A stretch of DNA of 64,000 nt, taken from assembly GCF_000332195.1 (NCBI RefSeq), contig NZ_KB235922.1:2887322-2951321 (forward strand), read 5' to 3'. The DNA comes from Pleurocapsa sp. PCC 7319. Lineage in GTDB: Bacteria; Cyanobacteriota; Cyanobacteriia; Cyanobacteriales; Xenococcaceae. Numbering within the stretch: the stretch's first letter is position 1; each line of letters begins with the position of its first letter. Below, one piece after another: positions 1 through 64,000 of the stretch. The translations under genes were made by a program, and so were the position numbers. The notes below the pieces were generated by a model, which saw only the letters and a list, made by a program, of their open reading frames with translations, had not been told where the DNA came from and did not search any database.

Positions 1-156
1 GGCTTTAAGACGGGCATTAGCAATAAAAGTAGTTCCTGTTTCTTCTATATCTAAGTTCGCCGGCTTTAACTCCAATTGCCAAGGTAAATCCGTGAGATAT
101 TCCTGCATCTCCTTTAGTTTTCCTGGATTCCCCGTAGCAACAACCAACTTTTTCAT
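1..156 (-). CDS. rdgB: XTP/dITP diphosphatase (RdgB/HAM1 family), 5' part only
   Basis: Reading down from the ATG at 154-156 gives MKKLVVATGNPGKLKEM, the N-terminus typical of the non-canonical purine NTP pyrophosphatase family. These enzymes hydrolyse XTP, dITP and ITP to the monophosphate and pyrophosphate and keep oxidised purines out of nucleic acids. The TGNPGKL loop is the family's nucleotide-binding start, and the later ETGTTFIANARLKA matches the conserved region containing an Asn near the metal site. Only 52 codons are inside the window; the gene runs off the left edge. No operon partner can be seen. The longer reading frame over the same bases (17-202) is an out-of-frame shadow. Confidence 0.9.
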   Translation of the reverse strand, partial: MKKLVVATGNPGKLKEMQEYLTDLPWQLELKPANLDIEETGTTFIANARLKA

Positions 157-367
157 AGATAAATCTGAAAACCTCAAAAAATAGATTAACTATCTGCCCC
201 ATTCCAGAATACGTCTTATCTGGATTAAACTCTTCATTTCCAGTAAGAATTAGCTAGGAAAGCAGATATCTTGACTGAACTTTAGTTACGAAGACGAGCG
301 ACCCCGCGTCGGCGTAAGACGTTTACCCAGGAGCGTTATCTGGGCAAGGGAATGCGCGAGGAAGGGT

Positions 368-420
368 TTGGGGAAGTCGTCACTTCCCCAACAGGGGGTC
401 TGGGGGAAAGTTCCCCCAGA
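368..420. repeat. Two adjacent GC-rich hairpins in the rdgB-phosphohexomutase gap
   Basis: Two perfect inverted repeats sit back to back: TTGGGGAAGT/ACTTCCCCAA (368-377 and 382-391, 4-nt loop) and TCTGGGGGAA/TTCCCCCAGA (399-408 and 411-420). They are embedded in a GC-rich patch (about 290-420) unlike the AT-rich flanks, which also contains smaller palindromes. There is no T-run directly after them, so a simple intrinsic terminator is not obvious. They look like an extragenic palindromic repeat cluster. The rest of the 157-547 gap holds nothing else I recognise. Confidence 0.6.
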
Positions 421-547
421 GACAAATATAGTTTTGAAGGATAAATTAACAACAGAATAGTTCAGAATTAAGACATTATTAATCCACATCAAACGTAGAA
501 TACAAAAATCTTTACTCAGAGGCTAAGAGCTGAAAGCTAAAAGCTTA

Positions 548-1990
548 TTAAACCGAATTAGCCCAATCTCTTGCCCATTCAAGAATTTTACGAACTTCTG
601 GCATAGTAGTAGCTTGGCAATACAGACGTAATACTGGCTCAGTCCCACTAAAACGAATGAGTAGCCAAGTATTTTCATCCATCCTAAACTTGTAGCCGTC
701 GACATCCAGGCAATCGACAACAGTCATCCCAGCTACTTCTTGAGGAGTATCATTTTTTAGACGTTCCAATAATTTAGAACGTACATCCATACTAGCTAAA
801 GGCAAATCAATACGATCATAGTGAGCTGTAAAATTGGTTTTCTGTTGTAGTCGGGCATAAATAGCACCCAAATCTTCTCCTGACTCAACAACTGCTTCCA
901 AAATATAAAGAGCTGATAATAGAGCATCCCGCTCTGGTATATGGGTACCATAACCAATTCCGCCAGATTCCTCTCCACCGATCATCACTTCAGCATTCAA
1001 CATTCTGTCACCGATGTATTTATAACCAATTGGTGTTTCATAAACAGAGCGTCCATATAGTTTAGCCAGGCGGGGAATTAAATCTGAACCACTGACAGTT
1101 TTCACAATTTCTCCTGTAAAACCTTTACGCTGTGCTAGGTGTTCAATCAGGATGGGAATTAATACTTGAGAACTAAGGAAATTACCTGCGGCATCTGCAC
1201 CAGCAATGCGATCGCTATCACCATCAAATACTAAGCCAACTCTAATGCTATCAGGGTGTTGCTTGGCTCCTTCTTTTATGGCACGGAAAAAATCTGGAAG
1301 ATATTTTGGTAGGGGTTCGGGTGCGCCACCACCAAATAAAGGATCGCGATCGCTATTAATTTCTTCTACAGGACAGCCCAAAAGACGTTCTAAACCTGTA
1401 GCTGCAGCACCATGCATCACGTCTACATATACTTTCAGTTTGTCTGAGGCGATCGCTTCTTTAATAGCTGTAATATTGACTTTTTGCTGCAATCCCTGAC
1501 AATAGTTTATCCAAGGATCAAATTTCGTTATTTTTCCTGGCTTTTCTGCTTGGGGTAAGGTCTTGCCGATCATCGCCTCGATTTGCTCGGTAATTTCTGG
1601 AGGTACTGAACCACCGAAGGCACTTTTAACTTTTAATCCCAGATAAGCAGCCGGGTTATGAGATGCTGTCATCACAATTGCCCCTAAAGCATTATGAGCC
1701 TTGGCTGCCCAACTAAAAGCAGGAGTAGGAGCAAAGCACTCCGATAACAAGACATCAAATCCAGCTTCTTGCAAAGATTCTGCGGTAACTTGAGCAAAAT
1801 CTTCTGCCATAAAACGGCGATCGTAGCCAACGATTACTGTCCGATTAGCAGCAGTGTCACCATAATTTTCAGCCAAAACTTGAGCTGCTAAAGGTGCTAA
1901 CGTAGCTACTCGCTCGAAAGTAAAGTCAGCGGCGATTACCCCACGCCAGCCGTCTGTACCAAACTTAATTGGATTAACAGTAAAAGCCAT
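548..1990 (-). CDS. Phosphoglucomutase/phosphomannomutase family protein
   Basis: A 480-residue alpha-D-phosphohexomutase, which moves phosphate between C1 and C6 of glucose or mannose sugars and feeds glycogen and surface polysaccharide synthesis. Family landmarks appear in order: FGTDGWRG at residues 10-17, the phosphoserine loop TASHNPAAY with catalytic Ser110, the magnesium loop DGDSDR near 255-260, the sugar-specificity loop GEESGG near 345, and the phosphate-binding RFSGTEP near the C-terminus. Length and order are those of a complete enzyme. The substrate (glucose versus mannose) cannot be decided from these motifs. It is transcribed alone, leftward, with a 390-bp repeat-rich gap downstream. 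Confidence 0.93.
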   Translation of the reverse strand: MAFTVNPIKFGTDGWRGVIAADFTFERVATLAPLAAQVLAENYGDTAANRTVIVGYDRRFMAEDFAQVTAESLQEAGFDVLLSECFAPTPAFSWAAKAHNALGAIVMTASHNPAAYLGLKVKSAFGGSVPPEITEQIEAMIGKTLPQAEKPGKITKFDPWINYCQGLQQKVNITAIKEAIASDKLKVYVDVMHGAAATGLERLLGCPVEEINSDRDPLFGGGAPEPLPKYLPDFFRAIKEGAKQHPDSIRVGLVFDGDSDRIAGADAAGNFLSSQVLIPILIEHLAQRKGFTGEIVKTVSGSDLIPRLAKLYGRSVYETPIGYKYIGDRMLNAEVMIGGEESGGIGYGTHIPERDALLSALYILEAVVESGEDLGAIYARLQQKTNFTAHYDRIDLPLASMDVRSKLLERLKNDTPQEVAGMTVVDCLDVDGYKFRMDENTWLLIRFSGTEPVLRLYCQATTMPEVRKILEWARDWANSV

Positions 1991-2089
1991 AAAATCAAGA
2001 ATTTAATGAGTTAAAATAACACTTTCCAGATTAACTGTTTCTCAGTAGTTTGAAAACCTGACATAGATTACAGTTAGTATGTTTATTAC

Positions 2090-2455
2090 TCAAACTTCTT
2101 CAGATTTATTTTCCTGGTCTAAGGTATTTGACTTTTTCAGGGTGGAACCCGCTTTGAGTTCTTCAAGTTCCATTCGCTGCAATAAATCTTTGAGCCTCAT
2201 TCTCTCAATATAAGGCCAGCCACCTTTCTCTTCTATATCTTTGACAAATTGATATAAATCGTTGCGGGTTTGCGGTAAAGCTGCTTCAAAAAAATTTACT
2301 CGGATTTCACGATGAATTTTTTCTAAATCACGTAACAAAGACAATAGAAATAGACTATCGTTCTGATGTTTCTCTGCTAAGGCACAAATATCTTGGGCGG
2401 TGTTTTCCAAAACGCTATCTGAACCAGTAAAATTCATGTCTTGATCTTGAGTCAT
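2090..2455 (-). CDS. Conserved hypothetical protein, 121 aa
   Basis: A soluble, charged protein with no signal peptide or membrane segment. The middle (LLSLLRDLEKIHREIRVNFF and the WPYIERMRLKDLL segment) looks alpha-helical, and the C-terminus is hydrophilic and probably disordered. I do not recognise a domain, although this kind of short helical protein is common in cyanobacterial genomes. It lies upstream of the phosphohexomutase gene on the same strand with a 99-bp gap, so co-transcription is possible but unproven. The ATG start is preceded by a stretch without stops of only a few codons. Confidence 0.6.
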   Translation of the reverse strand: MTQDQDMNFTGSDSVLENTAQDICALAEKHQNDSLFLLSLLRDLEKIHREIRVNFFEAALPQTRNDLYQFVKDIEEKGGWPYIERMRLKDLLQRMELEELKAGSTLKKSNTLDQENKSEEV

Positions 2456-2632
2456 GTGCCAAATACAGTAAAAATGAACCTTGTCTAAATTTATAAAGAA
2501 TTTACTCGGTTTATAAACCGCCTTGTTATTCTAACCATCAGTCTCCGTGATTATATGCTTTTTACGACTAGTGTTTATAGATTTAGAAAATACCAGACAA
2601 AATTCTGAGGTACTTTTTTGTCGCTTAAAAGT

Positions 2633-2674
2633 AGCTAAAAGCTAATAGCTAAAAGCTAATAGCTAAAAGCTAAT
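2633..2674. repeat. 14-bp tandem repeat, three copies
   Basis: The unit AGCTAAAAGCTAAT occurs three times head to tail. It lies in the 380-bp gap between the hypothetical gene (ends at 2455 on its start side) and psbO. Short tandem repeats built from related 7-mers recur across this window (for example at 11055, 15333, 35655 and 50950) and are a familiar feature of many cyanobacterial genomes. Apart from this repeat, the gap must contain the psbO promoter, but I could not pick out convincing -35/-10 boxes. Confidence 0.85.
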
Positions 2675-2835
2675 AGATTATAATCAAAAACTTTAATCGT
2701 CAAAATCGGCAATACTCGAATTATTAGTAGTCCTTATTTGGTAGAGTAGAAAGCATCTATAAAAATGGCTAAATTCTTAAGAAGAGCCTATTTTCGACAT
2801 CTTTCGCGCTCGATGTTAAATCTAAAATTGACAAA

Positions 2836-3675
2836 ATGAAGTTGACTATGAGATACCGTACAATTATTGCTGGCTTTCTGGCATTGTGCTTAGGGGTGTT
2901 AACAGCCTGTAGTGATACTAGTAATGTAAGCAGAAGTGAATTAACTTACGACGATATTCTAAATACTGGAATAGCAAATACTTGTTTAGAATTACCTGAC
3001 AGTAGTCGAGGTACTATTCCAATTAAGGCCGGAGAATCATATACCATTCGCGATTTGTGCCTAGAACCAAGGGAATATTTTGTTAAAGAAGAACCAGTTA
3101 GTAAACGCCAGAAAGCTGAGTATATTCAAGGCAAATTGTTGACAAGATATACTTCTAGTCTCGATCAAATTCAAGGCACGGTTGAACCCAATGCTGATGG
3201 TACACTGACTTTCACTGAACTTGATGGAATTGACTTCCAGCCAGCCACAGTTTTATTGCCTGGTGGTAAAGAAGTTCCTTTCTTGTTTACAATGAAGCAA
3301 TTTGTTGGTACTACTGTAGCCAGTGCCGACTCTATCAACACTTCAACTGATTTTGAAGGAGAATTCAAAGTTCCCTCTTATCGTGGACAGGTTTTCTTAG
3401 ATCCTAAAGGACGTAGTCTTGCTAGTGGTTACGATAACGCTGTAGCTTTGCCTGGACGTGCAGATGATCCTGAGTTTTCTAAAGCTAACGTCAAAGAATT
3501 TGTTTCCCGCAAAGGTAGAATGTCTCTCAATGTCACCAAAATTGATAGTGAAACAGGGGAAATTGCTGGTGTATTTGAAAGCGAACAACCTTCTGCTACT
3601 GACTTAGGCGCAGAAGAGCCAGAAGAAGTAAAAGTACGTGGCATTTTTTATGGCAGAGTTGATTCTAATGCTTAA
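2836..3675 (+). CDS. psbO: Photosystem II manganese-stabilizing protein PsbO
   Basis: This is the 33-kDa extrinsic protein that shields the Mn4CaO5 cluster on the lumenal face of photosystem II. After an N-terminal hydrophobic segment ending LTAC (a possible lipobox or secretion signal), the mature start LTYDDILNTGIANTC is the characteristic PsbO opening. The two cysteines in NTCLEL and RDLCLEP form the conserved disulfide. Further hallmarks are the EGELTFTELDGIDFQP-like segment, VPFLFTMKQFVG, SYRGQVFLDPKGR and GYDNAVALP. The length of 279 residues fits cyanobacterial PsbO. Two in-frame ATGs (codons 1 and 5) are possible starts. It is monocistronic and followed by a strong terminator at 3745. 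Confidence 0.97.
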   Translation: MKLTMRYRTIIAGFLALCLGVLTACSDTSNVSRSELTYDDILNTGIANTCLELPDSSRGTIPIKAGESYTIRDLCLEPREYFVKEEPVSKRQKAEYIQGKLLTRYTSSLDQIQGTVEPNADGTLTFTELDGIDFQPATVLLPGGKEVPFLFTMKQFVGTTVASADSINTSTDFEGEFKVPSYRGQVFLDPKGRSLASGYDNAVALPGRADDPEFSKANVKEFVSRKGRMSLNVTKIDSETGEIAGVFESEQPSATDLGAEEPEEVKVRGIFYGRVDSNA

Positions 3676-3744
3676 TGCGTAGCATGATAACCAATCCATA
3701 ATTTAGCTATTTTATTTACTTTTTAATTTTTAGTAAAAGCTAAT

Positions 3745-3773
3745 AAAAAAAGAGGCAATATGCCTCTTTTTTT
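3745..3773 (+). terminator. Intrinsic terminator after psbO
   Basis: The stem GAGGCA/TGCCTC with a 3-nt loop (3752-3766) is flanked by A-runs on the left and T-runs on the right, extending the stem and giving the U-tract of a rho-independent terminator. It lies 70 bp past the psbO stop. The remaining 400 bp before sigF is very AT-rich with no recognisable gene. Confidence 0.88.
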
Positions 3774-4173
3774 ATTCTAAAAATGATTTTGCCGGTTCAA
3801 AATAAGCTACCCAAATAACTTTATTAATTAAATGTTTAATGCATTTGATTTAAATCTAATTAGCCTAAAATAATCTATTTTTTTGAGCAAATTTATTTTA
3901 ATCTAATTAGGTATGTTTATTTAAATGTTAACTATTATTACTAAAATCATTGGTGGGAACACCTAATCTACAAGCATTTTCATACAACCTCAATAAAACA
4001 TTAAGTGTAATTCTGGTCTTGATTAAAACTTAATAAAAGAAGAATAGTGTAAATGCTGTTGTTTCTAATAGGGAGTCAAGAATAAGCTGAAAATGTATCT
4101 GCAAAAGATTCATTTTATTTGAGTAAATTATTAGCTTTTAAAACATATATTGCTCTCTATACAGGAAAAATCA

Positions 4174-4950
4174 ATGACAGCTTGTATTAATCAAAGTATT
4201 AAACTAGATAGCCTTCACTTATTTCAGCAATATCAAAGAAATCAAACAACTAGTGTTCGTAATCAGATTATGGAGATTAACATTGGTTTAGTTAAGAAAG
4301 AGGCTTATCATTGGATGAATCAATGTAATGAAAGTTATGAAGATCTATTACAAGTTGGTTCAATAGGATTAATTAGAGCGATAGAGCGTTTTGATGTCGA
4401 AAAAGGTAACGCTTTTAGCTCTTTCGCAATTCCCTATATTAGAGGAGAAATTCAACACTATTTAAGAGATAAAAGTTGTACTCTAAGAATTCCTCGCCGT
4501 TGGCTAGAATTAAGACAACAATCAATTACTTTCATTCATAATTTCCGAGAAAAATTTAATCGGCAACCAACAAATTCAGAAATTGCTCAATACCTAGAAG
4601 TATCTATTAAGGAATGGCAAGATATTAAACTAGCTTATCAAAATCGTAAGCCTTTAAGCTTAGATATTTCAGTCAATAATGATAACGAGAATCAAACTAG
4701 CTTGTGCGATTTGGTTGCCGATCCTAAACATCGTAGCTTTCAATTAGTTTATGAAGATCGAGTGCGTTTACAACAAGCGTTATCCGAACTAGAAGAACGT
4801 ACGAGAAATGTCTTAGAGTTTGTCTTTTTACACGATTTAACTCAAAAGGAAACAGCAAAAATGTTAGGTATTAGCGTAGTAACTGTCTCTCGTCAACTTA
4901 AGAAAGGTTTGAATTTACTTAAGAAATCAATGGCTCAAGAAAATTCTTAG
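4174..4950 (+). CDS. sigF: RNA polymerase sigma factor, SigF/group 3 type
   Basis: A 258-residue alternative sigma factor of the SigB/SigF/SigG class. Region 2 is visible in YEDLLQVGSIGLIRAIERFDVEKGNAFSSFA followed by IPYIRGEIQHYLRD, region 3 in REKFNRQPTNSEIAQYLEVS, and region 4 in LTQKETAKMLGISVVTVSRQLKKGLNLL with its helix-turn-helix. In Synechocystis, SigF is required for pilus formation and phototaxis; that role is inferred here, not shown. I chose the ATG at 4174 because it follows an AGGAAAA-type ribosome site; an upstream TTG at 4150 is less likely. The next gene encodes a PilP-like lipoprotein, consistent with a surface-pilus link. Confidence 0.88.
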   Translation: MTACINQSIKLDSLHLFQQYQRNQTTSVRNQIMEINIGLVKKEAYHWMNQCNESYEDLLQVGSIGLIRAIERFDVEKGNAFSSFAIPYIRGEIQHYLRDKSCTLRIPRRWLELRQQSITFIHNFREKFNRQPTNSEIAQYLEVSIKEWQDIKLAYQNRKPLSLDISVNNDNENQTSLCDLVADPKHRSFQLVYEDRVRLQQALSELEERTRNVLEFVFLHDLTQKETAKMLGISVVTVSRQLKKGLNLLKKSMAQENS

Positions 4951-5054
4951 TTTCTCATCTCTGGCTGATATTTCAATCAACTGTTATGTTGGAGTCTGAA
5001 TTGCTAGGTTACATATTTAACGAGGTATTCTTAATCGAACCTTGAGTAATTATT

Positions 5055-5849
5055 ATGAATAAAACTGTATTATTGCTATTAGCAGGATCTGTGGCTTTGC
5101 TAACCGAAAGTTGCTCCTTCTTTACGGACTTTTCTGATGCCCGAAAAGAATTAGAGGAAAATGCTGCCAAACCTATTCCAGTAAATAATGCTGTCCAAAA
5201 TCAAAACCAGAAAACTGATGTAATTGAAGAAGAATTTGCTGATTTAGAAGACGAAACGGAACCAGCTCAAGCAATTGCCGGTTTGATTCCTGCAACTAAT
5301 CCTGAAGTCAGAGTCAGAAGTATAGCTCGCGGCAGACAAGATCCTTTTTCCATTGTTAACTTGACTCCACGCATTGAAATTGAGCAAGAAGAAGTTGAAG
5401 AAGTTAATCGTTCAACTGAAAATAGATCTAGTCAAAATAGTACCCCACGAGCCGAACCAAGTCAGCCAAGTCAAGGTATAGATAGCCAGAACGAATCTAA
5501 GTCTGTTGACCCTCCTGAGCCAGAATTTGAGCCTACATTAGCTCAAAATGTTATTATCTCTGGATTGTACAAAGCTAATGATCGAGTAAAACTTATTGTA
5601 CAGGCACCAGAAGAAAGCACCAGTCGTTATGTTGAGGTGGGACAATACCTATCCAACGGTCAAGTATTAGTTAAAGACATTGATTGGAACCATTTTCCTA
5701 CTCCAGTAGTTACTTTAGAGCAATCAGGAATTGAGGTTTCTAAAGAAGTTGGTGAAACTCCTGGTGATTCAAATGACACTGATATTAGTTCCTTACCCAG
5801 TGAAAATTCCCAAGATAAACCTTGGTTAGCGAATATTTCGTTGAATTAG
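5055..5849 (+). CDS. Predicted lipoprotein with PilP-like C-terminus
   Basis: 264 residues. The N-terminus LLLLAGSVALLTESCSFF has a lipobox-like end at Cys20. A long acidic, Ser/Glu/Pro-rich, probably unstructured region (about residues 25-165) contains one conserved-looking patch, ARGRQDPFSIV. The C-terminus (about 175-235, GLYKANDRVKLIVQAPEES then RYVEVGQYLSNGQVLVKDID) has the beta-rich layout of PilP-type pilus alignment lipoproteins: a short strand, a 'dPF' motif upstream and a 'yV.vG..l.nG.v.v..I' strand pair. That resemblance is by eye only. It follows sigF by about 100 bp on the same strand, which fits a type IV pilus role by analogy. It could equally be an unrelated periplasmic anchor. 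Confidence 0.5.
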   Translation: MNKTVLLLLAGSVALLTESCSFFTDFSDARKELEENAAKPIPVNNAVQNQNQKTDVIEEEFADLEDETEPAQAIAGLIPATNPEVRVRSIARGRQDPFSIVNLTPRIEIEQEEVEEVNRSTENRSSQNSTPRAEPSQPSQGIDSQNESKSVDPPEPEFEPTLAQNVIISGLYKANDRVKLIVQAPEESTSRYVEVGQYLSNGQVLVKDIDWNHFPTPVVTLEQSGIEVSKEVGETPGDSNDTDISSLPSENSQDKPWLANISLN

Positions 5850-5885
5850 AACTGAGGTTCAACAAGATTCAAATACACTATCATC

Positions 5886-5922
5886 AGCGATCGCAGAATT
5901 TAAATTTCTCCGATCGCTTTTT
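5886..5922 (+). terminator. HIP1-arm hairpin with T-run, probable terminator
   Basis: AGCGATCG (5886-5893) pairs with CGATCGCT (5911-5918), with an inner GAATTT/AAATTT pairing, and is followed by TTTTT. It lies 37 bp past the lipoprotein stop. The stem arms are HIP1 palindrome sequences, so each arm can also fold on itself. Confidence 0.65.
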
Positions 5923-6006
5923 CAATTTGATGACCCTTCATAAAGTAGAAGAAGTCTATAAAATAATAATAGGTTTAGGGTTATTGATTTGAGCTAAGAA
6001 AAATTT

Positions 6007-6594
6007 ATGAGTAATAAAGCAGAATTATTAGAAGCGATCGCTGGAAAAAATCGTGGGTTGCTGGCTAATGAAATTGATAATGTTCGAGTTCTCTCGGCAA
6101 TTCAACAGTTAGAGGACTCAAATCCTACTCCTAAACCCTTAGAATCAAAAGATTTATTAAATGGTGATTGGCGCTTACTATATACCACCAGCAAATCTAT
6201 TCTGGGTTTAGACCGTTTTCCCTTATTAAAGTTGGGACAAATATATCAATGTATTCGAGTATCAGAAGCTAAAGTGTATAACATCGCTGAAATTGTTGGC
6301 TTGCCAATGCTAGAGGGGTTAGTAAGCGTTGCGGCAAGCTTTGAGCCGATTTCAGAATCTCGCGTAAACGTAGTGTTTGAACGTTCTATTATCGGTTTAC
6401 AGCGACTATTAAGTTACAAAACTCCAGGAAAATTAATCCAACAAATAGAATCCGGCAAAAAGTTTTTGCCGTTAGATTTTAAAATTGATCGCGGAGAACA
6501 AAAAGGCTGGTTAGATACTACTTACTTGGATCATGATATGCGAATTGGTCGAGGCAATGAAGGAAATGTCTTTGTATTGACCAAAGAAACTTAA
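6007..6594 (+). CDS. PAP/fibrillin family protein
   Basis: A 195-residue protein of the plastid-lipid-associated protein family. Supporting features are the N-terminal KAELLEAIAGKNRGL, the central NGDWRLLYTTSKSILGLDRFPLLKLGQIYQ, the lipocalin-like beta region around VNVVFERSIIGLQRLL, and the C-terminal GWLDTTYLDHDMRIGRGNEGNVFVL, which is the most conserved fibrillin signature. Members associate with thylakoid lipids or plastoglobule-like bodies and are linked to photoprotection; the exact ligand is unknown. The ATG start is preceded by an A-rich leader without a strong ribosome site. It stands alone, convergent with the next gene. Confidence 0.9.
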   Translation: MSNKAELLEAIAGKNRGLLANEIDNVRVLSAIQQLEDSNPTPKPLESKDLLNGDWRLLYTTSKSILGLDRFPLLKLGQIYQCIRVSEAKVYNIAEIVGLPMLEGLVSVAASFEPISESRVNVVFERSIIGLQRLLSYKTPGKLIQQIESGKKFLPLDFKIDRGEQKGWLDTTYLDHDMRIGRGNEGNVFVLTKET

Positions 6595-6632
6595 TTGAAT
6601 TAGATCTTAACTTATGGTTTAAAACTAAAAAG

Positions 6633-7136
6633 CTAAAAGCTTGTTACATGTTTTGAGCTTAATGTGACCCAATAAGTAATATCATCATTGGTAATCTTTT
6701 CTTTTTTCATTTGTTGTCTTATTTTGATGTACTCACGAGTGCCTTTGAGTTGAGAAGGAAATAAATTTTGTAGAAAGAAATTAATTGTATCTTGCTTGAC
6801 TAAACCTTGTTTAACCGCTACATCTCCGAAACGAAGAGAACTTTTATGTTGTTCTAAAAGAATTACTTTTATATCTTGTTCGCTTAATAATCCCGCTTTT
6901 CGTAGATAGAAACCTATAGGATGTTCGATGCGCTTATTGACTAGCTTAAACCATTCTTGAACAAAGAAATCAGCAGTATCTTGTTTGACCCAGCCTCTTA
7001 AAGCCAGTATCTCTCCTAAGCGCATATCTTCATAATATATTTGATCTCTTAGGGCTACATCCAACTGGGGACTAGTTATTAATCCAGCCTCTTGTAAGGT
7101 TTCTCCTATAGGCTTAAAAGTAATGAATTGAGACAT
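6633..7136 (-). CDS. Tandem GspE-N/MshEN-like domain protein
   Basis: About 167 residues, almost entirely two copies of one module. Copy 1 spans roughly residues 8-60 (IGETLQEAGLITSPQLDVAL, then RLGEILALRGWVKQDTADFF); copy 2 spans roughly 75-130 (IGFYLRKAGLLSEQDIKVIL, then RFGDVAVKQGLVKQDTINFF). The pattern 'LG..L...G.....L...L..Q......LG..L...G.v' is that of the N-terminal domain of GspE/PilB/MshE secretion ATPases, where it can bind cyclic di-GMP. No ATPase domain is attached. I use the ATG at 7136; the TTG at 7148 is the alternative. A function as a c-di-GMP or pilus-ATPase adaptor is inference. Confidence 0.65.
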   Translation of the reverse strand: MSQFITFKPIGETLQEAGLITSPQLDVALRDQIYYEDMRLGEILALRGWVKQDTADFFVQEWFKLVNKRIEHPIGFYLRKAGLLSEQDIKVILLEQHKSSLRFGDVAVKQGLVKQDTINFFLQNLFPSQLKGTREYIKIRQQMKKEKITNDDITYWVTLSSKHVTSF

Positions 7137-7293
7137 AAAAGCACCCAAATAAAATTAATTAAGGAGGTATATTAATTAGTTCTAGACTAACTGATGATTA
7201 ATTAAATTAGGTAAAGTTTTCATCAAGAAATTAGCCTGATTTTTAAGTACTAATTTTTAAATTTAATTTAACTTATTTCATCAGCCCATCTAT

Positions 7294-8145
7294 TTATTTG
7301 TTTAAATATTGAGCATGATGCTGAATATGATCCTTTATAAAACTACTAATCATGAAGTAGCTGTGATCGTACCCCGTCTGCCAGCGTAAATTTAACTTTT
7401 GTCCTACTTGTTGGCAAGCTGCTTGAAAGTTTTCCGGTAACAATTGCTTTTGTTGGTAAAATTCATCGGCTGTGCCTTGATCGATCAGAATTGTCGAGTC
7501 TAACTGAGTTTGCTTGATTAGTTCTGTGGCATCATATTTTGCCCACTGATCTTTGTCCCGACCCAAATATGCGGTAAAAAGGTTATCTCCCCAAGGACAA
7601 TTCATGGGTGATGCTATGGGGGCAAAAGCAGATACCGATAAATATTGTTGAGGATTATTTAAAGCACAAATTAATGCCCCATGTCCTCCCATTGAATGTC
7701 CAAAAATACTTTGTTTTTCCGGTTTGACTGGAAAATTAGCAGCAATTAACTGAGGCAATTCTTGAGTAACGTAACTATACATTTGATAGTGCTTCTGCCA
7801 AGGTTCAACCGTAGCATCTACATAAAAACTCGCTCCGCTGCCCAAATCCCAAGTATCGTCTTCTCCTGGTATTCCTGTATTACGAGGGCTTGTATCGGGG
7901 GCAACTAACATAATCCCCATTTCAGCAGCATAACGTTGTGCCCCTGCTTTCGTAATAAAGTTTTCTTCAGTGCAGGTTAATCCAGAAAGATAGTAAAGAA
8001 TTGGCACTGGTTGCACGTTGACTTGGGGAGGGAGATAAACCGCAAAATTCATCTTACTGTCACAACTAGATGAATGATGAGCGTAGTAAGCAACAGTGCC
8101 ATCAAAGCAGCGAGATTCGGACTTGAGACTTAGAGAATGAGACAT
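7294..8145 (-). CDS. fghA: S-formylglutathione hydrolase
   Basis: A 283-residue alpha/beta-hydrolase of the esterase D family, which splits S-formylglutathione to formate and glutathione in formaldehyde detoxification. The nucleophile elbow GHSMGG gives Ser151. The acid is expected at Asp in LIDQGTADEF and the histidine in GYDHSYF. The N-terminal PILYYLSGLTCTEENFITKAGAQRYAAE and APDTSPRNTGIPGEDDTWDLGSGASFYVDAT are near-invariant in this family. Length is normal. Its start codon is only 19 bp from the start of the divergent exonuclease-ATPase gene. The glutathione gene gshA lies in the same window but 29 kb away. Confidence 0.96.
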   Translation of the reverse strand: MSHSLSLKSESRCFDGTVAYYAHHSSSCDSKMNFAVYLPPQVNVQPVPILYYLSGLTCTEENFITKAGAQRYAAEMGIMLVAPDTSPRNTGIPGEDDTWDLGSGASFYVDATVEPWQKHYQMYSYVTQELPQLIAANFPVKPEKQSIFGHSMGGHGALICALNNPQQYLSVSAFAPIASPMNCPWGDNLFTAYLGRDKDQWAKYDATELIKQTQLDSTILIDQGTADEFYQQKQLLPENFQAACQQVGQKLNLRWQTGYDHSYFMISSFIKDHIQHHAQYLNK

Positions 8146-8164
8146 AGTTATAAAATGCTATTAC

Positions 8165-10651
8165 TTGCATGTAATTGAGCCATTGGATTTTGTAGTTATT
8201 GATACAGAAGGAACAAGAGACTTGAGAGAAATTGCCATTATTGGTAGTGACGGCAAATTAATATATGAGGCTTTAAATCAGGAATATTCTGATTATATAC
8301 AGCCCATCATCCAGAACAAGCCTCTGAAAAATATACTTTTAGATTTTTTAGAAATTACTGAGCATAAACTGCTGATATTTCATAATGCCAAGCATGATCT
8401 TCAAGTTTTAAAAAAAAGTTTCCAAAAAGCTAATTTACCTGGAAAAAATTTTCCTCAGGTAAAGTGTACATTGCAATTAGCTCAACAATCTTTTCCCAGT
8501 TATTATTCATACTCCTTAGAGTATTTAGCCAAAAAGCTAAATTTAAAAGTAGATCGTCAGTATTTTGATACTCGACAAGCTCATACAGCCAGATATGATG
8601 CTCAATTTACTTACCAACTATACTTAGCCATTCACCAGCATATGACTCAAACTTCTATAACAATTAATCCCTTTGGTAGTAGTCGGGTTGATAATCCATT
8701 TCAAAGTCATCCTGACAATACTAATATTTATCATTCTCAATATACAATTTTAGAATCGGTAATTGATGATATTAAATACGATCAAAATCATCAAAGTAAA
8801 GGTGCAGTAGTCATTGGCGAACCTGGAACTGGGAAAACTCATCTAATCATGCGTTTAGCCAAACAAAGGTTAGAGCTTAATCGCCTGTTGTTTATTCCCT
8901 GTCCTAATGATGCAACTACAATTAAGTACCATACCTACAGCTGCATTTTAGAATCATTAAATAAACAGATACCAGAAACAAAATTTACCCAGTTAGAGTA
9001 TTTTTTGGCCAATACTTTTGTGGGTATTATTCAATCTAGTCATAATCAGACTCAAAAAATCAAAGCTATTTTAGATAGTATTCAAAATAATCCTCTTAAA
9101 CTATATGAAATATTAGGAGGAGCAGGAACCCAGTCTAGAAGGAATAGCTGGGATTCGATTGAAAGAATAACCAATGAATGGTGGCTCAATAAATATGGTG
9201 CGGCAGGTTATGCGCCAGAAATTATTCGAGGAATTGTTAAATTTTGTCGCTACTCCGATCCCAACTATAAACAATTAGTCAAGAAATGGTTGGCTGCTGA
9301 TGAATTAGAAGCAGAAGAATTAACTAAAATTGGCTTAAGCAATTGGAACGATGAGATTAGTAAAGAAGATTTTTCTTTAGAAGCGATCGCAGTTTTAGGC
9401 AAGCTTTCTTTGCTCAATGAACCGTTGATCATAGTCTTTGACCAGCTTGAAATGCTAGGTTTAGAACACAATCGTAATATCTTGCTTAACTTTGGAGAAG
9501 CAGTAAAAGAAATTTTCACCAGAGTACCTCATAGCCTAATTATCTTTAATTTATTTGCCGATCGTTGGCGACAGCTACAGCAAACATTTGATGGTTCCAT
9601 TATCGATCGCATTGCTCAATATCAAGTGATTTTGGAGTCCCCATCAACCAAAGATATCCAAGATATTCTGCAACTAAAAGCTCAGGAGACCAAAATAGAT
9701 TTGGCAAATTTATTTACACCACAAGAGATAGAGCAAATTATTAGCAATAAACCTTCAATACGTGCAGTCTTAAATAATGCTGCTGAATATTTTCGTTATA
9801 AATATAAAAATATTCCTCTTCCAAATCGCAAACTTAAAGCTATTGCCAACTTAGGAGAGAATGAGTCACAAGCAGAAATTTTATCGAGATTAAGCAAACT
9901 AGAATCTCAACAAAATCGATTGGAGCAGTTACTTAAAAATATTGCTCAAGCTTTTAATACTTTTGTTGACAACTCAGATGAAGATAATGAAGAAAGTTCT
10001 TTGGCAATAAACAATCACAATTCAGCTTCCGCTATACCATCAGAACCAGTTAGCTCAGATTCTAAGTTAGTTCCAAAATCTCTGGATGCTAAAATTATTG
10101 ATTATCTGGGAATTCAGCAAAGACTTCTCGAACAAGAATATAGTGAAGCGGAAATTTTACTCGATGAGAAAGATGCTGGAAAACTCAAAGATATCGTTCT
10201 AGCTTTTCAGAAAATCATTAATCTAGAGTTGGATATTTTGCCTAGTAAGCGAGTTTTACCTGCTCATATAGTTATCACTAATAAAAACCTTTGTATTGGC
10301 TTTCTCAGTGCTTGTAAAGGTAGTAAGTTTACTTCTCGGATTCAAAATTATAATGAAATTGTCGCTACTAAAGACCAAATCAAATTCTTACTTTGGCGTG
10401 ATGAGAGAAGTGATCCCATCAAAAATGGAACAGTGGGCAGTAAGGAAATAATTAAACTCAATAATACTAAAAATGGATACTATAAGCCAATTGAGCGCAA
10501 CAATCGGATAACATTTGAATTAATCTATAAATTTATCAGTGCTATCTATAACCAAGATTTAGAAATAGATATTGACACTGAGCTAGAATCTTCACTACAG
10601 ATAGTTGCCGATTATTTTCGGGAATACTGGCTCATAAAAGAATTATTTTAG
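8165..10651 (+). CDS. DEDDh exonuclease fused to a P-loop ATPase, 828 aa
   Basis: The N-terminal 160 residues form a DnaQ-like 3'-5' exonuclease domain: Exo I is DTEG (Asp13, Glu15), Exo II is HNAKHD (Asp78), and Exo III is HTARYD (His140, Asp145), the spacing of the DEDDh subclass. A P-loop GEPGTGKT follows at 218-225, with Walker B LIIVFDQLE around Asp426 and a sensor-like WRQLQQTFDGSIIDRI segment near 470-485. A probable coiled coil (SRLSKLESQQNRLEQLL) lies near 580-600, then an acidic linker, then a 190-residue C-terminal domain of unknown type. The start is a TTG; no ATG is available before residue 160. I do not recognise a named family with this architecture. A nucleic-acid surveillance or defence role is inference. 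Confidence 0.8.
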   Translation: MHVIEPLDFVVIDTEGTRDLREIAIIGSDGKLIYEALNQEYSDYIQPIIQNKPLKNILLDFLEITEHKLLIFHNAKHDLQVLKKSFQKANLPGKNFPQVKCTLQLAQQSFPSYYSYSLEYLAKKLNLKVDRQYFDTRQAHTARYDAQFTYQLYLAIHQHMTQTSITINPFGSSRVDNPFQSHPDNTNIYHSQYTILESVIDDIKYDQNHQSKGAVVIGEPGTGKTHLIMRLAKQRLELNRLLFIPCPNDATTIKYHTYSCILESLNKQIPETKFTQLEYFLANTFVGIIQSSHNQTQKIKAILDSIQNNPLKLYEILGGAGTQSRRNSWDSIERITNEWWLNKYGAAGYAPEIIRGIVKFCRYSDPNYKQLVKKWLAADELEAEELTKIGLSNWNDEISKEDFSLEAIAVLGKLSLLNEPLIIVFDQLEMLGLEHNRNILLNFGEAVKEIFTRVPHSLIIFNLFADRWRQLQQTFDGSIIDRIAQYQVILESPSTKDIQDILQLKAQETKIDLANLFTPQEIEQIISNKPSIRAVLNNAAEYFRYKYKNIPLPNRKLKAIANLGENESQAEILSRLSKLESQQNRLEQLLKNIAQAFNTFVDNSDEDNEESSLAINNHNSASAIPSEPVSSDSKLVPKSLDAKIIDYLGIQQRLLEQEYSEAEILLDEKDAGKLKDIVLAFQKIINLELDILPSKRVLPAHIVITNKNLCIGFLSACKGSKFTSRIQNYNEIVATKDQIKFLLWRDERSDPIKNGTVGSKEIIKLNNTKNGYYKPIERNNRITFELIYKFISAIYNQDLEIDIDTELESSLQIVADYFREYWLIKELF

Positions 10652-10747
10652 ATTTACTGCAATTATGCCAATCTTAATTTCTATCAGTTTCTGAGGTATG
10701 ACTTAATCTAAAAAGCATACCTCAACAATTAAGAACGATACTTTAGT

Positions 10748-10945
10748 CTAACTATCGCCTTTTGAATCTTGCTCTGCATCTACTTTAGGGACAATATCAG
10801 GACGCTCTGCATTTTCCCAACCCGCAGGACGTTTGGAGTTATACCAAGCAATTGATCCTATAGATACGGCTGCGATAAAACCAATTACATATACGGCGAC
10901 AAAATAAGTAGGAAATTCACCTGCTACTGCGAACAACAAATTCAT
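10748..10945 (-). CDS. psb35: Small one-helix thylakoid protein, probably Psb35
   Basis: 65 residues with one membrane helix (about residues 10-33, FPTYFVAVYVIGFIAAVSIGSIAW) followed by YNSKRPAGWENAERPDIVPK and an acidic tail. This layout matches my recollection of the small PSII assembly protein Psb35 (Ssl2148 type) that accompanies CP47 assembly modules; I cannot confirm it without a search. The ATG at 10945 is preferred over the in-frame TTG at 10957. It is transcribed alone between the exonuclease-ATPase gene and a repeat-containing gap. Confidence 0.55.
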   Translation of the reverse strand: MNLLFAVAGEFPTYFVAVYVIGFIAAVSIGSIAWYNSKRPAGWENAERPDIVPKVDAEQDSKGDS

Positions 10946-11002
10946 ATCTAAAAACAAGTAATTTTATAGTTAATAATTCTTAATATTACCAGATACCACT
11001 GC

Positions 11003-11085
11003 TATGGCCGTACAAAATTGTATTAGGACAAATTTATTTGATTGCTCGTAAGTAATGAATAATGAGTAATGAGTAATGAATGTCC
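11003..11085 (+). repeat. Dispersed intergenic repeat, copy A
   Basis: The block runs from GCCGTACAAA through TTAGGACAA, TTTATTTGATTGCTCGTAAG and a run of GAGTAAT heptamers to GTCC. An inverted, diverged copy lies at 50948-51028. It fills the gap between the small photosystem gene and the next small membrane protein. The conserved core plus heptamer tail suggests a dispersed non-coding element. Confidence 0.75.
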
Positions 11086-11198
11086 CAATGTAAGTCTATG
11101 TTGCTACAACTATTGGCAACGAAGTCTGATTAAATATATTCTCAGTTAGTAAACTGGTAGAATGACAGCTCAAAATTTGCCAGTAAAATATTTGCTTT

Positions 11199-11420
11199 CT
11201 AATTAAAATTTTCAGTAGACCAGGAATTTAAGCTAGCGATCGCCAGTGAAACACCAACCAAAGCAAATTTCAGGATCCAAGGCGCGCAGAACAGAGTGAC
11301 AAGGGAAAATGTTACGGATGTAAAACGAGTTGCCGTTTTAAATACTTCATCTTTTAATTTAGAACTGATGTACAGTGCGATCGCCGCAACCAGCAATGTT
11401 GCTAATGAAAGCGCAAGCAT
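11199..11420 (-). CDS. Small two-helix membrane protein, 73 aa
   Basis: MLALSLATLLVAAIALYISS begins one membrane helix; a second follows in SVTFSLVTLFCAPWILKFALVGVSLAIASL. A short charged loop (KLKDEVFKTATR) separates them. I do not recognise the family. It looks like a real gene rather than a shadow because it has a regular hydrophobic pattern and no competing frame. The 268-bp gap upstream (11421-11688) holds nothing recognisable. Confidence 0.55.
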   Translation of the reverse strand: MLALSLATLLVAAIALYISSKLKDEVFKTATRFTSVTFSLVTLFCAPWILKFALVGVSLAIASLNSWSTENFN

Positions 11421-11688
11421 TTGATTTCCCCTTAATATTATGAAATTTAAGACACTATTTTTGATTCAAATATTTGTTTTTCGCTTCTATCTAAACTAGT
11501 GCGACTGCTTGAGACAGAGAAAAACATTTATTAGCCCTAGTATTAAGATATTATAACTTCTAGTATTTTTGTCAACTCATCACTTGTGCTTAAATACCTA
11601 TAATTTAGGAATAATCTGTCTCTGAAGCCAGAACGACTAAAAGTCTATTATGAGCATATTCTGGCGATCGCTCATCTTGTTGCTCGAG

Positions 11689-11880
11689 CTAATAATTTTT
11701 GCCAAAGTAAACACCGATCGCGCTACCGATCAATATTACTTGGGATGTGATTATTAAAGTAAAAATCTCTTTTCTTCCGCTTTCTGCTAAACCATAACCA
11801 ATCACACCAAAACATAAACAATTGTCGTGCCATAGATGCTCACCATAGTGATCGCACCAAGTAGTTTTTTTTGTTTTCAT
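11689..11880 (-). CDS. Small hypothetical protein with one membrane segment, 63 aa
   Basis: The N-terminal half has a Cys/His cluster (TWCDHYGEHLWHDNCLCFG), and the C-terminal half is one hydrophobic helix (IFTLIITSQVILIGSAIGVYFG). The cluster could bind a metal but is not a motif I can name. It is divergent from the pilin-like cluster that starts at 11984. Confidence is limited by the short length. Confidence 0.45.
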   Translation of the reverse strand: MKTKKTTWCDHYGEHLWHDNCLCFGVIGYGLAESGRKEIFTLIITSQVILIGSAIGVYFGKNY

Positions 11881-11983
11881 TGATAGCTAATTAGGTATTT
11901 CTGGGTACTCTCAAAAATACTTAGGTGAGGCAATTTTTATTTTTATGCCTTGAATCAATATTTTGTTTACGTTTTAGCTTTAA

Positions 11984-13495
11984 ATGAAACTTTTTTTATT
12001 AAAAATTATTTTACAACGTCGCACCAGGGATGAAGGGTTTACTCTCCCGATGGTAATTGCTTTGGGTTTAGTGATGGTTCTTTTGGGTACGGTAAATATT
12101 GTCAAATCCAATGAAGAAAATCTCAATGCTATTTCGCTCAACAGTTCTTCTGATGCTTTGGCTGTTGCAGAAGTTGGTGTTACTAAGTATCGGGAACTGC
12201 TCAATCAAAATCGTATATTAACTGTCTACAATCACGATCAGTGGACTACCAATGCTAATGTAACTGGGCAAACTTGCGATAATATTGCGACTACTCCCAC
12301 AGGTTGGGAAGATGGTGGTACTGCTGCTGCTCCGAACGATACTACTAAGTGGTGGGAAATAAATGAGAATATCGATGGTACAGCTGGGGATGAAACTATT
12401 GGTGAATATAAATTAGTTAGCTACGTATACGACAATGATGGCAATCGAGCAGATAACGATAATGGTCAGTTTGTTCCTAATGATGATCTGGCTAATACTA
12501 CTGATTCGTTCACCTATAATGATACGGCTTATGATCCTGTAACCAGTCCAAATGGTTACAATCCTAGAGGAATTTTAACTATCCAAGGTCGAAGTAGAGA
12601 TGATAGCGAAGCGCAAATTGAGGTTGAAATTCCTTTACGTATTAATGACTTGGAAAATTTTGCTCCTGTACTTTGGGTAGGAAGTGGTGCGATAAATAAT
12701 TCAGGAACTTTAAATATTGTCGATTCAGAACAAAATATAGTTTTTTCGGGTGCTGGAAGCAATTGTGCAAAGCCTGCTGATATTGATGGCAACAATGTGA
12801 TTAGAGATCCTCGCAGCATTCCATCTATTATTGATGATCCTGCTGGAGTGTCTACTGCTACACCCCCAATACCTGCAATACCCAATACAAATAAAAATGG
12901 TTCAAATAATGGAATTGGTTCTATAAGTACAGTAGGTGGTGAAGTCTTATTGCCAAGACCTCAATCTCCTCCAGACAATAAAACCTCTAGTGATGACCAA
13001 GGACGCTTCTTATATGATATTAGTACTTTAACTATCAATGATAACGATCTTTTAACCGACGGCACGGCTAAAGTAACTTTATACGTTAGAAATAATATAA
13101 CGATTTCAAATACTGGCGGAACAGTTAATTTAGGCAACTTTAATAAAGCTACTTCCAATGTTTCTTCTCATAATTTAGAAATTTATGGTAATACTAGCAC
13201 TCAAATTACAATTGACTCTGGTAGTTCAGGTGACGAAACGAACATCGAAGCCTTTATTCATGCTCCAAACTCAACTATGAACATTGCAGGAAATGGAAGA
13301 GTAAATATTAACGGTGCTGTTTGGGTAAACAATTTTAATATTACTGGAAGCGCAGAAGTAAATATAGAGGGGGATCAAACAGATACTACAACTGGTTCTG
13401 AACCCTCATATAAATTTTATACAACTATTGCCAATAGAACCCCTAGACCAATAACCAGCAGTCCTACTAATTGGGAAAGAGAGGAGGTGGAATAA
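11984..13495 (+). CDS. Large PilX-like prepilin
   Basis: 503 residues. The N-terminus has a class III prepilin signal: basic leader ILQRRTRDEG, cleavage after Gly, then FTLPMVIALGLVMVLLGTVNIV as the membrane/assembly helix. The residue at mature position 5 is not Glu (FTLPM), as is common in PilX/GspK-type tip pilins. The remaining 460 residues are Asn/Asp/Thr-rich and beta-like, with an adhesin-like region around 350-460 (many Asn/Ile strand repeats such as NITISNTGGTVNLGNF). It heads a plus-strand run of four prepilins (spacing 4 bp, then overlap, then 30 bp). By analogy it may be a tip or surface subunit of a type IV pilus or of the hormogonium-type secretion pseudopilus. Confidence 0.72.
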   Translation: MKLFLLKIILQRRTRDEGFTLPMVIALGLVMVLLGTVNIVKSNEENLNAISLNSSSDALAVAEVGVTKYRELLNQNRILTVYNHDQWTTNANVTGQTCDNIATTPTGWEDGGTAAAPNDTTKWWEINENIDGTAGDETIGEYKLVSYVYDNDGNRADNDNGQFVPNDDLANTTDSFTYNDTAYDPVTSPNGYNPRGILTIQGRSRDDSEAQIEVEIPLRINDLENFAPVLWVGSGAINNSGTLNIVDSEQNIVFSGAGSNCAKPADIDGNNVIRDPRSIPSIIDDPAGVSTATPPIPAIPNTNKNGSNNGIGSISTVGGEVLLPRPQSPPDNKTSSDDQGRFLYDISTLTINDNDLLTDGTAKVTLYVRNNITISNTGGTVNLGNFNKATSNVSSHNLEIYGNTSTQITIDSGSSGDETNIEAFIHAPNSTMNIAGNGRVNINGAVWVNNFNITGSAEVNIEGDQTDTTTGSEPSYKFYTTIANRTPRPITSSPTNWEREEVE

Positions 13496-13499
13496 GCTA

Positions 13500-14039
13500 A
13501 TGTATTTGATGTATTTATTTAAATTGAAACATAGAAAATCTTTAAATCAGGGTTTTACAACCTTAGAAATTTTGATCTCAATAATTATTGCACTAGCTTT
13601 TGTGAGTGTTGCTATGCAATCTTTTGTGTTAGCAATGGGTATGAAAGTTCAAGCCCAAGAGAAACAAAGAGCTAATCAGCTAATCCAAGAAGATTTGGAA
13701 CAAGTTAGTACTCTTGCTAGCAATATTGCCGAAGATCACGATAATATGTGTAATCCTGCTGCTTATGCTAATGGCTATGCAAAAGACTTATGGGATGACC
13801 TTAATGCTCTAGCATTACCAACAGCTCAACTTATCCAAAAGGCTGATGGAACTAATGTAGGAAAAACTTTGAGATTGGCACGCAATCATATAAGTAATGG
13901 GAGTAATACCGCTCCCTATCGAACTTTAAAAATTAATTATCAAGTACAAGAATTAGATAGCTCAGATAATCCCACTGGTGATGTTATTGCAGAGCGTTAT
14001 GTGGAGGTAATACCTGATGTTGCTTTACAATGTCCGTAA
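13500..14039 (+). CDS. Prepilin-like protein, HpsB/PilV type
   Basis: 179 residues. The leader HRKSLNQG is followed by FTTLEILISIIIALAFVSVAMQSFVLA, a classical prepilin helix with Glu5 present. The following QAQEKQRANQLIQEDLEQV segment is the amphipathic part of alpha-1, as in the pseudopilins called HpsB in filamentous cyanobacteria. The rest is a small globular domain with one Cys pair (MCNPA and the terminal ALQCP). It starts 4 bp after the PilX-like gene, and its end overlaps the next pilin gene by 23 bp, so translation is probably coupled. Confidence 0.75.
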   Translation: MYLMYLFKLKHRKSLNQGFTTLEILISIIIALAFVSVAMQSFVLAMGMKVQAQEKQRANQLIQEDLEQVSTLASNIAEDHDNMCNPAAYANGYAKDLWDDLNALALPTAQLIQKADGTNVGKTLRLARNHISNGSNTAPYRTLKINYQVQELDSSDNPTGDVIAERYVEVIPDVALQCP

Positions 14040-14565
14040 GAAGATCAATAAGGGTTTTACTCTTGTTGAAATGATTACAACAGTAATTATTGTTGGTGTT
14101 ATAGCTAGTGTTGCTGCTCCAAATTTACTTGGTATGCTCAATCAAGCTCGTGTTAAAGATGGTTTAGCTCAAGTTGAAGGTGCAATAAAAGAGACTCAAA
14201 GACAAGCAATACGCAGAGGAAAAATTTGCAAAATTAAATTTGTTACTGAAACCATTGATGGCAAATCCAGACAAACAATTAACGTTGTTGAAAGTACTGA
14301 TACTGGAGAGACAGTTAGTGCTGGCTACTATAACGGCTGTTTACTAAGCAAAAGAATCTTACCAGTAGACGTATCGGTTAATACAGGTGGTATTACCAAA
14401 ATAACTTTTTCTGGAAAAGGAAATACCGATAGCAGTAGTGAGGGAATAATCAGAATATCTCACCCTCTGACTACGACCGAAAAATGTGTGCAAATAGAAG
14501 GTTTATTAGGAAATATTTTAACAGGAGACTTTGACAGTGGGACTTCTACCTGCAATGCCAGTTAA
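14017..14565 (+). CDS. Prepilin, GspH/FimT (PilA9-PilA11) type
   Basis: 182 residues. KKINKG is followed by FTLVEMITTVIIVGVIASVAAPNLLGML, with Glu5, then KDGLAQVEGAIKETQRQAIRRGK, which is the pattern of GspH/FimT minor pilins. The C-terminal domain has three cysteines near KICKI, NGCLLS and KCVQIEG and ends CNAS. Synechocystis has an analogous run of minor pilin genes (pilA9-pilA11 with slr2018). The start ATG lies inside the previous gene. Confidence 0.8.
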   Translation: MLLYNVRKKINKGFTLVEMITTVIIVGVIASVAAPNLLGMLNQARVKDGLAQVEGAIKETQRQAIRRGKICKIKFVTETIDGKSRQTINVVESTDTGETVSAGYYNGCLLSKRILPVDVSVNTGGITKITFSGKGNTDSSSEGIIRISHPLTTTEKCVQIEGLLGNILTGDFDSGTSTCNAS

Positions 14566-14595
14566 AAAATAACTCTATTGTGTATTTAATTATCA

Positions 14596-15111
14596 ATGCA
14601 GAATAACATCAAAAGAAAGAGCGATCGCGGTTTTACCTTGATAGAATTGATGACCGTTCTTGTAATTATTGGCATTGTCGCTGCGATCGCATCTCCTAAT
14701 TTTCTCGGATTACTCAATCGCACAAAAGTTAACGTTTCATTAGAACAGCTTTTGGGAGCTATTCGAGAAACCCAAAGAATGGCAATGCGTCAGGGTAAAC
14801 GTTGCGACATAAAGATTAATCCAAATACTAATATTATTACTGCGGACCCTTCTAATTGCATATTCAATAACAGAAAGATAGATGAAAATGTAGATATCAG
14901 AACCAATCTTTCTGGTTCAATTCCTAATATTTCTTTTTCCCATAAAGGAAATACAACTAAAATGGGTACTATTGTAGTATCTTCTAATTTAATTAATCAT
15001 CAGAAATGTTTTGTCATTTCTCTGGGTTTAGGTATTATGAGAACAGGTAACTATACTGGGAGTAAAAATGGTTCTGTTTCTGCTAGTAAATGTAAACCAT
15101 CTACTAATTGA
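14596..15111 (+). CDS. Prepilin, GspH/FimT type, paralogue of the preceding gene
   Basis: 171 residues. The leader KRKSDRG precedes FTLIELMTVLVIIGIVAAIASPNFLGLL, Glu5 present, then LEQLLGAIRETQRMAMRQGKRC. It aligns by eye with the upstream pilin along its whole length, including the IRETQR.A.R.GK.C block, a central KGNT motif and the late Cys residues, so the two probably arose by tandem duplication. Start codon is 30 bp after the previous stop. It is the last gene of the plus-strand pilin run. Confidence 0.82.
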   Translation: MQNNIKRKSDRGFTLIELMTVLVIIGIVAAIASPNFLGLLNRTKVNVSLEQLLGAIRETQRMAMRQGKRCDIKINPNTNIITADPSNCIFNNRKIDENVDIRTNLSGSIPNISFSHKGNTTKMGTIVVSSNLINHQKCFVISLGLGIMRTGNYTGSKNGSVSASKCKPSTN

Positions 15112-15332
15112 AACCTTTGATATTCTAAAGTTTTTTGTATTTAATTTTCATTCAAAAAAATCTCTAGATTTTTATCAATAAATATAATTAATTAACATGA
15201 AGCAGTAAAACTTTTAACTCATCCCACGCATAAATGACGTGGAATTTCGTGCTATTAGCTAATTGGGCATCGTCGCCTAATCCAGGTTAAGTCTAGCAAA
15301 ACTTGGGTTCGTTGCTAATGGGACAATTAGCG

Positions 15333-15360
15333 ATTAGCCATTAGCCATTAGCCATTAGCA
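15333..15360. repeat. 7-bp tandem repeat, four copies
   Basis: ATTAGCC occurs four times (the last copy ends in A). It lies in the 447-bp gap between the convergent pilin genes. Elsewhere in the gap (15215-15245 and 15370-15420) are short CCCAC/GTGGG-type palindromes that resemble decayed transposon ends, but I cannot define an element there. Confidence 0.8.
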
Positions 15361-15457
15361 AGCGATGGGGCGACTCATCATCCCACATCTAAAAGAAATG
15401 GGCTTTCCCCGTCGCTTTCTGTAATGGTCTTAGTATTGATTAAGAAAGCATAAAATT

Positions 15458-15494
15458 AAAATCGACTCAAAGATTTAATGATTGAGTCGATTTT
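15458..15494. terminator. Bidirectional terminator between convergent pilin genes
   Basis: A 13-bp perfect inverted repeat, AAAATCGACTCAA (15458-15470) and TTGAGTCGATTTT (15482-15494), with an 11-nt loop. The A-run on one side and T-run on the other give a U-tract in both directions, which suits its place between a plus-strand and a minus-strand operon. Confidence 0.88.
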
Positions 15495-15558
15495 AAGAAG
15501 ATTAAAAACAAGTTTTGAAAAAAGAGTGATAGAAAGGCCTATTGATCATTATTAGTCA

Positions 15559-17304
15559 TTACGGTGATTTAAAGGCATCTGAAGTTATTATAAACATACT
15601 ATCTTGCAAATCGAATCCAGGGTTTGCTGTTGTACCATCAGGTAATAGATTATTATCTTGACCTATTTCAAATGCAACTATACGTTGATCGGGCTTAAGT
15701 TTAGAAGAAATAACGTCACCGTTGCTGTCAACATAAGCATCACTTGTATTCCCATCTCCATTAGGGTCTTGTAAAAATTCTCTTATCGATGGTTGATCGC
15801 CGTCAGCAGGTTCATAATTTCCATCTGCGTCAACATCATAGCCTCCAATGTCTGGAACATTACTATCATTTCTAAACATATAGACGGTACCATCTCCTTT
15901 TACATCAGCATTATCAGTTGCTTCGCCATTGAAAGTTGCTTGCTTGCGACTTATTTCAGTAGCATCATCTCCTGTTTGGGGAAACTCAATTGTATGCCAA
16001 ACTTTTTGTTCGTATGTATGAATTTCCTCTGTCCCATCTGCTGTAACTTCATTGGGGTTAGTTACAACATTGCCATTTGCATCGACGTACTCATAAACAG
16101 GATTAGATCCATCATTGTTAATAGATACAAGTTTTTGTTTATATCTATTCCCTCTAGCAAGACATGTATCACCAAAGTTAGATCCTTTAGGATTTTCTGC
16201 TGCAAAGGCACTAGCAACCATGGTAAATGGTTTAGTAGTATCAGTTTTTAAAGGCTGTGGTTGTCTATTTTCTTCATGAATCCAGGTAAATATATTGCTT
16301 AGTGCATTTGGATTAGGAGACGCTTCATTTGGATCAAAGCTAGGATTTATGCCTTCACCAAAGTCATTTCTTACCTTCCAACATGGTCTATTAGGACCAA
16401 TTTCTCGACCATACTGTGGATTTAGTGACTTGAGAGACATGGTGTAAGAGTCTAAATCCTCAGAATTACTGTCTGGTGCAGTTCTGGCTCTGGCTACGGC
16501 TTGGGTATCTGCAAAATAGCTACTATCAAGTACTTCTCCAGCAAAGAAAAGTTGAGCTGTAATAGATTTTCCGTCAACGTCTGCCCCATCTCCAGCGTCT
16601 ATTTTGCCATCTCCATTAAGATCTGTAGTATCATCAGCATCTATATCTCCATCTCCATCTGTATCTGTTGCATTTTCAACTATAGGATTGCCAGCAGCAT
16701 CTGTATCTCCATCATCATCTACTACGCAGGCGAAGAAGCCTTGGTAAGTTGTGCTGCTTCCACCGCAGGCTTGAATTTGATCCGTATCATCGACTTTATC
16801 AACTAATGCTTCGTTAGTCCAACCAGTGGGATTATCCACACGTCCTGCACCAGTTGTACTATAGTTACCATTTGCATCTAATTCTGGACCCCAGCGATAA
16901 ATTACTAAAGGTCCTTTCCAGGGAGACCCACTTTTTGGTGGTGCAACTGAATAGATTACTCTTTCTGATGTTCCTGGTATTTCCAATGCTAACCTTACTG
17001 TACCTCCTGTTGGCACAGTATAGTTAGGAGCTACGGTGCTTATGTTGCCACTAGTCATATCAACTTCAATTGATTGGGCACGTCTTAATTCATCAGATAT
17101 AAATTCTAAAGCGCGAGAAGTTTCGTTACGTGCTGCTATTTTAGTACTTTCAGTTTGACTAGATCTTAATACCTGCATCAAGCCAAAGCCTAATGCACCA
17201 ATTACAAAAACACTCATTACCAAGCCAACAAGCAGCTCAGTTAGAGTAAAACCAGCATTAGATTTATTTTTTTTTAAAAGTTTGCGAAACTCTTTATTTT
17301 TCAT
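15559..17304 (-). CDS. Large pseudopilin, HpsC/PilW-like, with Ca-loop-like repeats
   Basis: 581 residues. The leader LLKKNKSNAG is followed by FTLTELLVGLVMSVFVIGALGFGLM, Glu5 present, then SSQTESTKIAARNETSRALEFISDELRRAQSI, the start of a PilW/HpsC-type pseudopilin. Around residues 200-250 lies DTDGDGDID then DLNGDGKIDAGDGADVDG, which has the DxDGDGxxD spacing of dockerin or EF-hand-like calcium loops; similar DxDGN and DPNGDG stretches occur near 480-530. It is much longer than ordinary minor pilins. It faces the four-pilin run across a bidirectional terminator. Role in pilus or polysaccharide secretion is by analogy. Confidence 0.72.
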   Translation of the reverse strand: MKNKEFRKLLKKNKSNAGFTLTELLVGLVMSVFVIGALGFGLMQVLRSSQTESTKIAARNETSRALEFISDELRRAQSIEVDMTSGNISTVAPNYTVPTGGTVRLALEIPGTSERVIYSVAPPKSGSPWKGPLVIYRWGPELDANGNYSTTGAGRVDNPTGWTNEALVDKVDDTDQIQACGGSSTTYQGFFACVVDDDGDTDAAGNPIVENATDTDGDGDIDADDTTDLNGDGKIDAGDGADVDGKSITAQLFFAGEVLDSSYFADTQAVARARTAPDSNSEDLDSYTMSLKSLNPQYGREIGPNRPCWKVRNDFGEGINPSFDPNEASPNPNALSNIFTWIHEENRQPQPLKTDTTKPFTMVASAFAAENPKGSNFGDTCLARGNRYKQKLVSINNDGSNPVYEYVDANGNVVTNPNEVTADGTEEIHTYEQKVWHTIEFPQTGDDATEISRKQATFNGEATDNADVKGDGTVYMFRNDSNVPDIGGYDVDADGNYEPADGDQPSIREFLQDPNGDGNTSDAYVDSNGDVISSKLKPDQRIVAFEIGQDNNLLPDGTTANPGFDLQDSMFIITSDAFKSP

Positions 17305-17733
17305 ATTACGGAAAGTTAATTTAATATAAAACTAAAAATACTTGGTTAGTATTTAAACGATCGCCATTGAAAAGGAGAAAATAGATATGTATTTAGTACA
17401 ATTATTTTTCAATACCTTATAACTATCGCCGTTTATACTATTACCACCCCAATATAAATAGCAAAATCAAAGACTGTAAATTGGTAAAGACACTGATTTT
17501 TAGATAAAGCCAGGATGAATTCCAGGCAAAATACTTTTAATAAAAAAGCTATTATCTATTACCTGTAGCTTTTAACTAATTTAAATGTAGATTATATAAA
17601 GTGAATTAAATTTAAATGCTTCAACTTTGAAGGGTGGATAAAGTTAAAAATAAAAGTAAAATAAAATATATGTATTCTTGTCTATTTACTTATTCCTCAT
17701 AGTTAAAAATCCAATTATCTAACTAGACATAGT

Positions 17734-17916
17734 TTATAAATACCCCTCAATCAAAATATCCGAATCAATTACACGAGTTGTCATCTGTTTTAATTGAAGA
17801 GCATCGGTCATAGTGGTTAAGCTTAAATTGCCTACAGGAGATGGTGCCGATGTTCCGCCGATGATCTTGGGGGCGACAAATGCCGTTACTTTTTGAATTG
17901 CTCCATCAGCGATCGC
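17734..17916 (-). pseudogene. Duplicated 3' fragment of ribD
   Basis: Reading leftward, this 183-bp block encodes about 60 residues ending IDSDILIEGYL-stop and is plainly the same as the last 60 codons of the intact ribD at 19188 (IDSDIVIEGYL-stop), with scattered substitutions. Similarity stops at a GCGATCGC octamer (17909-17916). The fragment has no start. Together with ribD it brackets brnT-brnA and the broken hicB, so it marks a duplication or insertion junction. Upstream, 17305-17733 is AT-rich with no gene I can recognise. Confidence 0.88.
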
Positions 17917-17990
17917 GCTATCTTTCTATTGACTTTTTTTAATTAAAATAATTTTAGAATTGTACTTACAATTTGTATTGATATTTACTT

Positions 17991-18257
17991 ATGTTTCAAT
18001 GGGACGAGCAAAAAGCAGAAAGTAATCAAGCAAAACATATAGTAAGTTTTCCTTTCGCGACTAGAGCATTTGATGATGAAAACAGATTAACTATCATTGA
18101 TAATCGATATAATTATGGAGAAACTCGCTACATTACTTTGGCTCAGATAGATAAGCGTGTATACGTTATCGTTTTTACTATGCGCTCTTCTATTATTCGC
18201 CTTATTTCAGCACGTAAAGCAAATAAAAAAGAAGTCAAACGCTATGTCAACCGTTAA
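17991..18257 (+). CDS. brnT: BrnT family toxin
   Basis: 88 residues. The opening FQWDEQKAESNQAKHIVSF.FATRAFDD and the later YGETRYITLAQIDKRVYVIVFT then IIRLISARKANKKEVKRY are the BrnT pattern, a RelE-fold ribonuclease toxin. The Arg/His/Lys residues in these blocks are the expected active-site and RNA-contact positions. The antitoxin gene brnA starts inside it (14-bp overlap), the usual toxin-first BrnTA order, so the pair is co-translated and probably autoregulated by the complex. Confidence 0.92.
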   Translation: MFQWDEQKAESNQAKHIVSFPFATRAFDDENRLTIIDNRYNYGETRYITLAQIDKRVYVIVFTMRSSIIRLISARKANKKEVKRYVNR

Positions 18258-18558
18258 TTACACTCCAGACCCAAACAATAAACCTCAGCTAACTCAAGAG
18301 CAAAAAGCTCAATTAGATGCTCTCTCTGATGAAAATATTGACTACTCTGATATTCCAGAATTAGATGATGACTTTTGGCAAAATGCGCATATTGTTACTC
18401 CTGATTTAACTCAGCCTGTTACTCTGCGAATAAAAAGCTCGGTACTTCAATATTTTCAAGCTAATGGGAAAAAAGGCTATCAATCAAGAATCAATGCAGT
18501 ATTGGAAAGCTATGTTAAAACCCAACAGAAACTAGAGCAGGAATCGAGCAACTCTTAG
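18244..18558 (+). CDS. brnA: BrnA family antitoxin
   Basis: 104 residues starting MSTVNYTPDP at an ATG inside the end of brnT; a longer upstream frame only reads through brnT out of frame. The N-terminal half is acidic and disordered (DALSDENIDYSDIPELDDDFW, the typical BrnA toxin-binding piece with its conserved W), and the C-terminal half, VTLRIKSSVLQYFQANGKKGYQSRINAVLESYV, is a ribbon-helix-helix DNA-binding domain. It neutralises BrnT and represses the operon in characterised systems. Confidence 0.92.
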   Translation: MSTVNYTPDPNNKPQLTQEQKAQLDALSDENIDYSDIPELDDDFWQNAHIVTPDLTQPVTLRIKSSVLQYFQANGKKGYQSRINAVLESYVKTQQKLEQESSNS

Positions 18559-18561
18559 TTT

Positions 18562-19092
18562 CTAATTTAAAGCTTTTGCGAGGATATCATCCATCCAAGA
18601 ATTGATACTCTTATTGGCTTTTTTAGCTGCTAAATAAATTTTACGATGACGCTCAACTGTTGTCCTAAATGGTAACTTGCCAGAAAAAGGTTTGTCTGGT
18701 TCTTCTCCTAATTCAGCACACCATTCTAGATAGTCATCTACCGAATTATGAAATTCTTGCTCTAATTCGGCAACAGTAATGCCTTTAAAAGTAATTACGT
18801 CCTTAATCCTACCCCTGTTAAGGTGAGCAAATGTACTACCTCGAATTTATAGGAGTTTCAAGATGCGATCGCTAAAAAATGCAAGTTTCATCTTGAAGTT
18901 TTTCGTATGTTGTCAAGGAAAGTTTTGAATATCAAGTTGCTAAAACCCTATTATTTCGTTGAATAGTAGAATATTTCATTAGTACAAACGCTCACCTTAA
19001 CAGGGGTAGTCCTTAATCCCTAATACCTTTCCAAATAAAATTCCTGCTGTTTCATCAATCTCTATTTGAGCTGTATGTCCTTTGTATTTCAT
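18562..19092 (-). pseudogene. hicB-type antitoxin gene split by a 201-bp element
   Basis: From the ATG at 19090-19092 the frame reads MKYKGHTAQIEIDETAGILFGKVLGIKD, then meets the inserted element and a TAA stop inside it. After removing the element and one 9-bp target copy, the frame continues VITFKGITVAELEQEFHNSVDDYLEWCAELGEEPDKPFSG and ends in a ribbon-helix-helix tail (HRKIYLAAKKANKSINSWMDDIL), 106 residues in all. That is a HicB antitoxin with C-terminal RHH domain. No intact hicA lies upstream; ribD begins to overlap that space. Confidence 0.9.
18809..19009. mobile_element. Miniature inverted-repeat element (MITE), 201 bp
   Basis: The left end CTACCCCTGTTAAGGTGAGC (18809-18828) and right end at 18990-19009 are perfect 20-bp inverted repeats, extended with mismatches to about 30 bp (TGTACTA is shared). 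A 9-bp direct repeat TCCTTAATC flanks it at 18800-18808 and 19010-19018, the expected target duplication. The interior has no gene but contains an internal TTTCAAGATG/CATCTTGAAG inverted pair. Lacking a transposase, it would have been moved in trans by an insertion sequence sharing these ends. Confidence 0.93.
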
Positions 19093-19187
19093 GGTCAATA
19101 TATAAATTAATCATCTAAAAGTTTTATATCGGCACTTACCAGAAATTCCTTTTTTGATATTAAATCAGCTTATGACAAATGAATAAA

Positions 19188-20282
19188 TTACAAGTATCCT
19201 TCAATCACAATATCGGAATCAATTACCTGCGTTGTCATCTGTTTTAATTGCAGTGCATCAGTCATAGCTGTTAAGCCTAAATCGCCTACAGGAGATGGGG
19301 CTGTTATTCCGCCGATGATCTTGGGGGCAACAAAAGCTATTACTTTTTGAATTGAGCCATCAGCGATCGCCTGAGCAGCTAAAGTCCCGCCACATTCCCA
19401 CAAAACTTTAGATAGTTCTTGTTGATATAGATATTCCATCACCATTTTGGGAGAGAGTGCAGCAACCGTAATAATAACTACTCCTTTATTGATCAGTTCT
19501 TTTTTCAGTGTGGAATTACTGTCAAACTCGGTAAAGATTGTAGTGGGTGCAATATCTGTTTGCCATAGGTTGCATTCTCTGGGTAAATCCAAGCTACGAC
19601 TCATAATTACTCTGAGGGGTTGATGTGCTGAAACACCATGAGTAGTTAAGTTGGGGTTATCCTTACGAACCGTATTTCCGCCAATGATTACTGCGTCGCA
19701 AGTACTTCTGACCTGATGTACAAGATGACGGGCAGCTGTTCCTGTTACCCATGCACTATGTCCTGTAGTAGAAGCAATTTTGCCATCTAAAGTCATCGCA
19801 TATTTAAGAATGCCAAAAGGCTGTTGGTGCTGTATGCGATGGATAAATGCTTCGTTGAGTTGACGACAGGCAGCTTCTTCAATGCTCACAATCACTTCTA
19901 TTCCCGCATCCCGTAATTTTTTAATTCCCCCTCCTGAAACGCGAGGATCGGGATCTACCATTCCCGTGACTACTTTGGCTACCTTAGCTTTGATTAAGGC
20001 ATCAGAACAGGGAGGAGTTCTCCCATAGTGATTACAAGGTTCTAAATTTACGTATACTGTCGCACCTTGAGCCTGTTCTCCCGCATCTCTTAAGGCAAAA
20101 ACCTCAGCATGGGGTTGACCTACTCCTGGATGAAAACCCTCGCCGATAATTTTGCCATCTTTAACTATGACTGAACCTACTAAAGGGTTGGGGGATGTTT
20201 TTCCTGCTGCACCCTGTGCTAACTGCAAACACTTTCGCATCATTTGAGCATCAAATTCTGATACTTTCTGTTCTTTATACAT
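19188..20282 (-). CDS. ribD: Riboflavin biosynthesis deaminase/reductase RibD
   Basis: 364 residues with two domains. The N-terminal deaminase (about 10-150) has the zinc site HAEVFAL and PCNHYGRTPPC, with the proton-shuttling Glu in HAE. The C-terminal reductase (about 160-364) contains GILKYAMTLDGKIAS and later GGTLAAQAIADGSIQKV. It converts 2,5-diamino-6-ribosylamino-pyrimidinone phosphate through deamination and side-chain reduction to the pathway's ribitylamino intermediate. Length is normal. A diverged copy of its last 60 codons lies 1.3 kb downstream (17734-17916). Confidence 0.96.
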   Translation of the reverse strand: MYKEQKVSEFDAQMMRKCLQLAQGAAGKTSPNPLVGSVIVKDGKIIGEGFHPGVGQPHAEVFALRDAGEQAQGATVYVNLEPCNHYGRTPPCSDALIKAKVAKVVTGMVDPDPRVSGGGIKKLRDAGIEVIVSIEEAACRQLNEAFIHRIQHQQPFGILKYAMTLDGKIASTTGHSAWVTGTAARHLVHQVRSTCDAVIIGGNTVRKDNPNLTTHGVSAHQPLRVIMSRSLDLPRECNLWQTDIAPTTIFTEFDSNSTLKKELINKGVVIITVAALSPKMVMEYLYQQELSKVLWECGGTLAAQAIADGSIQKVIAFVAPKIIGGITAPSPVGDLGLTAMTDALQLKQMTTQVIDSDIVIEGYL

Positions 20283-20415
20283 AGTTAATTCGCTTAATAC
20301 TTGATATCATTACTCTGAATCAATATTTCCAAAAAGCTTATAGATTATAGCTTACAGCTTAAAACTACGAGCGGTATCATTATCGATGTTCACACTTTAA
20401 ATCAGCAACGACGTA

Positions 20416-21753
20416 ATGGCAGTGTATCAAGATCGAGAGGCATTTATTCCCTATAGTCGTCAGGAAATTGTTGAGCTATGTATTGCGGACGGCAAAATTG
20501 CGATCGCAGAGCAACAAAGTTTTCGTGATTTTTGCCAGATTTTAGCGGCTTATTATCACTTTAAATTACATAGTTCTCTGGAAACTTTAAAATTTAATTT
20601 TGTTTCCTTCGATCCAGATATTGATAACTATCAACCAATAAAGCAATTAGATGTTCGCTCAAGTATTAGAGAAAACGAAGTTGAATTTATTAGTACTTTT
20701 ACAACTATCTTAGAACAAGCAAACTACTATCCTCTATCAAAATCAACTTTACAACAAGCTTTAAGCGAAGGATCAATTTTCGATCTTAGAACAGAAGTAG
20801 ATTTTAATGACTTTGACCATATGGTTTGCTATTGTCGTGGCGATTCGTCAGAAAAAATCACAGTTAAAAAGTGGTTTTTTAAAAAAGTTGAGCAAGAAGT
20901 TGATATTTATAAACGAGTAGTTTTATTAATCAAGTTTAAAGAGGAAAAACATTTTCAAGATAAACCAGCTGCCAAAGAAGAGCTTGATTTTAAACCAGGC
21001 AAAATTTATATTTACCTCTATAAGAATTTATCTAAATTAGACTTAGAATTTATTTTTCCTAATGTCAAAATGAGTATGAATTGGAAAGATAGATTGTTGT
21101 TTGGAGTACCTGCTTTGGGGGCAGCAATTCCCTTAATACTAAGAATATTACCGCAGATAATCTTGATTTTAGGAGTCTTAGTTTACTTTACATTAGGACA
21201 TCAGCCAATTGACGAATTAAAAGTACAAGAAGAAGAAGTCCGCAATATTGCCCCATTATTAATTGCTATTTTGTCTTTAGTTGTTACCTTGGGAGGATTT
21301 GCTTTTAAACAATATACCAGCTACAAAAGTAAACAAATCAAGTTTCAAAAGAGTATTACAGAAACTCTTTTTTATCGTAATATTGCTAACAATAGTGGTG
21401 TGTTCAACTCCCTGATAGATGCTGCCGAGGAAGAAGAATGTAAAGAAATTATTTTGGCTTATTATCATTTATTAACTAGTGATACTCCCTTAACAGCTTT
21501 AGAACTAGACGATCACATTGAGTCCTGGATGGAGGATAAGTTGGGCACGAAAATAGATTTCGATATTGAAAATCCTCTACGTAATTTGGCAGCAATCAAA
21601 GCTGAAATCAAACGAAGCGAAGATACTACATACGCTGTCAAGCAAGTTGCCCTTTTAAAACGCGATCGCCATAATCGTTGTCAAGTATTACCCTTAGCAG
21701 AAGCCAAACAAGCGATCGATTATGTTTGGGATCATATTTTTCTATATTCGTAA
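20416..21753 (+). CDS. TMEM143/DUF3754-type membrane protein
   Basis: 445 residues. A soluble N-terminal region (about 1-215) with REAFIPYSRQEIVELC and the KLDLEFIFPNVKMSM segment, the latter typical of DUF3754/TMEM143 proteins, precedes two membrane helices (LLFGVPALGAAIPLILRILPQIILILGVLVYF and LLIAILSLVVTLGGFAF, about 232-300). A soluble C-terminal part contains AAEEEECKEIILAYYHLL. Members occur in cyanobacteria, plants and mitochondria with no settled function. It is single and divergent from ribD across a 133-bp gap. Confidence 0.8.
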   Translation: MAVYQDREAFIPYSRQEIVELCIADGKIAIAEQQSFRDFCQILAAYYHFKLHSSLETLKFNFVSFDPDIDNYQPIKQLDVRSSIRENEVEFISTFTTILEQANYYPLSKSTLQQALSEGSIFDLRTEVDFNDFDHMVCYCRGDSSEKITVKKWFFKKVEQEVDIYKRVVLLIKFKEEKHFQDKPAAKEELDFKPGKIYIYLYKNLSKLDLEFIFPNVKMSMNWKDRLLFGVPALGAAIPLILRILPQIILILGVLVYFTLGHQPIDELKVQEEEVRNIAPLLIAILSLVVTLGGFAFKQYTSYKSKQIKFQKSITETLFYRNIANNSGVFNSLIDAAEEEECKEIILAYYHLLTSDTPLTALELDDHIESWMEDKLGTKIDFDIENPLRNLAAIKAEIKRSEDTTYAVKQVALLKRDRHNRCQVLPLAEAKQAIDYVWDHIFLYS

Positions 21754-21923
21754 ATAAATTACTTAGATACAAGCAGATGAAGCTTAGATGAAGATTATTG
21801 CACTAGGTATAATCACTCTGGTCATTAGTAAAAATTGCAGATATAACTGCGGAGATAGCTATAACCATAGGTTACTCTGACCGTTGGTCATCTCCCCGTC
21901 CCATGTTCAAGGGAATATAATCC

Positions 21924-22178
21924 GTGATAGAAATAAAGATTATTAGTGCTACTCCAGGTATCAGCACTCACGAACAAATCTTGCAAATAATTCAATCTAG
22001 AAATACTGGTATTACGGTTAAAGAAATTAGTAAAATAATTAATCGTCCAATATCAATGATTCAAATTTGTTTGAAGAACTTGATTGCATCCAAAGCTATT
22101 GTTACACGCAAAAATAGAGCTGGGGTGGGTTTGATTTATTATCCTGGCAAAGTGGCAGCTATCAAGAGAGCATCATAG
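21924..22178 (+). CDS. Small winged-helix-like DNA-binding protein
   Basis: 84 residues. The core STHEQILQIIQSRNTGITVKEISKIINRPISMIQICLKNLIASKAIVTRKNRAGVGLIYYP has the MarR/ArsR-like layout: a helix, a turn-helix (VKEISKIINRP..MIQICLKNL) and a beta wing (IVTRKNR...LIYY). The start is a GTG. It ends 1 bp before the next gene's ATG (TAGTATGA), so the two are co-transcribed; it may regulate that gene, but this is inference. Confidence 0.65.
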   Translation: MIEIKIISATPGISTHEQILQIIQSRNTGITVKEISKIINRPISMIQICLKNLIASKAIVTRKNRAGVGLIYYPGKVAAIKRAS

Positions 22179-22179
22179 T

Positions 22180-23067
22180 ATGAAAAAAGCGGGCTGGATA
22201 TTGTTAGCGTTTATTAGTTTAAGCGTAATCTTATTTGCAGATGCAAGTAAGTTATCCTCAGTCAATTCAGCTACTTCCAATGATCGGGTTCGTTATGAAG
22301 TTATAGAGCGATCGCAACATACTATTCATACAATTACAATCCCCCATCACAGTAACTATTCTGTAATTCCTAGACTATCAGGAGAACTACAATCTCTTTC
22401 AGATTTTGTAACACTAGACTCAGATCGGGTAGTTGCTGCCATTAACGGTGGTTATTTTGATCCGATTAATCAAAAAACTACTTCATTTATTAGTCAACAA
22501 TCACAAATAGTCGCCGACCCCCGCTTCAATGAAAGACTGGTAGATAATCCAGATTTAAAGCCATATCTCGGAAAAATATTTAATCGTGCTGAATTCCGTC
22601 GCTATGGTTGTGGAGAAAAGACACAATACGATATTCAGCTACACTCTGCACCTGTACCAGCTAATTGTGAACTATTAGATTCTCTGGGAGGAGGACCTGG
22701 TTTATTACCAACTGATACCTCTGTAGCTGAGGCTTTTATTGCTTATCAGAATGACGAAAAAATCCGAGACGCGATTGGCAGTGATAGTTTAAATGCTAGG
22801 AGTGCGATCGCTATTACCGGTGAAGGCGACATAATATTGGCTATGGTGGCACAAAATCCCGATCAACCTCTAAATTCAGGCATATCTCTACCAGAACTAG
22901 CTGATTTTTTATCTGGTCTAGGGGCAACAAAAGCGATGAATCTTGATGGGGGAAGTTCAGCTTCTCTTTACTACAACGGTCAAACTTTTTATGGCAGGGT
23001 AGACAAAGAAGGTAATCAAATCAAGCGACCTATTAAATCGGTATTATTAGTAAAACAACAGCGATAA
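22180..23067 (+). CDS. Phosphodiester glycosidase family protein (NAGPA-like)
   Basis: 295 residues. After a signal peptide (about 1-22, WILLAFISLSVILFADA) comes the NAGPA/DUF2233 fold: VVAAINGGYFDP near 85-96, RSAIAITGEGDIILAMV near 207-223, and LADFLSGLGATKAMNLDGGSSASLYYNG near 240-267, the signature with the catalytic-site Asp. Related enzymes cleave N-acetylglucosamine phosphodiesters or act on cell-wall polymers; the substrate here is unknown. It is exported. It is translationally linked to the upstream winged-helix gene. Confidence 0.88.
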   Translation: MKKAGWILLAFISLSVILFADASKLSSVNSATSNDRVRYEVIERSQHTIHTITIPHHSNYSVIPRLSGELQSLSDFVTLDSDRVVAAINGGYFDPINQKTTSFISQQSQIVADPRFNERLVDNPDLKPYLGKIFNRAEFRRYGCGEKTQYDIQLHSAPVPANCELLDSLGGGPGLLPTDTSVAEAFIAYQNDEKIRDAIGSDSLNARSAIAITGEGDIILAMVAQNPDQPLNSGISLPELADFLSGLGATKAMNLDGGSSASLYYNGQTFYGRVDKEGNQIKRPIKSVLLVKQQR

Positions 23068-23119
23068 TAACAAAAGCTGTCTGCCTCCGATTCTTAAGCT
23101 CTCCAAATTTTCCAGTAAT

Positions 23120-23374
23120 TTAGGGAATTTTGCTGGCAGAATTTTCAACATTGGACAACCGTTTTTCTAGTCCTTTAACTTCAACATGCAGAGCTTTGAT
23201 ATCTCCCTTGATATCGCTAATATCTTGTTTTAGCTCAGCTTTCGTTTCAGTAATACTTTGTTTTAACTCAGCTTTTGTTTCATCGAGCTTGCGATCTATC
23301 TAATTGAAGCGATCGCCGATCAGAGTTTTAATTTCTAATAATTCAGCATTGAATTTATTTTCTTTGGTAGCCAC
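23120..23374 (-). pseudogene. Coiled-coil protein gene with an internal stop
   Basis: From a GTG at 23374 the frame reads MATKENKFNAELLEIKTLIGDRFN, then TAG, then IDRKLDETKAELKQSITETKAELKQDISDIK and KALHVEVKGLEKRLSNVENSASKIP with a stop at 23120. The heptad pattern makes it a short coiled coil, of a kind usually continued by a membrane helix in cyanobacteria; here that part is missing. The in-frame stop breaks it, unless a second start is used downstream. Confidence 0.7.
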
Positions 23375-23435
23375 TGGTGAGATCGGGATTAAGTTTAATT
23401 AGAATCAAGAGAAGCTTTTTAGCTTTGTCGGCGGG

Positions 23436-23483
23436 AAGCCCCACGTCTGTAGTGCGATAGCGTGTCAGCGTGGGACGGGGCTT
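23436..23483. repeat. Imperfect long hairpin, intergenic
   Basis: AAGCCCC (23436-23442) pairs with GGGGCTT (23477-23483), with further pairing inside (ACG/CGT and CACG-like pieces). A second small palindrome cluster follows at 23485-23530. It is a GC-rich island within an AT-rich gap, similar in style to the cluster at 290-420, and may be a decayed mobile palindrome. Confidence 0.5.
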
Positions 23484-23567
23484 ATAAAGGGCGCAATGCG
23501 ATTACGCCCACAGCCCCTCATGAGATGTGGTAGTCGGCAAGCTTCTCTAATTAATTGTAAGGCTCGA

Positions 23568-23837
23568 TCAAAAAGCCTGAATCCACTCTTTGATTTCGTA
23601 TTCAGTCCAAATGCCATTCTGCCAATAAGGATCGGACTCTACTAGTTGACTGATAGTAACTTCATCATCAGCTTCGTAGATACCAAAAACTTTGGTATTA
23701 TCTTTAGTCGGACCAAGAGTAATCAATATTCCTCGTTCTTTTTGACTAGTAAGACCATCTAAATGTGCTTGACGATAGGGTGTTCTCTTTTCTAAAGCAT
23801 TTTCGCAATAGCTACCCCACATAATATATTTCGGCAT
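23568..23837 (-). CDS. YciI family protein
   Basis: 89 residues. The pattern MPKYIMWGSYCENALEKRTPYRQAHLDGL, ITLGPTKDN and a late DDEVTISQLVESDPYWQNGIWTEYEIKEW is that of YciI-like proteins, with the His in RQAHLDGL and the Asp in ESDPY as the conserved pair. The fold is ferredoxin-like and the physiological role is usually unknown. It has a single-gene layout. Confidence 0.88.
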   Translation of the reverse strand: MPKYIMWGSYCENALEKRTPYRQAHLDGLTSQKERGILITLGPTKDNTKVFGIYEADDEVTISQLVESDPYWQNGIWTEYEIKEWIQAF

Positions 23838-23867
23838 AAAGCTATCTCAAAATAATCAACCTTACTA

Positions 23868-25403
23868 TTATTGGCACAAATCTGTACCCCAGTCTTGATG
23901 ACCGCGATTTGCTCGACATTTAATCTTTTGACCAGCCCATACTACCTGCCATTGTTGATCGGCTTGATCGCCATAAGGAGCAAACTCTACTAAATATTGC
24001 TTAGCTGCTACAGAATCATCAGCTAGATTAGTTTGAGTAATTGTTACGATCGCTAGGTTGTCGCTGGGATAGTCTAGTTCAACTTGTTCTTGTTCAGATT
24101 CCACAGTTTCAGTTAAACCTAAAGCAGCTAAAGCGATCGCCTGAGGAGCTTTGCCGATTGAGGACGGATTATCAGTTTTGGGTTCAATGGTTTCTTCGGT
24201 GCTAAACTGTTCTGGTTTTCCCCAATGTTCGGTAATGGGAATAGGCATATAGCCCTTTCTCTTCCCTGGTGACTTTTTTGCTTGAGTACTATCAGTTCGC
24301 CAGAGATTAATTACGTAACCAGTAAATTTTTGAGACTTTTCCACTTGCGCCAGTAATCGCTCTTGGGGGCTAAAAGCAATAGGGTTTAATTTTCCCCGTT
24401 TGGGTTTAGCGATTACATTCCTTAGAGGTAATCCTGTAATCAGATTGCTCATCGCTGAGTTATGAAAATTGCCTGCTATAAGACGACTATTGGCACTAAG
24501 GCTAAACAGTCCATTATCGCTGTAGAGATTATTAGTATTCCTGTATGTTTTTCCCTGCTGCCAATTCCAGACATTTATTTTGCCATCGTAGCTGCTGCTA
24601 ACCAGCCTTTTGCCATCTCGAGTAAATTCTAACTGAGCAATGTCGTTAGCATGACCCGCAAGAGTATTGAATAAAGTGATTGATTCTGGAGCTAACTGCC
24701 ACAGTAGAATTTTGTTGCTTTGTTCTCCTGCTTCTCCTCCTGTGACATTAGCATCCACAGTTGCCATTATTTGACCATCAGGGCTAAGAGCGATCGCTTC
24801 TAGGGGGTGTTTAGTAGCAAAACTGAATAACTTTTCTCCCTTGGGGAAACTCCAGGCGGTTACTCCCAGATCACAAGCACCATAGATAATTTTTCCCTCA
24901 ACATCAAATAAAATTTGTCGACACCCAGCTTGAGCTTCCAGACTAAGAACTTCCTCTCCTGTAGTTGTATTCCAGACCACAATCGAGCTATCGGGAATTA
25001 ATAATCCCTGACTCCAGGTAGCAGTTGCCAAAAATCGACTATCAGGACTAAAGGCGATCGCCGTTGGCGCAATTTCCATGCCTAGTTCGGTTGAGTAATG
25101 ACCGGGCAAAATGCGCTGTATCTGTCCACTGTTTACTTGCCAAATAGTAATTTGACCTTCGCCAACGCTGGCTAGCAACTGACCATCAGGACCAAATTTG
25201 ATTGAGTTGATTTTAACTGGAGATTCTAAGGTATGGGTTAGGGTGGCATTTTCCCATGGAGAAGATAATCTTCTGTTAATATCTATATTCTGAGACTGAG
25301 AATCCTTCGTTTCGTCTACCTTGGTTTCTGCTGCAACTATCCACGGTAAATTGCACAAAATCCCTATAGCCACAAAATATTTAAGAAAACTTTGATTGCT
25401 CAT
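23868..25403 (-). CDS. Exported WD40-repeat protein
   Basis: 511 residues from the ATG at 25403 (MSNQSFLKYFVAIGILCNLPWIVAAE, a signal peptide). Several WD40 blades follow: SVKFGPDGQLLASVGEG.ITIWQV-like units near 60-90, AIAFSPDSRFLATATW..VVWNTTTGE, AIALSPDGQIMATVDA..ILLWQL, and QLEFTRDGKRLVSSSYDGKINVWNW. A C-terminal non-WD40 domain of about 120 residues follows (QVELDYPSDNLAIVTITQTN to the end). The start overlaps the preceding spoIIM-like gene by 23 bp on the same strand, so the two are probably co-translated. The partner of this periplasmic or surface scaffold is unknown. Confidence 0.82.
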   Translation of the reverse strand: MSNQSFLKYFVAIGILCNLPWIVAAETKVDETKDSQSQNIDINRRLSSPWENATLTHTLESPVKINSIKFGPDGQLLASVGEGQITIWQVNSGQIQRILPGHYSTELGMEIAPTAIAFSPDSRFLATATWSQGLLIPDSSIVVWNTTTGEEVLSLEAQAGCRQILFDVEGKIIYGACDLGVTAWSFPKGEKLFSFATKHPLEAIALSPDGQIMATVDANVTGGEAGEQSNKILLWQLAPESITLFNTLAGHANDIAQLEFTRDGKRLVSSSYDGKINVWNWQQGKTYRNTNNLYSDNGLFSLSANSRLIAGNFHNSAMSNLITGLPLRNVIAKPKRGKLNPIAFSPQERLLAQVEKSQKFTGYVINLWRTDSTQAKKSPGKRKGYMPIPITEHWGKPEQFSTEETIEPKTDNPSSIGKAPQAIALAALGLTETVESEQEQVELDYPSDNLAIVTITQTNLADDSVAAKQYLVEFAPYGDQADQQWQVVWAGQKIKCRANRGHQDWGTDLCQ

Positions 25404-26361
25404 GATTAGATATTTTTTGGCGAGAACAATATAAAACCAAAAGGCAAAACAAACCAATTCCCGCTAAATATTTAATTGGATTAGGAATTAGAGGATTAGG
25501 AGAAAAGAACCCTTCAATCGTTCCAGCAACAATTAGCATGGGGATAATCCCAAATAAAAGTTGTGCTGCCTTAATACTATTCTTTTTGAGAGCGTCAATT
25601 CGACGATACTTACCAGGAAAAATCATCGCTTTACCAATTAGTAGTCCTGCGCCACCTGCCAGAAAAATTGCAGGTAATTCTAAAGAGCCATGAGGCAACA
25701 CAAATGCCCAAAAAGGATATGCCAGATTATTTTTGGCTACTAAGGTGGCTACAGCACCGATAGATAAACCGTTGTAAGCCATGATAAAAATTGTATAGAG
25801 TCCTGCTGTAATACCACCAGAGATCGCTCCAAAAGAAACTGATAAATTGTTAATGGTAATATTGCTGGAGGCTAAAGGTTCCAGCCCCACAATTGAACCC
25901 ATCCATAGTTCTCTATCTTCCTGTACCTTTTTAATCAGATGTGCTGGTACAGTAATGTCAATAAATACGGGATCTCGCCAACCATACCACCAAGCAATGA
26001 TCGCCATCAGCCCAAAAATTCCAGTGGCGATCGCAGTATACTTCCAAGTTTCTCTGACTACCTTGGGAAACTCCCAGAGATAAAACTCTTTGACTTGTTG
26101 CCATTCTTGCCGTTGTGAACCCTGATAGATCTGGTTATAAGCCCGAGAAGTTAACTTTTGCAAATCTTGGATTAAGATGTTACCAATCTTATTGGTTCTA
26201 GCTCTAGCCAAATCTGCTGATACTGAACGATATAAGCTGGCTAAATCTTCAATTTCTCTTGCAGAAAGAGATTTAATCCCTTTTTTTTCTACTTGCTGTA
26301 GTAAGCCATCTAAACGTTTCCAGTTTGGTTCTCTTCTGGTAATCCAACGTTGAACATTCAT
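25381..26361 (-). CDS. SpoIIM-like (stage II sporulation protein M family) membrane protein
   Basis: 326 residues. A soluble N-terminal helical part (MNVQRWITRREPNWKRLDGLLQQVEKKG...LASLYRSVSADLARAR) is the standard start of the cyanobacterial SpoIIM/DUF95 family. At least five membrane helices follow, including ATGIFGLMAIIAWWYG, ISGGITAGLYTIFIMAYNGLSIGAV, FWAFVLPHGSLELPAIFLAGGAGLLIG and a C-terminal pair. The HGSLELPAI motif is family-typical. In non-spore-formers this family often sits near RDD membrane proteins; here it is next to a WD40 protein. Function is not known. Confidence 0.88.
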   Translation of the reverse strand: MNVQRWITRREPNWKRLDGLLQQVEKKGIKSLSAREIEDLASLYRSVSADLARARTNKIGNILIQDLQKLTSRAYNQIYQGSQRQEWQQVKEFYLWEFPKVVRETWKYTAIATGIFGLMAIIAWWYGWRDPVFIDITVPAHLIKKVQEDRELWMGSIVGLEPLASSNITINNLSVSFGAISGGITAGLYTIFIMAYNGLSIGAVATLVAKNNLAYPFWAFVLPHGSLELPAIFLAGGAGLLIGKAMIFPGKYRRIDALKKNSIKAAQLLFGIIPMLIVAGTIEGFFSPNPLIPNPIKYLAGIGLFCLLVLYCSRQKISNHEQSKFS

Positions 26362-26427
26362 GCAATTGCTCTCGAAACTAAATTAGTTATAGCCCACTAC
26401 TTTCTGAAACTTGGCATAATTGTCAGC

Positions 26428-26937
26428 CTAATTTACTACGATTGGATAATCAGGAGTAGGGTTTAAGGGACAACTAAAGACATACTTTCCAGGAGCGAGA
26501 GTAATTTCGTAATCCTTGGTGGTGCCTTGAGTTAAGCCACCACCACTAACTTTAGGCAAGCTGACTTTTTTAAGTCCTTCTCCTCTAAGATAAAAACCTA
26601 ATTGATAAGGCACATTAGAATTAGTAACGCGAAAAATATATTTTCCCGGTTTTAGATCCAAGGATTTAAATTCTGACTCTCTGGCGGCTAAGGTTTCGGA
26701 ATTGATTTTCTTACAATCTTCAGCGCTAGTTGGTTGATATTGATAGTTTTTCGATTCAACCTCTAAGAACTGACAGCCAACCTGGGTTAAATCGATTACT
26801 GTGGGTTCAGTTGTTGACTCAGATTGACTGGAGCTAGAGGATTGCCGATCAGCGTCAACAGAAACCTGACCACCCTCAGAACAAGCAGTGAGGGCAAGTA
26901 ACAACAGAAAACTACTAAAAATATTTAAGTGTTTCAT
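26428..26937 (-). CDS. Cupredoxin-like lipoprotein
   Basis: 169 residues. A lipobox ends LALTAC at about residue 19. A Ser-rich linker (SSSSSQSES) precedes a beta-rich domain: FKSLDLKPGKYIFRVTNSNVPYQLGFYLRGEGL then KDYEITLAPGKYVFSCPLNPTPDYPIVVN. The 'PGKY.F.C' strand with a C-terminal PIVV is like cupredoxin or EfeO-type folds. The usual copper ligands (His-Cys-His-Met) are not all present, so metal binding is doubtful. It is encoded upstream of the SpoIIM-like gene on the same strand. Confidence 0.6.
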   Translation of the reverse strand: MKHLNIFSSFLLLLALTACSEGGQVSVDADRQSSSSSQSESTTEPTVIDLTQVGCQFLEVESKNYQYQPTSAEDCKKINSETLAARESEFKSLDLKPGKYIFRVTNSNVPYQLGFYLRGEGLKKVSLPKVSGGGLTQGTTKDYEITLAPGKYVFSCPLNPTPDYPIVVN

Positions 26938-27148
26938 AACTGACGATTAGAATTTTTAATACAATTCTCAAAAATGATAGAACATTGTTCTATAGCACTT
27001 TCATCTGTCAAGTCTAACCGCCAATAATGAAAAAACACTGAACTTCATGTTATTTGATTGACAAAAAAAAGGAAACATGGGGATAAGTTTAAGCTGTTAT
27101 GTTTATCCTCCAGATTCCTCTGCTAAGTTTTCCATTCTGAATTATTTA

Positions 27149-27343
27149 TTATTGTCCAGCACAGGGGTCAGCACCAGCACAGGGGTCAGCACCAGCACAG
27201 GGGTCAACGCCAGCACAAGGATCGACTTCAGTTGCTTCACCACCAGCGTCTGTTTCTCCGGCACAAGGAGTTGCACAAGAAGTGACTAAGCCTAGACTTA
27301 AAACAGAAGCAGCAAACAAAGTTCCAAGATATTTAACTTTCAT
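27149..27343 (-). CDS. Small Cys-repeat lipoprotein (PCAG repeats)
   Basis: 64 residues from the ATG at 27343, which follows a CCGGAGAAAATT ribosome site; upstream in-frame codons are not needed. The N-terminus KVKYLGTLFAASVLSLGLVTSC ends in a lipobox-like VTSC. The mature part is Glu/Asp/Gly-rich and ends with repeated DPCAG units (five PCAG in total). A larger relative lies at 31189-31569. The repeated Pro-Cys pattern suggests metal or thiol chemistry at the membrane surface, but I know of no named family. Confidence 0.7.
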   Translation of the reverse strand: MKVKYLGTLFAASVLSLGLVTSCATPCAGETDAGGEATEVDPCAGVDPCAGADPCAGADPCAGQ

Positions 27344-27618
27344 AATTTTCTCCGGTTGTAAATTTATATTTGAGATTATTTTACTGAAACAAATTAGGAA
27401 TTGCTCATAGTTCAAAATTCATCTAACCAAAGAGATGAAAATTTTTTGATAAGACGTTCCTAAGTTAGTTAAATTTAATCGAAACTTTATTAATTGATTG
27501 TTATTTTGACACATTCTAAAACTTATCAAAAATCTAGTTTCTTTTTAAGTATTTCTTTCTTTCAATAGATCTAGTAGTTTGGCATCATAAATGGGAATGA
27601 ATTTTTGTTTAATGTCCT

Positions 27619-28002
27619 ATGGAACTGATTCAACAATTAACCCAAAGCTTGGGAGTAGATGAAAGCCAAGCGAAAGGGGGTGCCGGACTGATTTTTAAAA
27701 TGGCTCAGGAAAAGCTAGGTGATGGCGAATTTGCTCAATTGGCTAGTGCCGTACCTGCTGTAAGTAATCTTATTGGTGAAGCCCCTGCTGGTGGTGGTGG
27801 TCTTGCTGGCGCAATAGGTGGTCTTGCTGGTGCGATGGGTAGTAGCGGTCAATTGGCAAATATTGCTGCTTTAGCTGGCGGTTTTACTCAACTGGGTTTG
27901 AATCCAGGTATGGCTTCTAAGTTTGTGCCGATTATCTTGTCTTTCGTACAAAATCAAGGCGGAGACCAAGTTAAAAATATACTTGCTGGAGTCCTAAAAT
28001 AG
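27619..28002 (+). CDS. DUF2780/VcgC-like protein
   Basis: 127 residues. ELIQQLTQSLGVDESQAKGGAGLIFKMAQEKLGDGEF then AVPAVSNLIGEAP, a Gly/Ala-rich linker (GGGGLAGAIGGLAGAMG) and FTQLGLNPGMASKFVPIILSFVQNQGGDQVKNILAGVL match the DUF2780 layout. No signal peptide is evident. Function is unknown. It is divergent from the PCAG gene across a 275-bp AT-rich gap. Confidence 0.82.
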   Translation: MELIQQLTQSLGVDESQAKGGAGLIFKMAQEKLGDGEFAQLASAVPAVSNLIGEAPAGGGGLAGAIGGLAGAMGSSGQLANIAALAGGFTQLGLNPGMASKFVPIILSFVQNQGGDQVKNILAGVLK

Positions 28003-28156
28003 AAGTATCTCTACACAACCCTAATTTATTTATTTTCCGAATTTTCTGGGAATAAGTTCCTTAATATTAATTCTTGATGCAGCCACCACCATGCGCTGCA
28101 TCGCTTTTTATTTTAAAATGTAACAAATATTAAGAAATATAAATCAAATAACTTCT

Positions 28157-29716
28157 ATGGTAATTGAACTCCGTACACCCTCCACAAATACTCCAGAAAG
28201 TAAGCAAAAATCCCGAGTAATAGTTGTAGGAGCGGGTATTGGAGGTTTAACAGCAGGAGCGCTGCTAGCCAAGCGGGGTTATCAGGTAAAGATTTTCGAT
28301 CAAGCTATTGTACCTGGGGGATGTGCTTCTACTTTTAAAAGACGGGGTTTTACTTTTGACGTGGGAGCAACTCAAGTGGCAGGTTTAGAGACTGGGGGAA
28401 TACATGAGCGTATTTTTCAAGAGTTAAATATTAAACCACCTACTGCTACTTACTGCGATCCTGCTTGTGCTGTTTTTTTACCAGGAGAATCTCAGCCAAT
28501 TAACGTTTGGCGCGATCCTGATAAGTGGCGGCAAGAAAGGCAAAGACAGTTCCCTGGTAGTGAGCCATTTTGGAATTTATTAAGTCATTTATTTAAAGCT
28601 AGCTGGCGCTTTCAAGGACGAGACCCTGTGTTACCCCCTCGTAATCTTTGGGATTTGTGGCAATTAGTCTCGGCAGTTAGACCAGATACTCTGATTACCG
28701 TGCCTTTTGCTTTAATGACCGTTGGTGATGCCCTGAAGCTATACGGCTTACATCAAGATCGACGACTTAAAACCTTTCTCGATCTTCAGTTGAAGCTCTA
28801 TTCTCAAGTAGGAGCAGACGAAACAGCTCTACTATATGCAGCAACTGCGTTAGCAGTTTCCCAAGCACCTCAAGGCTTATTTCATCTTCAAGGAAGTATG
28901 CAGGTATTGAGCGATCGCCTGGTGGAGGGATTAGAAAAATATGGTGGTAAATTGTTGATGCGTCATAGTGTTGAACAAATCCACACAAAATCGGGAAAGG
29001 TTACAGGGGTAAGTATCTGTAACCAAAAAACTGGAGCAACTTGGACAGAAGAAGCCGATCAAGTAGTAGCGAATGTTACAGCTCAGAATCTAGTTAAGCT
29101 AACAGCTCAAGAGAAATCATTTAACAACTATCAACGTCGAGTAGATAAACTGACTCAACCATCAGGAGCTTTTGTAGTTTATCTAGGAGTAAAACGAGAG
29201 GCTATTCCCGCAGATTGTTCACCCCATCTACAATTTCTCTATAATCAGGATGAAGTCATTGGCGAAAATAATTCTCTGTTTGTTTCGGTCAGTAAACCAG
29301 GAGATGGACGCGCTCCAGAAGGGCAGGCAACCATCATTGCTTCTTCCTTTACCGATGTCGATTTGTGGTGGCAGGAAGATGAGCAAATCTATGCCCAGAT
29401 TAAACAAAAGTATACTGATGAGGCGATCGCTCGTTTAGGGAAATATTTTAATCTCACTTCTGAAAATATTATCTATACAGAAGCAGCAACTCCTAGAACT
29501 TTTGCTCAATACACTGCTAGAGCCAAGGGCATTGTCGGTGGATTAGGACAACGCATATCTACTTTTGGTCCTTTTGGTTTTGCTAATCGTACTCCAGTAA
29601 AAAATCTTTGGTTAGTAGGAGATTCCACTCACCCAGGAGAGGGAACTGCGGGAGTTAGTTACTCTGCATTAACAGTTACTAGACAAATTGAAGCAGGGAA
29701 TCAAGCTCTCAGTTAA
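28157..29716 (+). CDS. crtD: Carotenoid C-3',4' desaturase CrtD
   Basis: 519 residues, a CrtI/CrtISO-type FAD oxidoreductase. The Rossmann loop VVGAGIGGLTAG is at 23-34, followed by VPGGCASTFKRRGFTFDVGATQVAGLE, a signature I associate with cyanobacterial CrtD. The C-terminal GDSTHPGEGTAGVSYSAL is the FAD-binding end. CrtD desaturates the 3',4' bond during myxoxanthophyll synthesis. A closely related CrtISO cannot be fully excluded by eye, but the DVGATQVAG region and length fit CrtD better. Confidence 0.85.
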   Translation: MVIELRTPSTNTPESKQKSRVIVVGAGIGGLTAGALLAKRGYQVKIFDQAIVPGGCASTFKRRGFTFDVGATQVAGLETGGIHERIFQELNIKPPTATYCDPACAVFLPGESQPINVWRDPDKWRQERQRQFPGSEPFWNLLSHLFKASWRFQGRDPVLPPRNLWDLWQLVSAVRPDTLITVPFALMTVGDALKLYGLHQDRRLKTFLDLQLKLYSQVGADETALLYAATALAVSQAPQGLFHLQGSMQVLSDRLVEGLEKYGGKLLMRHSVEQIHTKSGKVTGVSICNQKTGATWTEEADQVVANVTAQNLVKLTAQEKSFNNYQRRVDKLTQPSGAFVVYLGVKREAIPADCSPHLQFLYNQDEVIGENNSLFVSVSKPGDGRAPEGQATIIASSFTDVDLWWQEDEQIYAQIKQKYTDEAIARLGKYFNLTSENIIYTEAATPRTFAQYTARAKGIVGGLGQRISTFGPFGFANRTPVKNLWLVGDSTHPGEGTAGVSYSALTVTRQIEAGNQALS

Positions 29717-29876
29717 GAGTCAAAAGTTTTTTTGATAAAAATGAATTTCAAAGATAATAGTCGGTAATCACTAGCTAGGACAACATTTCAATCTTAATAG
29801 CTTTTCCTCTAGAATAAGTAAAGTTAAGATAAATACACCAATCCAATATAAATTCACCTCGGAGTTAATTAAATTT

Positions 29877-30155
29877 ATGAATTTAGTAATTACTAGTCTT
29901 ATTAGCTTTTTGCAAATCTATTGGGTGTTATTGATCGTCAGAATTTTGCTGTCTTGGTTTCAGACTGCTGAATGGGCAGGTCAAATTATTTCTTTCCTAA
30001 GCCCAATTACCGATCCTTATCTAAATATCTTTCGTTCGATCATCCCACCATTAGGCGGGATTGATATTTCAGCTATTTTGGCACTAATCCTACTGCAATT
30101 TGTTCAAAGTTCTTTGGCATCTTTTTCTGCGGCATCTTTTGCCGGTGGATTTTAA
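29877..30155 (+). CDS. YggT/Ycf19 family membrane protein
   Basis: 92 residues with two membrane helices (LISFLQIYWVLLIVRILLSWF and ISAILALILLQFVQSSLASF) and the family motif FLSPITDPYLNIFRSIIPPLGGIDISAI between them. YggT/Ycf19 proteins act in thylakoid or nucleoid-related organisation in photosynthetic organisms. It ends 2 bp before the stop of the convergent gene at 30158. Confidence 0.93.
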   Translation: MNLVITSLISFLQIYWVLLIVRILLSWFQTAEWAGQIISFLSPITDPYLNIFRSIIPPLGGIDISAILALILLQFVQSSLASFSAASFAGGF

Positions 30156-30157
30156 TT

Positions 30158-30619
30158 TTAGTAATCACTCTCAAAATCATCGTAATAGTAAGGACGAACT
30201 TTTCCTGCAAATCCAGATGCTTTGAACTGTTTTAGCTTCAAAGGAGCTGGTTGATTTGCAGGAACACTGACTCTAATCTCAAAATCACTTGTTCCTGGTG
30301 GCACTTCTTCGATTGTGCCGACACGCCCCCGATTCTCAAAGGTGGGATTGCCATTTGCATCGTAAATCCGTCCAAACACGTCTGCATCAACTACGGTTTT
30401 GCCAGATATGTTCTTAGCTTTACCTCTAATAGTAAAACAGTTAGCTGGTCTGATATCACCACTAGTAACGCTTCCCTTGTTCTCATCTCCCGCACAAGGT
30501 TCAGAAGAAAGATCAGACAGCTTAATTGAAGTCATTGCTTCTGCTGTGGGAGTTATAGTCCAGCTAGTTAGCCATAGAAGGCCAGAAACTAATAGTACTG
30601 CTAAAAAACGAAGCCTCAT
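30158..30619 (-). CDS. Exported hypothetical protein, beta-rich
   Basis: 153 residues with a signal peptide (LRFLAVLLVSGLLWLTSWTITPTAEA). The mature part contains CAGDENKG, NCFTIRGKAKNISGKTVVDADVFGRIYDANGNP and ADFEIRVSVPANQ-like strands followed by LKLKQFKASGFAG, an FxLYD-like immunoglobulin pattern ('G.v.N.s.k.v..a.v....yd..G....'). The Cys pair may form a disulfide. It is single; no function is assigned. Confidence 0.65.
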   Translation of the reverse strand: MRLRFLAVLLVSGLLWLTSWTITPTAEAMTSIKLSDLSSEPCAGDENKGSVTSGDIRPANCFTIRGKAKNISGKTVVDADVFGRIYDANGNPTFENRGRVGTIEEVPPGTSDFEIRVSVPANQPAPLKLKQFKASGFAGKVRPYYYDDFESDY

Positions 30620-30760
30620 AAATAATACTTGTGTCTACTGATTTATCTATTGTTTTAGCTTAACTTGAATCGACACCAAGCTGGACAGAAAAGACTACTA
30701 GTCGGTCAATTTTTAGATGATGGATAGGAAACGAGTTTGGAATTCGGAGTTCGGAGTTAG

Positions 30761-31036
30761 TCAAGTTTAACAGAATACAAAGCGGGGTGGCATGACCGCA
30801 AGATTGGAGCAATCAATCGATGGTTTCCATCATCGAAACGTTGTCATCCATGCGGTCATGTTTTAGATAAGTTGCCACTGGAGAGCAGAAAGTGGACTTG
30901 TCCTAGTTGCGGCTCTCTAAATTTGAGAGATCAAAATGCTGCACTAAATATTTTAGCGGTCGGGCAGACCGTGTTTGCTTGTGGATCAAGCTCTGGTGGG
31001 GATGTGTCTTTGACAGATCTAGCTATCTTGGGATGA
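30761..31036 (+). pseudogene. TnpB C-terminal fragment (IS200/IS605 family)
   Basis: In frame from 30761 to a TGA at 31034: SLTEYKAGWHDRKIGAINRWFPSSKRC then CHPCGHVLD, KWTCPSCGS and RDQNAALNIL, which are the zinc ribbon (CxxC...CxxC) and final RuvC aspartate of TnpB, the RNA-guided nuclease partner of IS200/IS605 elements. Everything N-terminal to it is missing and an in-frame TAG precedes it. A transposon right end with a hairpin follows at 31045. Confidence 0.9.
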
Positions 31037-31044
31037 ATCAAGAA

Positions 31045-31074
31045 TCCCACAGCTAGAAGCAGTGGGAGTGTCAA
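31045..31074 (+). mobile_element. IS200/IS605-type right-end hairpin remnant
   Basis: TCCCAC (31045-31050) pairs with GTGGGA (31062-31067) and is followed by GTGTCAA, 9 bp beyond the TnpB fragment stop. Similar GTGGGAG...TGTCAA ends recur in reverse at 38166 and 45238. Confidence 0.65.
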
Positions 31075-31188
31075 CTTGAAAGACTGTCACCACTTCACGC
31101 AGACAAAAATAACAAAACATTAGAATTTCCCGTTGAACCAAATTGAACAACGGGAGTTTAGTCGAAACGAATCATTAAAGAATAAAAA

Positions 31189-31569
31189 TTATTTTCCGGC
31201 GCAAGGATCAGCTGCCGCACAGGGATTACTTCCGGCGCAAGGATCGACAGCAGCACAGGGGTTACTTCCGGCGCAAGGATCGGCTGCCGCACAGGGATTA
31301 CTTCCGGCGCAAGGGTCAGCTGCCGCACAGGGATTACTTCCGGCGCAAGGGTCAGCTGCCGCACAAGGATTACTTCCGGCGCAAGGGTCAGCTGCCGCAC
31401 AGGGGTTACTTCCGGCACAAGGGTCAGCTGCCGCACAGGGGTTACCAGCGATTACAGTGGAAGTTGTACTATCAAATTCAGAGGCTACAGAAATATCAGA
31501 AAATAGAGCAGTACCACCAATAGTTAAAATAGAAGCAGTAGCAATTGTAGCAATATACTTAAGTTGCAT
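31189..31569 (-). CDS. Exported Cys-repeat protein (12-residue NPCAAADPCAGS repeats)
   Basis: 126 residues. A signal peptide (QLKYIATIATASILTIGGTALFSDISVAS) is followed by a short linker and seven near-perfect copies of a 12-residue unit alternating NPCAA and ADPCAG, 14 cysteines in all, each preceded by Pro. The DNA repeats every 36 bp (about 31195-31445). One copy has Val instead of Ala. No standard domain applies. It is a longer relative of the lipoprotein at 27149. Array length probably varies by slippage or recombination. A metal-binding or thiol-rich surface role is inference. Confidence 0.75.
   Translation of the reverse strand: MQLKYIATIATASILTIGGTALFSDISVASEFDSTTSTVIAGNPCAAADPCAGSNPCAAADPCAGSNPCAAADPCAGSNPCAAADPCAGSNPCAAADPCAGSNPCAAVDPCAGSNPCAAADPCAGK
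31195..31445 (-). repeat. 36-bp tandem repeat within the Cys-repeat gene
   Basis: Seven copies of a 36-bp unit encode the NPCAAADPCAGS repeats; copies differ by a few silent changes (for example GGATCA/GGGTCA) and one Val codon. There are no spacers, so this is not a CRISPR array. Confidence 0.9.
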
Positions 31570-31751
31570 AATATTAGTTGAGTTCTAAGCGATCGATTGT
31601 GTGACATCGACCATCTAACTCACAGAACATGAAATTTATCTGAGAGATACATTGGTTATATCTAAGAATCTTGAGAAGATCTCGATCTCAGGAAAAAATC
31701 ATTCTAAATATGTAAGCTAAAATCACCCGCAAAAATAGCCTGCTAAACATC

Positions 31752-32411
31752 ATGTCTCAAAATCCTTCAATTGATACTAGTAAAACTATTATTGAAGCTA
31801 ACCCAGACTGTGAAAACTGGATCGTTCGTAATGACAGTCAAACAGAAGCCTATTATCCTCAAGAAACCACATTACCCATAGAACCTTACAGACTGTATCG
31901 CTTTCTCACTGACATTGATGACATTTTGCTCAGTATTCCCAACGATAGCGATCGCCTTAAAGCAATTATTCCTCTAGTCAGACATTTACTAACCAGTTCA
32001 TATTGGTTACAAATGGAATACGATCAACCATCACCCAAAACTGGTTGGTCAGTAAAAATGCTCTATCGAGAACCAGAATATCCTTTAACCGTCCAGATGG
32101 TAGCCTGGCAACCAGGGGGAATATCTCCCATTCATAATCATGCTAGTTGGGGAGTAGTGGCATTAATAGACGGGGCAGAAAAAAACCGCTTTTGGCGACG
32201 ATCTCCCACTACTGAATTTCCCGATCGTTTGGAGTTAGTCGGAGAGCAAACCTTGCAACCTGGGGACATCATTGGGTTTATGCCTGATGCCATTCATAGC
32301 GTGGAAGCAGTTAGCGACGAACCGACAATTACGTTCAATCTTTATGGAAAAACTAACTATAAACAACGCTATCAGTTTGATAACTCTAAGCACACTGCCA
32401 AAAACTTTTAA
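31752..32411 (+). CDS. Cupin-fold cysteine dioxygenase-like protein
   Basis: 219 residues. The first cupin motif PIHNHASWGVVALIDGAEKNRFWRR gives metal ligands His128 and His130, and the second region GFMPDAIHSVEAV gives His182. This three-His site and the surrounding PGG...H.H..WG pattern match cysteine dioxygenase-type enzymes, which oxidise small thiols to sulfinates using iron. The substrate (cysteine, cysteamine or another) cannot be told. No neighbour gives a pathway link. Confidence 0.75.
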   Translation: MSQNPSIDTSKTIIEANPDCENWIVRNDSQTEAYYPQETTLPIEPYRLYRFLTDIDDILLSIPNDSDRLKAIIPLVRHLLTSSYWLQMEYDQPSPKTGWSVKMLYREPEYPLTVQMVAWQPGGISPIHNHASWGVVALIDGAEKNRFWRRSPTTEFPDRLELVGEQTLQPGDIIGFMPDAIHSVEAVSDEPTITFNLYGKTNYKQRYQFDNSKHTAKNF

Positions 32412-32673
32412 TTACTAGTATTAATTACTTTCAGTGATCAACCTGGACAGTAGAACACTACTGAGATTTTAATTTAACGTGAGCGTCCAACGAATTTGGA
32501 TTCGTTAAGTCTGAAAGAAACAATTTGTTTCCTAAGAGTTCGACAAAGCAAAAAAGCTTAAATATTTCGCAACTTTTTAATTTATAGATCTCTAAAGTCC
32601 TGATTGTTTCGTTAAGAAAAACATAACTCCTAACTCCAAATTCCGAATTCCGAACTCACGTTAATTTAAGTAC

Positions 32674-33222
32674 TTAACCGATTTTCAGTAATTCTACATC
32701 GAAAATTAGAGTGGCATTGGGAGGAATTACACCACCTGCACCTCTAGCACCGTAGCCTAATTCGGGAGGAATAATCAGAGTACGTCTTTCGCCAACTTTC
32801 ATGTCGGCAACGCCCTCATCCCAACCTTTAATTACTTGTCCAACACCAATTTTGAAGGAAAAAGGACGATTGCGATCGCGAGAGCTATCGAATTTACTAC
32901 CGTCTTCCAAAGTACCCGTGTAGTGTACGGTTACATTTTCTCCTGTTTGAGGAGATGCGCCATCACCCTCGTTGATCACAATATATTTTAATCCGGAATC
33001 TTTGGTGATAGCGTTGGATAAATCCATGGAATTATTTTCCTCTTCTGAAATATTATTTTGAGCGATTAGTTGGGGAGAATTGGCTGTAGACTGTTGTATT
33101 TCGGAGGCGATCGCTTGTTGTGTGGGACGATTGCCCATAAAAGCAGAAAAGAGCAGTACCGATCCGCAAATAGCAACCACAGTAAGACTAATCAAGATTT
33201 CGTTACTCAATTTTTTGACCAC
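32674..33222 (-). CDS. FKBP-type peptidyl-prolyl isomerase, exported
   Basis: 182 residues. An N-terminal hydrophobic segment ([22 protein letters not shown]) is a signal or anchor. The FKBP domain (about 78-182) has [81 protein letters not shown], with the conserved Tyr, Asp, Phe, Trp and Tyr of the active site. It speeds proline isomerisation, probably in the lumen or periplasm. Length is normal for the cyanobacterial FkpA-like type. Confidence 0.95.
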
Positions 33223-33319
33223 CTGTTACTTTATCCTTATTAAAAATTACTCCAGAGACATTGTACTGTTTATAGTGATGAGGGCAAAAATGAAGGATGA
33301 AGGCAAAATAAATTGATTG

Positions 33320-34207
33320 TTAATCGTCCGTTGCCGGTTTTTTATTGCTCTTATGACTTTGCAAAATGATTATTTGATCGCCGACTACAGGATTACGAGC
33401 TACCAATGTTCCTTGAGAATCTTTGAGTTCTAGTTTGTCAAAATGGAATTTGCGTGAGCGTTTTAAAATGTCGTTGGCTAGTTTATTTTGCAGAGAATCT
33501 TTGAGTTCATACCAATTATCTTTCACTTCCACGGAAAGGCTACTTTTAGGTAAATCTACTTCAATTGAATTGACAAATTTTTCAGTATAGTCTTTGGTTA
33601 GTTCTACGACCCTGGTCTGCAAGGCAGCAATTAAGGTTTGTTCAGGAGTAAAAGTTAGCTTCGGTTCAATTGTCTCTAAATTCAGTTTTTTGGATTTTCC
33701 TGGTGACACTAAATCTTGAGGAATAGCGGTTTCATCGGCAGTTTCTAATTCAGGATTGGCTGACTCTATTGCCACTGGCTGCTCTTTCGTCACAGTATTT
33801 ATATTGATGCTATTGTCAGAACTAATTGTCGAAGTTTCGGTCGGTTCTGGATTAGTCGTAATCTCTTCATCGAGCATAATTTCTGTTGCTGCTGCCTCAG
33901 GCATTGAGAAGAAAGAAACTTGTCGTTGTGGCAACCATAACCAAAATACTGTTGCGACCACTATGGCGATCGCTGTAACTCCAAGAGCAACTAAACTAAA
34001 ATTTTTCTGGAAAGTATTGTTGGCATTAGAAAAAGGTAAATCAGTTGCGGAATGGTTACTCATTCTCTTGATTGATAATTCAAGTCGGTTGAGACTATCG
34101 TTTAAGAGTTGGAAAGTTTCGGTTGTTGATAAAGATGGAGGATTACTGGATTTCCCTGTCTGCTGATAAGCTGGTTGAGGCTGTTCTCGATTTTCTGCTG
34201 ATTCCAT
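33320..34207 (-). CDS. Hypothetical single-pass membrane protein, 295 aa
   Basis: An N-terminal polar region with a short helix (TFQLLNDSLNRLELSIKRMS) precedes one membrane helix at about 72-92 (LVALGVTAIAIVVATVFWLWL). Then comes a long acidic Thr/Glu/Asn linker and a C-terminal helical domain (about 195-285, LIAALQTRVVELTKDYTEKFVNSIEVDLPKSSLSVEVKDNWYELKDSLQNKLANDILKRSRKFHFDKLELKD). I do not recognise the family. It lies 97 bp upstream of the FKBP gene on the same strand, so co-transcription with it is possible. Confidence 0.6.
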   Translation of the reverse strand: MESAENREQPQPAYQQTGKSSNPPSLSTTETFQLLNDSLNRLELSIKRMSNHSATDLPFSNANNTFQKNFSLVALGVTAIAIVVATVFWLWLPQRQVSFFSMPEAAATEIMLDEEITTNPEPTETSTISSDNSININTVTKEQPVAIESANPELETADETAIPQDLVSPGKSKKLNLETIEPKLTFTPEQTLIAALQTRVVELTKDYTEKFVNSIEVDLPKSSLSVEVKDNWYELKDSLQNKLANDILKRSRKFHFDKLELKDSQGTLVARNPVVGDQIIILQSHKSNKKPATDD

Positions 34208-34496
34208 AACTTTATGATGTTATTGCGGAAGAAAAAGTAGAGGTCCATAACAGGATAATTTTACTTTACCAGGGCTTTCGCCCTTAAGGGATGAATACAT
34301 GGGCTAAAAAGCGACTCCTCATTCCTCATCCTTTATCCCTTATCCTTTCGTTGACTCATAGATCTCGATTAATCTTGGCAATTGATATCATTAAATTGAC
34401 AAATTTGACCAACTAAATCTCAGTATTTCGCGCTACTCTATATTGAAATTACATCATCATTTTTACTTATATAAGTAATACTATTAATTTAAGCGA

Positions 34497-35654
34497 GTGA
34501 AAAAAATTCCCCCTGTCGATTTAACTCGACAATATGAACATATTAAAGAAGAAGCCGATCTAGCAGTTCTCGAAATTCTTAACTCTGGGAGCTATGTCGG
34601 CGGAGCAGCAGTTACCTCATTTGAGCAGCAATTTGCTAATTATTTAGATGTTGCTGAATGTGTTAGTTGTAATTCTGGAACAGATGCTCTGTTTCTAGCT
34701 CTAAAAGCTTTGAATATCAAGGCAGGAGATGAAGTGGTTACTAGTCCGTTTACCTTTTTTGCTACAGCGGAGGTAATCACTCGAGTTGGTGCCAAGCCGA
34801 TATTTGTTGATATTGATCTTAATACTTTTAACTTTGATTTAGATCGGGTAAAGCAAGTAATTACACCCCAGACCAAAGCAATTATTCCCGTTCATATTTT
34901 TGGACAACCTGTAAATATGACCGAGTTAATGGCGATCGCCCAATCCCATAATTTGTATGTAATTGAAGATTGCGCTCAAGCTGCTGGCGCTGCTTGGGAA
35001 GAGCGTAAAGTTGGCAGCATTGGTCATGTAGGTTGTTTTAGCTTTTTCCCCACTAAGAATCTAGGGGCTTGTGGTGATGGTGGTGCCATTACAACCAATG
35101 ATCGAGCGATCGCCAAACAAATAAGAATCCTCAAAGAACATGGTTCTCCTGCTCGCTATCGTCACGATTACATTGGACTGAATAGTCGCATAGATGCTAT
35201 TCAGGCAGTTATTCTGACAATTAAATTACGTTATCTTGATTTTTGGAACGAGCAACGACGAAAAGCAGCTCATTATTATCAAGAACTTTTGCAATCTATT
35301 AGCCCTCTTAAATTACCTCAAGGGATAGCAGGAGGAGATAGTGTTTGGAATCAATATTCGATCTGTATTGACGAACATCTAAACTCAAAAATAGACCCTG
35401 ATAGTTGTTCTGTAACTCTAAGAGATAGAATTCGTGAGCAATTACTGGATAAAGGTGTTATTTCGATGATTTATTATCCCATTCCTCTTCATTTACAACC
35501 TGTATACCAGGATTTAGGTTATCAAAAAGGGCAGCTGCCCATAGTTGAGCAAGCTGCCCGCGAAGTACTATCTTTACCTATATTTCCTGGTATCTCCGAA
35601 GCCGAACAGGAACAGGTCGCTTATGCGCTCAAAGATTGTTTATCTGAAATATAG
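34497..35654 (+). CDS. DegT/DnrJ/EryC1/StrS family aminotransferase
   Basis: 385 residues beginning at a GTG (MKKIPPVDLTRQY). The PLP lysine is Lys187 in SFFPTKNLGACGDGG; SGTDALFLALKAL and VIEDCAQAAGAAW are further cofactor-contact motifs. These enzymes aminate keto-sugars for surface polysaccharide or glycan synthesis. No sugar operon surrounds it, so the product is unknown. The Wza-like export gene lies 10 kb away. Confidence 0.92.
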   Translation: MKKIPPVDLTRQYEHIKEEADLAVLEILNSGSYVGGAAVTSFEQQFANYLDVAECVSCNSGTDALFLALKALNIKAGDEVVTSPFTFFATAEVITRVGAKPIFVDIDLNTFNFDLDRVKQVITPQTKAIIPVHIFGQPVNMTELMAIAQSHNLYVIEDCAQAAGAAWEERKVGSIGHVGCFSFFPTKNLGACGDGGAITTNDRAIAKQIRILKEHGSPARYRHDYIGLNSRIDAIQAVILTIKLRYLDFWNEQRRKAAHYYQELLQSISPLKLPQGIAGGDSVWNQYSICIDEHLNSKIDPDSCSVTLRDRIREQLLDKGVISMIYYPIPLHLQPVYQDLGYQKGQLPIVEQAAREVLSLPIFPGISEAEQEQVAYALKDCLSEI

Positions 35655-35691
35655 AGCTGATAGATGATAGCTGATAGCTGATAGCTGTCGG

Positions 35692-36447
35692 CTATTCATA
35701 ACTATTCAAAACAGATGATTGATGCTGAGCTAAAGCCTCAACCAAACTACGAACAGCAGCAACCATAGCTACTTCATTGTCTAACTGATTAATTGCCGAA
35801 CCAACACCAACTCCAGATGCTCCAGCAGCGATCGCCATAGGCGCGGTAACACTGGATAATCCAGAAGCACATAGTACGGGAATATTAACTGCATGAGAAA
35901 TGCTATGTGCTGCTGCCAAGGTTGGGGCGGCTTTTTCAATTAAGCCCCTAATACCTGGATTATTGGGGTGAATACTGGTGCCACCTTCAGTTTGAATAAT
36001 ATCTGCACCAGCATCGACTAATTTTTCTGCTAACTGAACTTGCTTATCTAAAGCCAAAATGTGGGGAACAGTCACAGAAAGGGTAACGTGAGGTAAAAGC
36101 GAGCGTGTCTGCTGGGTTAACTCTAAAACTTCTGAAGCTTCAAACCTTCTTCCCTGGCGATAAAAGCTATCGAAATTACCTATTTCAATCAAATCAGCAC
36201 CAGCGTTAACAGCACTGACGAATAATTCTGGTTCAACTGCTGAAACGCAAATGGGCAGAACGGTCAAATTGCGAATTGTCTCAATCAGAGTAGGGTCAGC
36301 CGCAATATCAACAAAGGTTGCCCCGCCAGCTTCGGCAGCTTTAACCACTGCTGATACTCGCTCAGAATCGAAATTATTTAAGCCACTAATTACCTTAAGA
36401 GCATTTTTTTGAGCCAATGCTTGGGCTAGCTGAGGATGTATTGTCAT
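35692..36447 (-). CDS. ycf23: Ycf23/DUF561 family protein
   Basis: 251 residues of a TIM-barrel-like protein: ALKVISGLNNFDSERVSAVVKAAEAGGATFVDIAADP, LPICVSAVEPELFVSAVNAGADLIEIGNFDSFY, and PVLCASGLSSVTAPMAIAAGASGVGVGSAIN near the end. This is the Ycf23 family found in cyanobacteria and algal plastids, function unknown. It converges with the DegT gene; a tandem GCTGATA repeat lies between them at about 35655-35690. Confidence 0.92.
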   Translation of the reverse strand: MTIHPQLAQALAQKNALKVISGLNNFDSERVSAVVKAAEAGGATFVDIAADPTLIETIRNLTVLPICVSAVEPELFVSAVNAGADLIEIGNFDSFYRQGRRFEASEVLELTQQTRSLLPHVTLSVTVPHILALDKQVQLAEKLVDAGADIIQTEGGTSIHPNNPGIRGLIEKAAPTLAAAHSISHAVNIPVLCASGLSSVTAPMAIAAGASGVGVGSAINQLDNEVAMVAAVRSLVEALAQHQSSVLNSYE

Positions 36448-36541
36448 ATTTACTTCCTTAGATTTTGGAGTCAGGATTGTTTAGATCCTCATTAGATTAT
36501 CTTAAGACCTAGTCTGCAATTAAAATCGACTGGCTCGGCGA

Positions 36542-36703
36542 TTAATCAGAGATTTTTTCTTCTAACAGTTGTTTTTGTTCTTTTAACTTGGTTAATCTTT
36601 GAAGTAGCATATCGACTTCTGCTTCTAAGTGTAAATACTTGACCTGTTGATCTGTTTGATAGCACCTAGTTTTCTTGGGTTGAGCTGCTAATAATGTTGC
36701 CAT
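36542..36703 (-). CDS. Small coiled-coil protein, 53 aa
   Basis: An ATG at 36701-36703 opens a 53-residue frame: MATLLAAQPKKTRCYQTDQQ, then VKYLHLEAEVDMLLQRLTKLKEQKQLLEEKI and a TAA at 36542. The second half is a clear heptad coiled coil. It is short enough to be missed by ORF length cut-offs, but codon use and the regular heptads favour a real gene. I recognise the type as common in cyanobacteria but know no function. The gap from 36704 to 36970 holds nothing else recognisable. Confidence 0.6.
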   Translation of the reverse strand: MATLLAAQPKKTRCYQTDQQVKYLHLEAEVDMLLQRLTKLKEQKQLLEEKISD

Positions 36704-36970
36704 AAAATTTTGTTATTAATTTATTTTGTGGTATCAGTTTGCAATCTTAACTTATAAAAAGTGTATTTTTCGGATCATAGTCTTTAGATTATCAACCCTC
36801 TGTGATCGTTTACACTGTTAAGCGTATGTGTTGTGCTAAGTGGTGGATAACTATCGAGATTTTTTATTGAAAGTTTCGATTTATGTAAGTTTTCCTTGTT
36901 AGATTTAATCGAGAATAGATTAAACTCATACATATTTGCAGCTGAACTAGTATTCAATTAACAAGAAAAG

Positions 36971-38128
36971 ATGAGTTTACTGTCTAAAGGTTTTGAAGTA
37001 GAAATGTACACTGGCACTCCAGATGGAAAAATCATTGGACTGTCAGATAAAATCGTTCAAGCTTTAGATGGTTTTGTGCGAGAACCTGATAGTCGCAACG
37101 TTGAATATACGACTGCACCTTTTTGTGGTTACGATCGCCTTTTATGTGCTTTACTCAAACCAAGAAAAACTTTAAGGACTTATTTGCAAACCTTAGGAGA
37201 CTATACCCTAATACCTGGTAGCACCATGTCTCTAGGTGGAAGCGATCGCTTTTATCGTTCTGATCCCAATAATCCTTACCACAGCTATATTGAACAAACC
37301 TACGGCACCAGTGTAGTCACTGCCAGTATCCATATCAATGTGGGCATTAGCGACCCCGAAATATTGATGCAAGCCTGTCGTCTAGTCCGGGTTGAGGCTC
37401 CATTATATTTAGCTCTCAGTGCTTCTTCCCCCTTTATTGATGGTCAAGTGACAGGTGATCATTCTACACGCTGGCAAATGTTCCCTAAGACTCCACAAAA
37501 TGTTCCTTTGTTTGACAGTCATAGTCATTTTATTCGCTGGACAGAAGAACAGTTAGCTGCCAAAACAATGCGTAATGTACGTCATCTCTGGAGTTCTGTT
37601 CGTCCTAATGGCGATCGCCGTCCTTATAATCTCAACCGTTTGGAATTGAGAATTTGCGATTTAGTGGTCGATCCTCTGGCTTTATTGGCGATTACGGCTC
37701 TACTAGAAGCGAGAATTATGCAGATGATGGCTAATCCCGAACTCGATCCTCTTCAACAAAGTCGCCTGTCAACCAACGATTTAGCGGCGGATTTAGTGGC
37801 TCTGACTGACGAAAATGAAACAGCAGCAGCACGCAATAGTCTCGATGCTGAACTGCGCCATTGGCAAGATGGTCGCAAGATTACGGCACGAGATTGGATC
37901 GACGAAATTTACGCTCAAGTTTATCCCATTGCCCAAAAACGGGGTTTTAGCTGTTTCTTATCTCCCCTGAAAAAAATTCTCCGTCAGGGAAGTACTGCCC
38001 AACAGTGGTTGAAATTGCATCGTCAGGGTATGGAACTCTCGGCAATTATTCAACAAGATATTCAAAATATTGCCCGGCAAGAAAGAGATTTAGAATATGC
38101 ATTGTGTCAACCTGCTTTAATAGCTTGA
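36971..38128 (+). CDS. gshA: Glutamate-cysteine ligase, cyanobacterial type
   Basis: 385 residues. GFEVEMYTGTPDGKIIGLSDKI at the start, RNVEYTTAPFCGYDRLL, PGSTMSLGG, VTASIHINVG near 115 and the RLELRICDLVVDPL region near 225-240 are the signatures of the cyanobacterial GshA group. It joins Glu and Cys to gamma-glutamylcysteine, the first step of glutathione synthesis. The only glutathione-linked neighbour is fghA, far away. Length is normal. Confidence 0.93.
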   Translation: MSLLSKGFEVEMYTGTPDGKIIGLSDKIVQALDGFVREPDSRNVEYTTAPFCGYDRLLCALLKPRKTLRTYLQTLGDYTLIPGSTMSLGGSDRFYRSDPNNPYHSYIEQTYGTSVVTASIHINVGISDPEILMQACRLVRVEAPLYLALSASSPFIDGQVTGDHSTRWQMFPKTPQNVPLFDSHSHFIRWTEEQLAAKTMRNVRHLWSSVRPNGDRRPYNLNRLELRICDLVVDPLALLAITALLEARIMQMMANPELDPLQQSRLSTNDLAADLVALTDENETAAARNSLDAELRHWQDGRKITARDWIDEIYAQVYPIAQKRGFSCFLSPLKKILRQGSTAQQWLKLHRQGMELSAIIQQDIQNIARQERDLEYALCQPALIA

Positions 38129-38165
38129 TGATTACTGATTACTGATTACTGGTTACTGAATTTAA

Positions 38166-38200
38166 TTGACATCCTCTCACTACGAGACGTGGGAGATTCC
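38166..38200 (-). mobile_element. IS200/IS605-type right-end remnant
   Basis: On the minus strand this reads GGAATCTCCCAC then GTGAGAGGATGTCAA with a hairpin in between, like the end at 31045. The adjoining 38200-38480 (plus-strand coordinates) has no supported gene; part of it could be a decayed piece of the same element and its non-coding end. Confidence 0.5.
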
Positions 38201-38485
38201 TAAAAATCTCGGAGGCTTGGCGGTAGTTCTAAGACTACTTCTCTCTCTGTCCCCAGAGACAACCTGGCACTGTCAAGACAACCCTAGACTCTCAGGCGTA
38301 ATACCTTTGAGCTTACTTTGAAAATACGTCTACCATCGTCTGCAGAGGCTTTTCAGCTTGCCAGTAGAACAAAACCTTTTCTATTAGGTTACTACAAATA
38401 TGATACCAGATTCTTGTACACAACACAATTGGAGGACGGCAATTCCCCTCATCATTAAAAGTGAGAGTCCACTTGCCGAAGAAAG

Positions 38486-38947
38486 ATGGTTCGCGTTGTT
38501 CTAGTTCATCCTGAAATCCCTCCCAATACCGGTAATATAGCCCGTACTTGCGCCGCAACTAAAACAGAGTTACATCTGGTTGCACCGTTAGGATTTGAAA
38601 TTAGCGATCGCTATCTCAAACGTGCCGGCTTAGATTATTGGCCTTATGTGGATTTGCACTATCACGAGAATTTAGCTGCTTTTTGGCAACAACATCAACA
38701 AAAAGGAGGTAGATTAATTGGCTTTAGTGTCCGGGGGAATAGCAATTATCTTGACTGTGAATATCAGGAGACAGATTGGTTGCTATTTGGTCGCGAAACC
38801 GCCGGTTTACCTCCAGAAGTTATGAATGCTTGCGACCATAAGGTACAGATTAAAATTGCCGAGCCTAATGTGCGGAGTTTAAATCTTTCCGTGAGTGTGG
38901 CGATCGGATTATTTGAAGCTATTAGGCAATTAACGACTGAGCATTGA
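38486..38947 (+). CDS. trmL: tRNA (cytidine(34)-2'-O)-methyltransferase TrmL
   Basis: 153 residues of the SPOUT family. Diagnostic blocks are LVHPEIPPNTGNIARTCAAT at the start, LLFGRETAGLPPEV near 107-120 and KIAEPNVRSLNLSVSVAIGLFEAIRQL at the trefoil-knot AdoMet site. It methylates the ribose at the wobble position of tRNA-Leu. It has an ATG start and a normal length. The overlapping minus-strand frame at 38313-38558 is rejected. Confidence 0.95.
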   Translation: MVRVVLVHPEIPPNTGNIARTCAATKTELHLVAPLGFEISDRYLKRAGLDYWPYVDLHYHENLAAFWQQHQQKGGRLIGFSVRGNSNYLDCEYQETDWLLFGRETAGLPPEVMNACDHKVQIKIAEPNVRSLNLSVSVAIGLFEAIRQLTTEH

Positions 38948-39108
38948 AAATCTGGCGTTGCTGATTTAGCCAAATCTATAGTTTTTATATCCTTGAGCAC
39001 GATCTTAGTTAACCATGCAAAATCATGTAATACTGATCATCATGAGAAAATTCCCTTGTTTTCAGTAAGGAAGAGGGAAATAATTTATGGCAAAAATTTT
39101 TCTAAAAC

Positions 39109-40119
39109 ATGAGTAAAAAGCGGGTATTATCTGGAATTCAAACCACTGGCAACTTACATTTAGGCAATTATTTAGGTGCAATTCGTAATTGGGTAGAAAT
39201 ACAGCAAGATTATGATAATTTCTTCTTTTTTGCTGATTTACACGCTATTACAGTACCTCATGATGCTAAAACTTTGGCACAAAATACCTATAATTTAGCA
39301 GCAGTTTATTTGGCTTGTGGTATTGATTTAGAATGTTCGACTATTTTTGTTCAGTCTCATGTCAGTGCCCACAGCGAACTAGCTTGGTTACTCAACTGCG
39401 TCACTCCTCTAAACTGGTTGGAAAGAATGATTCAGTTTAAAGAAAAAGCTGTCAAGCAAGGAGAAAATGTTGGCGTTGGGTTACTCGATTACCCCGTACT
39501 GATGGCAGCAGATATTTTGCTCTACGATGCGGATACAGTTCCCGTGGGAGAAGATCAAAAACAACATTTGGAACTCACTAGGGACATCGCAGGTCGGGTT
39601 AACGACAAATTTGGTAAGAAAAAACAGCCGGTTCTCAAAGTACCTGAACCAATGATTCGTACTGAAGGAGCTAGGGTAATGAGTTTGACAGATGGCACTA
39701 AGAAAATGTCCAAATCCGATCCTTCAGAACTGAGTCGAATCGAGTTACTAGACCCACCTGATGCCATTAAAAGAAAAATCAAAAAATGCAAGACCGATCC
39801 AGTTAAGGGATTAGCTTTCGACGATCCAGAACGTCCTGAATGTCATAATCTACTTACTCTTTATCAGCTTTTAGCTGGAAAAACCAAGGCTGAGGTGGCG
39901 GCAGAATGCCAGGATATGGGTTGGGGACAATTTAAACCTTTACTTACAGAAACTGCAGTTGAAGCTCTCAAACCAATTCAAGATAAATATCATGAATTAA
40001 TGGCTAATCAAGATTATCTCAATTCTGTTTTACGAGAAGGTGCGGCTCAAGCTAGTTCTGTAGCCAATCAGACATTAACTAGGGTTAAAGATGCTCTGGG
40101 TTTTTTGCCTCCTTTGTAG
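39109..40119 (+). CDS. trpS: Tryptophan-tRNA ligase
   Basis: 336 residues of a class I aminoacyl-tRNA synthetase. TTGNLHLGNYLGA is the HIGH-type loop near 11-23, and DGTKKMSKSDPSEL holds KMSKS near 200. YPVLMAADILLYDADTVPVGEDQKQHLELTRDIAGR is the Trp/AMP pocket region. It attaches tryptophan to tRNA-Trp. It has a single-gene arrangement and a normal length. Confidence 0.97.
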   Translation: MSKKRVLSGIQTTGNLHLGNYLGAIRNWVEIQQDYDNFFFFADLHAITVPHDAKTLAQNTYNLAAVYLACGIDLECSTIFVQSHVSAHSELAWLLNCVTPLNWLERMIQFKEKAVKQGENVGVGLLDYPVLMAADILLYDADTVPVGEDQKQHLELTRDIAGRVNDKFGKKKQPVLKVPEPMIRTEGARVMSLTDGTKKMSKSDPSELSRIELLDPPDAIKRKIKKCKTDPVKGLAFDDPERPECHNLLTLYQLLAGKTKAEVAAECQDMGWGQFKPLLTETAVEALKPIQDKYHELMANQDYLNSVLREGAAQASSVANQTLTRVKDALGFLPPL

Positions 40120-40172
40120 ATGTCAATAGCTCAATTTACTAATATACTAAAAATCAAAAATTAGTAATCCTA

Positions 40173-41078
40173 ATGACGAGTAATTTTCGACAAGCAGTAA
40201 TTGACCAAAAGTTTTTAGTTACAGCGGAAGTCGCTCCTCCTAAAGGCGGAAACCCAGCGAGAATGTTGGAAGTGGCGGCGAAGTTAAAGAACCGAGTTCA
40301 TGCAGTTAATGTTACCGATGGTAGTCGTGCCGTATTAAGGATGTCCTCAGTCGCTGCCTCAGTAATTCTCTTGCAGCATGGTATTGAGCCAGTATGTCAA
40401 GTAGCCTGTCGCGATCGCAACTGTATTGGCTTACAAGCCGATTTAATGGGTGCATATAGTTTAGGGATTCGCAATATTTTGGCACTCACAGGAGATCCGA
40501 TCAAAGCTGGCGATCATAAAAAGTCTCGGGCGGTTTTTGAACTAGAATCGGTCAGGCTGCTCAAATTAATAGATAAGCTTAATACCGGCGTGGATTTTAA
40601 TGATAAACCCCTACCCGATGAAGCTTTAAGTCTATTTCCTGGTGCTGCTGTCGATCCGCAACTCAAAAGTTGGTCGGGATTGCAAAGAAGATTTGAGAAA
40701 AAACTAGAGGCAGGGGCACAATTTTTTCAAAGTCAGATGATTACTGACTTTGATAAACTCGACAAGTTTATGAACCAAATTGCCTGCGTTGATAATAAAC
40801 CAATTCTTGCAGGGATATTTTTGCTAAAATCAGCTAAAAATGCGCGATTTATCAACAATTATGTCCCAGGAGTCAATATACCTGACTCCATCATTCAACG
40901 TTTAGCCAACGCCGAAAAACCTTTACACGAAGGCATTAAAATTGCTGCCGAACAGGTGAAGTTAGCTCAATCGATGTGTCAGGGAGTACATCTGATGGCA
41001 GTTAAACGAGAAGACTTAATTCCTGAAATTCTCGATTTAGCAGGAATCAAACCGATAAAGGGGCGTAGCCCCAGCTAA
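40173..41078 (+). CDS. metF: Methylenetetrahydrofolate reductase-like protein
   Basis: 301 residues of a TIM barrel. KFLVTAEVAPPKGGNPARMLEVAAKLKNRVHAVNVTDGSRA starts with the VTAE...PP motif, with ILALTGDPIKAGDHKKSRAVFELESVRLLKLI next, and ADFFQSQ-like (GAQFFQSQMITDFDKL) and KPILAGIFLLKSAKNARFINNYVPGVNIPD later. It reduces methylene-THF to methyl-THF for methionine synthesis. It follows trpS by 53 bp. The divergence from E. coli MetF suggests the family label is safer than a full assignment. Confidence 0.85.
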   Translation: MTSNFRQAVIDQKFLVTAEVAPPKGGNPARMLEVAAKLKNRVHAVNVTDGSRAVLRMSSVAASVILLQHGIEPVCQVACRDRNCIGLQADLMGAYSLGIRNILALTGDPIKAGDHKKSRAVFELESVRLLKLIDKLNTGVDFNDKPLPDEALSLFPGAAVDPQLKSWSGLQRRFEKKLEAGAQFFQSQMITDFDKLDKFMNQIACVDNKPILAGIFLLKSAKNARFINNYVPGVNIPDSIIQRLANAEKPLHEGIKIAAEQVKLAQSMCQGVHLMAVKREDLIPEILDLAGIKPIKGRSPS

Positions 41079-41209
41079 TAGCCAATAGCTATTAGCTATT
41101 AGCTCCAATCAAACTTGATTTACTTAACTTTGGGCGTAACTATGCTCTAGATATATTTGACGAAAGCGATCGCGATAAAATCAAATCAGCCAGATTCTCC
41201 AATAAAGCT

Positions 41210-41773
41210 ATGGTTACGACTCCATCTCAATTAATCACTCTTGAAGACTTTTTGGCATTACCAGAAACCAAACCAGCAAGGGAATATATCGATGGCAAAG
41301 TAATCCAGAAGCCAATGCCCAAAGGAAAACATAGTACGATTCAAGGAGAACTTACAACGGCTTTGAATAGCATACTTAAACCGCAAAAAATTGCCAGAGC
41401 TTTTCCAGAGTTAAGATATACTTTCGGTGGACGTTCTACTGTACCTGATGTCACAGTATTTACATGGAAAGCTATTTCTCGCGATGATAATGATGAGATC
41501 AGCGATTCTTTTCAAATTGCACCAGACTGGACGATTGAAATTTTATCTCCCGATCAAAGTCAAACAAGAGTGACCAAAAATATTCTTCATTGTTTAGATA
41601 ACGGAACAAAGTTGGGATGGTTGATCGATCCGGGGGAACAGTCTGTATTGGTTTATTTTCCTAAGCAACAACCTGCATTTTTGGAAGTGGCAACAGATGT
41701 TTTACCCGTGCCAGACTTTGCGAAAGCTTTTCACTTAACTTTAGGCGAGTTATTTGGTTGGTTATTGGAATAG
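41210..41773 (+). CDS. Uma2 family endonuclease-fold protein
   Basis: 187 residues. LITLEDFLALPETKPAREYIDGKVIQKPMPKGKHSTIQGEL opens the fold, and the PD-(D/E)XK-like core is in ELRYTFGGRSTVPDVTVFTW followed by APDWTIEILSPDQSQTRVTKNI. DUF820/Uma2 proteins are very abundant in cyanobacteria with mostly unknown roles. A second member is at 60165. It is single. Confidence 0.92.
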   Translation: MVTTPSQLITLEDFLALPETKPAREYIDGKVIQKPMPKGKHSTIQGELTTALNSILKPQKIARAFPELRYTFGGRSTVPDVTVFTWKAISRDDNDEISDSFQIAPDWTIEILSPDQSQTRVTKNILHCLDNGTKLGWLIDPGEQSVLVYFPKQQPAFLEVATDVLPVPDFAKAFHLTLGELFGWLLE

Positions 41774-41830
41774 TTGGTTGAAATTCAATTATTTTGGTTG
41801 ATACCACCTAGCCAGAATTACTATAGCTAA

Positions 41831-41867
41831 AGCGATCGCCTGGGGTGAATTCTAGAGAGCGATCGCT
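41831..41867. terminator. HIP1-arm hairpin between convergent genes
   Basis: AGCGATCGC (41831-41839) and GCGATCGCT (41859-41867) form a 9-bp perfect inverted repeat with a 19-nt loop, in the 117-bp gap between the convergent Uma2 gene and the next gene. It mirrors the hairpin at 5886. A short T-rich run follows on the plus strand, so terminator function is plausible. Confidence 0.55.
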
Positions 41868-41890
41868 GATTACTTTTGTTTAGAGATAAC

Positions 41891-42361
41891 TTAGAGAACT
41901 TTATGGGTGTGAGAATGTTGCTTAACATTATCCTCAGTGCTGACTACATTAGTAGTATTAAGCACTCTTTTTCTTTCTAAAGAGTAATTAAAATCTCGAT
42001 TTACTGTACCTAAAGGAATATGTTCCTTAGCTTCAGGACGACTTTTGTAGGTACGAGTTGCAGCAGCGACTCTTTCTGCAAAGCGATCGCACAAACGAAT
42101 TTCTGGCTCAACGTTCAACTCTGAGGGAATATTAACTGTATCATCACTGAAAATTTCACCCAAAGTCTTAGCACAGGCTAGTTCATAAGACGTAGGAATG
42201 CCTTTGAGAATTGCCTCCAGAGCAGCAGAAGGAATTGGTTCTAAAACTTTTAGCTGCTCTATTTCACCGTCTTCTCGTACAAAACAGGTGGCTAGACCCA
42301 AAACACAATAATCTTCTTGAGATAAATCTGACGCTTGAGCAAACAAAGTAGCATTAGTCAT
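41891..42361 (-). CDS. Conserved hypothetical protein, 156 aa
   Basis: A soluble protein with no signal: DYCVLGLATCFVREDGEIEQLKVLEPIPSAALEAILKGIPTSYELACAKTLGEIF and RFAERVAAATRTYKSRPEAKEHIPLGTVNRDFNYSLERKRVLNT. It has the look of a compact cyanobacterial family protein but I cannot name it. The C-terminus ends in a His-rich stretch (KQHSHTHKVL). It is monocistronic. Upstream, 42362-42751 holds no recognised feature. Confidence 0.6.
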   Translation of the reverse strand: MTNATLFAQASDLSQEDYCVLGLATCFVREDGEIEQLKVLEPIPSAALEAILKGIPTSYELACAKTLGEIFSDDTVNIPSELNVEPEIRLCDRFAERVAAATRTYKSRPEAKEHIPLGTVNRDFNYSLERKRVLNTTNVVSTEDNVKQHSHTHKVL

Positions 42362-42751
42362 ATAATTAAACAGTTATTTTAAATGATTTGGTTCTATTAG
42401 TACATCTAGGGTGATTATCCTAGGTTACACTATTCAATCTAAAAGTTTAATCTAGAAGTCTTTCGCCAACTAGATCGCTAGCTAGTTAAGCTTTAAAGAT
42501 TAAATAATCGATATGTACCGAATGTAGTGCAAAAACGAACCGCTTAACGTCACTTAATTGCGAATTGTGATGAAAGCAAATATTTTGTTTCAAAAATTAT
42601 AACAAACTCAAGATTAATCTAAGTGATTATCAGGAGGACATTTAACTATTTATTCGTCATTATTCTCTGTATAAAGAATCACGAACTTGATTGATTAAGC
42701 TTACAAGATTATGAGACAGTTCGATTGGTTACACACCAGCATATCTGAGTC

Positions 42752-43522
42752 ATGCAGCTAGATAGTAAAGTATCTACAAGAAAAGGTTTAATTGATGCTA
42801 TGAAAACCGATTTTAATCAACCTATTGTTTCTCCAATACAATACCAAACAGCAACTTTATCGTCGTCTCAGGAATCGACGCCAGCATCACGATCTCAATG
42901 TTCTCTATCTAACTTCAACTGCTTAAATTTTGAACAACAGTTGCGGTGTCGTGTCAAAGAAAAAGCTTCTCAGGGGGACTATGTATTGGCAATTACTCTT
43001 CTCGATCAACTAATTGCTTTATGTCCTGATAATGCAGCAGACTATAACAATCGAGGGTTAATGTACTTTCGCAATAATCAAATTGTGGAAGCTCTCTGTG
43101 ACTTGACTCAAGCTTTAGAAATCAACCCTAATCTTGATAGTGCTTATAACAATCGAGCTAACTGCCATGCAGCCTTAGGAGATTTAGCCGAAGCGATCGC
43201 CGACTATGACCTGGCCTTAGATCTTAATCCTACCAATCTTCGTGCTTGGATCAATCAGGGCATAACCTTTCGTGAATTAAAGATGTATGAGCTGGCAATT
43301 GAGAATTTTGATATTGCGCTGATTATTGGTAATTCGGGACTTCTGGAGCGAATTTACCTTGAAAGAGGAAGAGCCTACCATTTGAGAGGAGACTGGAATT
43401 GTGCAGTTGCTGACTATCAGAAAGCTATTAAAATTTTAGCTCCTCTGCCAAAACTTGCTAACTATAGACTAAAGGCAATGACTTGGTTAGATGAATTGCT
43501 TTGTCCTTTAAAAATTTTATGA
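42752..43522 (+). CDS. TPR-repeat protein
   Basis: 256 residues. After a Ser-rich, probably flexible N-terminus come several tetratricopeptide units: ADYNNRGLMYFRNNQIVEALCDLTQALEINPNLD, SAYNNRANCHAALGDLAEAIADYDLALDLNPTN, RAWINQGITFRELKMYELAIENFDIALII and RIYLERGRAYHLRGDWNCAVADYQKAIKIL. Each shows the A/G/Y-A pattern of TPRs. These mediate protein binding; the partner is unknown. Confidence 0.9.
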   Translation: MQLDSKVSTRKGLIDAMKTDFNQPIVSPIQYQTATLSSSQESTPASRSQCSLSNFNCLNFEQQLRCRVKEKASQGDYVLAITLLDQLIALCPDNAADYNNRGLMYFRNNQIVEALCDLTQALEINPNLDSAYNNRANCHAALGDLAEAIADYDLALDLNPTNLRAWINQGITFRELKMYELAIENFDIALIIGNSGLLERIYLERGRAYHLRGDWNCAVADYQKAIKILAPLPKLANYRLKAMTWLDELLCPLKIL

Positions 43523-43667
43523 AGAATTTGATTGTTTGATATTTATAGCGTTTCTTGTATTAATTTGATCCACCTTGGTGAGTTGGGGAACAGGGAACAG
43601 GGGTTTTTGACTATGTTTATATTTTTACCTCACTGATTTGAGAAAGGCTATAATCAAAATACGAGCT

Positions 43668-44033
43668 TTAATTTTCTTTCTCTTCAGGGAGCCAGTGAAT
43701 ACGACTTTGGTTGGGAGTAGTTAAAGTGCTATATTGCTCCATCAGACTTTGAGTTCGTTGCGGATCAAAATTGTGATTGAGCTGTCTTCGTAATTTGGTG
43801 ACTCGAGCATCGGTTTCATTGACTTGTATTCTTAGCTCTTTCAACTTAGCTTGCTGAGAAAGATGATAAGGTAAGAGTCGAAACAAAGAAGCGATCGCGC
43901 CAATAGCAATTATCCAACTTAATATTAGTTTGAGACTAATTTCCGCAGCTATTCCTCGATATGGGTTGCGACGATAACGATAACTTTTGCTCTGACGACG
44001 AATTTTTTTGCCTGATTGCCTGTCAGGATTCAT
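43668..44033 (-). CDS. Conserved membrane/coiled-coil protein, 121 aa
   Basis: A basic N-terminus (KKIRRQSKSYRYRRNPYRG), one membrane helix (LILSWIIAIGAIASLFRLL, about 35-55) and a coiled coil (QQAKLKELRIQVNETDARVTKLRRQLN, about 61-87), then a C-terminus ending RIHWLPEEKEN. The RRNPYRGI...L..SWI pattern is common in cyanobacteria. No function is known. It precedes psaM by 130 bp on the same strand, but the gap suggests separate transcription. Confidence 0.65.
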   Translation of the reverse strand: MNPDRQSGKKIRRQSKSYRYRRNPYRGIAAEISLKLILSWIIAIGAIASLFRLLPYHLSQQAKLKELRIQVNETDARVTKLRRQLNHNFDPQRTQSLMEQYSTLTTPNQSRIHWLPEEKEN

Positions 44034-44160
44034 ATTGAACTATTTAAGCTTTAAATTATTGAGGACTCCAGATTAACAACTTTTATTGATTATTGCCAAT
44101 CTGAAGCGCCCTAAAATACACTAACTAGCTATAAATAGCTCGGTAGATGGTAGATAGAGT

Positions 44161-44256
44161 CTACTTGTATAGTTCTAAGGATAAGCGCATAGCCAAGAAT
44201 CCAGGGAACAAAGCAACAATAAGAGCTACAAAGATTTGAGTGTCTGTAATGGGCAT
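44161..44256 (-). CDS. psaM: Photosystem I reaction center subunit XII (PsaM)
   Basis: 31 residues: MPITDTQIFVALIVALFPGF followed by LAMRLSLELYK and a TAG at 44161. The one-helix sequence, the DTQI start, and the terminal RLSLELYK are the PsaM signature (family form typically ends FRLSTELYK). It stabilises photosystem I, including the trimer interface. It is too short for usual ORF cut-offs. A TTACTCC-type sequence just before the start codon (read on the minus strand as GGAGTAA) is a plausible ribosome site. Beyond this, 44257-44492 shows no feature. Confidence 0.9.
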   Translation of the reverse strand: MPITDTQIFVALIVALFPGFLAMRLSLELYK

Positions 44257-44492
44257 AGTAATTTTACTCCTTCTAATCTGATAAAAAGATATTCCATCCT
44301 TAATTTGCGTCATAATCGACCCCATGCGAAACATCTTGTAACAACATGCAACATAATTAAGAAGGAAACTTAAGAAGAAAATAGGTGAAAATTACGAGAT
44401 TAATAGATATTTAATTTTGGCTCGTTGCAGATCCTGACAAAATACAAAATGAAGATTTTAAATCTGATATTTAAACACAAAATATATCGTGA

Positions 44493-45194
44493 ATGCTGGA
44501 AAACATAGTTAATTATTTTACTAACGCTGGAGTTGAAGTCTATTTAATACTGCTGATTTTGGTGGTATTAGAAGCAGTATTATCTGCTGATAATGCGATC
44601 GCCCTAGCAGCGATCGCCAAAAGCGTAGAAGATCCAAAATTACAGCGTCAAGCTCTAAACATTGGACTGATTGCTGCGTATGTGCTCAGAATGATTCTAA
44701 TTCTAGCTGCAACTTGGGTTGTTAAATATTGGCAGTTTGAACTATTAGGAGCAATATATTTAATCTGGTTAGTTTTTAATTATTTTTTTACTGCTGAAGA
44801 ATCAGAAATCAACGAAAAACATACTCTTGGTTTTACCACTCTCTGGCAGGTAATTCCCACCATTGCTATTACTGATTTAGCTTTCTCCCTCGATAGTGTC
44901 ACTTCGGCGATCGCTATTACCGAAGAAACCTGGCTGATTATCGCTGGAGGTACGATGGGAATTATTATTTTGCGTTTCTTAGCTGGCTTATTTATTCGTT
45001 GGTTACAAGAATATACTTATCTTGAAGATGCAGGCTTTATCACTGTCGGGTTTGTCGGTGTACGTCTGTTACTTAAAGTTTGGCTACCAGATGCTCTAAT
45101 CCCAGAGTGGGTAACAATTGTGGTCGTGGCAGTATTTTTTGCTTGGGGTTTCTCTAAACGAGAGGTCGTCGAATCCGATAGTAGTGAACAGTGA
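44493..45194 (+). CDS. TerC family integral membrane protein
   Basis: 233 residues with at least six to seven membrane helices. VLEAVLSADNAIALAAIAKSV near 25-45 and the later ITDLAFSLDSVTSAIAIT near 128-145 contain the paired SxDN/SxD motifs of TerC/Alx-type metal exporters, usually involved in manganese or calcium handling. In cyanobacteria and plastids related proteins help insert thylakoid membrane proteins. Which role applies here is not shown. The ATG start is confirmed by the sequence AAC ATA following. Confidence 0.85.
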   Translation: MLENIVNYFTNAGVEVYLILLILVVLEAVLSADNAIALAAIAKSVEDPKLQRQALNIGLIAAYVLRMILILAATWVVKYWQFELLGAIYLIWLVFNYFFTAEESEINEKHTLGFTTLWQVIPTIAITDLAFSLDSVTSAIAITEETWLIIAGGTMGIIILRFLAGLFIRWLQEYTYLEDAGFITVGFVGVRLLLKVWLPDALIPEWVTIVVVAVFFAWGFSKREVVESDSSEQ

Positions 45195-45237
45195 GCGGTT
45201 GCCAATTACCATACCGTAATTAAAAATTGACTACTCT

Positions 45238-45276
45238 TTGACATACTCCCATCATGGGACGTGAAGGTCTTCCCGC
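45238..45276 (-). mobile_element. IS200/IS605-type end remnant
   Basis: The minus strand reads GCGGGAAGACCTTCACGTC then CCATGATGGGAGTATGTCAAA, ending like the GGAG..TGTCAA ends at 31045 and 38166 and containing a TCCCAT/ATGGGA palindrome. No transposase sequence adjoins it. Confidence 0.45.
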
Positions 45277-45433
45277 TCACAATTAGATAGTAATGAAGGT
45301 TGAATAAATCTACAACACTATTTCTTTGATTATGAAAATTCTTGTTGGCGAAAGTGCTTTTCTTTTGCAATCAAACCGATAATAATGATAGCCTAGTCGC
45401 AATAATTAAACCTTTTTAGATTGTAATATTTTT

Positions 45434-47026
45434 ATGAAAACCAAGTCTGTTTTGTATCAATTATTTTTAGAACCAGTTAACAAATATAGCGCAATCGCTC
45501 TATCTTTATTTTTAGCAATTGCAGCTACTCCAGCACTTGCCCAAGACAACACTTTAGAATTACAAGATTCTGGTTCTAGCGATTCACCCACTGAAAGTTC
45601 AGAGACTAATTATCGGGATTTACCTGAACTAAAAGACCGAGAAGCTCCTCAATCAGATCCTGCCCAGAATATAACCCCTCTGCCGGCCGAAAGCGCCGAT
45701 AGTGCAGAAAGCATTAATTTTGCCACTCAAGAAAGTGACTATACTCTCGGTGCAGGAGATCAGATTAAACTCGATATCTTCCAAGTAGAGGAGTACAGTG
45801 GCGAGTACCCTGTATTAGTAGATGGCACCATTAGTTTGCCTCTAGTCGGACGAGTTGATGTCCGAGGACTATCCCTGAAAGAAACCTCTGATGTGGTTTC
45901 TCAAGAATATTCAACTTACCTCAAAAGACCCATTATTACCGTTGGTTTAGTCGCCCCCCGTCCACTCAAAATTGGCGTTTCAGGAGAGGTTGACAACCCT
46001 GGGACATATGAAGTGCCGATTACGGCGGAGAACCCTCAGTTCCCCAGTGTGACTGGTATTATTCGACAGGCTGGTGGGATTACTACGATTGCTGATGTGC
46101 GCAACGTTAGAGTCAAAAGAGAGGTTAAAGGCAAAGAAGTAGTCTATAACGCTAATCTGTGGCAACTATTAACTGAAGGTAAAGTTAGGCAAGATATCTC
46201 CTTAAGAGATGGTGATAATATCTTTGTTCCTACTACCGACGAAATTAATACTTCGGAGTTGAATCGACTGGCAGAGGCCAGCTTTGGTCTCCAAACAGAC
46301 AAACCGATCCAAGTGGCGATCGTCGGAGAAGTATTTCGTCCAGGCTCTCATTTTATTCAGCCAGAATTGCTGAGTAGAAACAACGATAATAATGGCACTA
46401 ATGCACAGCGGCAAGAATCTATCCCTCCCAGACTAACTCAGGCGATCAATGTGGCTAACGGAATTAAACCTTTGGCAGATGTTCGCAATGTAGAGGTACG
46501 TCGAACTACTTGGGATGATGAAGAAAAAGTGATCGCGGTCAACTTATGGGAGTTGATTCAGACCGGAGATACCAAACAAGACGTAATCTTACAAGAAGGA
46601 GATAAGATTGTCGTTCCCAAAGCTGATGCTTTGAGTAAGGAAGAAGTAGATGCCCTGGCTACAGCTAGTTTTAACCGTGAAACAATTACCGTTAATGTCG
46701 TGGGTGAAGTGAACTCTCCAGGAGCACAAGAAGTGCAACCGGGAACACCGCTAAACCAAGCTATTTTGGCTGCTGGAGGTTTTGATAATCAGCGTGCCAA
46801 TAGTAATAAAGTTGAGTTGGTGAGCCTGAAACCAGACGGGACAGTAGATAAACGTCAGATAGAGGTCGATCTAGCATCGGGAATTGATGATGTGACTAAT
46901 CCTACTCTCAATCACAATGATGTTGTGGTCGTTGGTCGCTCTGGTACAACAGCCGCTACTGATACGGCCGGTCAAGTTTTCAGTCCTCTTGGAGGTGTTC
47001 TTGGTTTGCTTAGATTCATTTTCTAA
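45434..47026 (+). CDS. Polysaccharide export protein, Wza-like, with SLBB domains
   Basis: 530 residues. A signal peptide ends near ATPALAQ. After an acidic linker comes the Poly_export domain (YTLGAGDQIKLDIFQVEEYSGEYPVLVDGTISLPLVGRVDVRGLS, about 102-190), then three SLBB-type beta-grasp repeats, seen as GVSGEVDNPGTYEVP, AIVGEVFRPGSHFIQPE and NVVGEVNSPGAQEVQPG, each followed by an AGG/ANG...ADVRNV stretch. This builds the outer-membrane exit channel for capsule or exopolysaccharide. Partner Wzc-like genes are not in the window. A histidine kinase remnant lies immediately downstream. Confidence 0.92.
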   Translation: MKTKSVLYQLFLEPVNKYSAIALSLFLAIAATPALAQDNTLELQDSGSSDSPTESSETNYRDLPELKDREAPQSDPAQNITPLPAESADSAESINFATQESDYTLGAGDQIKLDIFQVEEYSGEYPVLVDGTISLPLVGRVDVRGLSLKETSDVVSQEYSTYLKRPIITVGLVAPRPLKIGVSGEVDNPGTYEVPITAENPQFPSVTGIIRQAGGITTIADVRNVRVKREVKGKEVVYNANLWQLLTEGKVRQDISLRDGDNIFVPTTDEINTSELNRLAEASFGLQTDKPIQVAIVGEVFRPGSHFIQPELLSRNNDNNGTNAQRQESIPPRLTQAINVANGIKPLADVRNVEVRRTTWDDEEKVIAVNLWELIQTGDTKQDVILQEGDKIVVPKADALSKEEVDALATASFNRETITVNVVGEVNSPGAQEVQPGTPLNQAILAAGGFDNQRANSNKVELVSLKPDGTVDKRQIEVDLASGIDDVTNPTLNHNDVVVVGRSGTTAATDTAGQVFSPLGGVLGLLRFIF

Positions 47027-47034
47027 GGAGAAGG

Positions 47035-47190
47035 AACGGGTTAGGATTAGCGATCGCCCGAGGGGCGGTGGCAGAGCCAATCGCCAATCAAATTATTCAC
47101 GCTCATCAAGGTAGATTGAGGCTAGATAGTCTACCAGATGGGCGAGCATTAGTTTCCTCTACTTTACTTCGTAATTTGTTGGTATCTTGA
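47035..47190 (+). pseudogene. Histidine kinase C-terminal fragment with an inserted palindromic repeat
   Basis: In frame the segment reads NGLGLAIA then RGAVAEPIA then NQIIHAHQGRLRLDSLPDGRAL, ending in a stop at 47190. GLGLAIA...IIHAHQGRL is the G2-box end of a sensor kinase ATPase domain. The nine residues in between correspond to a 27-bp insert (CGAGGGGCGGTGGCAGAGCC plus ATCGCC) that repeats the flanking ATCGCC. Nothing N-terminal remains, so this is a decayed gene piece. Confidence 0.8.
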
Positions 47191-47249
47191 TGGATGGTGA
47201 TTCTTGTGTAGTGTAACTGCTTGTAACTATCAGAGAGTACTAAATTAAG

Positions 47250-47468
47250 TTAACAACTTAGTTTTAGAGCATTTACGGGAACATCATCCCAAGAATCAAC
47301 AGTACGGAGATTAGCAACCCAACCATTTCGCTTTTGTTCTTCGGAGAGGCTATTTTGCCAATTCTGATGACAATCATGAGCCGCTTCCTCGTCAACACAA
47401 GCAATACAAGAATATACTATACCGCCTGGATCTATTTGTTCATTTACCCAAATAGTTGATTGTGACAT
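47250..47468 (-). CDS. Small hypothetical protein, 72 aa
   Basis: MSQSTIWVNEQIDPGGIVYSCIACVDEEAAHDCHQNWQNSLSEEQKR, then WVANLRTVDSWDDVPVNALKLSC. Four cysteines (CIAC, DC and the last residue) and a His could bind a metal, but this is not a named motif. It looks intracellular (no signal) and globular. It might be conserved in cyanobacteria; I do not recognise it. Confidence 0.55.
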   Translation of the reverse strand: MSQSTIWVNEQIDPGGIVYSCIACVDEEAAHDCHQNWQNSLSEEQKRNGWVANLRTVDSWDDVPVNALKLSC

Positions 47469-47504
47469 TATTTCATTATTAATATAGTGCTACAAAGATT
47501 ATAG

Positions 47505-47852
47505 TTATAGCGAAGGTAAATTGATCTCATCAGAAGAATTATCTTCGTCATTATTATTCAAATTAGGTAATTGAGGAACCTCCGCTTGTTTCTTGCGACA
47601 TTTCTTAGTTACCGCATCGCATAGATAAGCCACACATTTTTGTTTATTATCTTTTACTGAGCATTTTTTACAAACTATGCCACCAACGCTAGCAGTTTTG
47701 CAGTCATAACCAAGTTGACTCAAAACACTAACCGTAGCATTTTCCAAACCATCAGTAAGACCTGCATACTCTAAACCCATGCTGGGAGAAGGAGTTATCA
47801 AAACAACTGAAATAATCGCAACAGGAACCTGCAAAAGCGAACGTACATTCAT
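47505..47852 (-). CDS. Exported Cys-rich protein, 115 aa
   Basis: The ATG at 47852 is preceded by GGAGGAAG, a strong ribosome site, which decides it over an upstream frame start. The N-terminus MNVRSLLQVPVAIISVVLITPSPSMG is a signal peptide. The mature part has seven cysteines (CKT, CKKC, KCVAYLCD, KKCRKK) in about 40 residues, then an acidic Asn/Asp tail (NLNNNDEDNSSDEINLP). This is likely a disulfide-linked small periplasmic or surface protein. No family is recognised. Confidence 0.6.
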   Translation of the reverse strand: MNVRSLLQVPVAIISVVLITPSPSMGLEYAGLTDGLENATVSVLSQLGYDCKTASVGGIVCKKCSVKDNKQKCVAYLCDAVTKKCRKKQAEVPQLPNLNNNDEDNSSDEINLPSL

Positions 47853-48220
47853 AATCTTCCTCCACAAAAATATTAACCAATACGAGTATATATTCTGCAA
47901 AGTGATGCGGTCATTAATTCTAGTTCAGTGTGAACTACCCTCATGTCTATACGCCCTTCGACTTCCTAACCAACAGACTGCCTCGTATTGAGAAAAAAGC
48001 GATCGCCTTAACTAACAGAAGATCGCCCTCAGACAAATTAAATCAAGATAATTACTTAGACCCAGAAAAAATCAGGGTTTTCCAGATTGAAGTGCATAAC
48101 TCCTGGAAAAGTGAATCCAAATTGAACGATGTGACGTATCCAATTACAGAGTGCCTTAGTTAAAAAAAAATGATGAATAGTAGACCAGGAATGTTTTATA
48201 GCGAACTCTATTGAAAATAA

Positions 48221-48883
48221 ATGCAGGTTACAAATATTTTGTCCCCCCAAGATAACATCAATTTAGCGAGAGAGTCTGTGAATAAAGAACCTGATAATTC
48301 ATTGATCGCCAATAGTCCCGATCCAAACATACCAAAGGATGAAGAGGTTTTTGAGGCATTTACTCAAGGGGATATATCTGCTTTAGGTATGCTATACGAT
48401 CGCTATGGACTGTTAGTTTATCGTTTGATTTATCGGATGTTAAACAACTCTCAGGAGGCAGAAGACTTAACTCAAGAAATTTTTCTCAATCTACAAGTCA
48501 AGTCTAAATTTAATCCCGAGCGAGGATCTTTTTATACTTATTTAATGACTTTAACGCGATCGCGAACCATAGATCGCTTACGTTCCAAACGTTCCCAAGG
48601 ACGTTTTTGGCAAAATATAGGCAAATTAAAAGATTCCATCGAGCAGCAAAAATCGGATAGTCCTATGGAAGTTGTTTCCACCGAAGAAATTTCTACTCAG
48701 GTTAGAAATGCCTTACAGCATCTATCTCCCAACCAACGTCAAATTTTAGAATTATCTTATTACGAAGGATTAAGTCAATCAGAAATCGCCAAACGTATAA
48801 ATATTCCTCTCGGTACAGTTAAAACCCATAGTCGTCGTGGACTAATACAGCTAAGAAAAAATTTACATAATTTAGTTAATTAG
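48221..48883 (+). CDS. ECF-type RNA polymerase sigma factor
   Basis: 220 residues. Region 2 (LGMLYDRYGLLVYRLIYRMLNNSQEAEDLTQEIFLNLQ) and region 4 (ALQHLSPNQRQILELSYYEGLSQSEIAKRINIPLGTVKTHSRRGLIQLRKNL) are those of extracytoplasmic-function sigma factors. The next gene, 2 bp later, encodes its likely anti-sigma factor. In cyanobacteria such pairs respond to envelope, light or redox stress; the signal here is unknown. The 370-bp region upstream (47853-48220) has no supported gene. Confidence 0.93.
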   Translation: MQVTNILSPQDNINLARESVNKEPDNSLIANSPDPNIPKDEEVFEAFTQGDISALGMLYDRYGLLVYRLIYRMLNNSQEAEDLTQEIFLNLQVKSKFNPERGSFYTYLMTLTRSRTIDRLRSKRSQGRFWQNIGKLKDSIEQQKSDSPMEVVSTEEISTQVRNALQHLSPNQRQILELSYYEGLSQSEIAKRINIPLGTVKTHSRRGLIQLRKNLHNLVN

Positions 48884-48885
48884 AG

Positions 48886-49617
48886 ATGATCAACAATCCT
48901 CGATCGCACAATTTAGATGAAATCTTAGCGGGATATGTTTTGGGAGATCTTGATGAAGTAGAACTTGTCTGGCTCAATGAGCAATTGGCAGCTAATCCTC
49001 AACTAAGAGAGCAAGTCGCTCAACTAGAATCGACCTTAAATCTTTTGCCCTATGGCTTACCGGAAGATGTACCCCAAAATAATCTTCGCAGTCAGATTTT
49101 AGCTCAAGCTAAGCTGAAGCCAGTATCTCCCAAATTTCGCTGGGGTTGGATTATTAGTGCTGTCACAGCAGTAGGTACTTTGTTTCTGGCTATAAATAAC
49201 TTTAGTTTGCGTCAACAAATCGCTTTTACTGAAAATCGCCTACAGCAACAGCAAGAATTGATTACTTTATTACGTCAACCCAATAATCGCTTAGTAGCCT
49301 TAACAGCAAATGATGATGTCGTAACAGCATCGGGTAGTTTATTTATTTCCCCTGAGAGCAATACAGCAGTTTTAACGTTAAAAAACCTTGATGCTTTACC
49401 TGGAAAACAAGTGTATCGCTTATGGGCAGTATCTCAAGGTCAAAAGATTGGTTGTTCTAATTTTACCCCTAATGCCCAGGGTGAAGTACATCTCAACTTA
49501 TCTTCAGACGATGTTCTTTTTAATGCCAGTTCAATTTCAATCACTATTGAACCAGAACCAGATACAGAGCAGCCTCTAGGACGCGAGTTTTTATCAGGTT
49601 CTTATGCCGAAATTTAA
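48886..49617 (+). CDS. Anti-sigma factor, RskA-like, single-pass
   Basis: 243 residues. The N-terminal anti-sigma helix cluster is LDEILAGYVLGDLDEVELVWLNEQLAANPQLREQVAQLE (about 9-48). A membrane helix lies at about 86-105 (WGWIISAVTAVGTLFLAINN), followed by a coiled coil and an outer RskA-type domain (AVLTLKNLDALPGKQVYRLWAV, GVKIG-like and FSITIEPEPDTEQPLGREFLSG). Such proteins hold the ECF sigma factor until cut by proteases. It is 2 bp behind the sigma gene, so they share an operon. Confidence 0.9.
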   Translation: MINNPRSHNLDEILAGYVLGDLDEVELVWLNEQLAANPQLREQVAQLESTLNLLPYGLPEDVPQNNLRSQILAQAKLKPVSPKFRWGWIISAVTAVGTLFLAINNFSLRQQIAFTENRLQQQQELITLLRQPNNRLVALTANDDVVTASGSLFISPESNTAVLTLKNLDALPGKQVYRLWAVSQGQKIGCSNFTPNAQGEVHLNLSSDDVLFNASSISITIEPEPDTEQPLGREFLSGSYAEI

Positions 49618-49637
49618 TTTTTATCAAAAATATATTT

Positions 49638-50924
49638 ATGAAACCATATCCTAGAGTGGTCATTGTAGGGGCTGGTTTTGGTGGGTTACAAACTGCTCAA
49701 TCTTTGGCAGAAAAAGGAGTTGAAGTTCTTTTAATAGATCGTCATAACTATCACACCTTTATTCCCCTACTCTATCAAGTTGCTACAGCCCAATTAGCTC
49801 CCGAGCAAGTTGCTGTTCCGATTCGTACTTTGCTGCGTAAGGCTAAAAATCTTTACTTCCTTCAGGCTGAAGTTCAGCAAATTGACTTCCCTGCCAAAGA
49901 AATTAAAACTGATCGCAAGACTCTGATCTATGACTATTTAGTTTTAGCCACTGGTAGTAAGAGTAATTTTTTTGATGTTCGTGGTGCAGAAAAATATGCC
50001 TTTCGACTTAAAACTCTTAATCAAGCGATTAAGCTACGCAATCATTTATTGCGCTGTTTTGAACAGGCAACCCTAGTCTCAGACAATGCTCAACGAGAAC
50101 AACTATTAACCATTGCCATTGTAGGTGGGGGGGCAACGGGAGTAGAATTAGCTGGCTCTTTAGTAGAACTGATTACTAATTCTCTGCAAAGGGATTTTCA
50201 GCAACTAAATCCCCAAGAAGTTAAGTTACTCCTCGTGCAAAAGAGCGATCGCCTTTTTACCGAGTTTCCTAGATCTTTGGGCAATTATACTGCCAAGAAA
50301 CTAAGACGCTTAGGAGTAAAAGTATTACTAGATTCGAGAGTAATTACAGTCTCTGCCGATGGTTTGGAACTTGATGATGGTACGTTCATAGCAGCTGCTA
50401 CTGTTATTTGGGCAGTGGGTGTTTCAGGAGCAATTCCTAAATGTTTTCCTTTCCCCACTACAGGAAAACAAAGAAAAGTGAAAGTATCTCCCACCCTTCA
50501 ACTAGCCAATTATCCCGAAGTCTTTGCCATTGGCGATCTTGCCCACGTCCCATCCCATAAATCTCTATCTGGGGTTGCCCCAGAAGCTTTACAACAGGGA
50601 GTCTATGTTGCTAGGGCGATTGTTAAACAACTCCAGGGCAAACGAATTAAACCTTTTAGTTATTTCAATAAAGGCAGATTAGCAATTATTGGCTGTTATG
50701 CAGGAATTGGTCAAATTGCGGGGGTCAATTTACGAGGTTTTTTACCTTGGCTTTTTTGGTTAACAGTCCACCTTATTTATTTTCCTGACTGGCGTAACCG
50801 CTTAATGATTACTTTGACTTGGCTACATAATTATTTAATTGGCGATCGCCCTGTACGTTTGATTTTATCAGATCCCAAATCAGCTTCTATCGAAAGAACA
50901 GTCCCCTTAGAGATTAAAAACTAA
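49638..50924 (+). CDS. ndh2: Type 2 NADH dehydrogenase (NDH-2)
   Basis: 428 residues. VVIVGAGFGGLQTAQSL (7-23) binds FAD, IAIVGGGATGVELAGSL (about 160-176) binds NAD(P)H, and FAIGDLAHVP near 296-305 is the third conserved motif. The C-terminal amphipathic and hydrophobic part (FLPWLFWLTVHLIYFPDWRNRLMITLTWLHNYL) anchors it at the membrane. It transfers electrons from NADH to plastoquinone without proton pumping. It follows the anti-sigma gene by 20 bp and may belong to that operon. Confidence 0.92.
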   Translation: MKPYPRVVIVGAGFGGLQTAQSLAEKGVEVLLIDRHNYHTFIPLLYQVATAQLAPEQVAVPIRTLLRKAKNLYFLQAEVQQIDFPAKEIKTDRKTLIYDYLVLATGSKSNFFDVRGAEKYAFRLKTLNQAIKLRNHLLRCFEQATLVSDNAQREQLLTIAIVGGGATGVELAGSLVELITNSLQRDFQQLNPQEVKLLLVQKSDRLFTEFPRSLGNYTAKKLRRLGVKVLLDSRVITVSADGLELDDGTFIAAATVIWAVGVSGAIPKCFPFPTTGKQRKVKVSPTLQLANYPEVFAIGDLAHVPSHKSLSGVAPEALQQGVYVARAIVKQLQGKRIKPFSYFNKGRLAIIGCYAGIGQIAGVNLRGFLPWLFWLTVHLIYFPDWRNRLMITLTWLHNYLIGDRPVRLILSDPKSASIERTVPLEIKN

Positions 50925-50947
50925 TACAGCAATACGAACTTTTATTA

Positions 50948-51028
50948 GGACACTCATTACTCGTTACTCGTTACTTGTTACTTACGAGCAATCAAATAAA
51001 CTTGTCCTAACGTAACTTTGTACGGCTA
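50948..51028 (-). repeat. Dispersed intergenic repeat, copy B
   Basis: On the minus strand this matches copy A at 11003-11085: GCCGTACAAA, TTAGGACAA, TTTATTTGATTGCTCGTAAG and then GTAAC/GTAATGA heptamers to GTCC, with scattered substitutions. It is in the gap between ndh2 and the DoxX gene. Confidence 0.75.
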
Positions 51029-51075
51029 TACATTCAAACCTTTTATACCTATCCAATTACTCAGGAGATAAACCC

Positions 51076-51486
51076 ATGCAAACTAATTCTATTGACCGCA
51101 ATAATTTTTCAACTTATGCCTTATTAGGTTTACGTATTCTTTTAGTACTAATTTTTCTCTATCATGGAGTCCCTAAAGCAATATTTTGGTCAGCAGCAAC
51201 CGAAAAGTTTGTTGGCTTTGGCTTACCTGGTTTCCTGGGGCCAATTACTGGTATTGTCGAAGTAATTGCTAGCGTCTTGCTTTTGTTTGGGCGTTTTTGG
51301 AAAATCACCAATTTAATCCTAATCTTTATTATTGCCGGTGCGATCGCAACTGTTCAAATCCCCAGTTTTGTAGCCGATTCTTCCAAGGTTGCTGGCTTAG
51401 AAAGAGATTTATTGATTTTAGTAGGGCATTTAACCCTACTCGCTTTCGATCCCAAGGGAAGGTTAGTAGTAGGAAATAAAGAGTAA
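51076..51486 (+). CDS. DoxX family membrane protein
   Basis: 136 residues with four hydrophobic segments. YALLGLRILLVLIFLYHGVPKAIF, FLGPITGIVEVIASVLLLFGRFW and the later GHLTLLAFDPKGRLVV follow the DoxX pattern (Lxxxfx.hG..K near the start and 'G..E...g..Ll.G' in the middle). These are often tied to redox or sulfur metabolism. It is unlinked to neighbours in function. Confidence 0.88.
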   Translation: MQTNSIDRNNFSTYALLGLRILLVLIFLYHGVPKAIFWSAATEKFVGFGLPGFLGPITGIVEVIASVLLLFGRFWKITNLILIFIIAGAIATVQIPSFVADSSKVAGLERDLLILVGHLTLLAFDPKGRLVVGNKE

Positions 51487-51570
51487 TACCAAATCCGCAT
51501 CTCAAAACACTAACAAGAGAATATTTTTGTGTATTAGCGATCGCTATAATTGAAAAATTATTGAATAGAT

Positions 51571-51742
51571 AGGAAAGTAGTAATTATAGGAGCAAGTTCA
51601 GGAATTGGTCTAGCTACTGCGAAGATGGTTTCAAAATTAAATGCTACTGTGGTCATATCAAAATGCTACTGTGCTAAAAAAGTTGGATCGAGCCGCAAAC
51701 TCTATTGCAGGTAGTGTAGAAGCTATTATTCTTGGGAATTAA
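51571..51742 (+). pseudogene. Short-chain dehydrogenase remnant
   Basis: KVVIIGASSGIGLATAKMVSKL opens an SDR Rossmann fold (GASSGIG). After NATVVIS the frame shifts; a second frame continues LKKLDRAANSIAGSVEAIILG, the expected next part. An AATGCTACTGTG direct repeat lies at the break (about 51641-51652 and 51664-51675), suggesting slippage. Its end overlaps the 3' end of the HxlR gene. The next gene but one encodes an intact SDR. Confidence 0.75.
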
Positions 51743-52076
51743 TATCTTTGTCTGGAAAGTTTTGTAGATGTTGTTCTCCCCAGTTACAAAGAACTTCTAA
51801 AACAGGTTGAAGACTTCTTCCGTATTCTGTAAAAGAATATTCTACTTTGGGCGGAACTTGAGGATATGCATTACGATGTACCAGACCATCTTTTTCTAAT
51901 TCTCGAAGTTGCTGAATTAACATTTTTTCTGAGATTGAGGGCATTAATCGCTTTAGTTCGCCAAAACGCCTTGTACAGTCTTTTAAGTTCCACAAGATTA
52001 GAAGTTTCCATTTACCGCCCAAGACTTTTAAGGTTGTTTGAACATACTTAGTTCCTACTACTTGATCGTCTGACAT
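51726..52076 (-). CDS. HxlR family transcriptional regulator
   Basis: 116 residues. YVQTTLKVLGGKWKLLILWNLKDCTRRFGELKRLMPSISEKMLIQQLRELEKDGLVHRNAYPQVPPKVEYSFTEYGRSLQPVLEVLCNWG is the complete HxlR winged-helix pattern. These redox- or ligand-sensing dimers bind operators near their own gene. It is divergent from an SDR gene, and two tandem palindromic operator-like sites lie between them at 52111-52146. Confidence 0.95.
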   Translation of the reverse strand: MSDDQVVGTKYVQTTLKVLGGKWKLLILWNLKDCTRRFGELKRLMPSISEKMLIQQLRELEKDGLVHRNAYPQVPPKVEYSFTEYGRSLQPVLEVLCNWGEQHLQNFPDKDINSQE

Positions 52077-52110
52077 TTCTATAATCTCTAATGTTTCTAT
52101 TTCTAAGAAT

Positions 52111-52146
52111 ACTTACAAAAAAGTAAGTACTTCTAAAAAAGTAAGT
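52111..52146. promoter_or_regulatory. Tandem operator-like 18-bp palindromes for HxlR
   Basis: ACTTACAAAAAAGTAAGT (52111-52128) is a palindrome of ACTTAC and GTAAGT around an A-run. An immediately adjacent imperfect copy ACTTCTAAAAAAGTAAGT occupies 52129-52146. They sit in the 125-bp divergent space between the HxlR gene (start 52076) and the SDR gene (start 52202), where the regulator would control both. Confidence 0.78.
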
Positions 52147-52201
52147 ATGAATATATATTGAATTTGAAAACAATTGAGAAAGATAAAAGACAAGTTAAAT
52201 C

Positions 52202-52936
52202 ATGGTAAATTTGGCAGGAAAAACCGCAATTGTTACAGGTTCATCTCGTGGTATTGGTAGAGCGATCGCTTTGCGACTAGCGGGGGATGGTGCAAACATT
52301 GTTGTAACTTATCACAGCAGTAAAGATACGGCAGAGAAAGTAGTTAAAGAAATTAAAGAAAAAGGAGTAGATGCGATCGCATTACAAGTGAATGTTAGAG
52401 AAATAGAAGATGTTCGCCAGATGTTTACTAAAGCCATTGAGCATTTTGGCAAGGTAGATATTTTAGTCAATAATGCTGCGGGGAAGAATATCTTCAAGCC
52501 GACTGTTCAAATGACTCCTGAAGAATATGACAGTATGTTTGACATTACTCGCGGGGTTTATTTCACCTTACAAGAAGCAGCTAAACAGCTAAGTGATAGT
52601 GGCAGAATTGTTAGTATCTCAACAGGAGGGACATCAATGACTATACCCGCAGGTGGAGCTTATGCTGGCTCAAAAGCAGCAGTGGAACAATTTAGCAATA
52701 GTTTGGCAAAAGAATTAGGCGATCGCAAAATAACTGTTAACACAGTCGCTCCAGGAGTCACTGATACTGATGGCTTAGTACTAGAACAAGAACAAATAGA
52801 CCAACTTATTAACCAAACTCCATTGGGTCGTCTGGGCAAACCTAATGATATTGCTAATGTAATTGCGATGTTAGTTAGTGATGATGCTCAATGGATTACA
52901 GGGCAAAATATTCGCGCTACTGGAGGAATTATTTAA
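52202..52936 (+). CDS. SDR family oxidoreductase (FabG-like)
   Basis: 244 residues. TGSSRGIGRAIAL at the N-terminus is the NADP(H)-binding Gly-rich loop, NNAAGKN is the structural motif, and GGAYAGSKAAVEQF holds the catalytic Tyr-x3-Lys. VNTVAPGVTDTDG near 180-195 is a typical substrate-side motif. It reduces or oxidises an unknown carbonyl. It is divergent from and probably regulated by the HxlR protein. Close kin of FabG but not necessarily in fatty acid synthesis. Confidence 0.92.
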   Translation: MVNLAGKTAIVTGSSRGIGRAIALRLAGDGANIVVTYHSSKDTAEKVVKEIKEKGVDAIALQVNVREIEDVRQMFTKAIEHFGKVDILVNNAAGKNIFKPTVQMTPEEYDSMFDITRGVYFTLQEAAKQLSDSGRIVSISTGGTSMTIPAGGAYAGSKAAVEQFSNSLAKELGDRKITVNTVAPGVTDTDGLVLEQEQIDQLINQTPLGRLGKPNDIANVIAMLVSDDAQWITGQNIRATGGII

Positions 52937-52968
52937 ACGCCATTTCAATCATTAAAAATTTAGCGTAG

Positions 52969-53006
52969 AGCGATCGCGCTTTGCGCAGTGGCTTTGCCAA
53001 TCGCAT
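52969..53006. repeat. HIP1-linked palindromic small repeat
   Basis: The segment starts at GAGCGATCGCG, has a GCTTTGCGCAGTGGCTTTGC core and ends CCAATCGC. It has the same design as the insert in the kinase fragment at 47050-47085 (GCGATCGCC...GGTGGCAGAGCC...AATCGCC). It lies in the gap after the SDR gene. Confidence 0.6.
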
Positions 53007-53090
53007 TTAGGATGATATAGCTCTTGTTCAAATTGCTGATACACCCCGTATCAATACTGTTGCGATCATTAAAAGCTGTAGGTAAGAAGT

Positions 53091-53669
53091 ATGAACTACG
53101 ATACAAATAGCTCCATAAATTCTCACCAACCTGTTACCGTGCTGGTAACACGTAGTCCCCGCCAAGAAAATCAAAAAGAATTTGAACAAGCTTTAGCCGA
53201 TACTATTGATGCTGCGCTGGAGTTTCCTGGGCATCTTGGGGTAACTGTTCTCAAGCCACAAAGAGGGGAATCAAACGATTATCGGATTATAGTTAAATTT
53301 GCTTCAGAAACAGACTATCAAAGATGGTGTCGATCGCATGAAGCAGCTTACTGGTTCAAAATCCTCAATCGTCTAGAAGATAAGCCACCAAATCTGGAAG
53401 TAATGACAGGGTTAGAAACTTGGTTTACTGTTGATAGTTCCGCATCCCGCCCGATGATTCCTCCACCTCGCTATAAAATGGCGATCGTTACCTGGATAGC
53501 AATTTTCGTCCTAATTGTACTAATTAATTTACTTTTAGGTAGCTTTCTGGCAACTCTACCAATGCTATTGCGTAGTTTCCTGTTGACCGTTGGATTAGTT
53601 GCTTTAATGACCTATGTTGTCATGCCTCGAATGACTCGATTATTTAGTGGCTGGCTATATCTTAAGTAG
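53091..53669 (+). CDS. Antibiotic biosynthesis monooxygenase-domain membrane protein
   Basis: 192 residues. The ABM domain (about 15-110) has TVLVTRSPRQENQKEFEQALADTIDAALEFPGHLGVTVLKPQ and YRIIVKFASETDYQRWCRSHEAAYWF, the pattern seen in TVP38-like or YgiN-type proteins with a later ETWF strand. Two membrane helices follow (MAIVTWIAIFVLIVLINLLLGSFLATL and LLTVGLVALMTYVVMPRMTRLF). The combination of ABM and two helices is common in cyanobacteria. The reaction is unknown. Confidence 0.85.
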   Translation: MNYDTNSSINSHQPVTVLVTRSPRQENQKEFEQALADTIDAALEFPGHLGVTVLKPQRGESNDYRIIVKFASETDYQRWCRSHEAAYWFKILNRLEDKPPNLEVMTGLETWFTVDSSASRPMIPPPRYKMAIVTWIAIFVLIVLINLLLGSFLATLPMLLRSFLLTVGLVALMTYVVMPRMTRLFSGWLYLK

Positions 53670-53828
53670 TGTTTAGTATCTATGGTAAAGTTGTTTCAAA
53701 TCATACTTATTACTCATTACTTATTACTTAATTTTTCAAGTAACCTATACGAAACGGATTTAGAATGATTGGACTCCATCCAGGCTTGGCAATCGTCAAT
53801 CTCAAATCGCAAGAATCAACAAAAAAAA

Positions 53829-53863
53829 GCAATATTAGACAAGTTTAAGCAACATTAGACAAG
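53829..53863. promoter_or_regulatory. Direct repeats upstream of the RND efflux operon
   Basis: GCAATATTAGACAAG (53829-53843) and GCAACATTAGACAAG (53849-53863) are 15-bp near-identical direct repeats with starts 20 bp apart, about two helical turns. They lie about 160-195 bp before the adaptor gene start, a place where a regulator could bind. Confidence 0.55.
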
Positions 53864-54023
53864 ACAGGAAAATGTTGTAAGTTGTATGCTTCTCTAGTAA
53901 AGCAAATACAGAACGTTAACTCGAACAAGGTTGAATTGGCTTTTTGTTGGCACCAAGAAATGACTTTATCTATTTTTTGTTTCTAATTGTCAATTTATAA
54001 ATTTTGTAGGCGACATAATACAA

Positions 54024-55475
54024 ATGATTTATACACAACAGTCACAATTTGCTACTCCTTTAGTACGTATTTCCGCCTCAGTTGTAGCAGTTACGATGCT
54101 GTTGGGTATTGGTGGCTGTGGTGGAGAAAAAGAGCAAGCAAGTCAACCCCAGGCAGTCGCGGTCAAGTTGAAAACCATAGAATCTGCCACCCTCATTGAT
54201 AGTAGTGAGTATGTAGGAACTTTAGAAGCAAGAGAGCGAGTAAGTCTGGCACCTCGTACCGAAGGCAGAATCCTAGAAATATTTGCTCGTCAGGGCGATC
54301 GCGTTAGTCGGGGCGATCCCATAGTAAAGTTAGAACCAACTCAAGAACAAGAAAATGTCAATGCTGCGACCCAAAGTGTCAACGTTGAAAAAGCTAGATT
54401 AGGTCAAAACCAAGCCGAACTGAGAACAGCAGAAGCGAATCAAGCAGCAGCAGCAGCAGAGGTAGAAAGCGCCAAAGCCGATGTTCAAGATGCAGCAGCA
54501 GCAGTTGAATTAGCCAAAATAAATATTGAACGTACCAGAATGCTAGTAGAGGGTGGAGCATTGGCGCAACAAGATTTAGATGATGATAATCGCGATCTTA
54601 AAAGTGGTATTGCCCAGCTAAATTCCCGCAGAGAAACCTTAAATGCAGCAACCAAATCTTTGGAAGCTGCAGAGAAGCAGGTAGAACAAGCCAGAGCAAA
54701 TATTGATAGCCAGAATGCAACCATCAAACAGGTTGAAGCAGAATTAGGCTCGATCAGTCAAAATCTGGCTTTTAATACTATCAATGCACCCATCGATGGT
54801 GTTTTAGGCAGTTTTGATGATAAGAAAGTCGGCGATTACGTCGACATTGGTGAAGAATTAACCACGATTACCAATAATCAAAGCTTCGATCTCAATGTCA
54901 ATATCCCGGTTGAATATCGCGATCGCCTTAAGCCAGGATTAACGGTAGAGATAGTCAATGAAGATGGTAGCCCAGGAACTAAAGGAGAAATTGCCTACAT
55001 TGCCCCGTTAGTTCAACAAAATACGCAATCAATTCTAACTAAAGTTACTTTCCCCAATCAAGGAAGTCTCAAAGATCGGGAATATGTCAGAGTTAGGGTG
55101 ATTTGGGGCAAAAAACCAGGGGTATTAGTACCAACTAATGCTATATCCACTTTAGGAGGACAAAACTTTGTCTATCTGGCAACTGAGGCTAATTCTCAAG
55201 AAGAAAGTAGCACTCAATCTTCCAATGAAAGTAATTTGCCAGAAGAGAATAACTCTCAGTCTCCCAATGCATCCCTAATTGCTCAACAGCAACCAATCAA
55301 GTTGGGTAGCATTCAAGCACAAAATTATCAGGTGCTCTCTGGTCTTCAAGAAGGAGACAGAATCGCTGTTTCTAATATTCTCAGCCTTAGAGATGGCACA
55401 CCCATTCAACTTGTTGAATCAGAACAGGCTGTGTCTGAAGTGAGTAATGAGTCCCGTCAAGCGGGATCGAGATAA
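54024..55475 (+). CDS. RND efflux periplasmic adaptor subunit (AcrA/HlyD type)
   Basis: 483 residues. A lipobox-like end LLGIGGC gives a likely lipoprotein start. The barrel-sandwich half motif GTLEARERVSLAPRTEGRILEIFARQGDRVSRGDPIVKLEP (about 61-105) is followed by a long Ala/Glu/Gln-rich coiled coil (about 110-245) and the second half NTINAPIDGVLGSFDDKKVGDYVDIGEELTTITN. A Ser/Asn-rich insert near 390-425 is unusual, followed by the C-terminal QVLSGLQEGDRIAVSNIL. It links the inner-membrane pump to an outer-membrane channel. The permease gene follows 50 bp later. Confidence 0.95.
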   Translation: MIYTQQSQFATPLVRISASVVAVTMLLGIGGCGGEKEQASQPQAVAVKLKTIESATLIDSSEYVGTLEARERVSLAPRTEGRILEIFARQGDRVSRGDPIVKLEPTQEQENVNAATQSVNVEKARLGQNQAELRTAEANQAAAAAEVESAKADVQDAAAAVELAKINIERTRMLVEGGALAQQDLDDDNRDLKSGIAQLNSRRETLNAATKSLEAAEKQVEQARANIDSQNATIKQVEAELGSISQNLAFNTINAPIDGVLGSFDDKKVGDYVDIGEELTTITNNQSFDLNVNIPVEYRDRLKPGLTVEIVNEDGSPGTKGEIAYIAPLVQQNTQSILTKVTFPNQGSLKDREYVRVRVIWGKKPGVLVPTNAISTLGGQNFVYLATEANSQEESSTQSSNESNLPEENNSQSPNASLIAQQQPIKLGSIQAQNYQVLSGLQEGDRIAVSNILSLRDGTPIQLVESEQAVSEVSNESRQAGSR

Positions 55476-55524
55476 TAAGTAATGAGTAATAAGTAGGGAA
55501 TAAAATTAATCTACTAAAAAAAGA

Positions 55525-58500
55525 ATGTCCATCTCAACCCCATTTATCAAACGTCCTGTCTTAACTACTGTTTGTACGATTGTGATCGTGCTTTTGGGAG
55601 TTATCTGCATAGCATTACTGCCTTTAGATAAATTGCCCCAGATTGCACCCAAACAAATTACGGTGCGAGCTAATTATGTGGGTGCAGATGCTAGAACTAC
55701 TGTAGATAATGTAACTACGGTACTAGAGAGAGAAATTAACGGTACAGAAGATGTTAAATGGATTAATTCCAATACTGATAACAATGGCAATGCAACTATA
55801 AATGTTTCCTTTCCAATCGAGAAAGATACGAATATTTCTCAGGTATTAGTCCAAAATAGGGTCGCTCAGGCACAGTCTAATTTACCTCAAAGTGTTATTG
55901 CTACTGGAGTAACCACCGAGAAGGAATCTCCTAGTATTACTTTGGTATATGGTTTTTATTCTGAGAAAAATGAAGCGGGTGAATATTATTATGACCCAGT
56001 ATTTTTGCAAAACTATGTCGATCGCTATTTATGGAATGAATTAAAACGAATTGAAGGAGTCGGCAGTCTGAGAATATTTGGTTCGGCTACCTATTCGATG
56101 CGGATTTGGCTCGATCCTAATAAGTTAGCTGCGAGAGGATTAACTTCTACCGACGTGGTTAATGCGATCGCCAGTCAAAACTTTGAAGTCGGTGCGGGGG
56201 GTGTTGGTAGGCAGCCAGTACCCCAAACCCAACAATACGAACTACCATTGCGGGTTAATGGGCGATTTACCAATGTTGAAGAAGCAGAAAGCTTGGTAGT
56301 GCAAGCAGAGAGTGACGGTACGCTAATCAAGATTAAAGATGTCGGACGAGCAGAACTAGGGGTAGAAAATTACTTTACCCAAGCTGTATTTGATGGAGAA
56401 GACCCGGCAGTTGGCTTAATTGTCTATCAGCTTCCTGGAACTAATGCGCTGAATACTGCTGAGTTGGTTAAAGCAAAGATGGCGGAATTAGAGGTTGATT
56501 TTCCCAAAGGTTTAAAAGCGGAAATTGCTCAAGATAATACCCTATTTATTAATGCTTCTTTGCAAGATTTGGTACTTACTTTGGTACAGGCGATCGGACT
56601 AGTAGTTTTAATCATCTTTGTCTTTTTGCAAGACTGGCGCACTACCCTAATTCCCGCGATCGCTATTCCTGTAGCTTTAGTGGGAGCAATGATTGGCTTA
56701 CAGGCTTTAGGATTTACCCTGAATCAATTGACCTTATTTGCTTGTGTACTGGCAACGGGTTTAGTGGTAGATGACGGGATTGTGATTGTTGAGGCTGTTT
56801 CGGCTAAACTGTCTCAGGGAATGCGTCCTGTACAGGCAGCATTAGATGCGATGGAAGAATTGGTAGGGGCTGTACTATCCACTTCTGTAGTCTTGCTGGC
56901 GGTATTTATTCCCGTAACTTTTTTCCCAGGAACCACGGGGATTGTTTATAAACAGTTTGCTCTAACTATAGCTTTTGCCGTCGCCTTTTCGACTTTCAAT
57001 GCCTTGACTTTTTCTCCCACTATGTCGGGGGTGTTTCTGCGTCCTACTCAACCTGTAAAAGGACCTTTGGGCTGGCTATTTCCTAGATTTAACCGTGTTT
57101 TTGACTGGTTAAAAGTGCGGTATCGAAGTTTAATCGAATTTCTCACCCGCATGAAACTAGTGGTGATTGCTGTCTTTATCGGTGGTTTAGTATTGACGGG
57201 TTGGACTTATACCAGTTTGCCTCAAGGATTTGTTCCTGAAGAAGATCAAGGCTATTTCTTTACTATTATCGAAGCACCGCCAGGAGTTTCCCTTAGTTAC
57301 ACTCATAACGTTACCCAACAAGCAGCCCAAATAGTCATGAGTCACGAAGAAGTACAGCACTCCATGGCTTTGTCGGGATTTTCTTTTGACGGTCAAAACA
57401 GCAACAAAGGGGTGATGTTTGTTAAGCTCCATCCCTGGAGTGAGAGAACAGGCGATTCTGGTTCGGTATTTGGGTTACTACAACGTATTAATCAGGAGTT
57501 TCAGCAAGAAATTGATCGTGCTCTAGTATTTGCTGTCAATGCCCCTCCCGTAGATGGTTTAAGTAACTTTGGTGGTTCCGAAATTTATATCGAAGATCGC
57601 CAGGGTAAGGGAATGGATGCCCTGATTAGTAATACTCAACAGGTAATTGCCGCAGCTAGTGAAAGACCAGAAATTGCTCAGGCAATAAGTACTTTTACCT
57701 TTGATAGTCCGATGTTGGAAGCAGACATTGATCGCAATAAAGCTAACGCGCAAAACGTTGATGTCAGCGAGATTCTTAATACCTTGCAAACCTATCTCGG
57801 TTCTAACTTTGTTAATCAATTTGTTCTCGATGGTAGACTCTATCGAGTATATGCCCAAGCCGAAGCGGCAAATCGTACTAATCCCGATGATATTAATCGA
57901 CTCTATGTGCGATCGCGTGATGGTGAATTAATTCAACTCAGTAATTTAATTAATGCCCAACGTATTTCTTATCCCCCTATTGTCACTAACTACAACGTTT
58001 ATCCAGCGATCAAAGTAAACGTCAATCCTTCACCAGGCTATAGTTCTGGTCAAGTAATTACCGCCATGGAAGAAGTTGCAGGGGCAACTCTACAACCAGG
58101 TTTTGGTTATGAATGGACCAATACCGCAGCCGAGGAAAAAACCGCGGGTGGTGCTGCACCGTTGGTATTTGGTCTCAGTTTTGTAATGGTGTTTTTAGTG
58201 TTAGCGGCTCAGTATGAAAGCTACATCGATCCTCTGATTATTATGCTCACTGTTCCCTTAGCTATTCTGGGTGCATTGGGAGGAATTTGGCTGAGAGCAA
58301 CTTTTCTCCAAGCAGGAGGAGTTTGGCCTGTTCTCAACAATAATATCTATGTCCAAGTAGGATTAGTTATGTTGATCGGTATGGCAAGTAAAAATGCAAT
58401 CCTGATTGTGGAATTTGCGAATCAAAACCGTGACTTAGGCATGAGTATTAAAAAAGCCGCGATTTTCGCTTCTGAGCAGAGATTTAGAGCGATTTTAATG

Positions 58501-58788
58501 ACCGCAATATCTACTTTAGTCGGGTTTATGCCTTTATTAATAGCCTCTGGTGCTGGTTCAGTCAGTCGCTGGTCGCTTGGTACGGGTGTGTTTGGCGGGA
58601 TGCTCGTAGCAACAGTTTTGAGTCTAATCTTTGTCCCGATTCTTTATATTGTGATCAAAAATTTTGAACAGTCTTTCTTGAAAGGAGGCAAGAATAAAGA
58701 CTCCGGGACTCGGAGAAATAGAGATGAGGAGAATAATAGAAAGAGAACAACAGATGCGACAGAAGAACAATCAACAATCAGTAATTAA
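55525..58788 (+). CDS. RND efflux permease, HAE1 type
   Basis: 1087 residues, the full length for an AcrB-type pump. The start MSISTPFIKRPVLTTVCTIVIVLLG is typical. TM4 has VVDDGIVIVEAV with the paired proton-relay Asp416 and Asp417. Two large periplasmic loops follow TM1 and TM7, and the C-terminal half repeats the fold (MASKNAILIVEFANQ near 953). The last 40 residues are a polar tail (GGKNKDSGTRRNRDEENNRKR). It exports hydrophobic or toxic compounds using proton force. It is the second gene of the operon; no outer-membrane TolC gene is next to it. Confidence 0.96.
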   Translation: MSISTPFIKRPVLTTVCTIVIVLLGVICIALLPLDKLPQIAPKQITVRANYVGADARTTVDNVTTVLEREINGTEDVKWINSNTDNNGNATINVSFPIEKDTNISQVLVQNRVAQAQSNLPQSVIATGVTTEKESPSITLVYGFYSEKNEAGEYYYDPVFLQNYVDRYLWNELKRIEGVGSLRIFGSATYSMRIWLDPNKLAARGLTSTDVVNAIASQNFEVGAGGVGRQPVPQTQQYELPLRVNGRFTNVEEAESLVVQAESDGTLIKIKDVGRAELGVENYFTQAVFDGEDPAVGLIVYQLPGTNALNTAELVKAKMAELEVDFPKGLKAEIAQDNTLFINASLQDLVLTLVQAIGLVVLIIFVFLQDWRTTLIPAIAIPVALVGAMIGLQALGFTLNQLTLFACVLATGLVVDDGIVIVEAVSAKLSQGMRPVQAALDAMEELVGAVLSTSVVLLAVFIPVTFFPGTTGIVYKQFALTIAFAVAFSTFNALTFSPTMSGVFLRPTQPVKGPLGWLFPRFNRVFDWLKVRYRSLIEFLTRMKLVVIAVFIGGLVLTGWTYTSLPQGFVPEEDQGYFFTIIEAPPGVSLSYTHNVTQQAAQIVMSHEEVQHSMALSGFSFDGQNSNKGVMFVKLHPWSERTGDSGSVFGLLQRINQEFQQEIDRALVFAVNAPPVDGLSNFGGSEIYIEDRQGKGMDALISNTQQVIAAASERPEIAQAISTFTFDSPMLEADIDRNKANAQNVDVSEILNTLQTYLGSNFVNQFVLDGRLYRVYAQAEAANRTNPDDINRLYVRSRDGELIQLSNLINAQRISYPPIVTNYNVYPAIKVNVNPSPGYSSGQVITAMEEVAGATLQPGFGYEWTNTAAEEKTAGGAAPLVFGLSFVMVFLVLAAQYESYIDPLIIMLTVPLAILGALGGIWLRATFLQAGGVWPVLNNNIYVQVGLVMLIGMASKNAILIVEFANQNRDLGMSIKKAAIFASEQRFRAILMTAISTLVGFMPLLIASGAGSVSRWSLGTGVFGGMLVATVLSLIFVPILYIVIKNFEQSFLKGGKNKDSGTRRNRDEENNRKRTTDATEEQSTISN

Positions 58789-58893
58789 ATAATCCGAGTT
58801 AATTTTATCTTAATAGTTTGGCGCTCTTTAGCTACTATTTTAATTGATCAACCTTACCTGTTTCAAAATGTTTAAAAACTGGAATTTGAATGA

Positions 58894-59172
58894 TTGGATG
58901 AACAATGGCTTATTTTTTCTAACAGTTTTAATCCTATTTTGTTCGTTTGTATTTTTCTGATTTTTACTTTAGTTATGAATGTAAGAATGCTAATTTTTTC
59001 GGGAATAATGACCGCTTTAGTTGGTGCTTTACTAGGATTAGTCGTAGCTCACATAGCTGAAAGAGAATCTCGGCAAAAAGTCGCAATTGTTGTCGGTTCT
59101 GGTTTGGGTTTTGCGATCGGAGTTGGTTATGAGGCGATGCAGCAAAATCGTGAACGAGAAGAAGCGGACTGA
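58894..59172 (+). CDS. Small membrane protein, 92 aa
   Basis: Two hydrophobic helices (PILFVCIFLIFTLVMNVRMLIFSG and ALVGALLGLVVAHI) and a third short one (KVAIVVGSGLGFAIGVGYEAM) followed by a charged end (QQNREREEAD). No family is known. The start could be later, at the ATG of MNVRMLIF. It lies 106 bp after the RND permease on the same strand, but a shared transcript is not shown. Confidence 0.5.
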   Translation: MDEQWLIFSNSFNPILFVCIFLIFTLVMNVRMLIFSGIMTALVGALLGLVVAHIAERESRQKVAIVVGSGLGFAIGVGYEAMQQNREREEAD

Positions 59173-59446
59173 TCGATATTGATGATGTGGAGTGTGGGTT
59201 TAGGAGTGTATCAATTGTAGTGATAAAAAGTAATATGTTTAATCTCAGTTTTAGCCGATATAAAAAAAGAGTATAGTGAGAAAACCTAGTTGCTAATTTA
59301 CGCGGATGTCTAATTGTTTTAGTAGTAGCAATTACTGCTCTAAGTAGTAATAAAATTTATTCTATAGCTATGATGTTTTTGACAATATTTACCTTGGCTT
59401 ATCTAAGTCAGAGACCACGCTATAAATAAATAATTATCAATTGATT

Positions 59447-60052
59447 ATGCTTTCACAAATAGTCCGCCCTATGGTTAATACTCAAATTCGTTTATTAGCC
59501 AAAAGTCAAGCAACGCGATCAACTTTAATCAAAACTATTATCAAATGGCTTGGTTTTCTGGGGGTAGAAGCCAAAGTTACCCAACTCGATACCCTAGGAG
59601 ACAAAATACAGGTATCAATTACTGTCGCTCAACCAGATACCAGTGAAGATAATGACTGGCAGGAAATCCTAAATCATCTTAATCAAGATACTTCAGAAAC
59701 AATTGAGTTTGCCAGCGATCGCTCTAGTTCAATTCCAGCCGCTCAAGAAACAAAGTATCAACGCATCCTTGCCTATGCGATTCAAATGAGTAATCCAGAT
59801 AAGATTGATTGGGAACAAGTTTATCCTCAATTACAGTTATTGGGACTAGAAGAATCAATGCTCCTGGGAATCAAATCAGCCTTGAAAGTCCCTCAATCGA
59901 TAGATCGACTAGTCAAAGATCTTGATGCTGATGTGGCTGCGGTAGCACTTTCCCAAACAGCTAGTATTGCTTTACTCGATCGCCAGGTCAACCCAGAAGA
60001 ATATCAAGCCTTACAAACGTTACTCAAGGCGATGGCAGACAACTGCCGCTAA
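59447..60052 (+). CDS. Conserved hypothetical protein, about 201 aa
   Basis: The ATG at 59447 (MLSQIVRPMVNTQIRLLAKS) is preferred over the TTG at 59441. The N-terminal half (KWLGFLGVEAKVTQLDTLGDKIQVSITVAQPD) is a small mixed domain, and the C-terminal half (KYQRILAYAIQMSNPDKIDWEQVYPQLQLLGLEESMLLGIKSALK then LDADVAAVALSQTASIALLDRQVNPEEYQALQTLLKAM) is all-alpha. The family is probably cyanobacterial. No named domain applies. Between 59173 and 59440 there is only a low-confidence hydrophobic stretch. Confidence 0.6.
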   Translation: MLSQIVRPMVNTQIRLLAKSQATRSTLIKTIIKWLGFLGVEAKVTQLDTLGDKIQVSITVAQPDTSEDNDWQEILNHLNQDTSETIEFASDRSSSIPAAQETKYQRILAYAIQMSNPDKIDWEQVYPQLQLLGLEESMLLGIKSALKVPQSIDRLVKDLDADVAAVALSQTASIALLDRQVNPEEYQALQTLLKAMADNCR

Positions 60053-60164
60053 ATAATTTTGGATATTTTATTTCTTGGAGTTCCCCTAGCTAATTACTAA
60101 TGGCTTTTAGCTTTTATTTACCAGTTCAATGGTTCGGACTAAATATTCGAATTCTGAGAATTCC

Positions 60165-60719
60165 CTAATTATCTTTTTTTGATAATAGCTTTTCAACTGA
60201 CATTTCAATGTCGGGAAACGCAACCAGGGAAATAGCTCCTTGGCTATGGGTTTGTTTAATTTGATAAGTATTTACTGATGGTTGCCGAAACACGATCAGT
60301 TGTTGAGCTTTCAAATCTACAACCCAGTATTCTAAAATTCCAGCATGGGCATAGGCAATTCGCTTCTGTTCTAAATCTTTTTCTAAGGTACTATCAGATA
60401 TTTCTATTAATAGGTAAATTTCCTCAGTAGAAGGATGACGAGAATCGTACAAGGAAGCTGGCAATTTAACAACAGAAATATCAGGTTCTGGTTCTGAATC
60501 AGGAAGGGTAACGGGATGAGCTTCGTAAATCTTGGCACAATCTCGGAGTTTTTCCCGTAAGTATTCTGCTATGGAATCGTTGATTTTCCGATGTAAAGGT
60601 CCCTCTGGTGACATCTCAATAATTTGCCCTTCTAGTAATTCGACACAACGCTCACTAAGGACACCTGCGGCAATCATTTGATGATAGTCTTCAACTGACC
60701 ATTTAGCTAAGGTAATCAT
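60165..60719 (-). CDS. Uma2 family endonuclease-fold protein
   Basis: 184 residues. WSVEDYHQMIAAGVLSERCVELLEGQIIEMSPEGPLHRKINDSIAEYL opens, and the core PVTLPDSEPEPDISVVKLP then EEIYLLIEISDSTLEKDLEQKRIAYAHAGILEYWVVDLKAQQLIVFR is PD-(D/E)XK-like, with the Asp in EPDIS, Glu in LIEIS and Lys in EQKR. This is a second, distinct member of the family alongside the gene at 41210. It is single. Confidence 0.92.
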   Translation of the reverse strand: MITLAKWSVEDYHQMIAAGVLSERCVELLEGQIIEMSPEGPLHRKINDSIAEYLREKLRDCAKIYEAHPVTLPDSEPEPDISVVKLPASLYDSRHPSTEEIYLLIEISDSTLEKDLEQKRIAYAHAGILEYWVVDLKAQQLIVFRQPSVNTYQIKQTHSQGAISLVAFPDIEMSVEKLLSKKDN

Positions 60720-60853
60720 GGTTGTATTTTTGGTTTATCTCACCTTAATTTTATCCCTGCCCGTGCCAATCATATCCCCAGGACCAGCGCAAGAAAAAAA
60801 CGCACATAATATGTTAACGGGTGGTAGCGCTGGCGAGGACTTTCATCATATAG

Positions 60854-61015
60854 TCAGTCAGCTTTAAAACTGCCGTTTTGTTTATTCCCCCAGCTATGTT
60901 AGGCGCATACTTTGGAGCGCGCATAACTGCATTACCCATGATTACTGATACCTTTCAACTTGTTTGTTTTGGCGTTATCATGGCGATCGCTATTTTTGTG
61001 TTAATCAAACGATAG
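60854..61015 (+). pseudogene. TauE/SafE-like transporter C-terminal fragment
   Basis: Open from a TAG at 60851 to a TAG at 61013, the frame reads SVSFKTAVLFIPPAMLGAYF then GARITALPMITDTFQLVCFG and VIMAIAIFVLIKR. IPPAMLGAYFGARI..P is the pattern of the last repeat of TauE/SafE (DUF81) sulfonate/sulfite exporters. There is no start or N-terminal part, so it is a decayed piece. Confidence 0.6.
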
Positions 61016-61023
61016 TGTCTTAA

Positions 61024-61230
61024 ACTGCTAATATTACCCCCGACGCGATCGCAGCAGCAAAAAAACGTAGCGCGCCGAAGAAAAAACAAGCTTGGTTAGA
61101 TTTAAAGCATAGCGATCCACGCGATTATCAATTACGAAAATTTCGGGCTGACTATTTAGAAATGGTCAAACAAAGGCTATTGGCAGAACAAAGAGAAGCC
61201 TTGAACGTAGTTGAAAATGCCATAGCGTAA
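61024..61230 (+). pseudogene. Gene fragment of unknown family
   Basis: An open frame from after a TAA at 61021 to TAA at 61230 reads TANITPDAIAAAKKRSAPKKK, then QAWLDLKHSDPRDYQLRKFRADYLEMV and KQRLLAEQREALNVVENAIA. It lacks an obvious start codon and resembles a surviving C-terminal piece. No family is recognised. It sits just after the TauE/SafE fragment and before hicA, in a decayed stretch. Confidence 0.45.
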
Positions 61231-61265
61231 AATTAACTTATCCATTCAATTAAAATCATGGATAT

Positions 61266-61478
61266 ATGCCAAAGAAAATTAGAGAGTTAAAGAAAATATT
61301 GCAAAAAGCAGGTTTTCAAAAACTACCAGGAAAAGGTAGCCATACAAACTGGGTACATCCTCTCTATTCTGGAAAAGTTACAATATCTGGTAAGGATGGT
61401 AGTGATGCCAAACCATACCAAGAAAAAGAAATTAAACAGGCTATTCAGGAAGTAAGCAAAAGAAAGGAAAATGAATAA
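61266..61478 (+). CDS. hicA: HicA family mRNA-interferase toxin
   Basis: 70 residues. IRELKKILQKAGFQKLPGKGSHTNWVHPLYSGKVTISGKDG contains the active His26 in GSHTNW, the hallmark of HicA toxins (a dsRNA-binding-fold ribonuclease). The rest (KPYQEKEIKQAIQEV) is the expected last helix. hicB overlaps its end by 8 bp, giving the classic toxin-antitoxin pair. Confidence 0.94.
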   Translation: MPKKIRELKKILQKAGFQKLPGKGSHTNWVHPLYSGKVTISGKDGSDAKPYQEKEIKQAIQEVSKRKENE

Positions 61479-61689
61479 AGCAAAATATCAAATGATTATT
61501 CAGTGGAGTGACGAAGATAATTGCTTTTTAGTCGCATTTCCCGATTTTCCTGGTAGCTATTGGCGTACTCATGGCGATACTTATGATGAGGCTTTCGCTA
61601 ATGGGAAAGAAGCTCTTGAATCTTTGATGACATCCTATGAAAGTACAGGAGAATCTTTGCCCACACCTAAAGTTGCCTACTCTGCATAG
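61471..61689 (+). CDS. hicB: HicB family antitoxin
   Basis: 72 residues. MIIQWSDEDNCFLVAFPDFPGSYWRTHGDTYDEAFANGKEALESLMTSYESTGESLPTPK is the partial RNase-H-like HicB fold. There is no DNA-binding C-terminal tail, so operator binding may depend on another part or be absent. It starts within hicA. Confidence 0.94.
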   Translation: MNKAKYQMIIQWSDEDNCFLVAFPDFPGSYWRTHGDTYDEAFANGKEALESLMTSYESTGESLPTPKVAYSA

Positions 61690-61718
61690 TTGTATCGCCA
61701 AATTGGAGACAACCAAAA

Positions 61719-62042
61719 ATGATTAACCACAAACATTATGCCTATAGAGTAGTTTGGTCAGTAGAAGACGAAGAATTTGTTGGGCTATGTGCCGAATTTC
61801 CCAGTCTTTCTTATTTAGATGAAGATCATCTCAAAGCACTAGAAGGAATTTCTAACTTGGTCAAAGATATTGTTGCTGATATGGAAGCTGAAGGCGAAAA
61901 AATACCAACGCCAATTTCAGAGAAAAGCTATAGTGGTAAGTTTCAAGTTCGCATTACTCCCGAACGTCATCGGATGCTGGCAATTGAAGCAGCCGAACAA
62001 GATGTCAGTCTTAATCGTTTGATTAGCGACAAGTTGGCTTAA
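61719..62042 (+). CDS. HicB-like antitoxin with C-terminal RHH domain
   Basis: 107 residues. YAYRVVWSVEDEEFVGLCAEFPSLSYLDEDHLKALEGISNLVKDIVADMEAEGEKIPTPISEKSYSGK is the HicB fold; then FQVRITPERHRMLAIEAAEQDVSLNRLISDKL is a ribbon-helix-helix domain. It follows the first hicB by 29 bp but has no toxin of its own directly before it, so it may regulate the module or be an orphan. Confidence 0.9.
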   Translation: MINHKHYAYRVVWSVEDEEFVGLCAEFPSLSYLDEDHLKALEGISNLVKDIVADMEAEGEKIPTPISEKSYSGKFQVRITPERHRMLAIEAAEQDVSLNRLISDKLA

Positions 62043-62166
62043 ATAAGTTAGATACAATTAAAATTCGGCTGAAATGGTCTTCAGTTTTAGCTAATAAAGA
62101 TTCAAAATCGTAACTATAATCTGGAGCTTGTATCAGAAATAGCTTTTTATTGTTTTCTTCGGTCAT
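62023..62166 (-). CDS. Small ORF overlapping the 3' end of the HicB-like gene
   Basis: From the ATG at 62164-62166: MTEENNKKLFLIQAPDYSYD then FESLLAKTEDHFSRILIVSNLFKP and a TAA at 62023. 47 residues, no recognised domain. Codon use looks reasonable but the frame is short and overlaps the antitoxin gene's end by 20 bp. Possibly a remnant of another gene. Confidence 0.25.
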   Translation of the reverse strand: MTEENNKKLFLIQAPDYSYDFESLLAKTEDHFSRILIVSNLFKPTCR

Positions 62167-62250
62167 AATTTTAAAAATGTGACAATACATTCTGAATCAT
62201 TTTAGCTTTCTGCTTAGAGTTATAATATTTGTATTACTCAAGCAAAAACT

Positions 62251-62472
62251 ATGTATAAAATTAAAATCCGCAAAGTTGGCAATTCTCTTGGCGCAACAAT
62301 CCCCAAAGAAGTATTAGAAAAATTACGAGTTGAGGAAGGAGATACGGTTTTTGTAACAGAAACTCCTGATGGGGTAAAACTTTCTGCTTACGATCCAGAA
62401 TTTGAGAAAGCTATGTCTATCTATAAAAAGGGTAGCCACAAATATAGAAATGCAATGAAAGAATTGGCTTAA
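62251..62472 (+). CDS. AbrB/MazE-type antitoxin
   Basis: 73 residues. KIKIRKVGNSLGATIPKEVLEKLRVEEGDTVFVTETPDGVKLSAYDPEFEKAMSIYKKG is the AbrB-like swapped-hairpin fold with the GNSLG and IPKEVL motifs. The C-terminal tail should bind the toxin. It overlaps doc by one base (TAATG). Confidence 0.94.
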   Translation: MYKIKIRKVGNSLGATIPKEVLEKLRVEEGDTVFVTETPDGVKLSAYDPEFEKAMSIYKKGSHKYRNAMKELA

Positions 62473-62861
62473 TGAAAGAACCGATTTGGGTTGCAGAAAG
62501 AATAGTTTTAGCTATCCACGAAGATCAGCTAGCGCAACACGGTGGAACTCCAGGTATCAGAGATAATAATTTATTAGGCGCGAGTTTGGCTAGACCAAAA
62601 CATCTTTTTGCTTATGGCGATCCAGGAATTTTCGATTTGGCAGCAGCATATGGTTATGGTTTAGCGAATAATCACCCCTTCATTGATGGGAATAAAAGAA
62701 CTGCTTTTATGGTCATGTATACTTTTCTGGGTTTGAATAACTATTGGCTGGAGGTAGACGAGATGGAAGTAGTGGTCAAAATGGAAGGTTTAACTATGAA
62801 TAGAGAAACTCAGGAATCGATCACCTTATGGTTAAAAGAAAATTCTACATTTGATAATTAA
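62472..62861 (+). CDS. doc: Doc family (Fic-fold) toxin
   Basis: 129 residues. The motif HPFIDGNKRT (68-77) is the Doc variant of the Fic core HxFx(D/N)GNxR, which in Doc phosphorylates EF-Tu. GYGLANN before it and the DEMEVVVKMEGLTM segment after are typical of Doc. It pairs with the AbrB-type antitoxin immediately upstream, as is usual for Doc modules in cyanobacteria. Confidence 0.95.
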   Translation: MKEPIWVAERIVLAIHEDQLAQHGGTPGIRDNNLLGASLARPKHLFAYGDPGIFDLAAAYGYGLANNHPFIDGNKRTAFMVMYTFLGLNNYWLEVDEMEVVVKMEGLTMNRETQESITLWLKENSTFDN

Positions 62862-62996
62862 GCTGTGTGCGATCGCTATTTTCTAGATCGAGACTGCGAT
62901 CGCCAATATCGATCTTGCAACTTACTATAAAGGCAGCTTTTGTCCTACAACTTAAGATTTGACTAATTTATATTTATTAATACTATTTTTTTGAAT

Positions 62997-63476
62997 CTAA
63001 CTCAAAGTGTATTTATATTCAGCTTTGAGCAGTTTTAAGATAGTTTGGGATTCGTATTTAATAATGCCTTTAATCTGGTGTAGCTTTTGAAAAAAAGGAA
63101 ATAGCTTTTCTTGTGTCCCACAATGAACGTCGATAACGATGTTGTTGCTTCCAGCCGTAATCGCGACAAATCTTACCTCTTCAAACTGGGTTAAAGTTTC
63201 TGCCACAGTTTCAATACAACTATTTTCGACTGTCAGCCAGAGAATAATAATATTAGTTTTTCCCATCTTAGCGGGATTGGGTCGAGCCAATATCTCAATA
63301 GTTTCTGACTGTAGAAGACGCTGTACTCGATAGCGAGTGGTGGCTTCTGGAATGTCTAAATGTCTGGCGATTTCTCGAAAAGACATTCGTCCATCAGTAC
63401 GTAGCAAATCGATGATATCTCGATCAATAGAATCCAATTCTAAATTTTCTAGCTCAGACTCTAATTCTCTTTTCAT
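62997..63476 (-). CDS. Lrp/AsnC family transcriptional regulator
   Basis: 159 residues. An N-terminal HTH (LDSIDRDIIDLLRTDGRMSFREIARHLDIPEATTRYRVQRLLQSETI, about 15-60) and a C-terminal RAM domain (NIIILWLTVENSCIETVAETLTQFEEVRFVAITAGSNNIVIDVHCG) define it. It lies 190 bp from and divergent to the polysaccharide deacetylase gene and may control it. Confidence 0.95.
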   Translation of the reverse strand: MKRELESELENLELDSIDRDIIDLLRTDGRMSFREIARHLDIPEATTRYRVQRLLQSETIEILARPNPAKMGKTNIIILWLTVENSCIETVAETLTQFEEVRFVAITAGSNNIVIDVHCGTQEKLFPFFQKLHQIKGIIKYESQTILKLLKAEYKYTLS

Positions 63477-63666
63477 TGCTCTATTCAGATAAAAACAAGT
63501 ATTTTCTATATTATTTCAGATAATAGCAATCGAAAATAATAAAACTAGCTCTGTAGCAAAAACAACATTTAATAATTACGCTTTTAGCTAATTTATTACT
63601 TAATACACAGAAAAGCGTAACTGCTTCGAGTTTTTGAATCGGTATTGATTAAGTAGGTTATGAACA

Positions 63667-64000
63667 ATGACATATAATTGGTCGGAAAATCGACGTTGTG
63701 CTGCGGTTCTTAGCTTTGACGTGGATGGAGAATCAGGCATACTTGCAGAAGATCCGAAAATGTCTCAAAGATTATCGGCGATCGCTTGGGCGCGATATGG
63801 ACCAAAAACAGGGGTACCTCGCATTTTAGATATGCTCAAAAAACAGTCAGTACAAGCTACTTTTTTTGTCCCTGGCTACACCGCAGAATTATATCCAGAT
63901 TTGGTTAAAAGAATTAGCGATGAGGGTCATGAGATTGGCGTCCATGGCTATTTGCACGAAAAAGTATCCAGTCTAGATTTAATTCAAGAAGAAACTGCTT
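63667..64000 (+). CDS. Polysaccharide deacetylase family protein, 5' part
   Basis: MTYNWSENRRCAAVLSFDVDGESGIL, then GPKTGVPRILDMLKKQSVQATFFVPGYTAELYPDLVKRISDEGHEIGVHGYLHE. The FDVDGE start and the HEIGVHGYLHE zinc motif (H-x(3-4)-H) are NodB-type or PuuE/allantoinase-like features. 111 codons are inside the window; the gene continues past the right edge. The substrate (glycan or purine degradation product) is not clear. Confidence 0.9.
   Translation, partial: MTYNWSENRRCAAVLSFDVDGESGILAEDPKMSQRLSAIAWARYGPKTGVPRILDMLKKQSVQATFFVPGYTAELYPDLVKRISDEGHEIGVHGYLHEKVSSLDLIQEETA

What the first reader, a model, noticed from the sequence alone, without database searches (positions are those of the whole stretch)
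8165..10651. Exonuclease-ATPase fusion protein of unrecognised family
One 828-residue chain joins a complete DEDDh exonuclease domain (Asp13/Glu15, Asp78, His140/Asp145) to a P-loop ATPase (P-loop 218-225, Walker B about 426 with an unusually long insert), a coiled coil and a C-terminal domain of unknown type. Coupling a nuclease to an ATP-driven sensor is the logic of many anti-phage proteins, yet the protein is not in a known cassette: its neighbours are fghA and a photosystem gene. Seen: motifs and order. Known: DnaQ-like and AAA/STAND-type families. Inferred: nucleic-acid surveillance or defence.
Basis: partly seen in the sequence, partly recalled or inferred. Interest (0 to 1): 0.78.

Follow-up and report, generated by a model that had tools for sequence, protein, structure and literature searches.

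The report
Solitary exonuclease fused to DNA-ring ATPase
A cyanobacterial protein joins a DNA/RNA-trimming enzyme to an ATP-driven, probably DNA-gripping motor; it belongs to an unnamed, patchily kept family related to the motor of a proposed multi-gene anti-invader system, and its job, probably guarding against foreign DNA, is still untested.

Summary
Window 8165-10651 (+) encodes 828 aa: a DEDDh 3'-5' exonuclease, an AAA+ ATPase, a coiled coil and a C-terminal alpha/beta domain without a Pfam family. All five nuclease residues are intact in 61 of 62 rows that have them; Walker K/T/D and Arg482 are invariant in 77 of 77. The ATPase is of the ORC/Cdc6 type. The nearest sister family found is the ATPase of a cyanobacterial operon (winged-helix gene beside it in 28 of 30 loci, 3'-5' exonuclease gene in 20 of 30, with FtsK where read far enough) resembling the published 'HerA/FtsK capture' anti-invader systems. 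The window family has an exonuclease fused to the ATPase instead, and none of those partner genes was found near it (0 of 94 loci). It is patchy (24 of 292 cyanobacterial genomes), has decayed in place in two relatives, sits on some plasmids, also occurs in giant sulfur bacteria, and has lost the exonuclease at least twice. Best reading: a one-gene, ATP-gated DNA-guarding exonuclease derived from that lineage. Defence is inferred; copies mostly lack defence neighbours, so a DNA-maintenance role remains a serious rival. New variant of a known kind.

The parts
8165..10651 (+). exonuclease-ATPase gene, 828 aa, TTG start
8183..8644 (+). DEDDh 3'-5' exonuclease domain (res. 7-160; D13, E15, D78, H140, D145)
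   Evidence: Pfam RNase_T over cut-off; residues intact in 61 of 62 rows; Foldseek RNase T, PolC exonuclease, Streptococcus DnaQ-domain structures
8660..9829 (+). ORC/Cdc6-type AAA+ ATPase (res. 166-555) with all-helical insert after strand 2
   Evidence: model; Foldseek BrxC, Cdc6, TnsC; hhalign to sister ATPase family
8816..8839 (+). Walker A GEPGTGKT (218-225)
   Evidence: K224, T225 in 77 of 77 rows
9425..9451 (+). Walker B strand (res. 421-429; D426, E429)
   Evidence: D426 and E429 in 77 of 77 rows
9608..9610 (+). Arg482, candidate arginine finger just before strand 5
   Evidence: 77 of 77 rows; position from model; role inferred
9761..9763 (+). Arg533, candidate sensor-2 arginine of the C-terminal helical bundle
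   Evidence: invariant in A3; role inferred
9824..9958 (+). long helix / coiled coil (554-598), followed by a low-confidence linker to about 637
   Evidence: model; linker mean pairwise identity 0.18
10073..10648 (+). C-terminal alpha/beta domain (637-828), possibly an inactive restriction-endonuclease-like fold; no D-(D/E)xK motif seen by eye
   Evidence: model pLDDT 95; weak fold matches only; no Pfam
7294..8145 (-). fghA-type esterase gene, left flank; marks the conserved locus
10748..10957 (-). small photosystem-type ORF, right flank of the conserved locus
   Evidence: name recalled

Best explanation
A one-gene, ATP-gated DNA-guarding nuclease. An ORC/Cdc6-type AAA+ ring or filament loads on DNA, with the C-terminal alpha/beta domain and coiled coil as DNA or partner reader; ATP binding or hydrolysis positions the N-terminal DEDDh exonuclease on exposed 3' ends, which it trims. 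The family shares its ATPase lineage with the ORC/Cdc6 component of operons that resemble 'HerA/FtsK capture' anti-invader systems; there a 3'-5' exonuclease sits on the FtsK partner, here an exonuclease of a different subtype is fused to the ATPase and the FtsK and winged-helix partners are absent. Most likely role: degrading or blocking incoming or replicating foreign DNA. Shown: domain set, conserved catalytic and ATPase residues, sister relation, patchy and dispensable occurrence. Inferred: oligomerisation, DNA as substrate, order of steps, defence.
For: Nuclease residues intact in 61 of 62 rows, ATPase residues in 77 of 77, purifying selection. Profile-profile match to the sister ATPase family over residues 162-828, probability 98.4, E 5.5e-15. 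The sister operon carries a winged-helix gene (28 of 30 loci) and a 3'-5' exonuclease gene (20 of 30) beside the ATPase; of three such exonuclease proteins scanned, all have DNA_pol_A_exo1 and PDDEXK_1 and two also FtsK; the one compared with PADLOC matches SspH, E 1.5e-66. This is the kind of composition that PMC10853773 section 22 describes for anti-invader systems. Accessory behaviour: 24 of 292 genomes, 8 of 13 in the genus, a remnant in the fghA spacer of G011 (tblastn E 8.7e-6) and a C-terminal remnant with a stop in G020 between argS-like and panB-like genes, where G013 is intact; full-length copies on 7 plasmid records. Defence-type neighbours in some: GmrSD/HEC-05 type in 6 loci of one clade, a type IIG restriction-methylase and a TIR protein, to which I attribute the ThsB hit, beside two S. 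elongatus plasmid copies.
Against: The loci I could read mostly show the gene alone among housekeeping-type genes (output partly cut; by eye). In PADLOC scans of 140 nearest and 70 distant neighbours, of which each output lists only the first 25 families, only the HEC-05/PDC-M55C group stood out (6 against 0), and its six loci form one Nostocales clade on the tree. The tree mostly follows cyanobacterial families, as for an old resident gene. The exonuclease was lost at least twice, so the ATPase has a use without it. In 10 of 30 sister loci no exonuclease gene was seen within 1.5 kb, and in two of five longer ones (L154, L156) none beside the ATPases. No relative was found in viral contigs. 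C-terminal homology to the sister family alone is not significant (score 19.0; 1 of 30 column shuffles higher).
Confidence: 0.48

Rival explanations
1. A DNA-maintenance factor of polyploid bacteria: the ORC/Cdc6-like ATPase works at the cell's own forks, breaks or recombination intermediates and the exonuclease trims 3' ends.
For: Mostly solitary and, where assigned, chromosomal; a locus shared on the fghA side by 5 of 8 carriers in the genus; tree largely follows families; occurs in cyanobacteria and giant sulfur bacteria, groups with many genome copies (for giant bacteria a passage of PMC10580974; for cyanobacteria recalled); six of 20 sulfur-side assemblies hold two paralogues, one of the exonuclease-free clade.
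Against: No match at E <= 1e-30 in 268 of 292 cyanobacterial genomes sampled; decays in place in sister genomes; plasmid copies; the sister family lies in operons of anti-invader-like composition.
Confidence: 0.29
2. A plasmid or mobile-element function (maintenance, incompatibility, transfer) that became resident in chromosomes.
For: Full-length copies on 7 cyanobacterial plasmid records, in two S. elongatus plasmids examined divergent from parA; ORC/Cdc6-type relatives serve transposition (TnsC).
Against: Neighbour clustering found no partner shared by most loci; no relative found in viral contigs.
Confidence: 0.1
3. An RNA-surveillance exonuclease driven by a STAND-like sensor, as in abortive defence.
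For: RNase T is among the best structural matches of the nuclease domain; DEDDh enzymes cut RNA or DNA (recalled); weak Pfam matches to novel STAND families in the P-loop part.
Against: Sequence matches are best to PolC and epsilon proofreading exonucleases and CRISPR-associated DEDDh; the ATPase is ORC/Cdc6-type; no repeat family appears in the Pfam scan.
Confidence: 0.08

Closest known systems
'HerA/FtsK capture' systems with ORC/CDC6 ATPase (PMC10853773, NAR 2024)
   Same: Homologous ATPase lineage by way of the cyanobacterial sister operon; a 3'-5' exonuclease in the system; an alpha/beta domain after the AAA+ core, where the paper puts an inactive REase.
   Different: Exonuclease (DEDDh, RNase_T type) fused to the ATPase rather than a DNA_pol_A_exo1-type one on FtsK; no FtsK/HerA or winged-helix partner gene of the sister type, no C-terminal winged helix recognised; no constant partner gene.
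BrxC / DUF499-type BREX ATPases
   Same: ORC/Cdc6-type AAA+ core (Foldseek E 3.8e-3 and 4.6e-3).
   Different: BrxC is 1200-1300 residues with winged-helix domains in a multi-gene locus (passages of PMC12839542); not seen here.
Exonuclease-DinG (S. aureus DinG)
   Same: N-terminal DEDDh exonuclease fused to an ATP-driven nucleic-acid motor in one chain; top Foldseek hit.
   Different: DinG's motor is an SF2 helicase, not AAA+; the match rests on the exonuclease (overall TM 0.16).
CRISPR-associated DEDDh (Cas2-DEDDh; S. thermophilus DnaQ domain 8h18/8h2f)
   Same: Best PADLOC match of the nuclease domain (52.9 bits) and close fold (TM 0.70 to target 8h18).
   Different: No Cas2 domain in the chain; CRISPR context was not searched for.

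Membership tests
DEDDh 3'-5' exonucleases | D-x-E, D, H-x4-D catalytic residues in an RNase_T fold | tested here: met
   activity not tested
ORC/Cdc6-clade AAA+ ATPases | Walker A and B, arginine finger at base of strand 5, C-terminal helical bundle | tested here: met
   K224/T225/D426/R482 in 77 of 77, R533 invariant, strand 5 at 486-490 and helices 495-548; criteria from passages of PMC12839542
ORC/Cdc6-clade AAA+ ATPases | fold match to solved members | tested here: met
   BrxC, Cdc6 1fnn, TnsC with E 3.8e-3 to 1.1e-2: modest
ORC/Cdc6-clade AAA+ ATPases | HEH insert after strand 2 (as the paper puts it for BrxC/BrxD) | tested here: inconclusive
   the stretch between strand 2 (ends 244) and Walker B (starts 421) is all helical in the model
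HerA/FtsK capture systems | homologous ORC/CDC6 ATPase | tested here: met
   hhalign probability 98.4 to the ATPase of the sister operon, whose composition resembles the published one; not compared with the paper's own sequences
HerA/FtsK capture systems | inactive REase after the AAA+ core | tested here: inconclusive
   order of elements compatible; Foldseek E >= 0.02 to Mus81-Eme1 and 0.07 to Shedu; profile match to the sister domain not significant
HerA/FtsK capture systems | linked HerA/FtsK gene | tested here: not met
   0 of 94 loci (some duplicates, some cut by contig ends) hit by the sister exonuclease-FtsK proteins; a HerA-NurA pair lies upstream in one plasmid, L023
HerA/FtsK capture systems | C-terminal winged helix and DndG-like multi-winged-helix gene | tested here: not met
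   no such Pfam match in the C-terminal region; 0 of 94 loci hit by the sister winged-helix proteins
Known anti-phage families (PADLOC 2023) | whole-chain model match | tested here: not met
   only the exonuclease part matches DEDDh and PDC-S48 models; P-loop stretch weak to mad8
Anti-phage defence proteins | protects against phage or plasmid | not testable with these tools
   needs experiment

The most novel reading that the evidence does not exclude
A stand-alone anti-invader system not yet described: a single polypeptide in which the DNA-gripping ORC/Cdc6 ATPase of the HerA/FtsK-capture lineage has taken over the exonuclease itself, replacing a three-gene machine; in giant sulfur bacteria it works with an exonuclease-free paralogue, giving mixed rings with tunable nuclease dose.
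Probability: 0.33. Interest if true: 0.72.

Novelty: new variant of a known kind. Interest (0 to 1): 0.52.

Why it matters
If it works as proposed, a multi-gene proposed defence machine whose mechanism is unknown would have a one-gene counterpart that can be expressed, purified and tested in one step, showing what the ORC/Cdc6 component and the 3'-5' exonuclease do together. The family also ties cyanobacteria to giant sulfur bacteria and offers natural exonuclease-free versions as built-in controls.

Tried and rejected
Rejected: replicative proofreading subunit. The gene is the only RNase_T match in its own genome, but 7 of 13 genomes of the genus have no RNase_T match at E <= 0.001, three of them (G001, G002, G003) although they carry the gene, so that search misses members and the argument is weak; absence of the gene from 5 of 13 genus genomes is the better argument.

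Rejected: phage gene. No relative found in viral contigs (a pattern-based search); only the exonuclease part hits two Listeria phage records.

Rejected: constant defence cassette. Neighbour clustering (ORFs of at least 70 aa, greedy choice) found no partner shared by most loci. PADLOC counts used 140 of 165 nearest neighbours and 70 of 119 distant ones; dropped rows were near-copies, long ORFs and others chosen by hand, and each output lists only 25 families (of 83, 85 and 53). The 6-against-0 GmrSD/HEC-05 count is descriptive only.

Not settled: fold of the C-terminal domain. Foldseek top hits (small GTPases, APOBEC, Mus81-Eme1) have E >= 0.019 and TM about 0.3. Homology of this domain to the sister's: score 19.0 against shuffled-column maxima 23.1, 17.8, 17.3 of 30; an earlier comparison with five sister rows gave E 0.24.

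Lateral transfer: with the sister family as a distant root, sulfur-bacterial rows fall inside cyanobacteria (support 94, long branches); without it they are one side of a branch. Direction is not claimed. Only the best 80 of 123 confirmed loci were returned, so counts for sulfur bacteria are lower bounds.

Literature: seven searches on the fusion and its relatives showed no title or abstract start on this fusion, and one was on distribution. Supplementary data of PMC10853773 could not be read, so the architecture may be listed there.

Changed on re-check: the six GmrSD-type loci prove to be one clade of the tree, so they count as one association; for this I lowered the best explanation from 0.50 to 0.48 and raised the maintenance rival from 0.27 to 0.29.

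Full report
What is there. The window lies in a 7.39 Mb, 99.99% complete genome whose same-genus relatives are Pleurocapsa-type cyanobacteria (loci L040-L043; identity of handles inferred from equal contig lengths and coordinates). ORF 8165-10651 (+) encodes 828 aa. It stands alone: fghA is divergent, 19 bases upstream, a small photosystem-type ORF follows on the other strand, and the larger ORFs of the rest of the window read as housekeeping and pilin-like genes (gene names read by eye).

Domains. Residues 7-160 are an RNase_T/DEDDh exonuclease (39.8 bits, cut-off 24), closest by sequence to PolC and epsilon proofreading domains and, in PADLOC, to CRISPR-associated DEDDh (52.9 bits). Residues 166-555 are AAA+: the model has strand 212-218, Walker A, strand 241-244, an all-helical stretch, the Walker B strand 421-425, strand 457-463, Arg482 before strand 486-490, then a helical bundle with Arg533. 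Foldseek finds BrxC, Cdc6 and TnsC for this part with E of about 4e-3 to 1e-2. A helix 554-598, a variable linker and an alpha/beta domain 637-828 follow. The last has no Pfam family, no PDB sequence relative up to E 5 and only weak fold matches; its order of elements allows an inactive restriction-endonuclease-like fold, but that is not shown.

Is it kept? Alignment A3 holds the window and 76 homologues. The nuclease residues are intact in 61 of 62 rows that have all five positions; K224, T225, D426, Q427, E429 and R482 are in 77 of 77. Mean pairwise identity is 0.48 (exonuclease), 0.56 (ATPase), 0.18 (linker), 0.44 (C-terminal); dN is well below dS in the three folded parts for the seven pairs computed, where dS could be estimated.

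Where it occurs. Of 40 genomes (own included) 21 have some match, many of them weak matches to the sister family; strong matches (E < 1e-80) are in 14, and in 8 of 13 of the genus. In an even draw of the phylum 24 of 292 genomes have it, 15 of 115 genera. The genome scan confirmed 123 relatives and returned 80: cyanobacteria, Thiotrichaceae and other gammaproteobacterial sulfur bacteria, one Desulfobulbaceae, one Campylobacterales. Twelve plasmid records match, 7 over at least 80% of the chain. Two phage records match in the exonuclease part only; no relative was found in viral contigs.

Gain and loss. Five carriers in the genus (own, G001, G004, G005, G012) have it beside or within 2 kb of fghA, four of them with the photosystem-type ORF on the other side (the contig of G001 ends); a sixth (G009) keeps only the 73-aa neighbour; G002 and G003 have it elsewhere. 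In G011 fghA and the photosystem-type ORF are 588 bases apart and the spacer holds a remnant of residues 661-716 (tblastn E 8.7e-6). In G020 a C-terminal remnant with a stop lies between argS-like and panB-like genes, where G013 is intact. The gene can therefore be lost. The exonuclease itself was lost at least twice, in Xenococcaceae and in one sulfur-bacterial clade (2 changes; 10 rows scored exonuclease-free, three contig-end rows not scored); no separate exonuclease of this type was found in the DNA held for those loci. Six of 20 sulfur-side assemblies carry two paralogues on different contigs, one from the exonuclease-free clade; in two of the six the state of one copy is not certain (L080 has an incomplete N-terminal frame, L113 starts near a contig end).

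The sister system. Weak hits led to a second ATPase family, A5. Profile comparison with A3 covers residues 162-828 with probability 98.4 and E 5.5e-15. In the five longer loci examined its operons hold a gene of about 270-330 aa, with winged-helix-type Pfam hints only, and one or two ATPases side by side; in L155 and L157 the next gene is DNA_pol_A_exo1 + PDDEXK_1 + FtsK_alpha + FtsK_SpoIIIE in one chain, in L158 the exonuclease and PDDEXK parts, and in L154 and L156 none was seen. Over 30 loci the winged-helix gene is adjacent in 28 and the exonuclease gene in 20 (flanks of 1.5 kb, so partners further off and most FtsK parts are missed). The FtsK protein tested matches SspH at E 1.5e-66, while the two ATPases and the winged-helix protein tested match nothing in PADLOC at 1e-4. 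This resembles the composition of the 'HerA/FtsK capture' systems in section 22 of PMC10853773 (read in full): ORC/CDC6 ATPase, inactive REase before a winged helix, a 2-4 winged-helix protein, HerA/FtsK, sometimes with a fused 3'-5' exonuclease. That paper infers an anti-invader role from gene associations. The sister family is in 32 of 292 genomes and both families in 8 (2.6 expected without regard to kinship, taking the two draws as the same genomes), so they do not exclude each other.

Reading. Two families of one ATPase lineage have each been coupled to a 3'-5' exonuclease of a different subtype: by operon and FtsK partner in the sister, by direct fusion here. That makes exonuclease-ATPase cooperation the likely core function, and DNA the likely substrate. 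Whether the substrate is foreign or own DNA is open. Defence-type neighbours exist: GmrSD/HEC-05-type genes in six loci (five immediately downstream, one upstream; L077 confirmed by Pfam, the others by clustering and by the HEC-05 counts), all in one Nostocales clade; a type IIG restriction-methylase and a TIR protein, to which I attribute the ThsB hit, beside the two S. elongatus plasmid copies examined. They are a minority, and 140 nearest neighbours show no other clear excess over 70 distant ones in the capped lists.

Limits. All function is inferred. The ORC/Cdc6 assignment rests on moderate fold scores plus motif positions; membership criteria come from passages of PMC12839542. The window protein is not a member of the HerA/FtsK capture systems as defined, since FtsK and the winged helices were tested and not found; it is best called a stand-alone relative of their ATPase. 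Papers: PMC10853773 section 22 and passages; PMC12839542 and PMC10580974 passages; all others search listings only.

Noticed in passing
L155:3827-6355, L157:4659-7451, L158:5438-6913 and loci L159-L188: A cyanobacterial operon (winged-helix gene, one or two ORC/Cdc6-type ATPases, often an exonuclease-PDDEXK gene, with FtsK in the two read in full) whose FtsK protein matches SspH but whose other tested parts match nothing in PADLOC: an apparently uncatalogued anti-invader candidate; its ATPase is in 32 of 292 genomes.
   Followed up: partly
L062/L117, L069/L114, L071/L109, L073/L112, L080/L115, L082/L113: Six sulfur-bacterial assemblies hold two paralogues on different contigs, one of the exonuclease-bearing and one of the exonuclease-free clade (state of L080 and L113 not certain).
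   Followed up: partly
L065, L066, L078 just downstream of the homologue: A small same-strand gene of about 200-235 aa, 149 and 43 bases downstream in the first two and overlapping by ten bases in the third, in Scytonema/Rivularia; no Pfam or PADLOC match for the one tested (L066).
   Followed up: partly
L023:8065-11427 (Tolypothrix plasmid): HerA (DUF87) and NurA genes upstream of the homologue: a DNA-end-processing pair beside an exonuclease-ATPase.
   Followed up: no
window 11984-17304: Cluster of pilin-like/pseudopilin genes (N-terminal GFTL motifs), one a 581-aa ORF on the - strand with an Asp/Gly-rich, calcium-repeat-like stretch.
   Followed up: no
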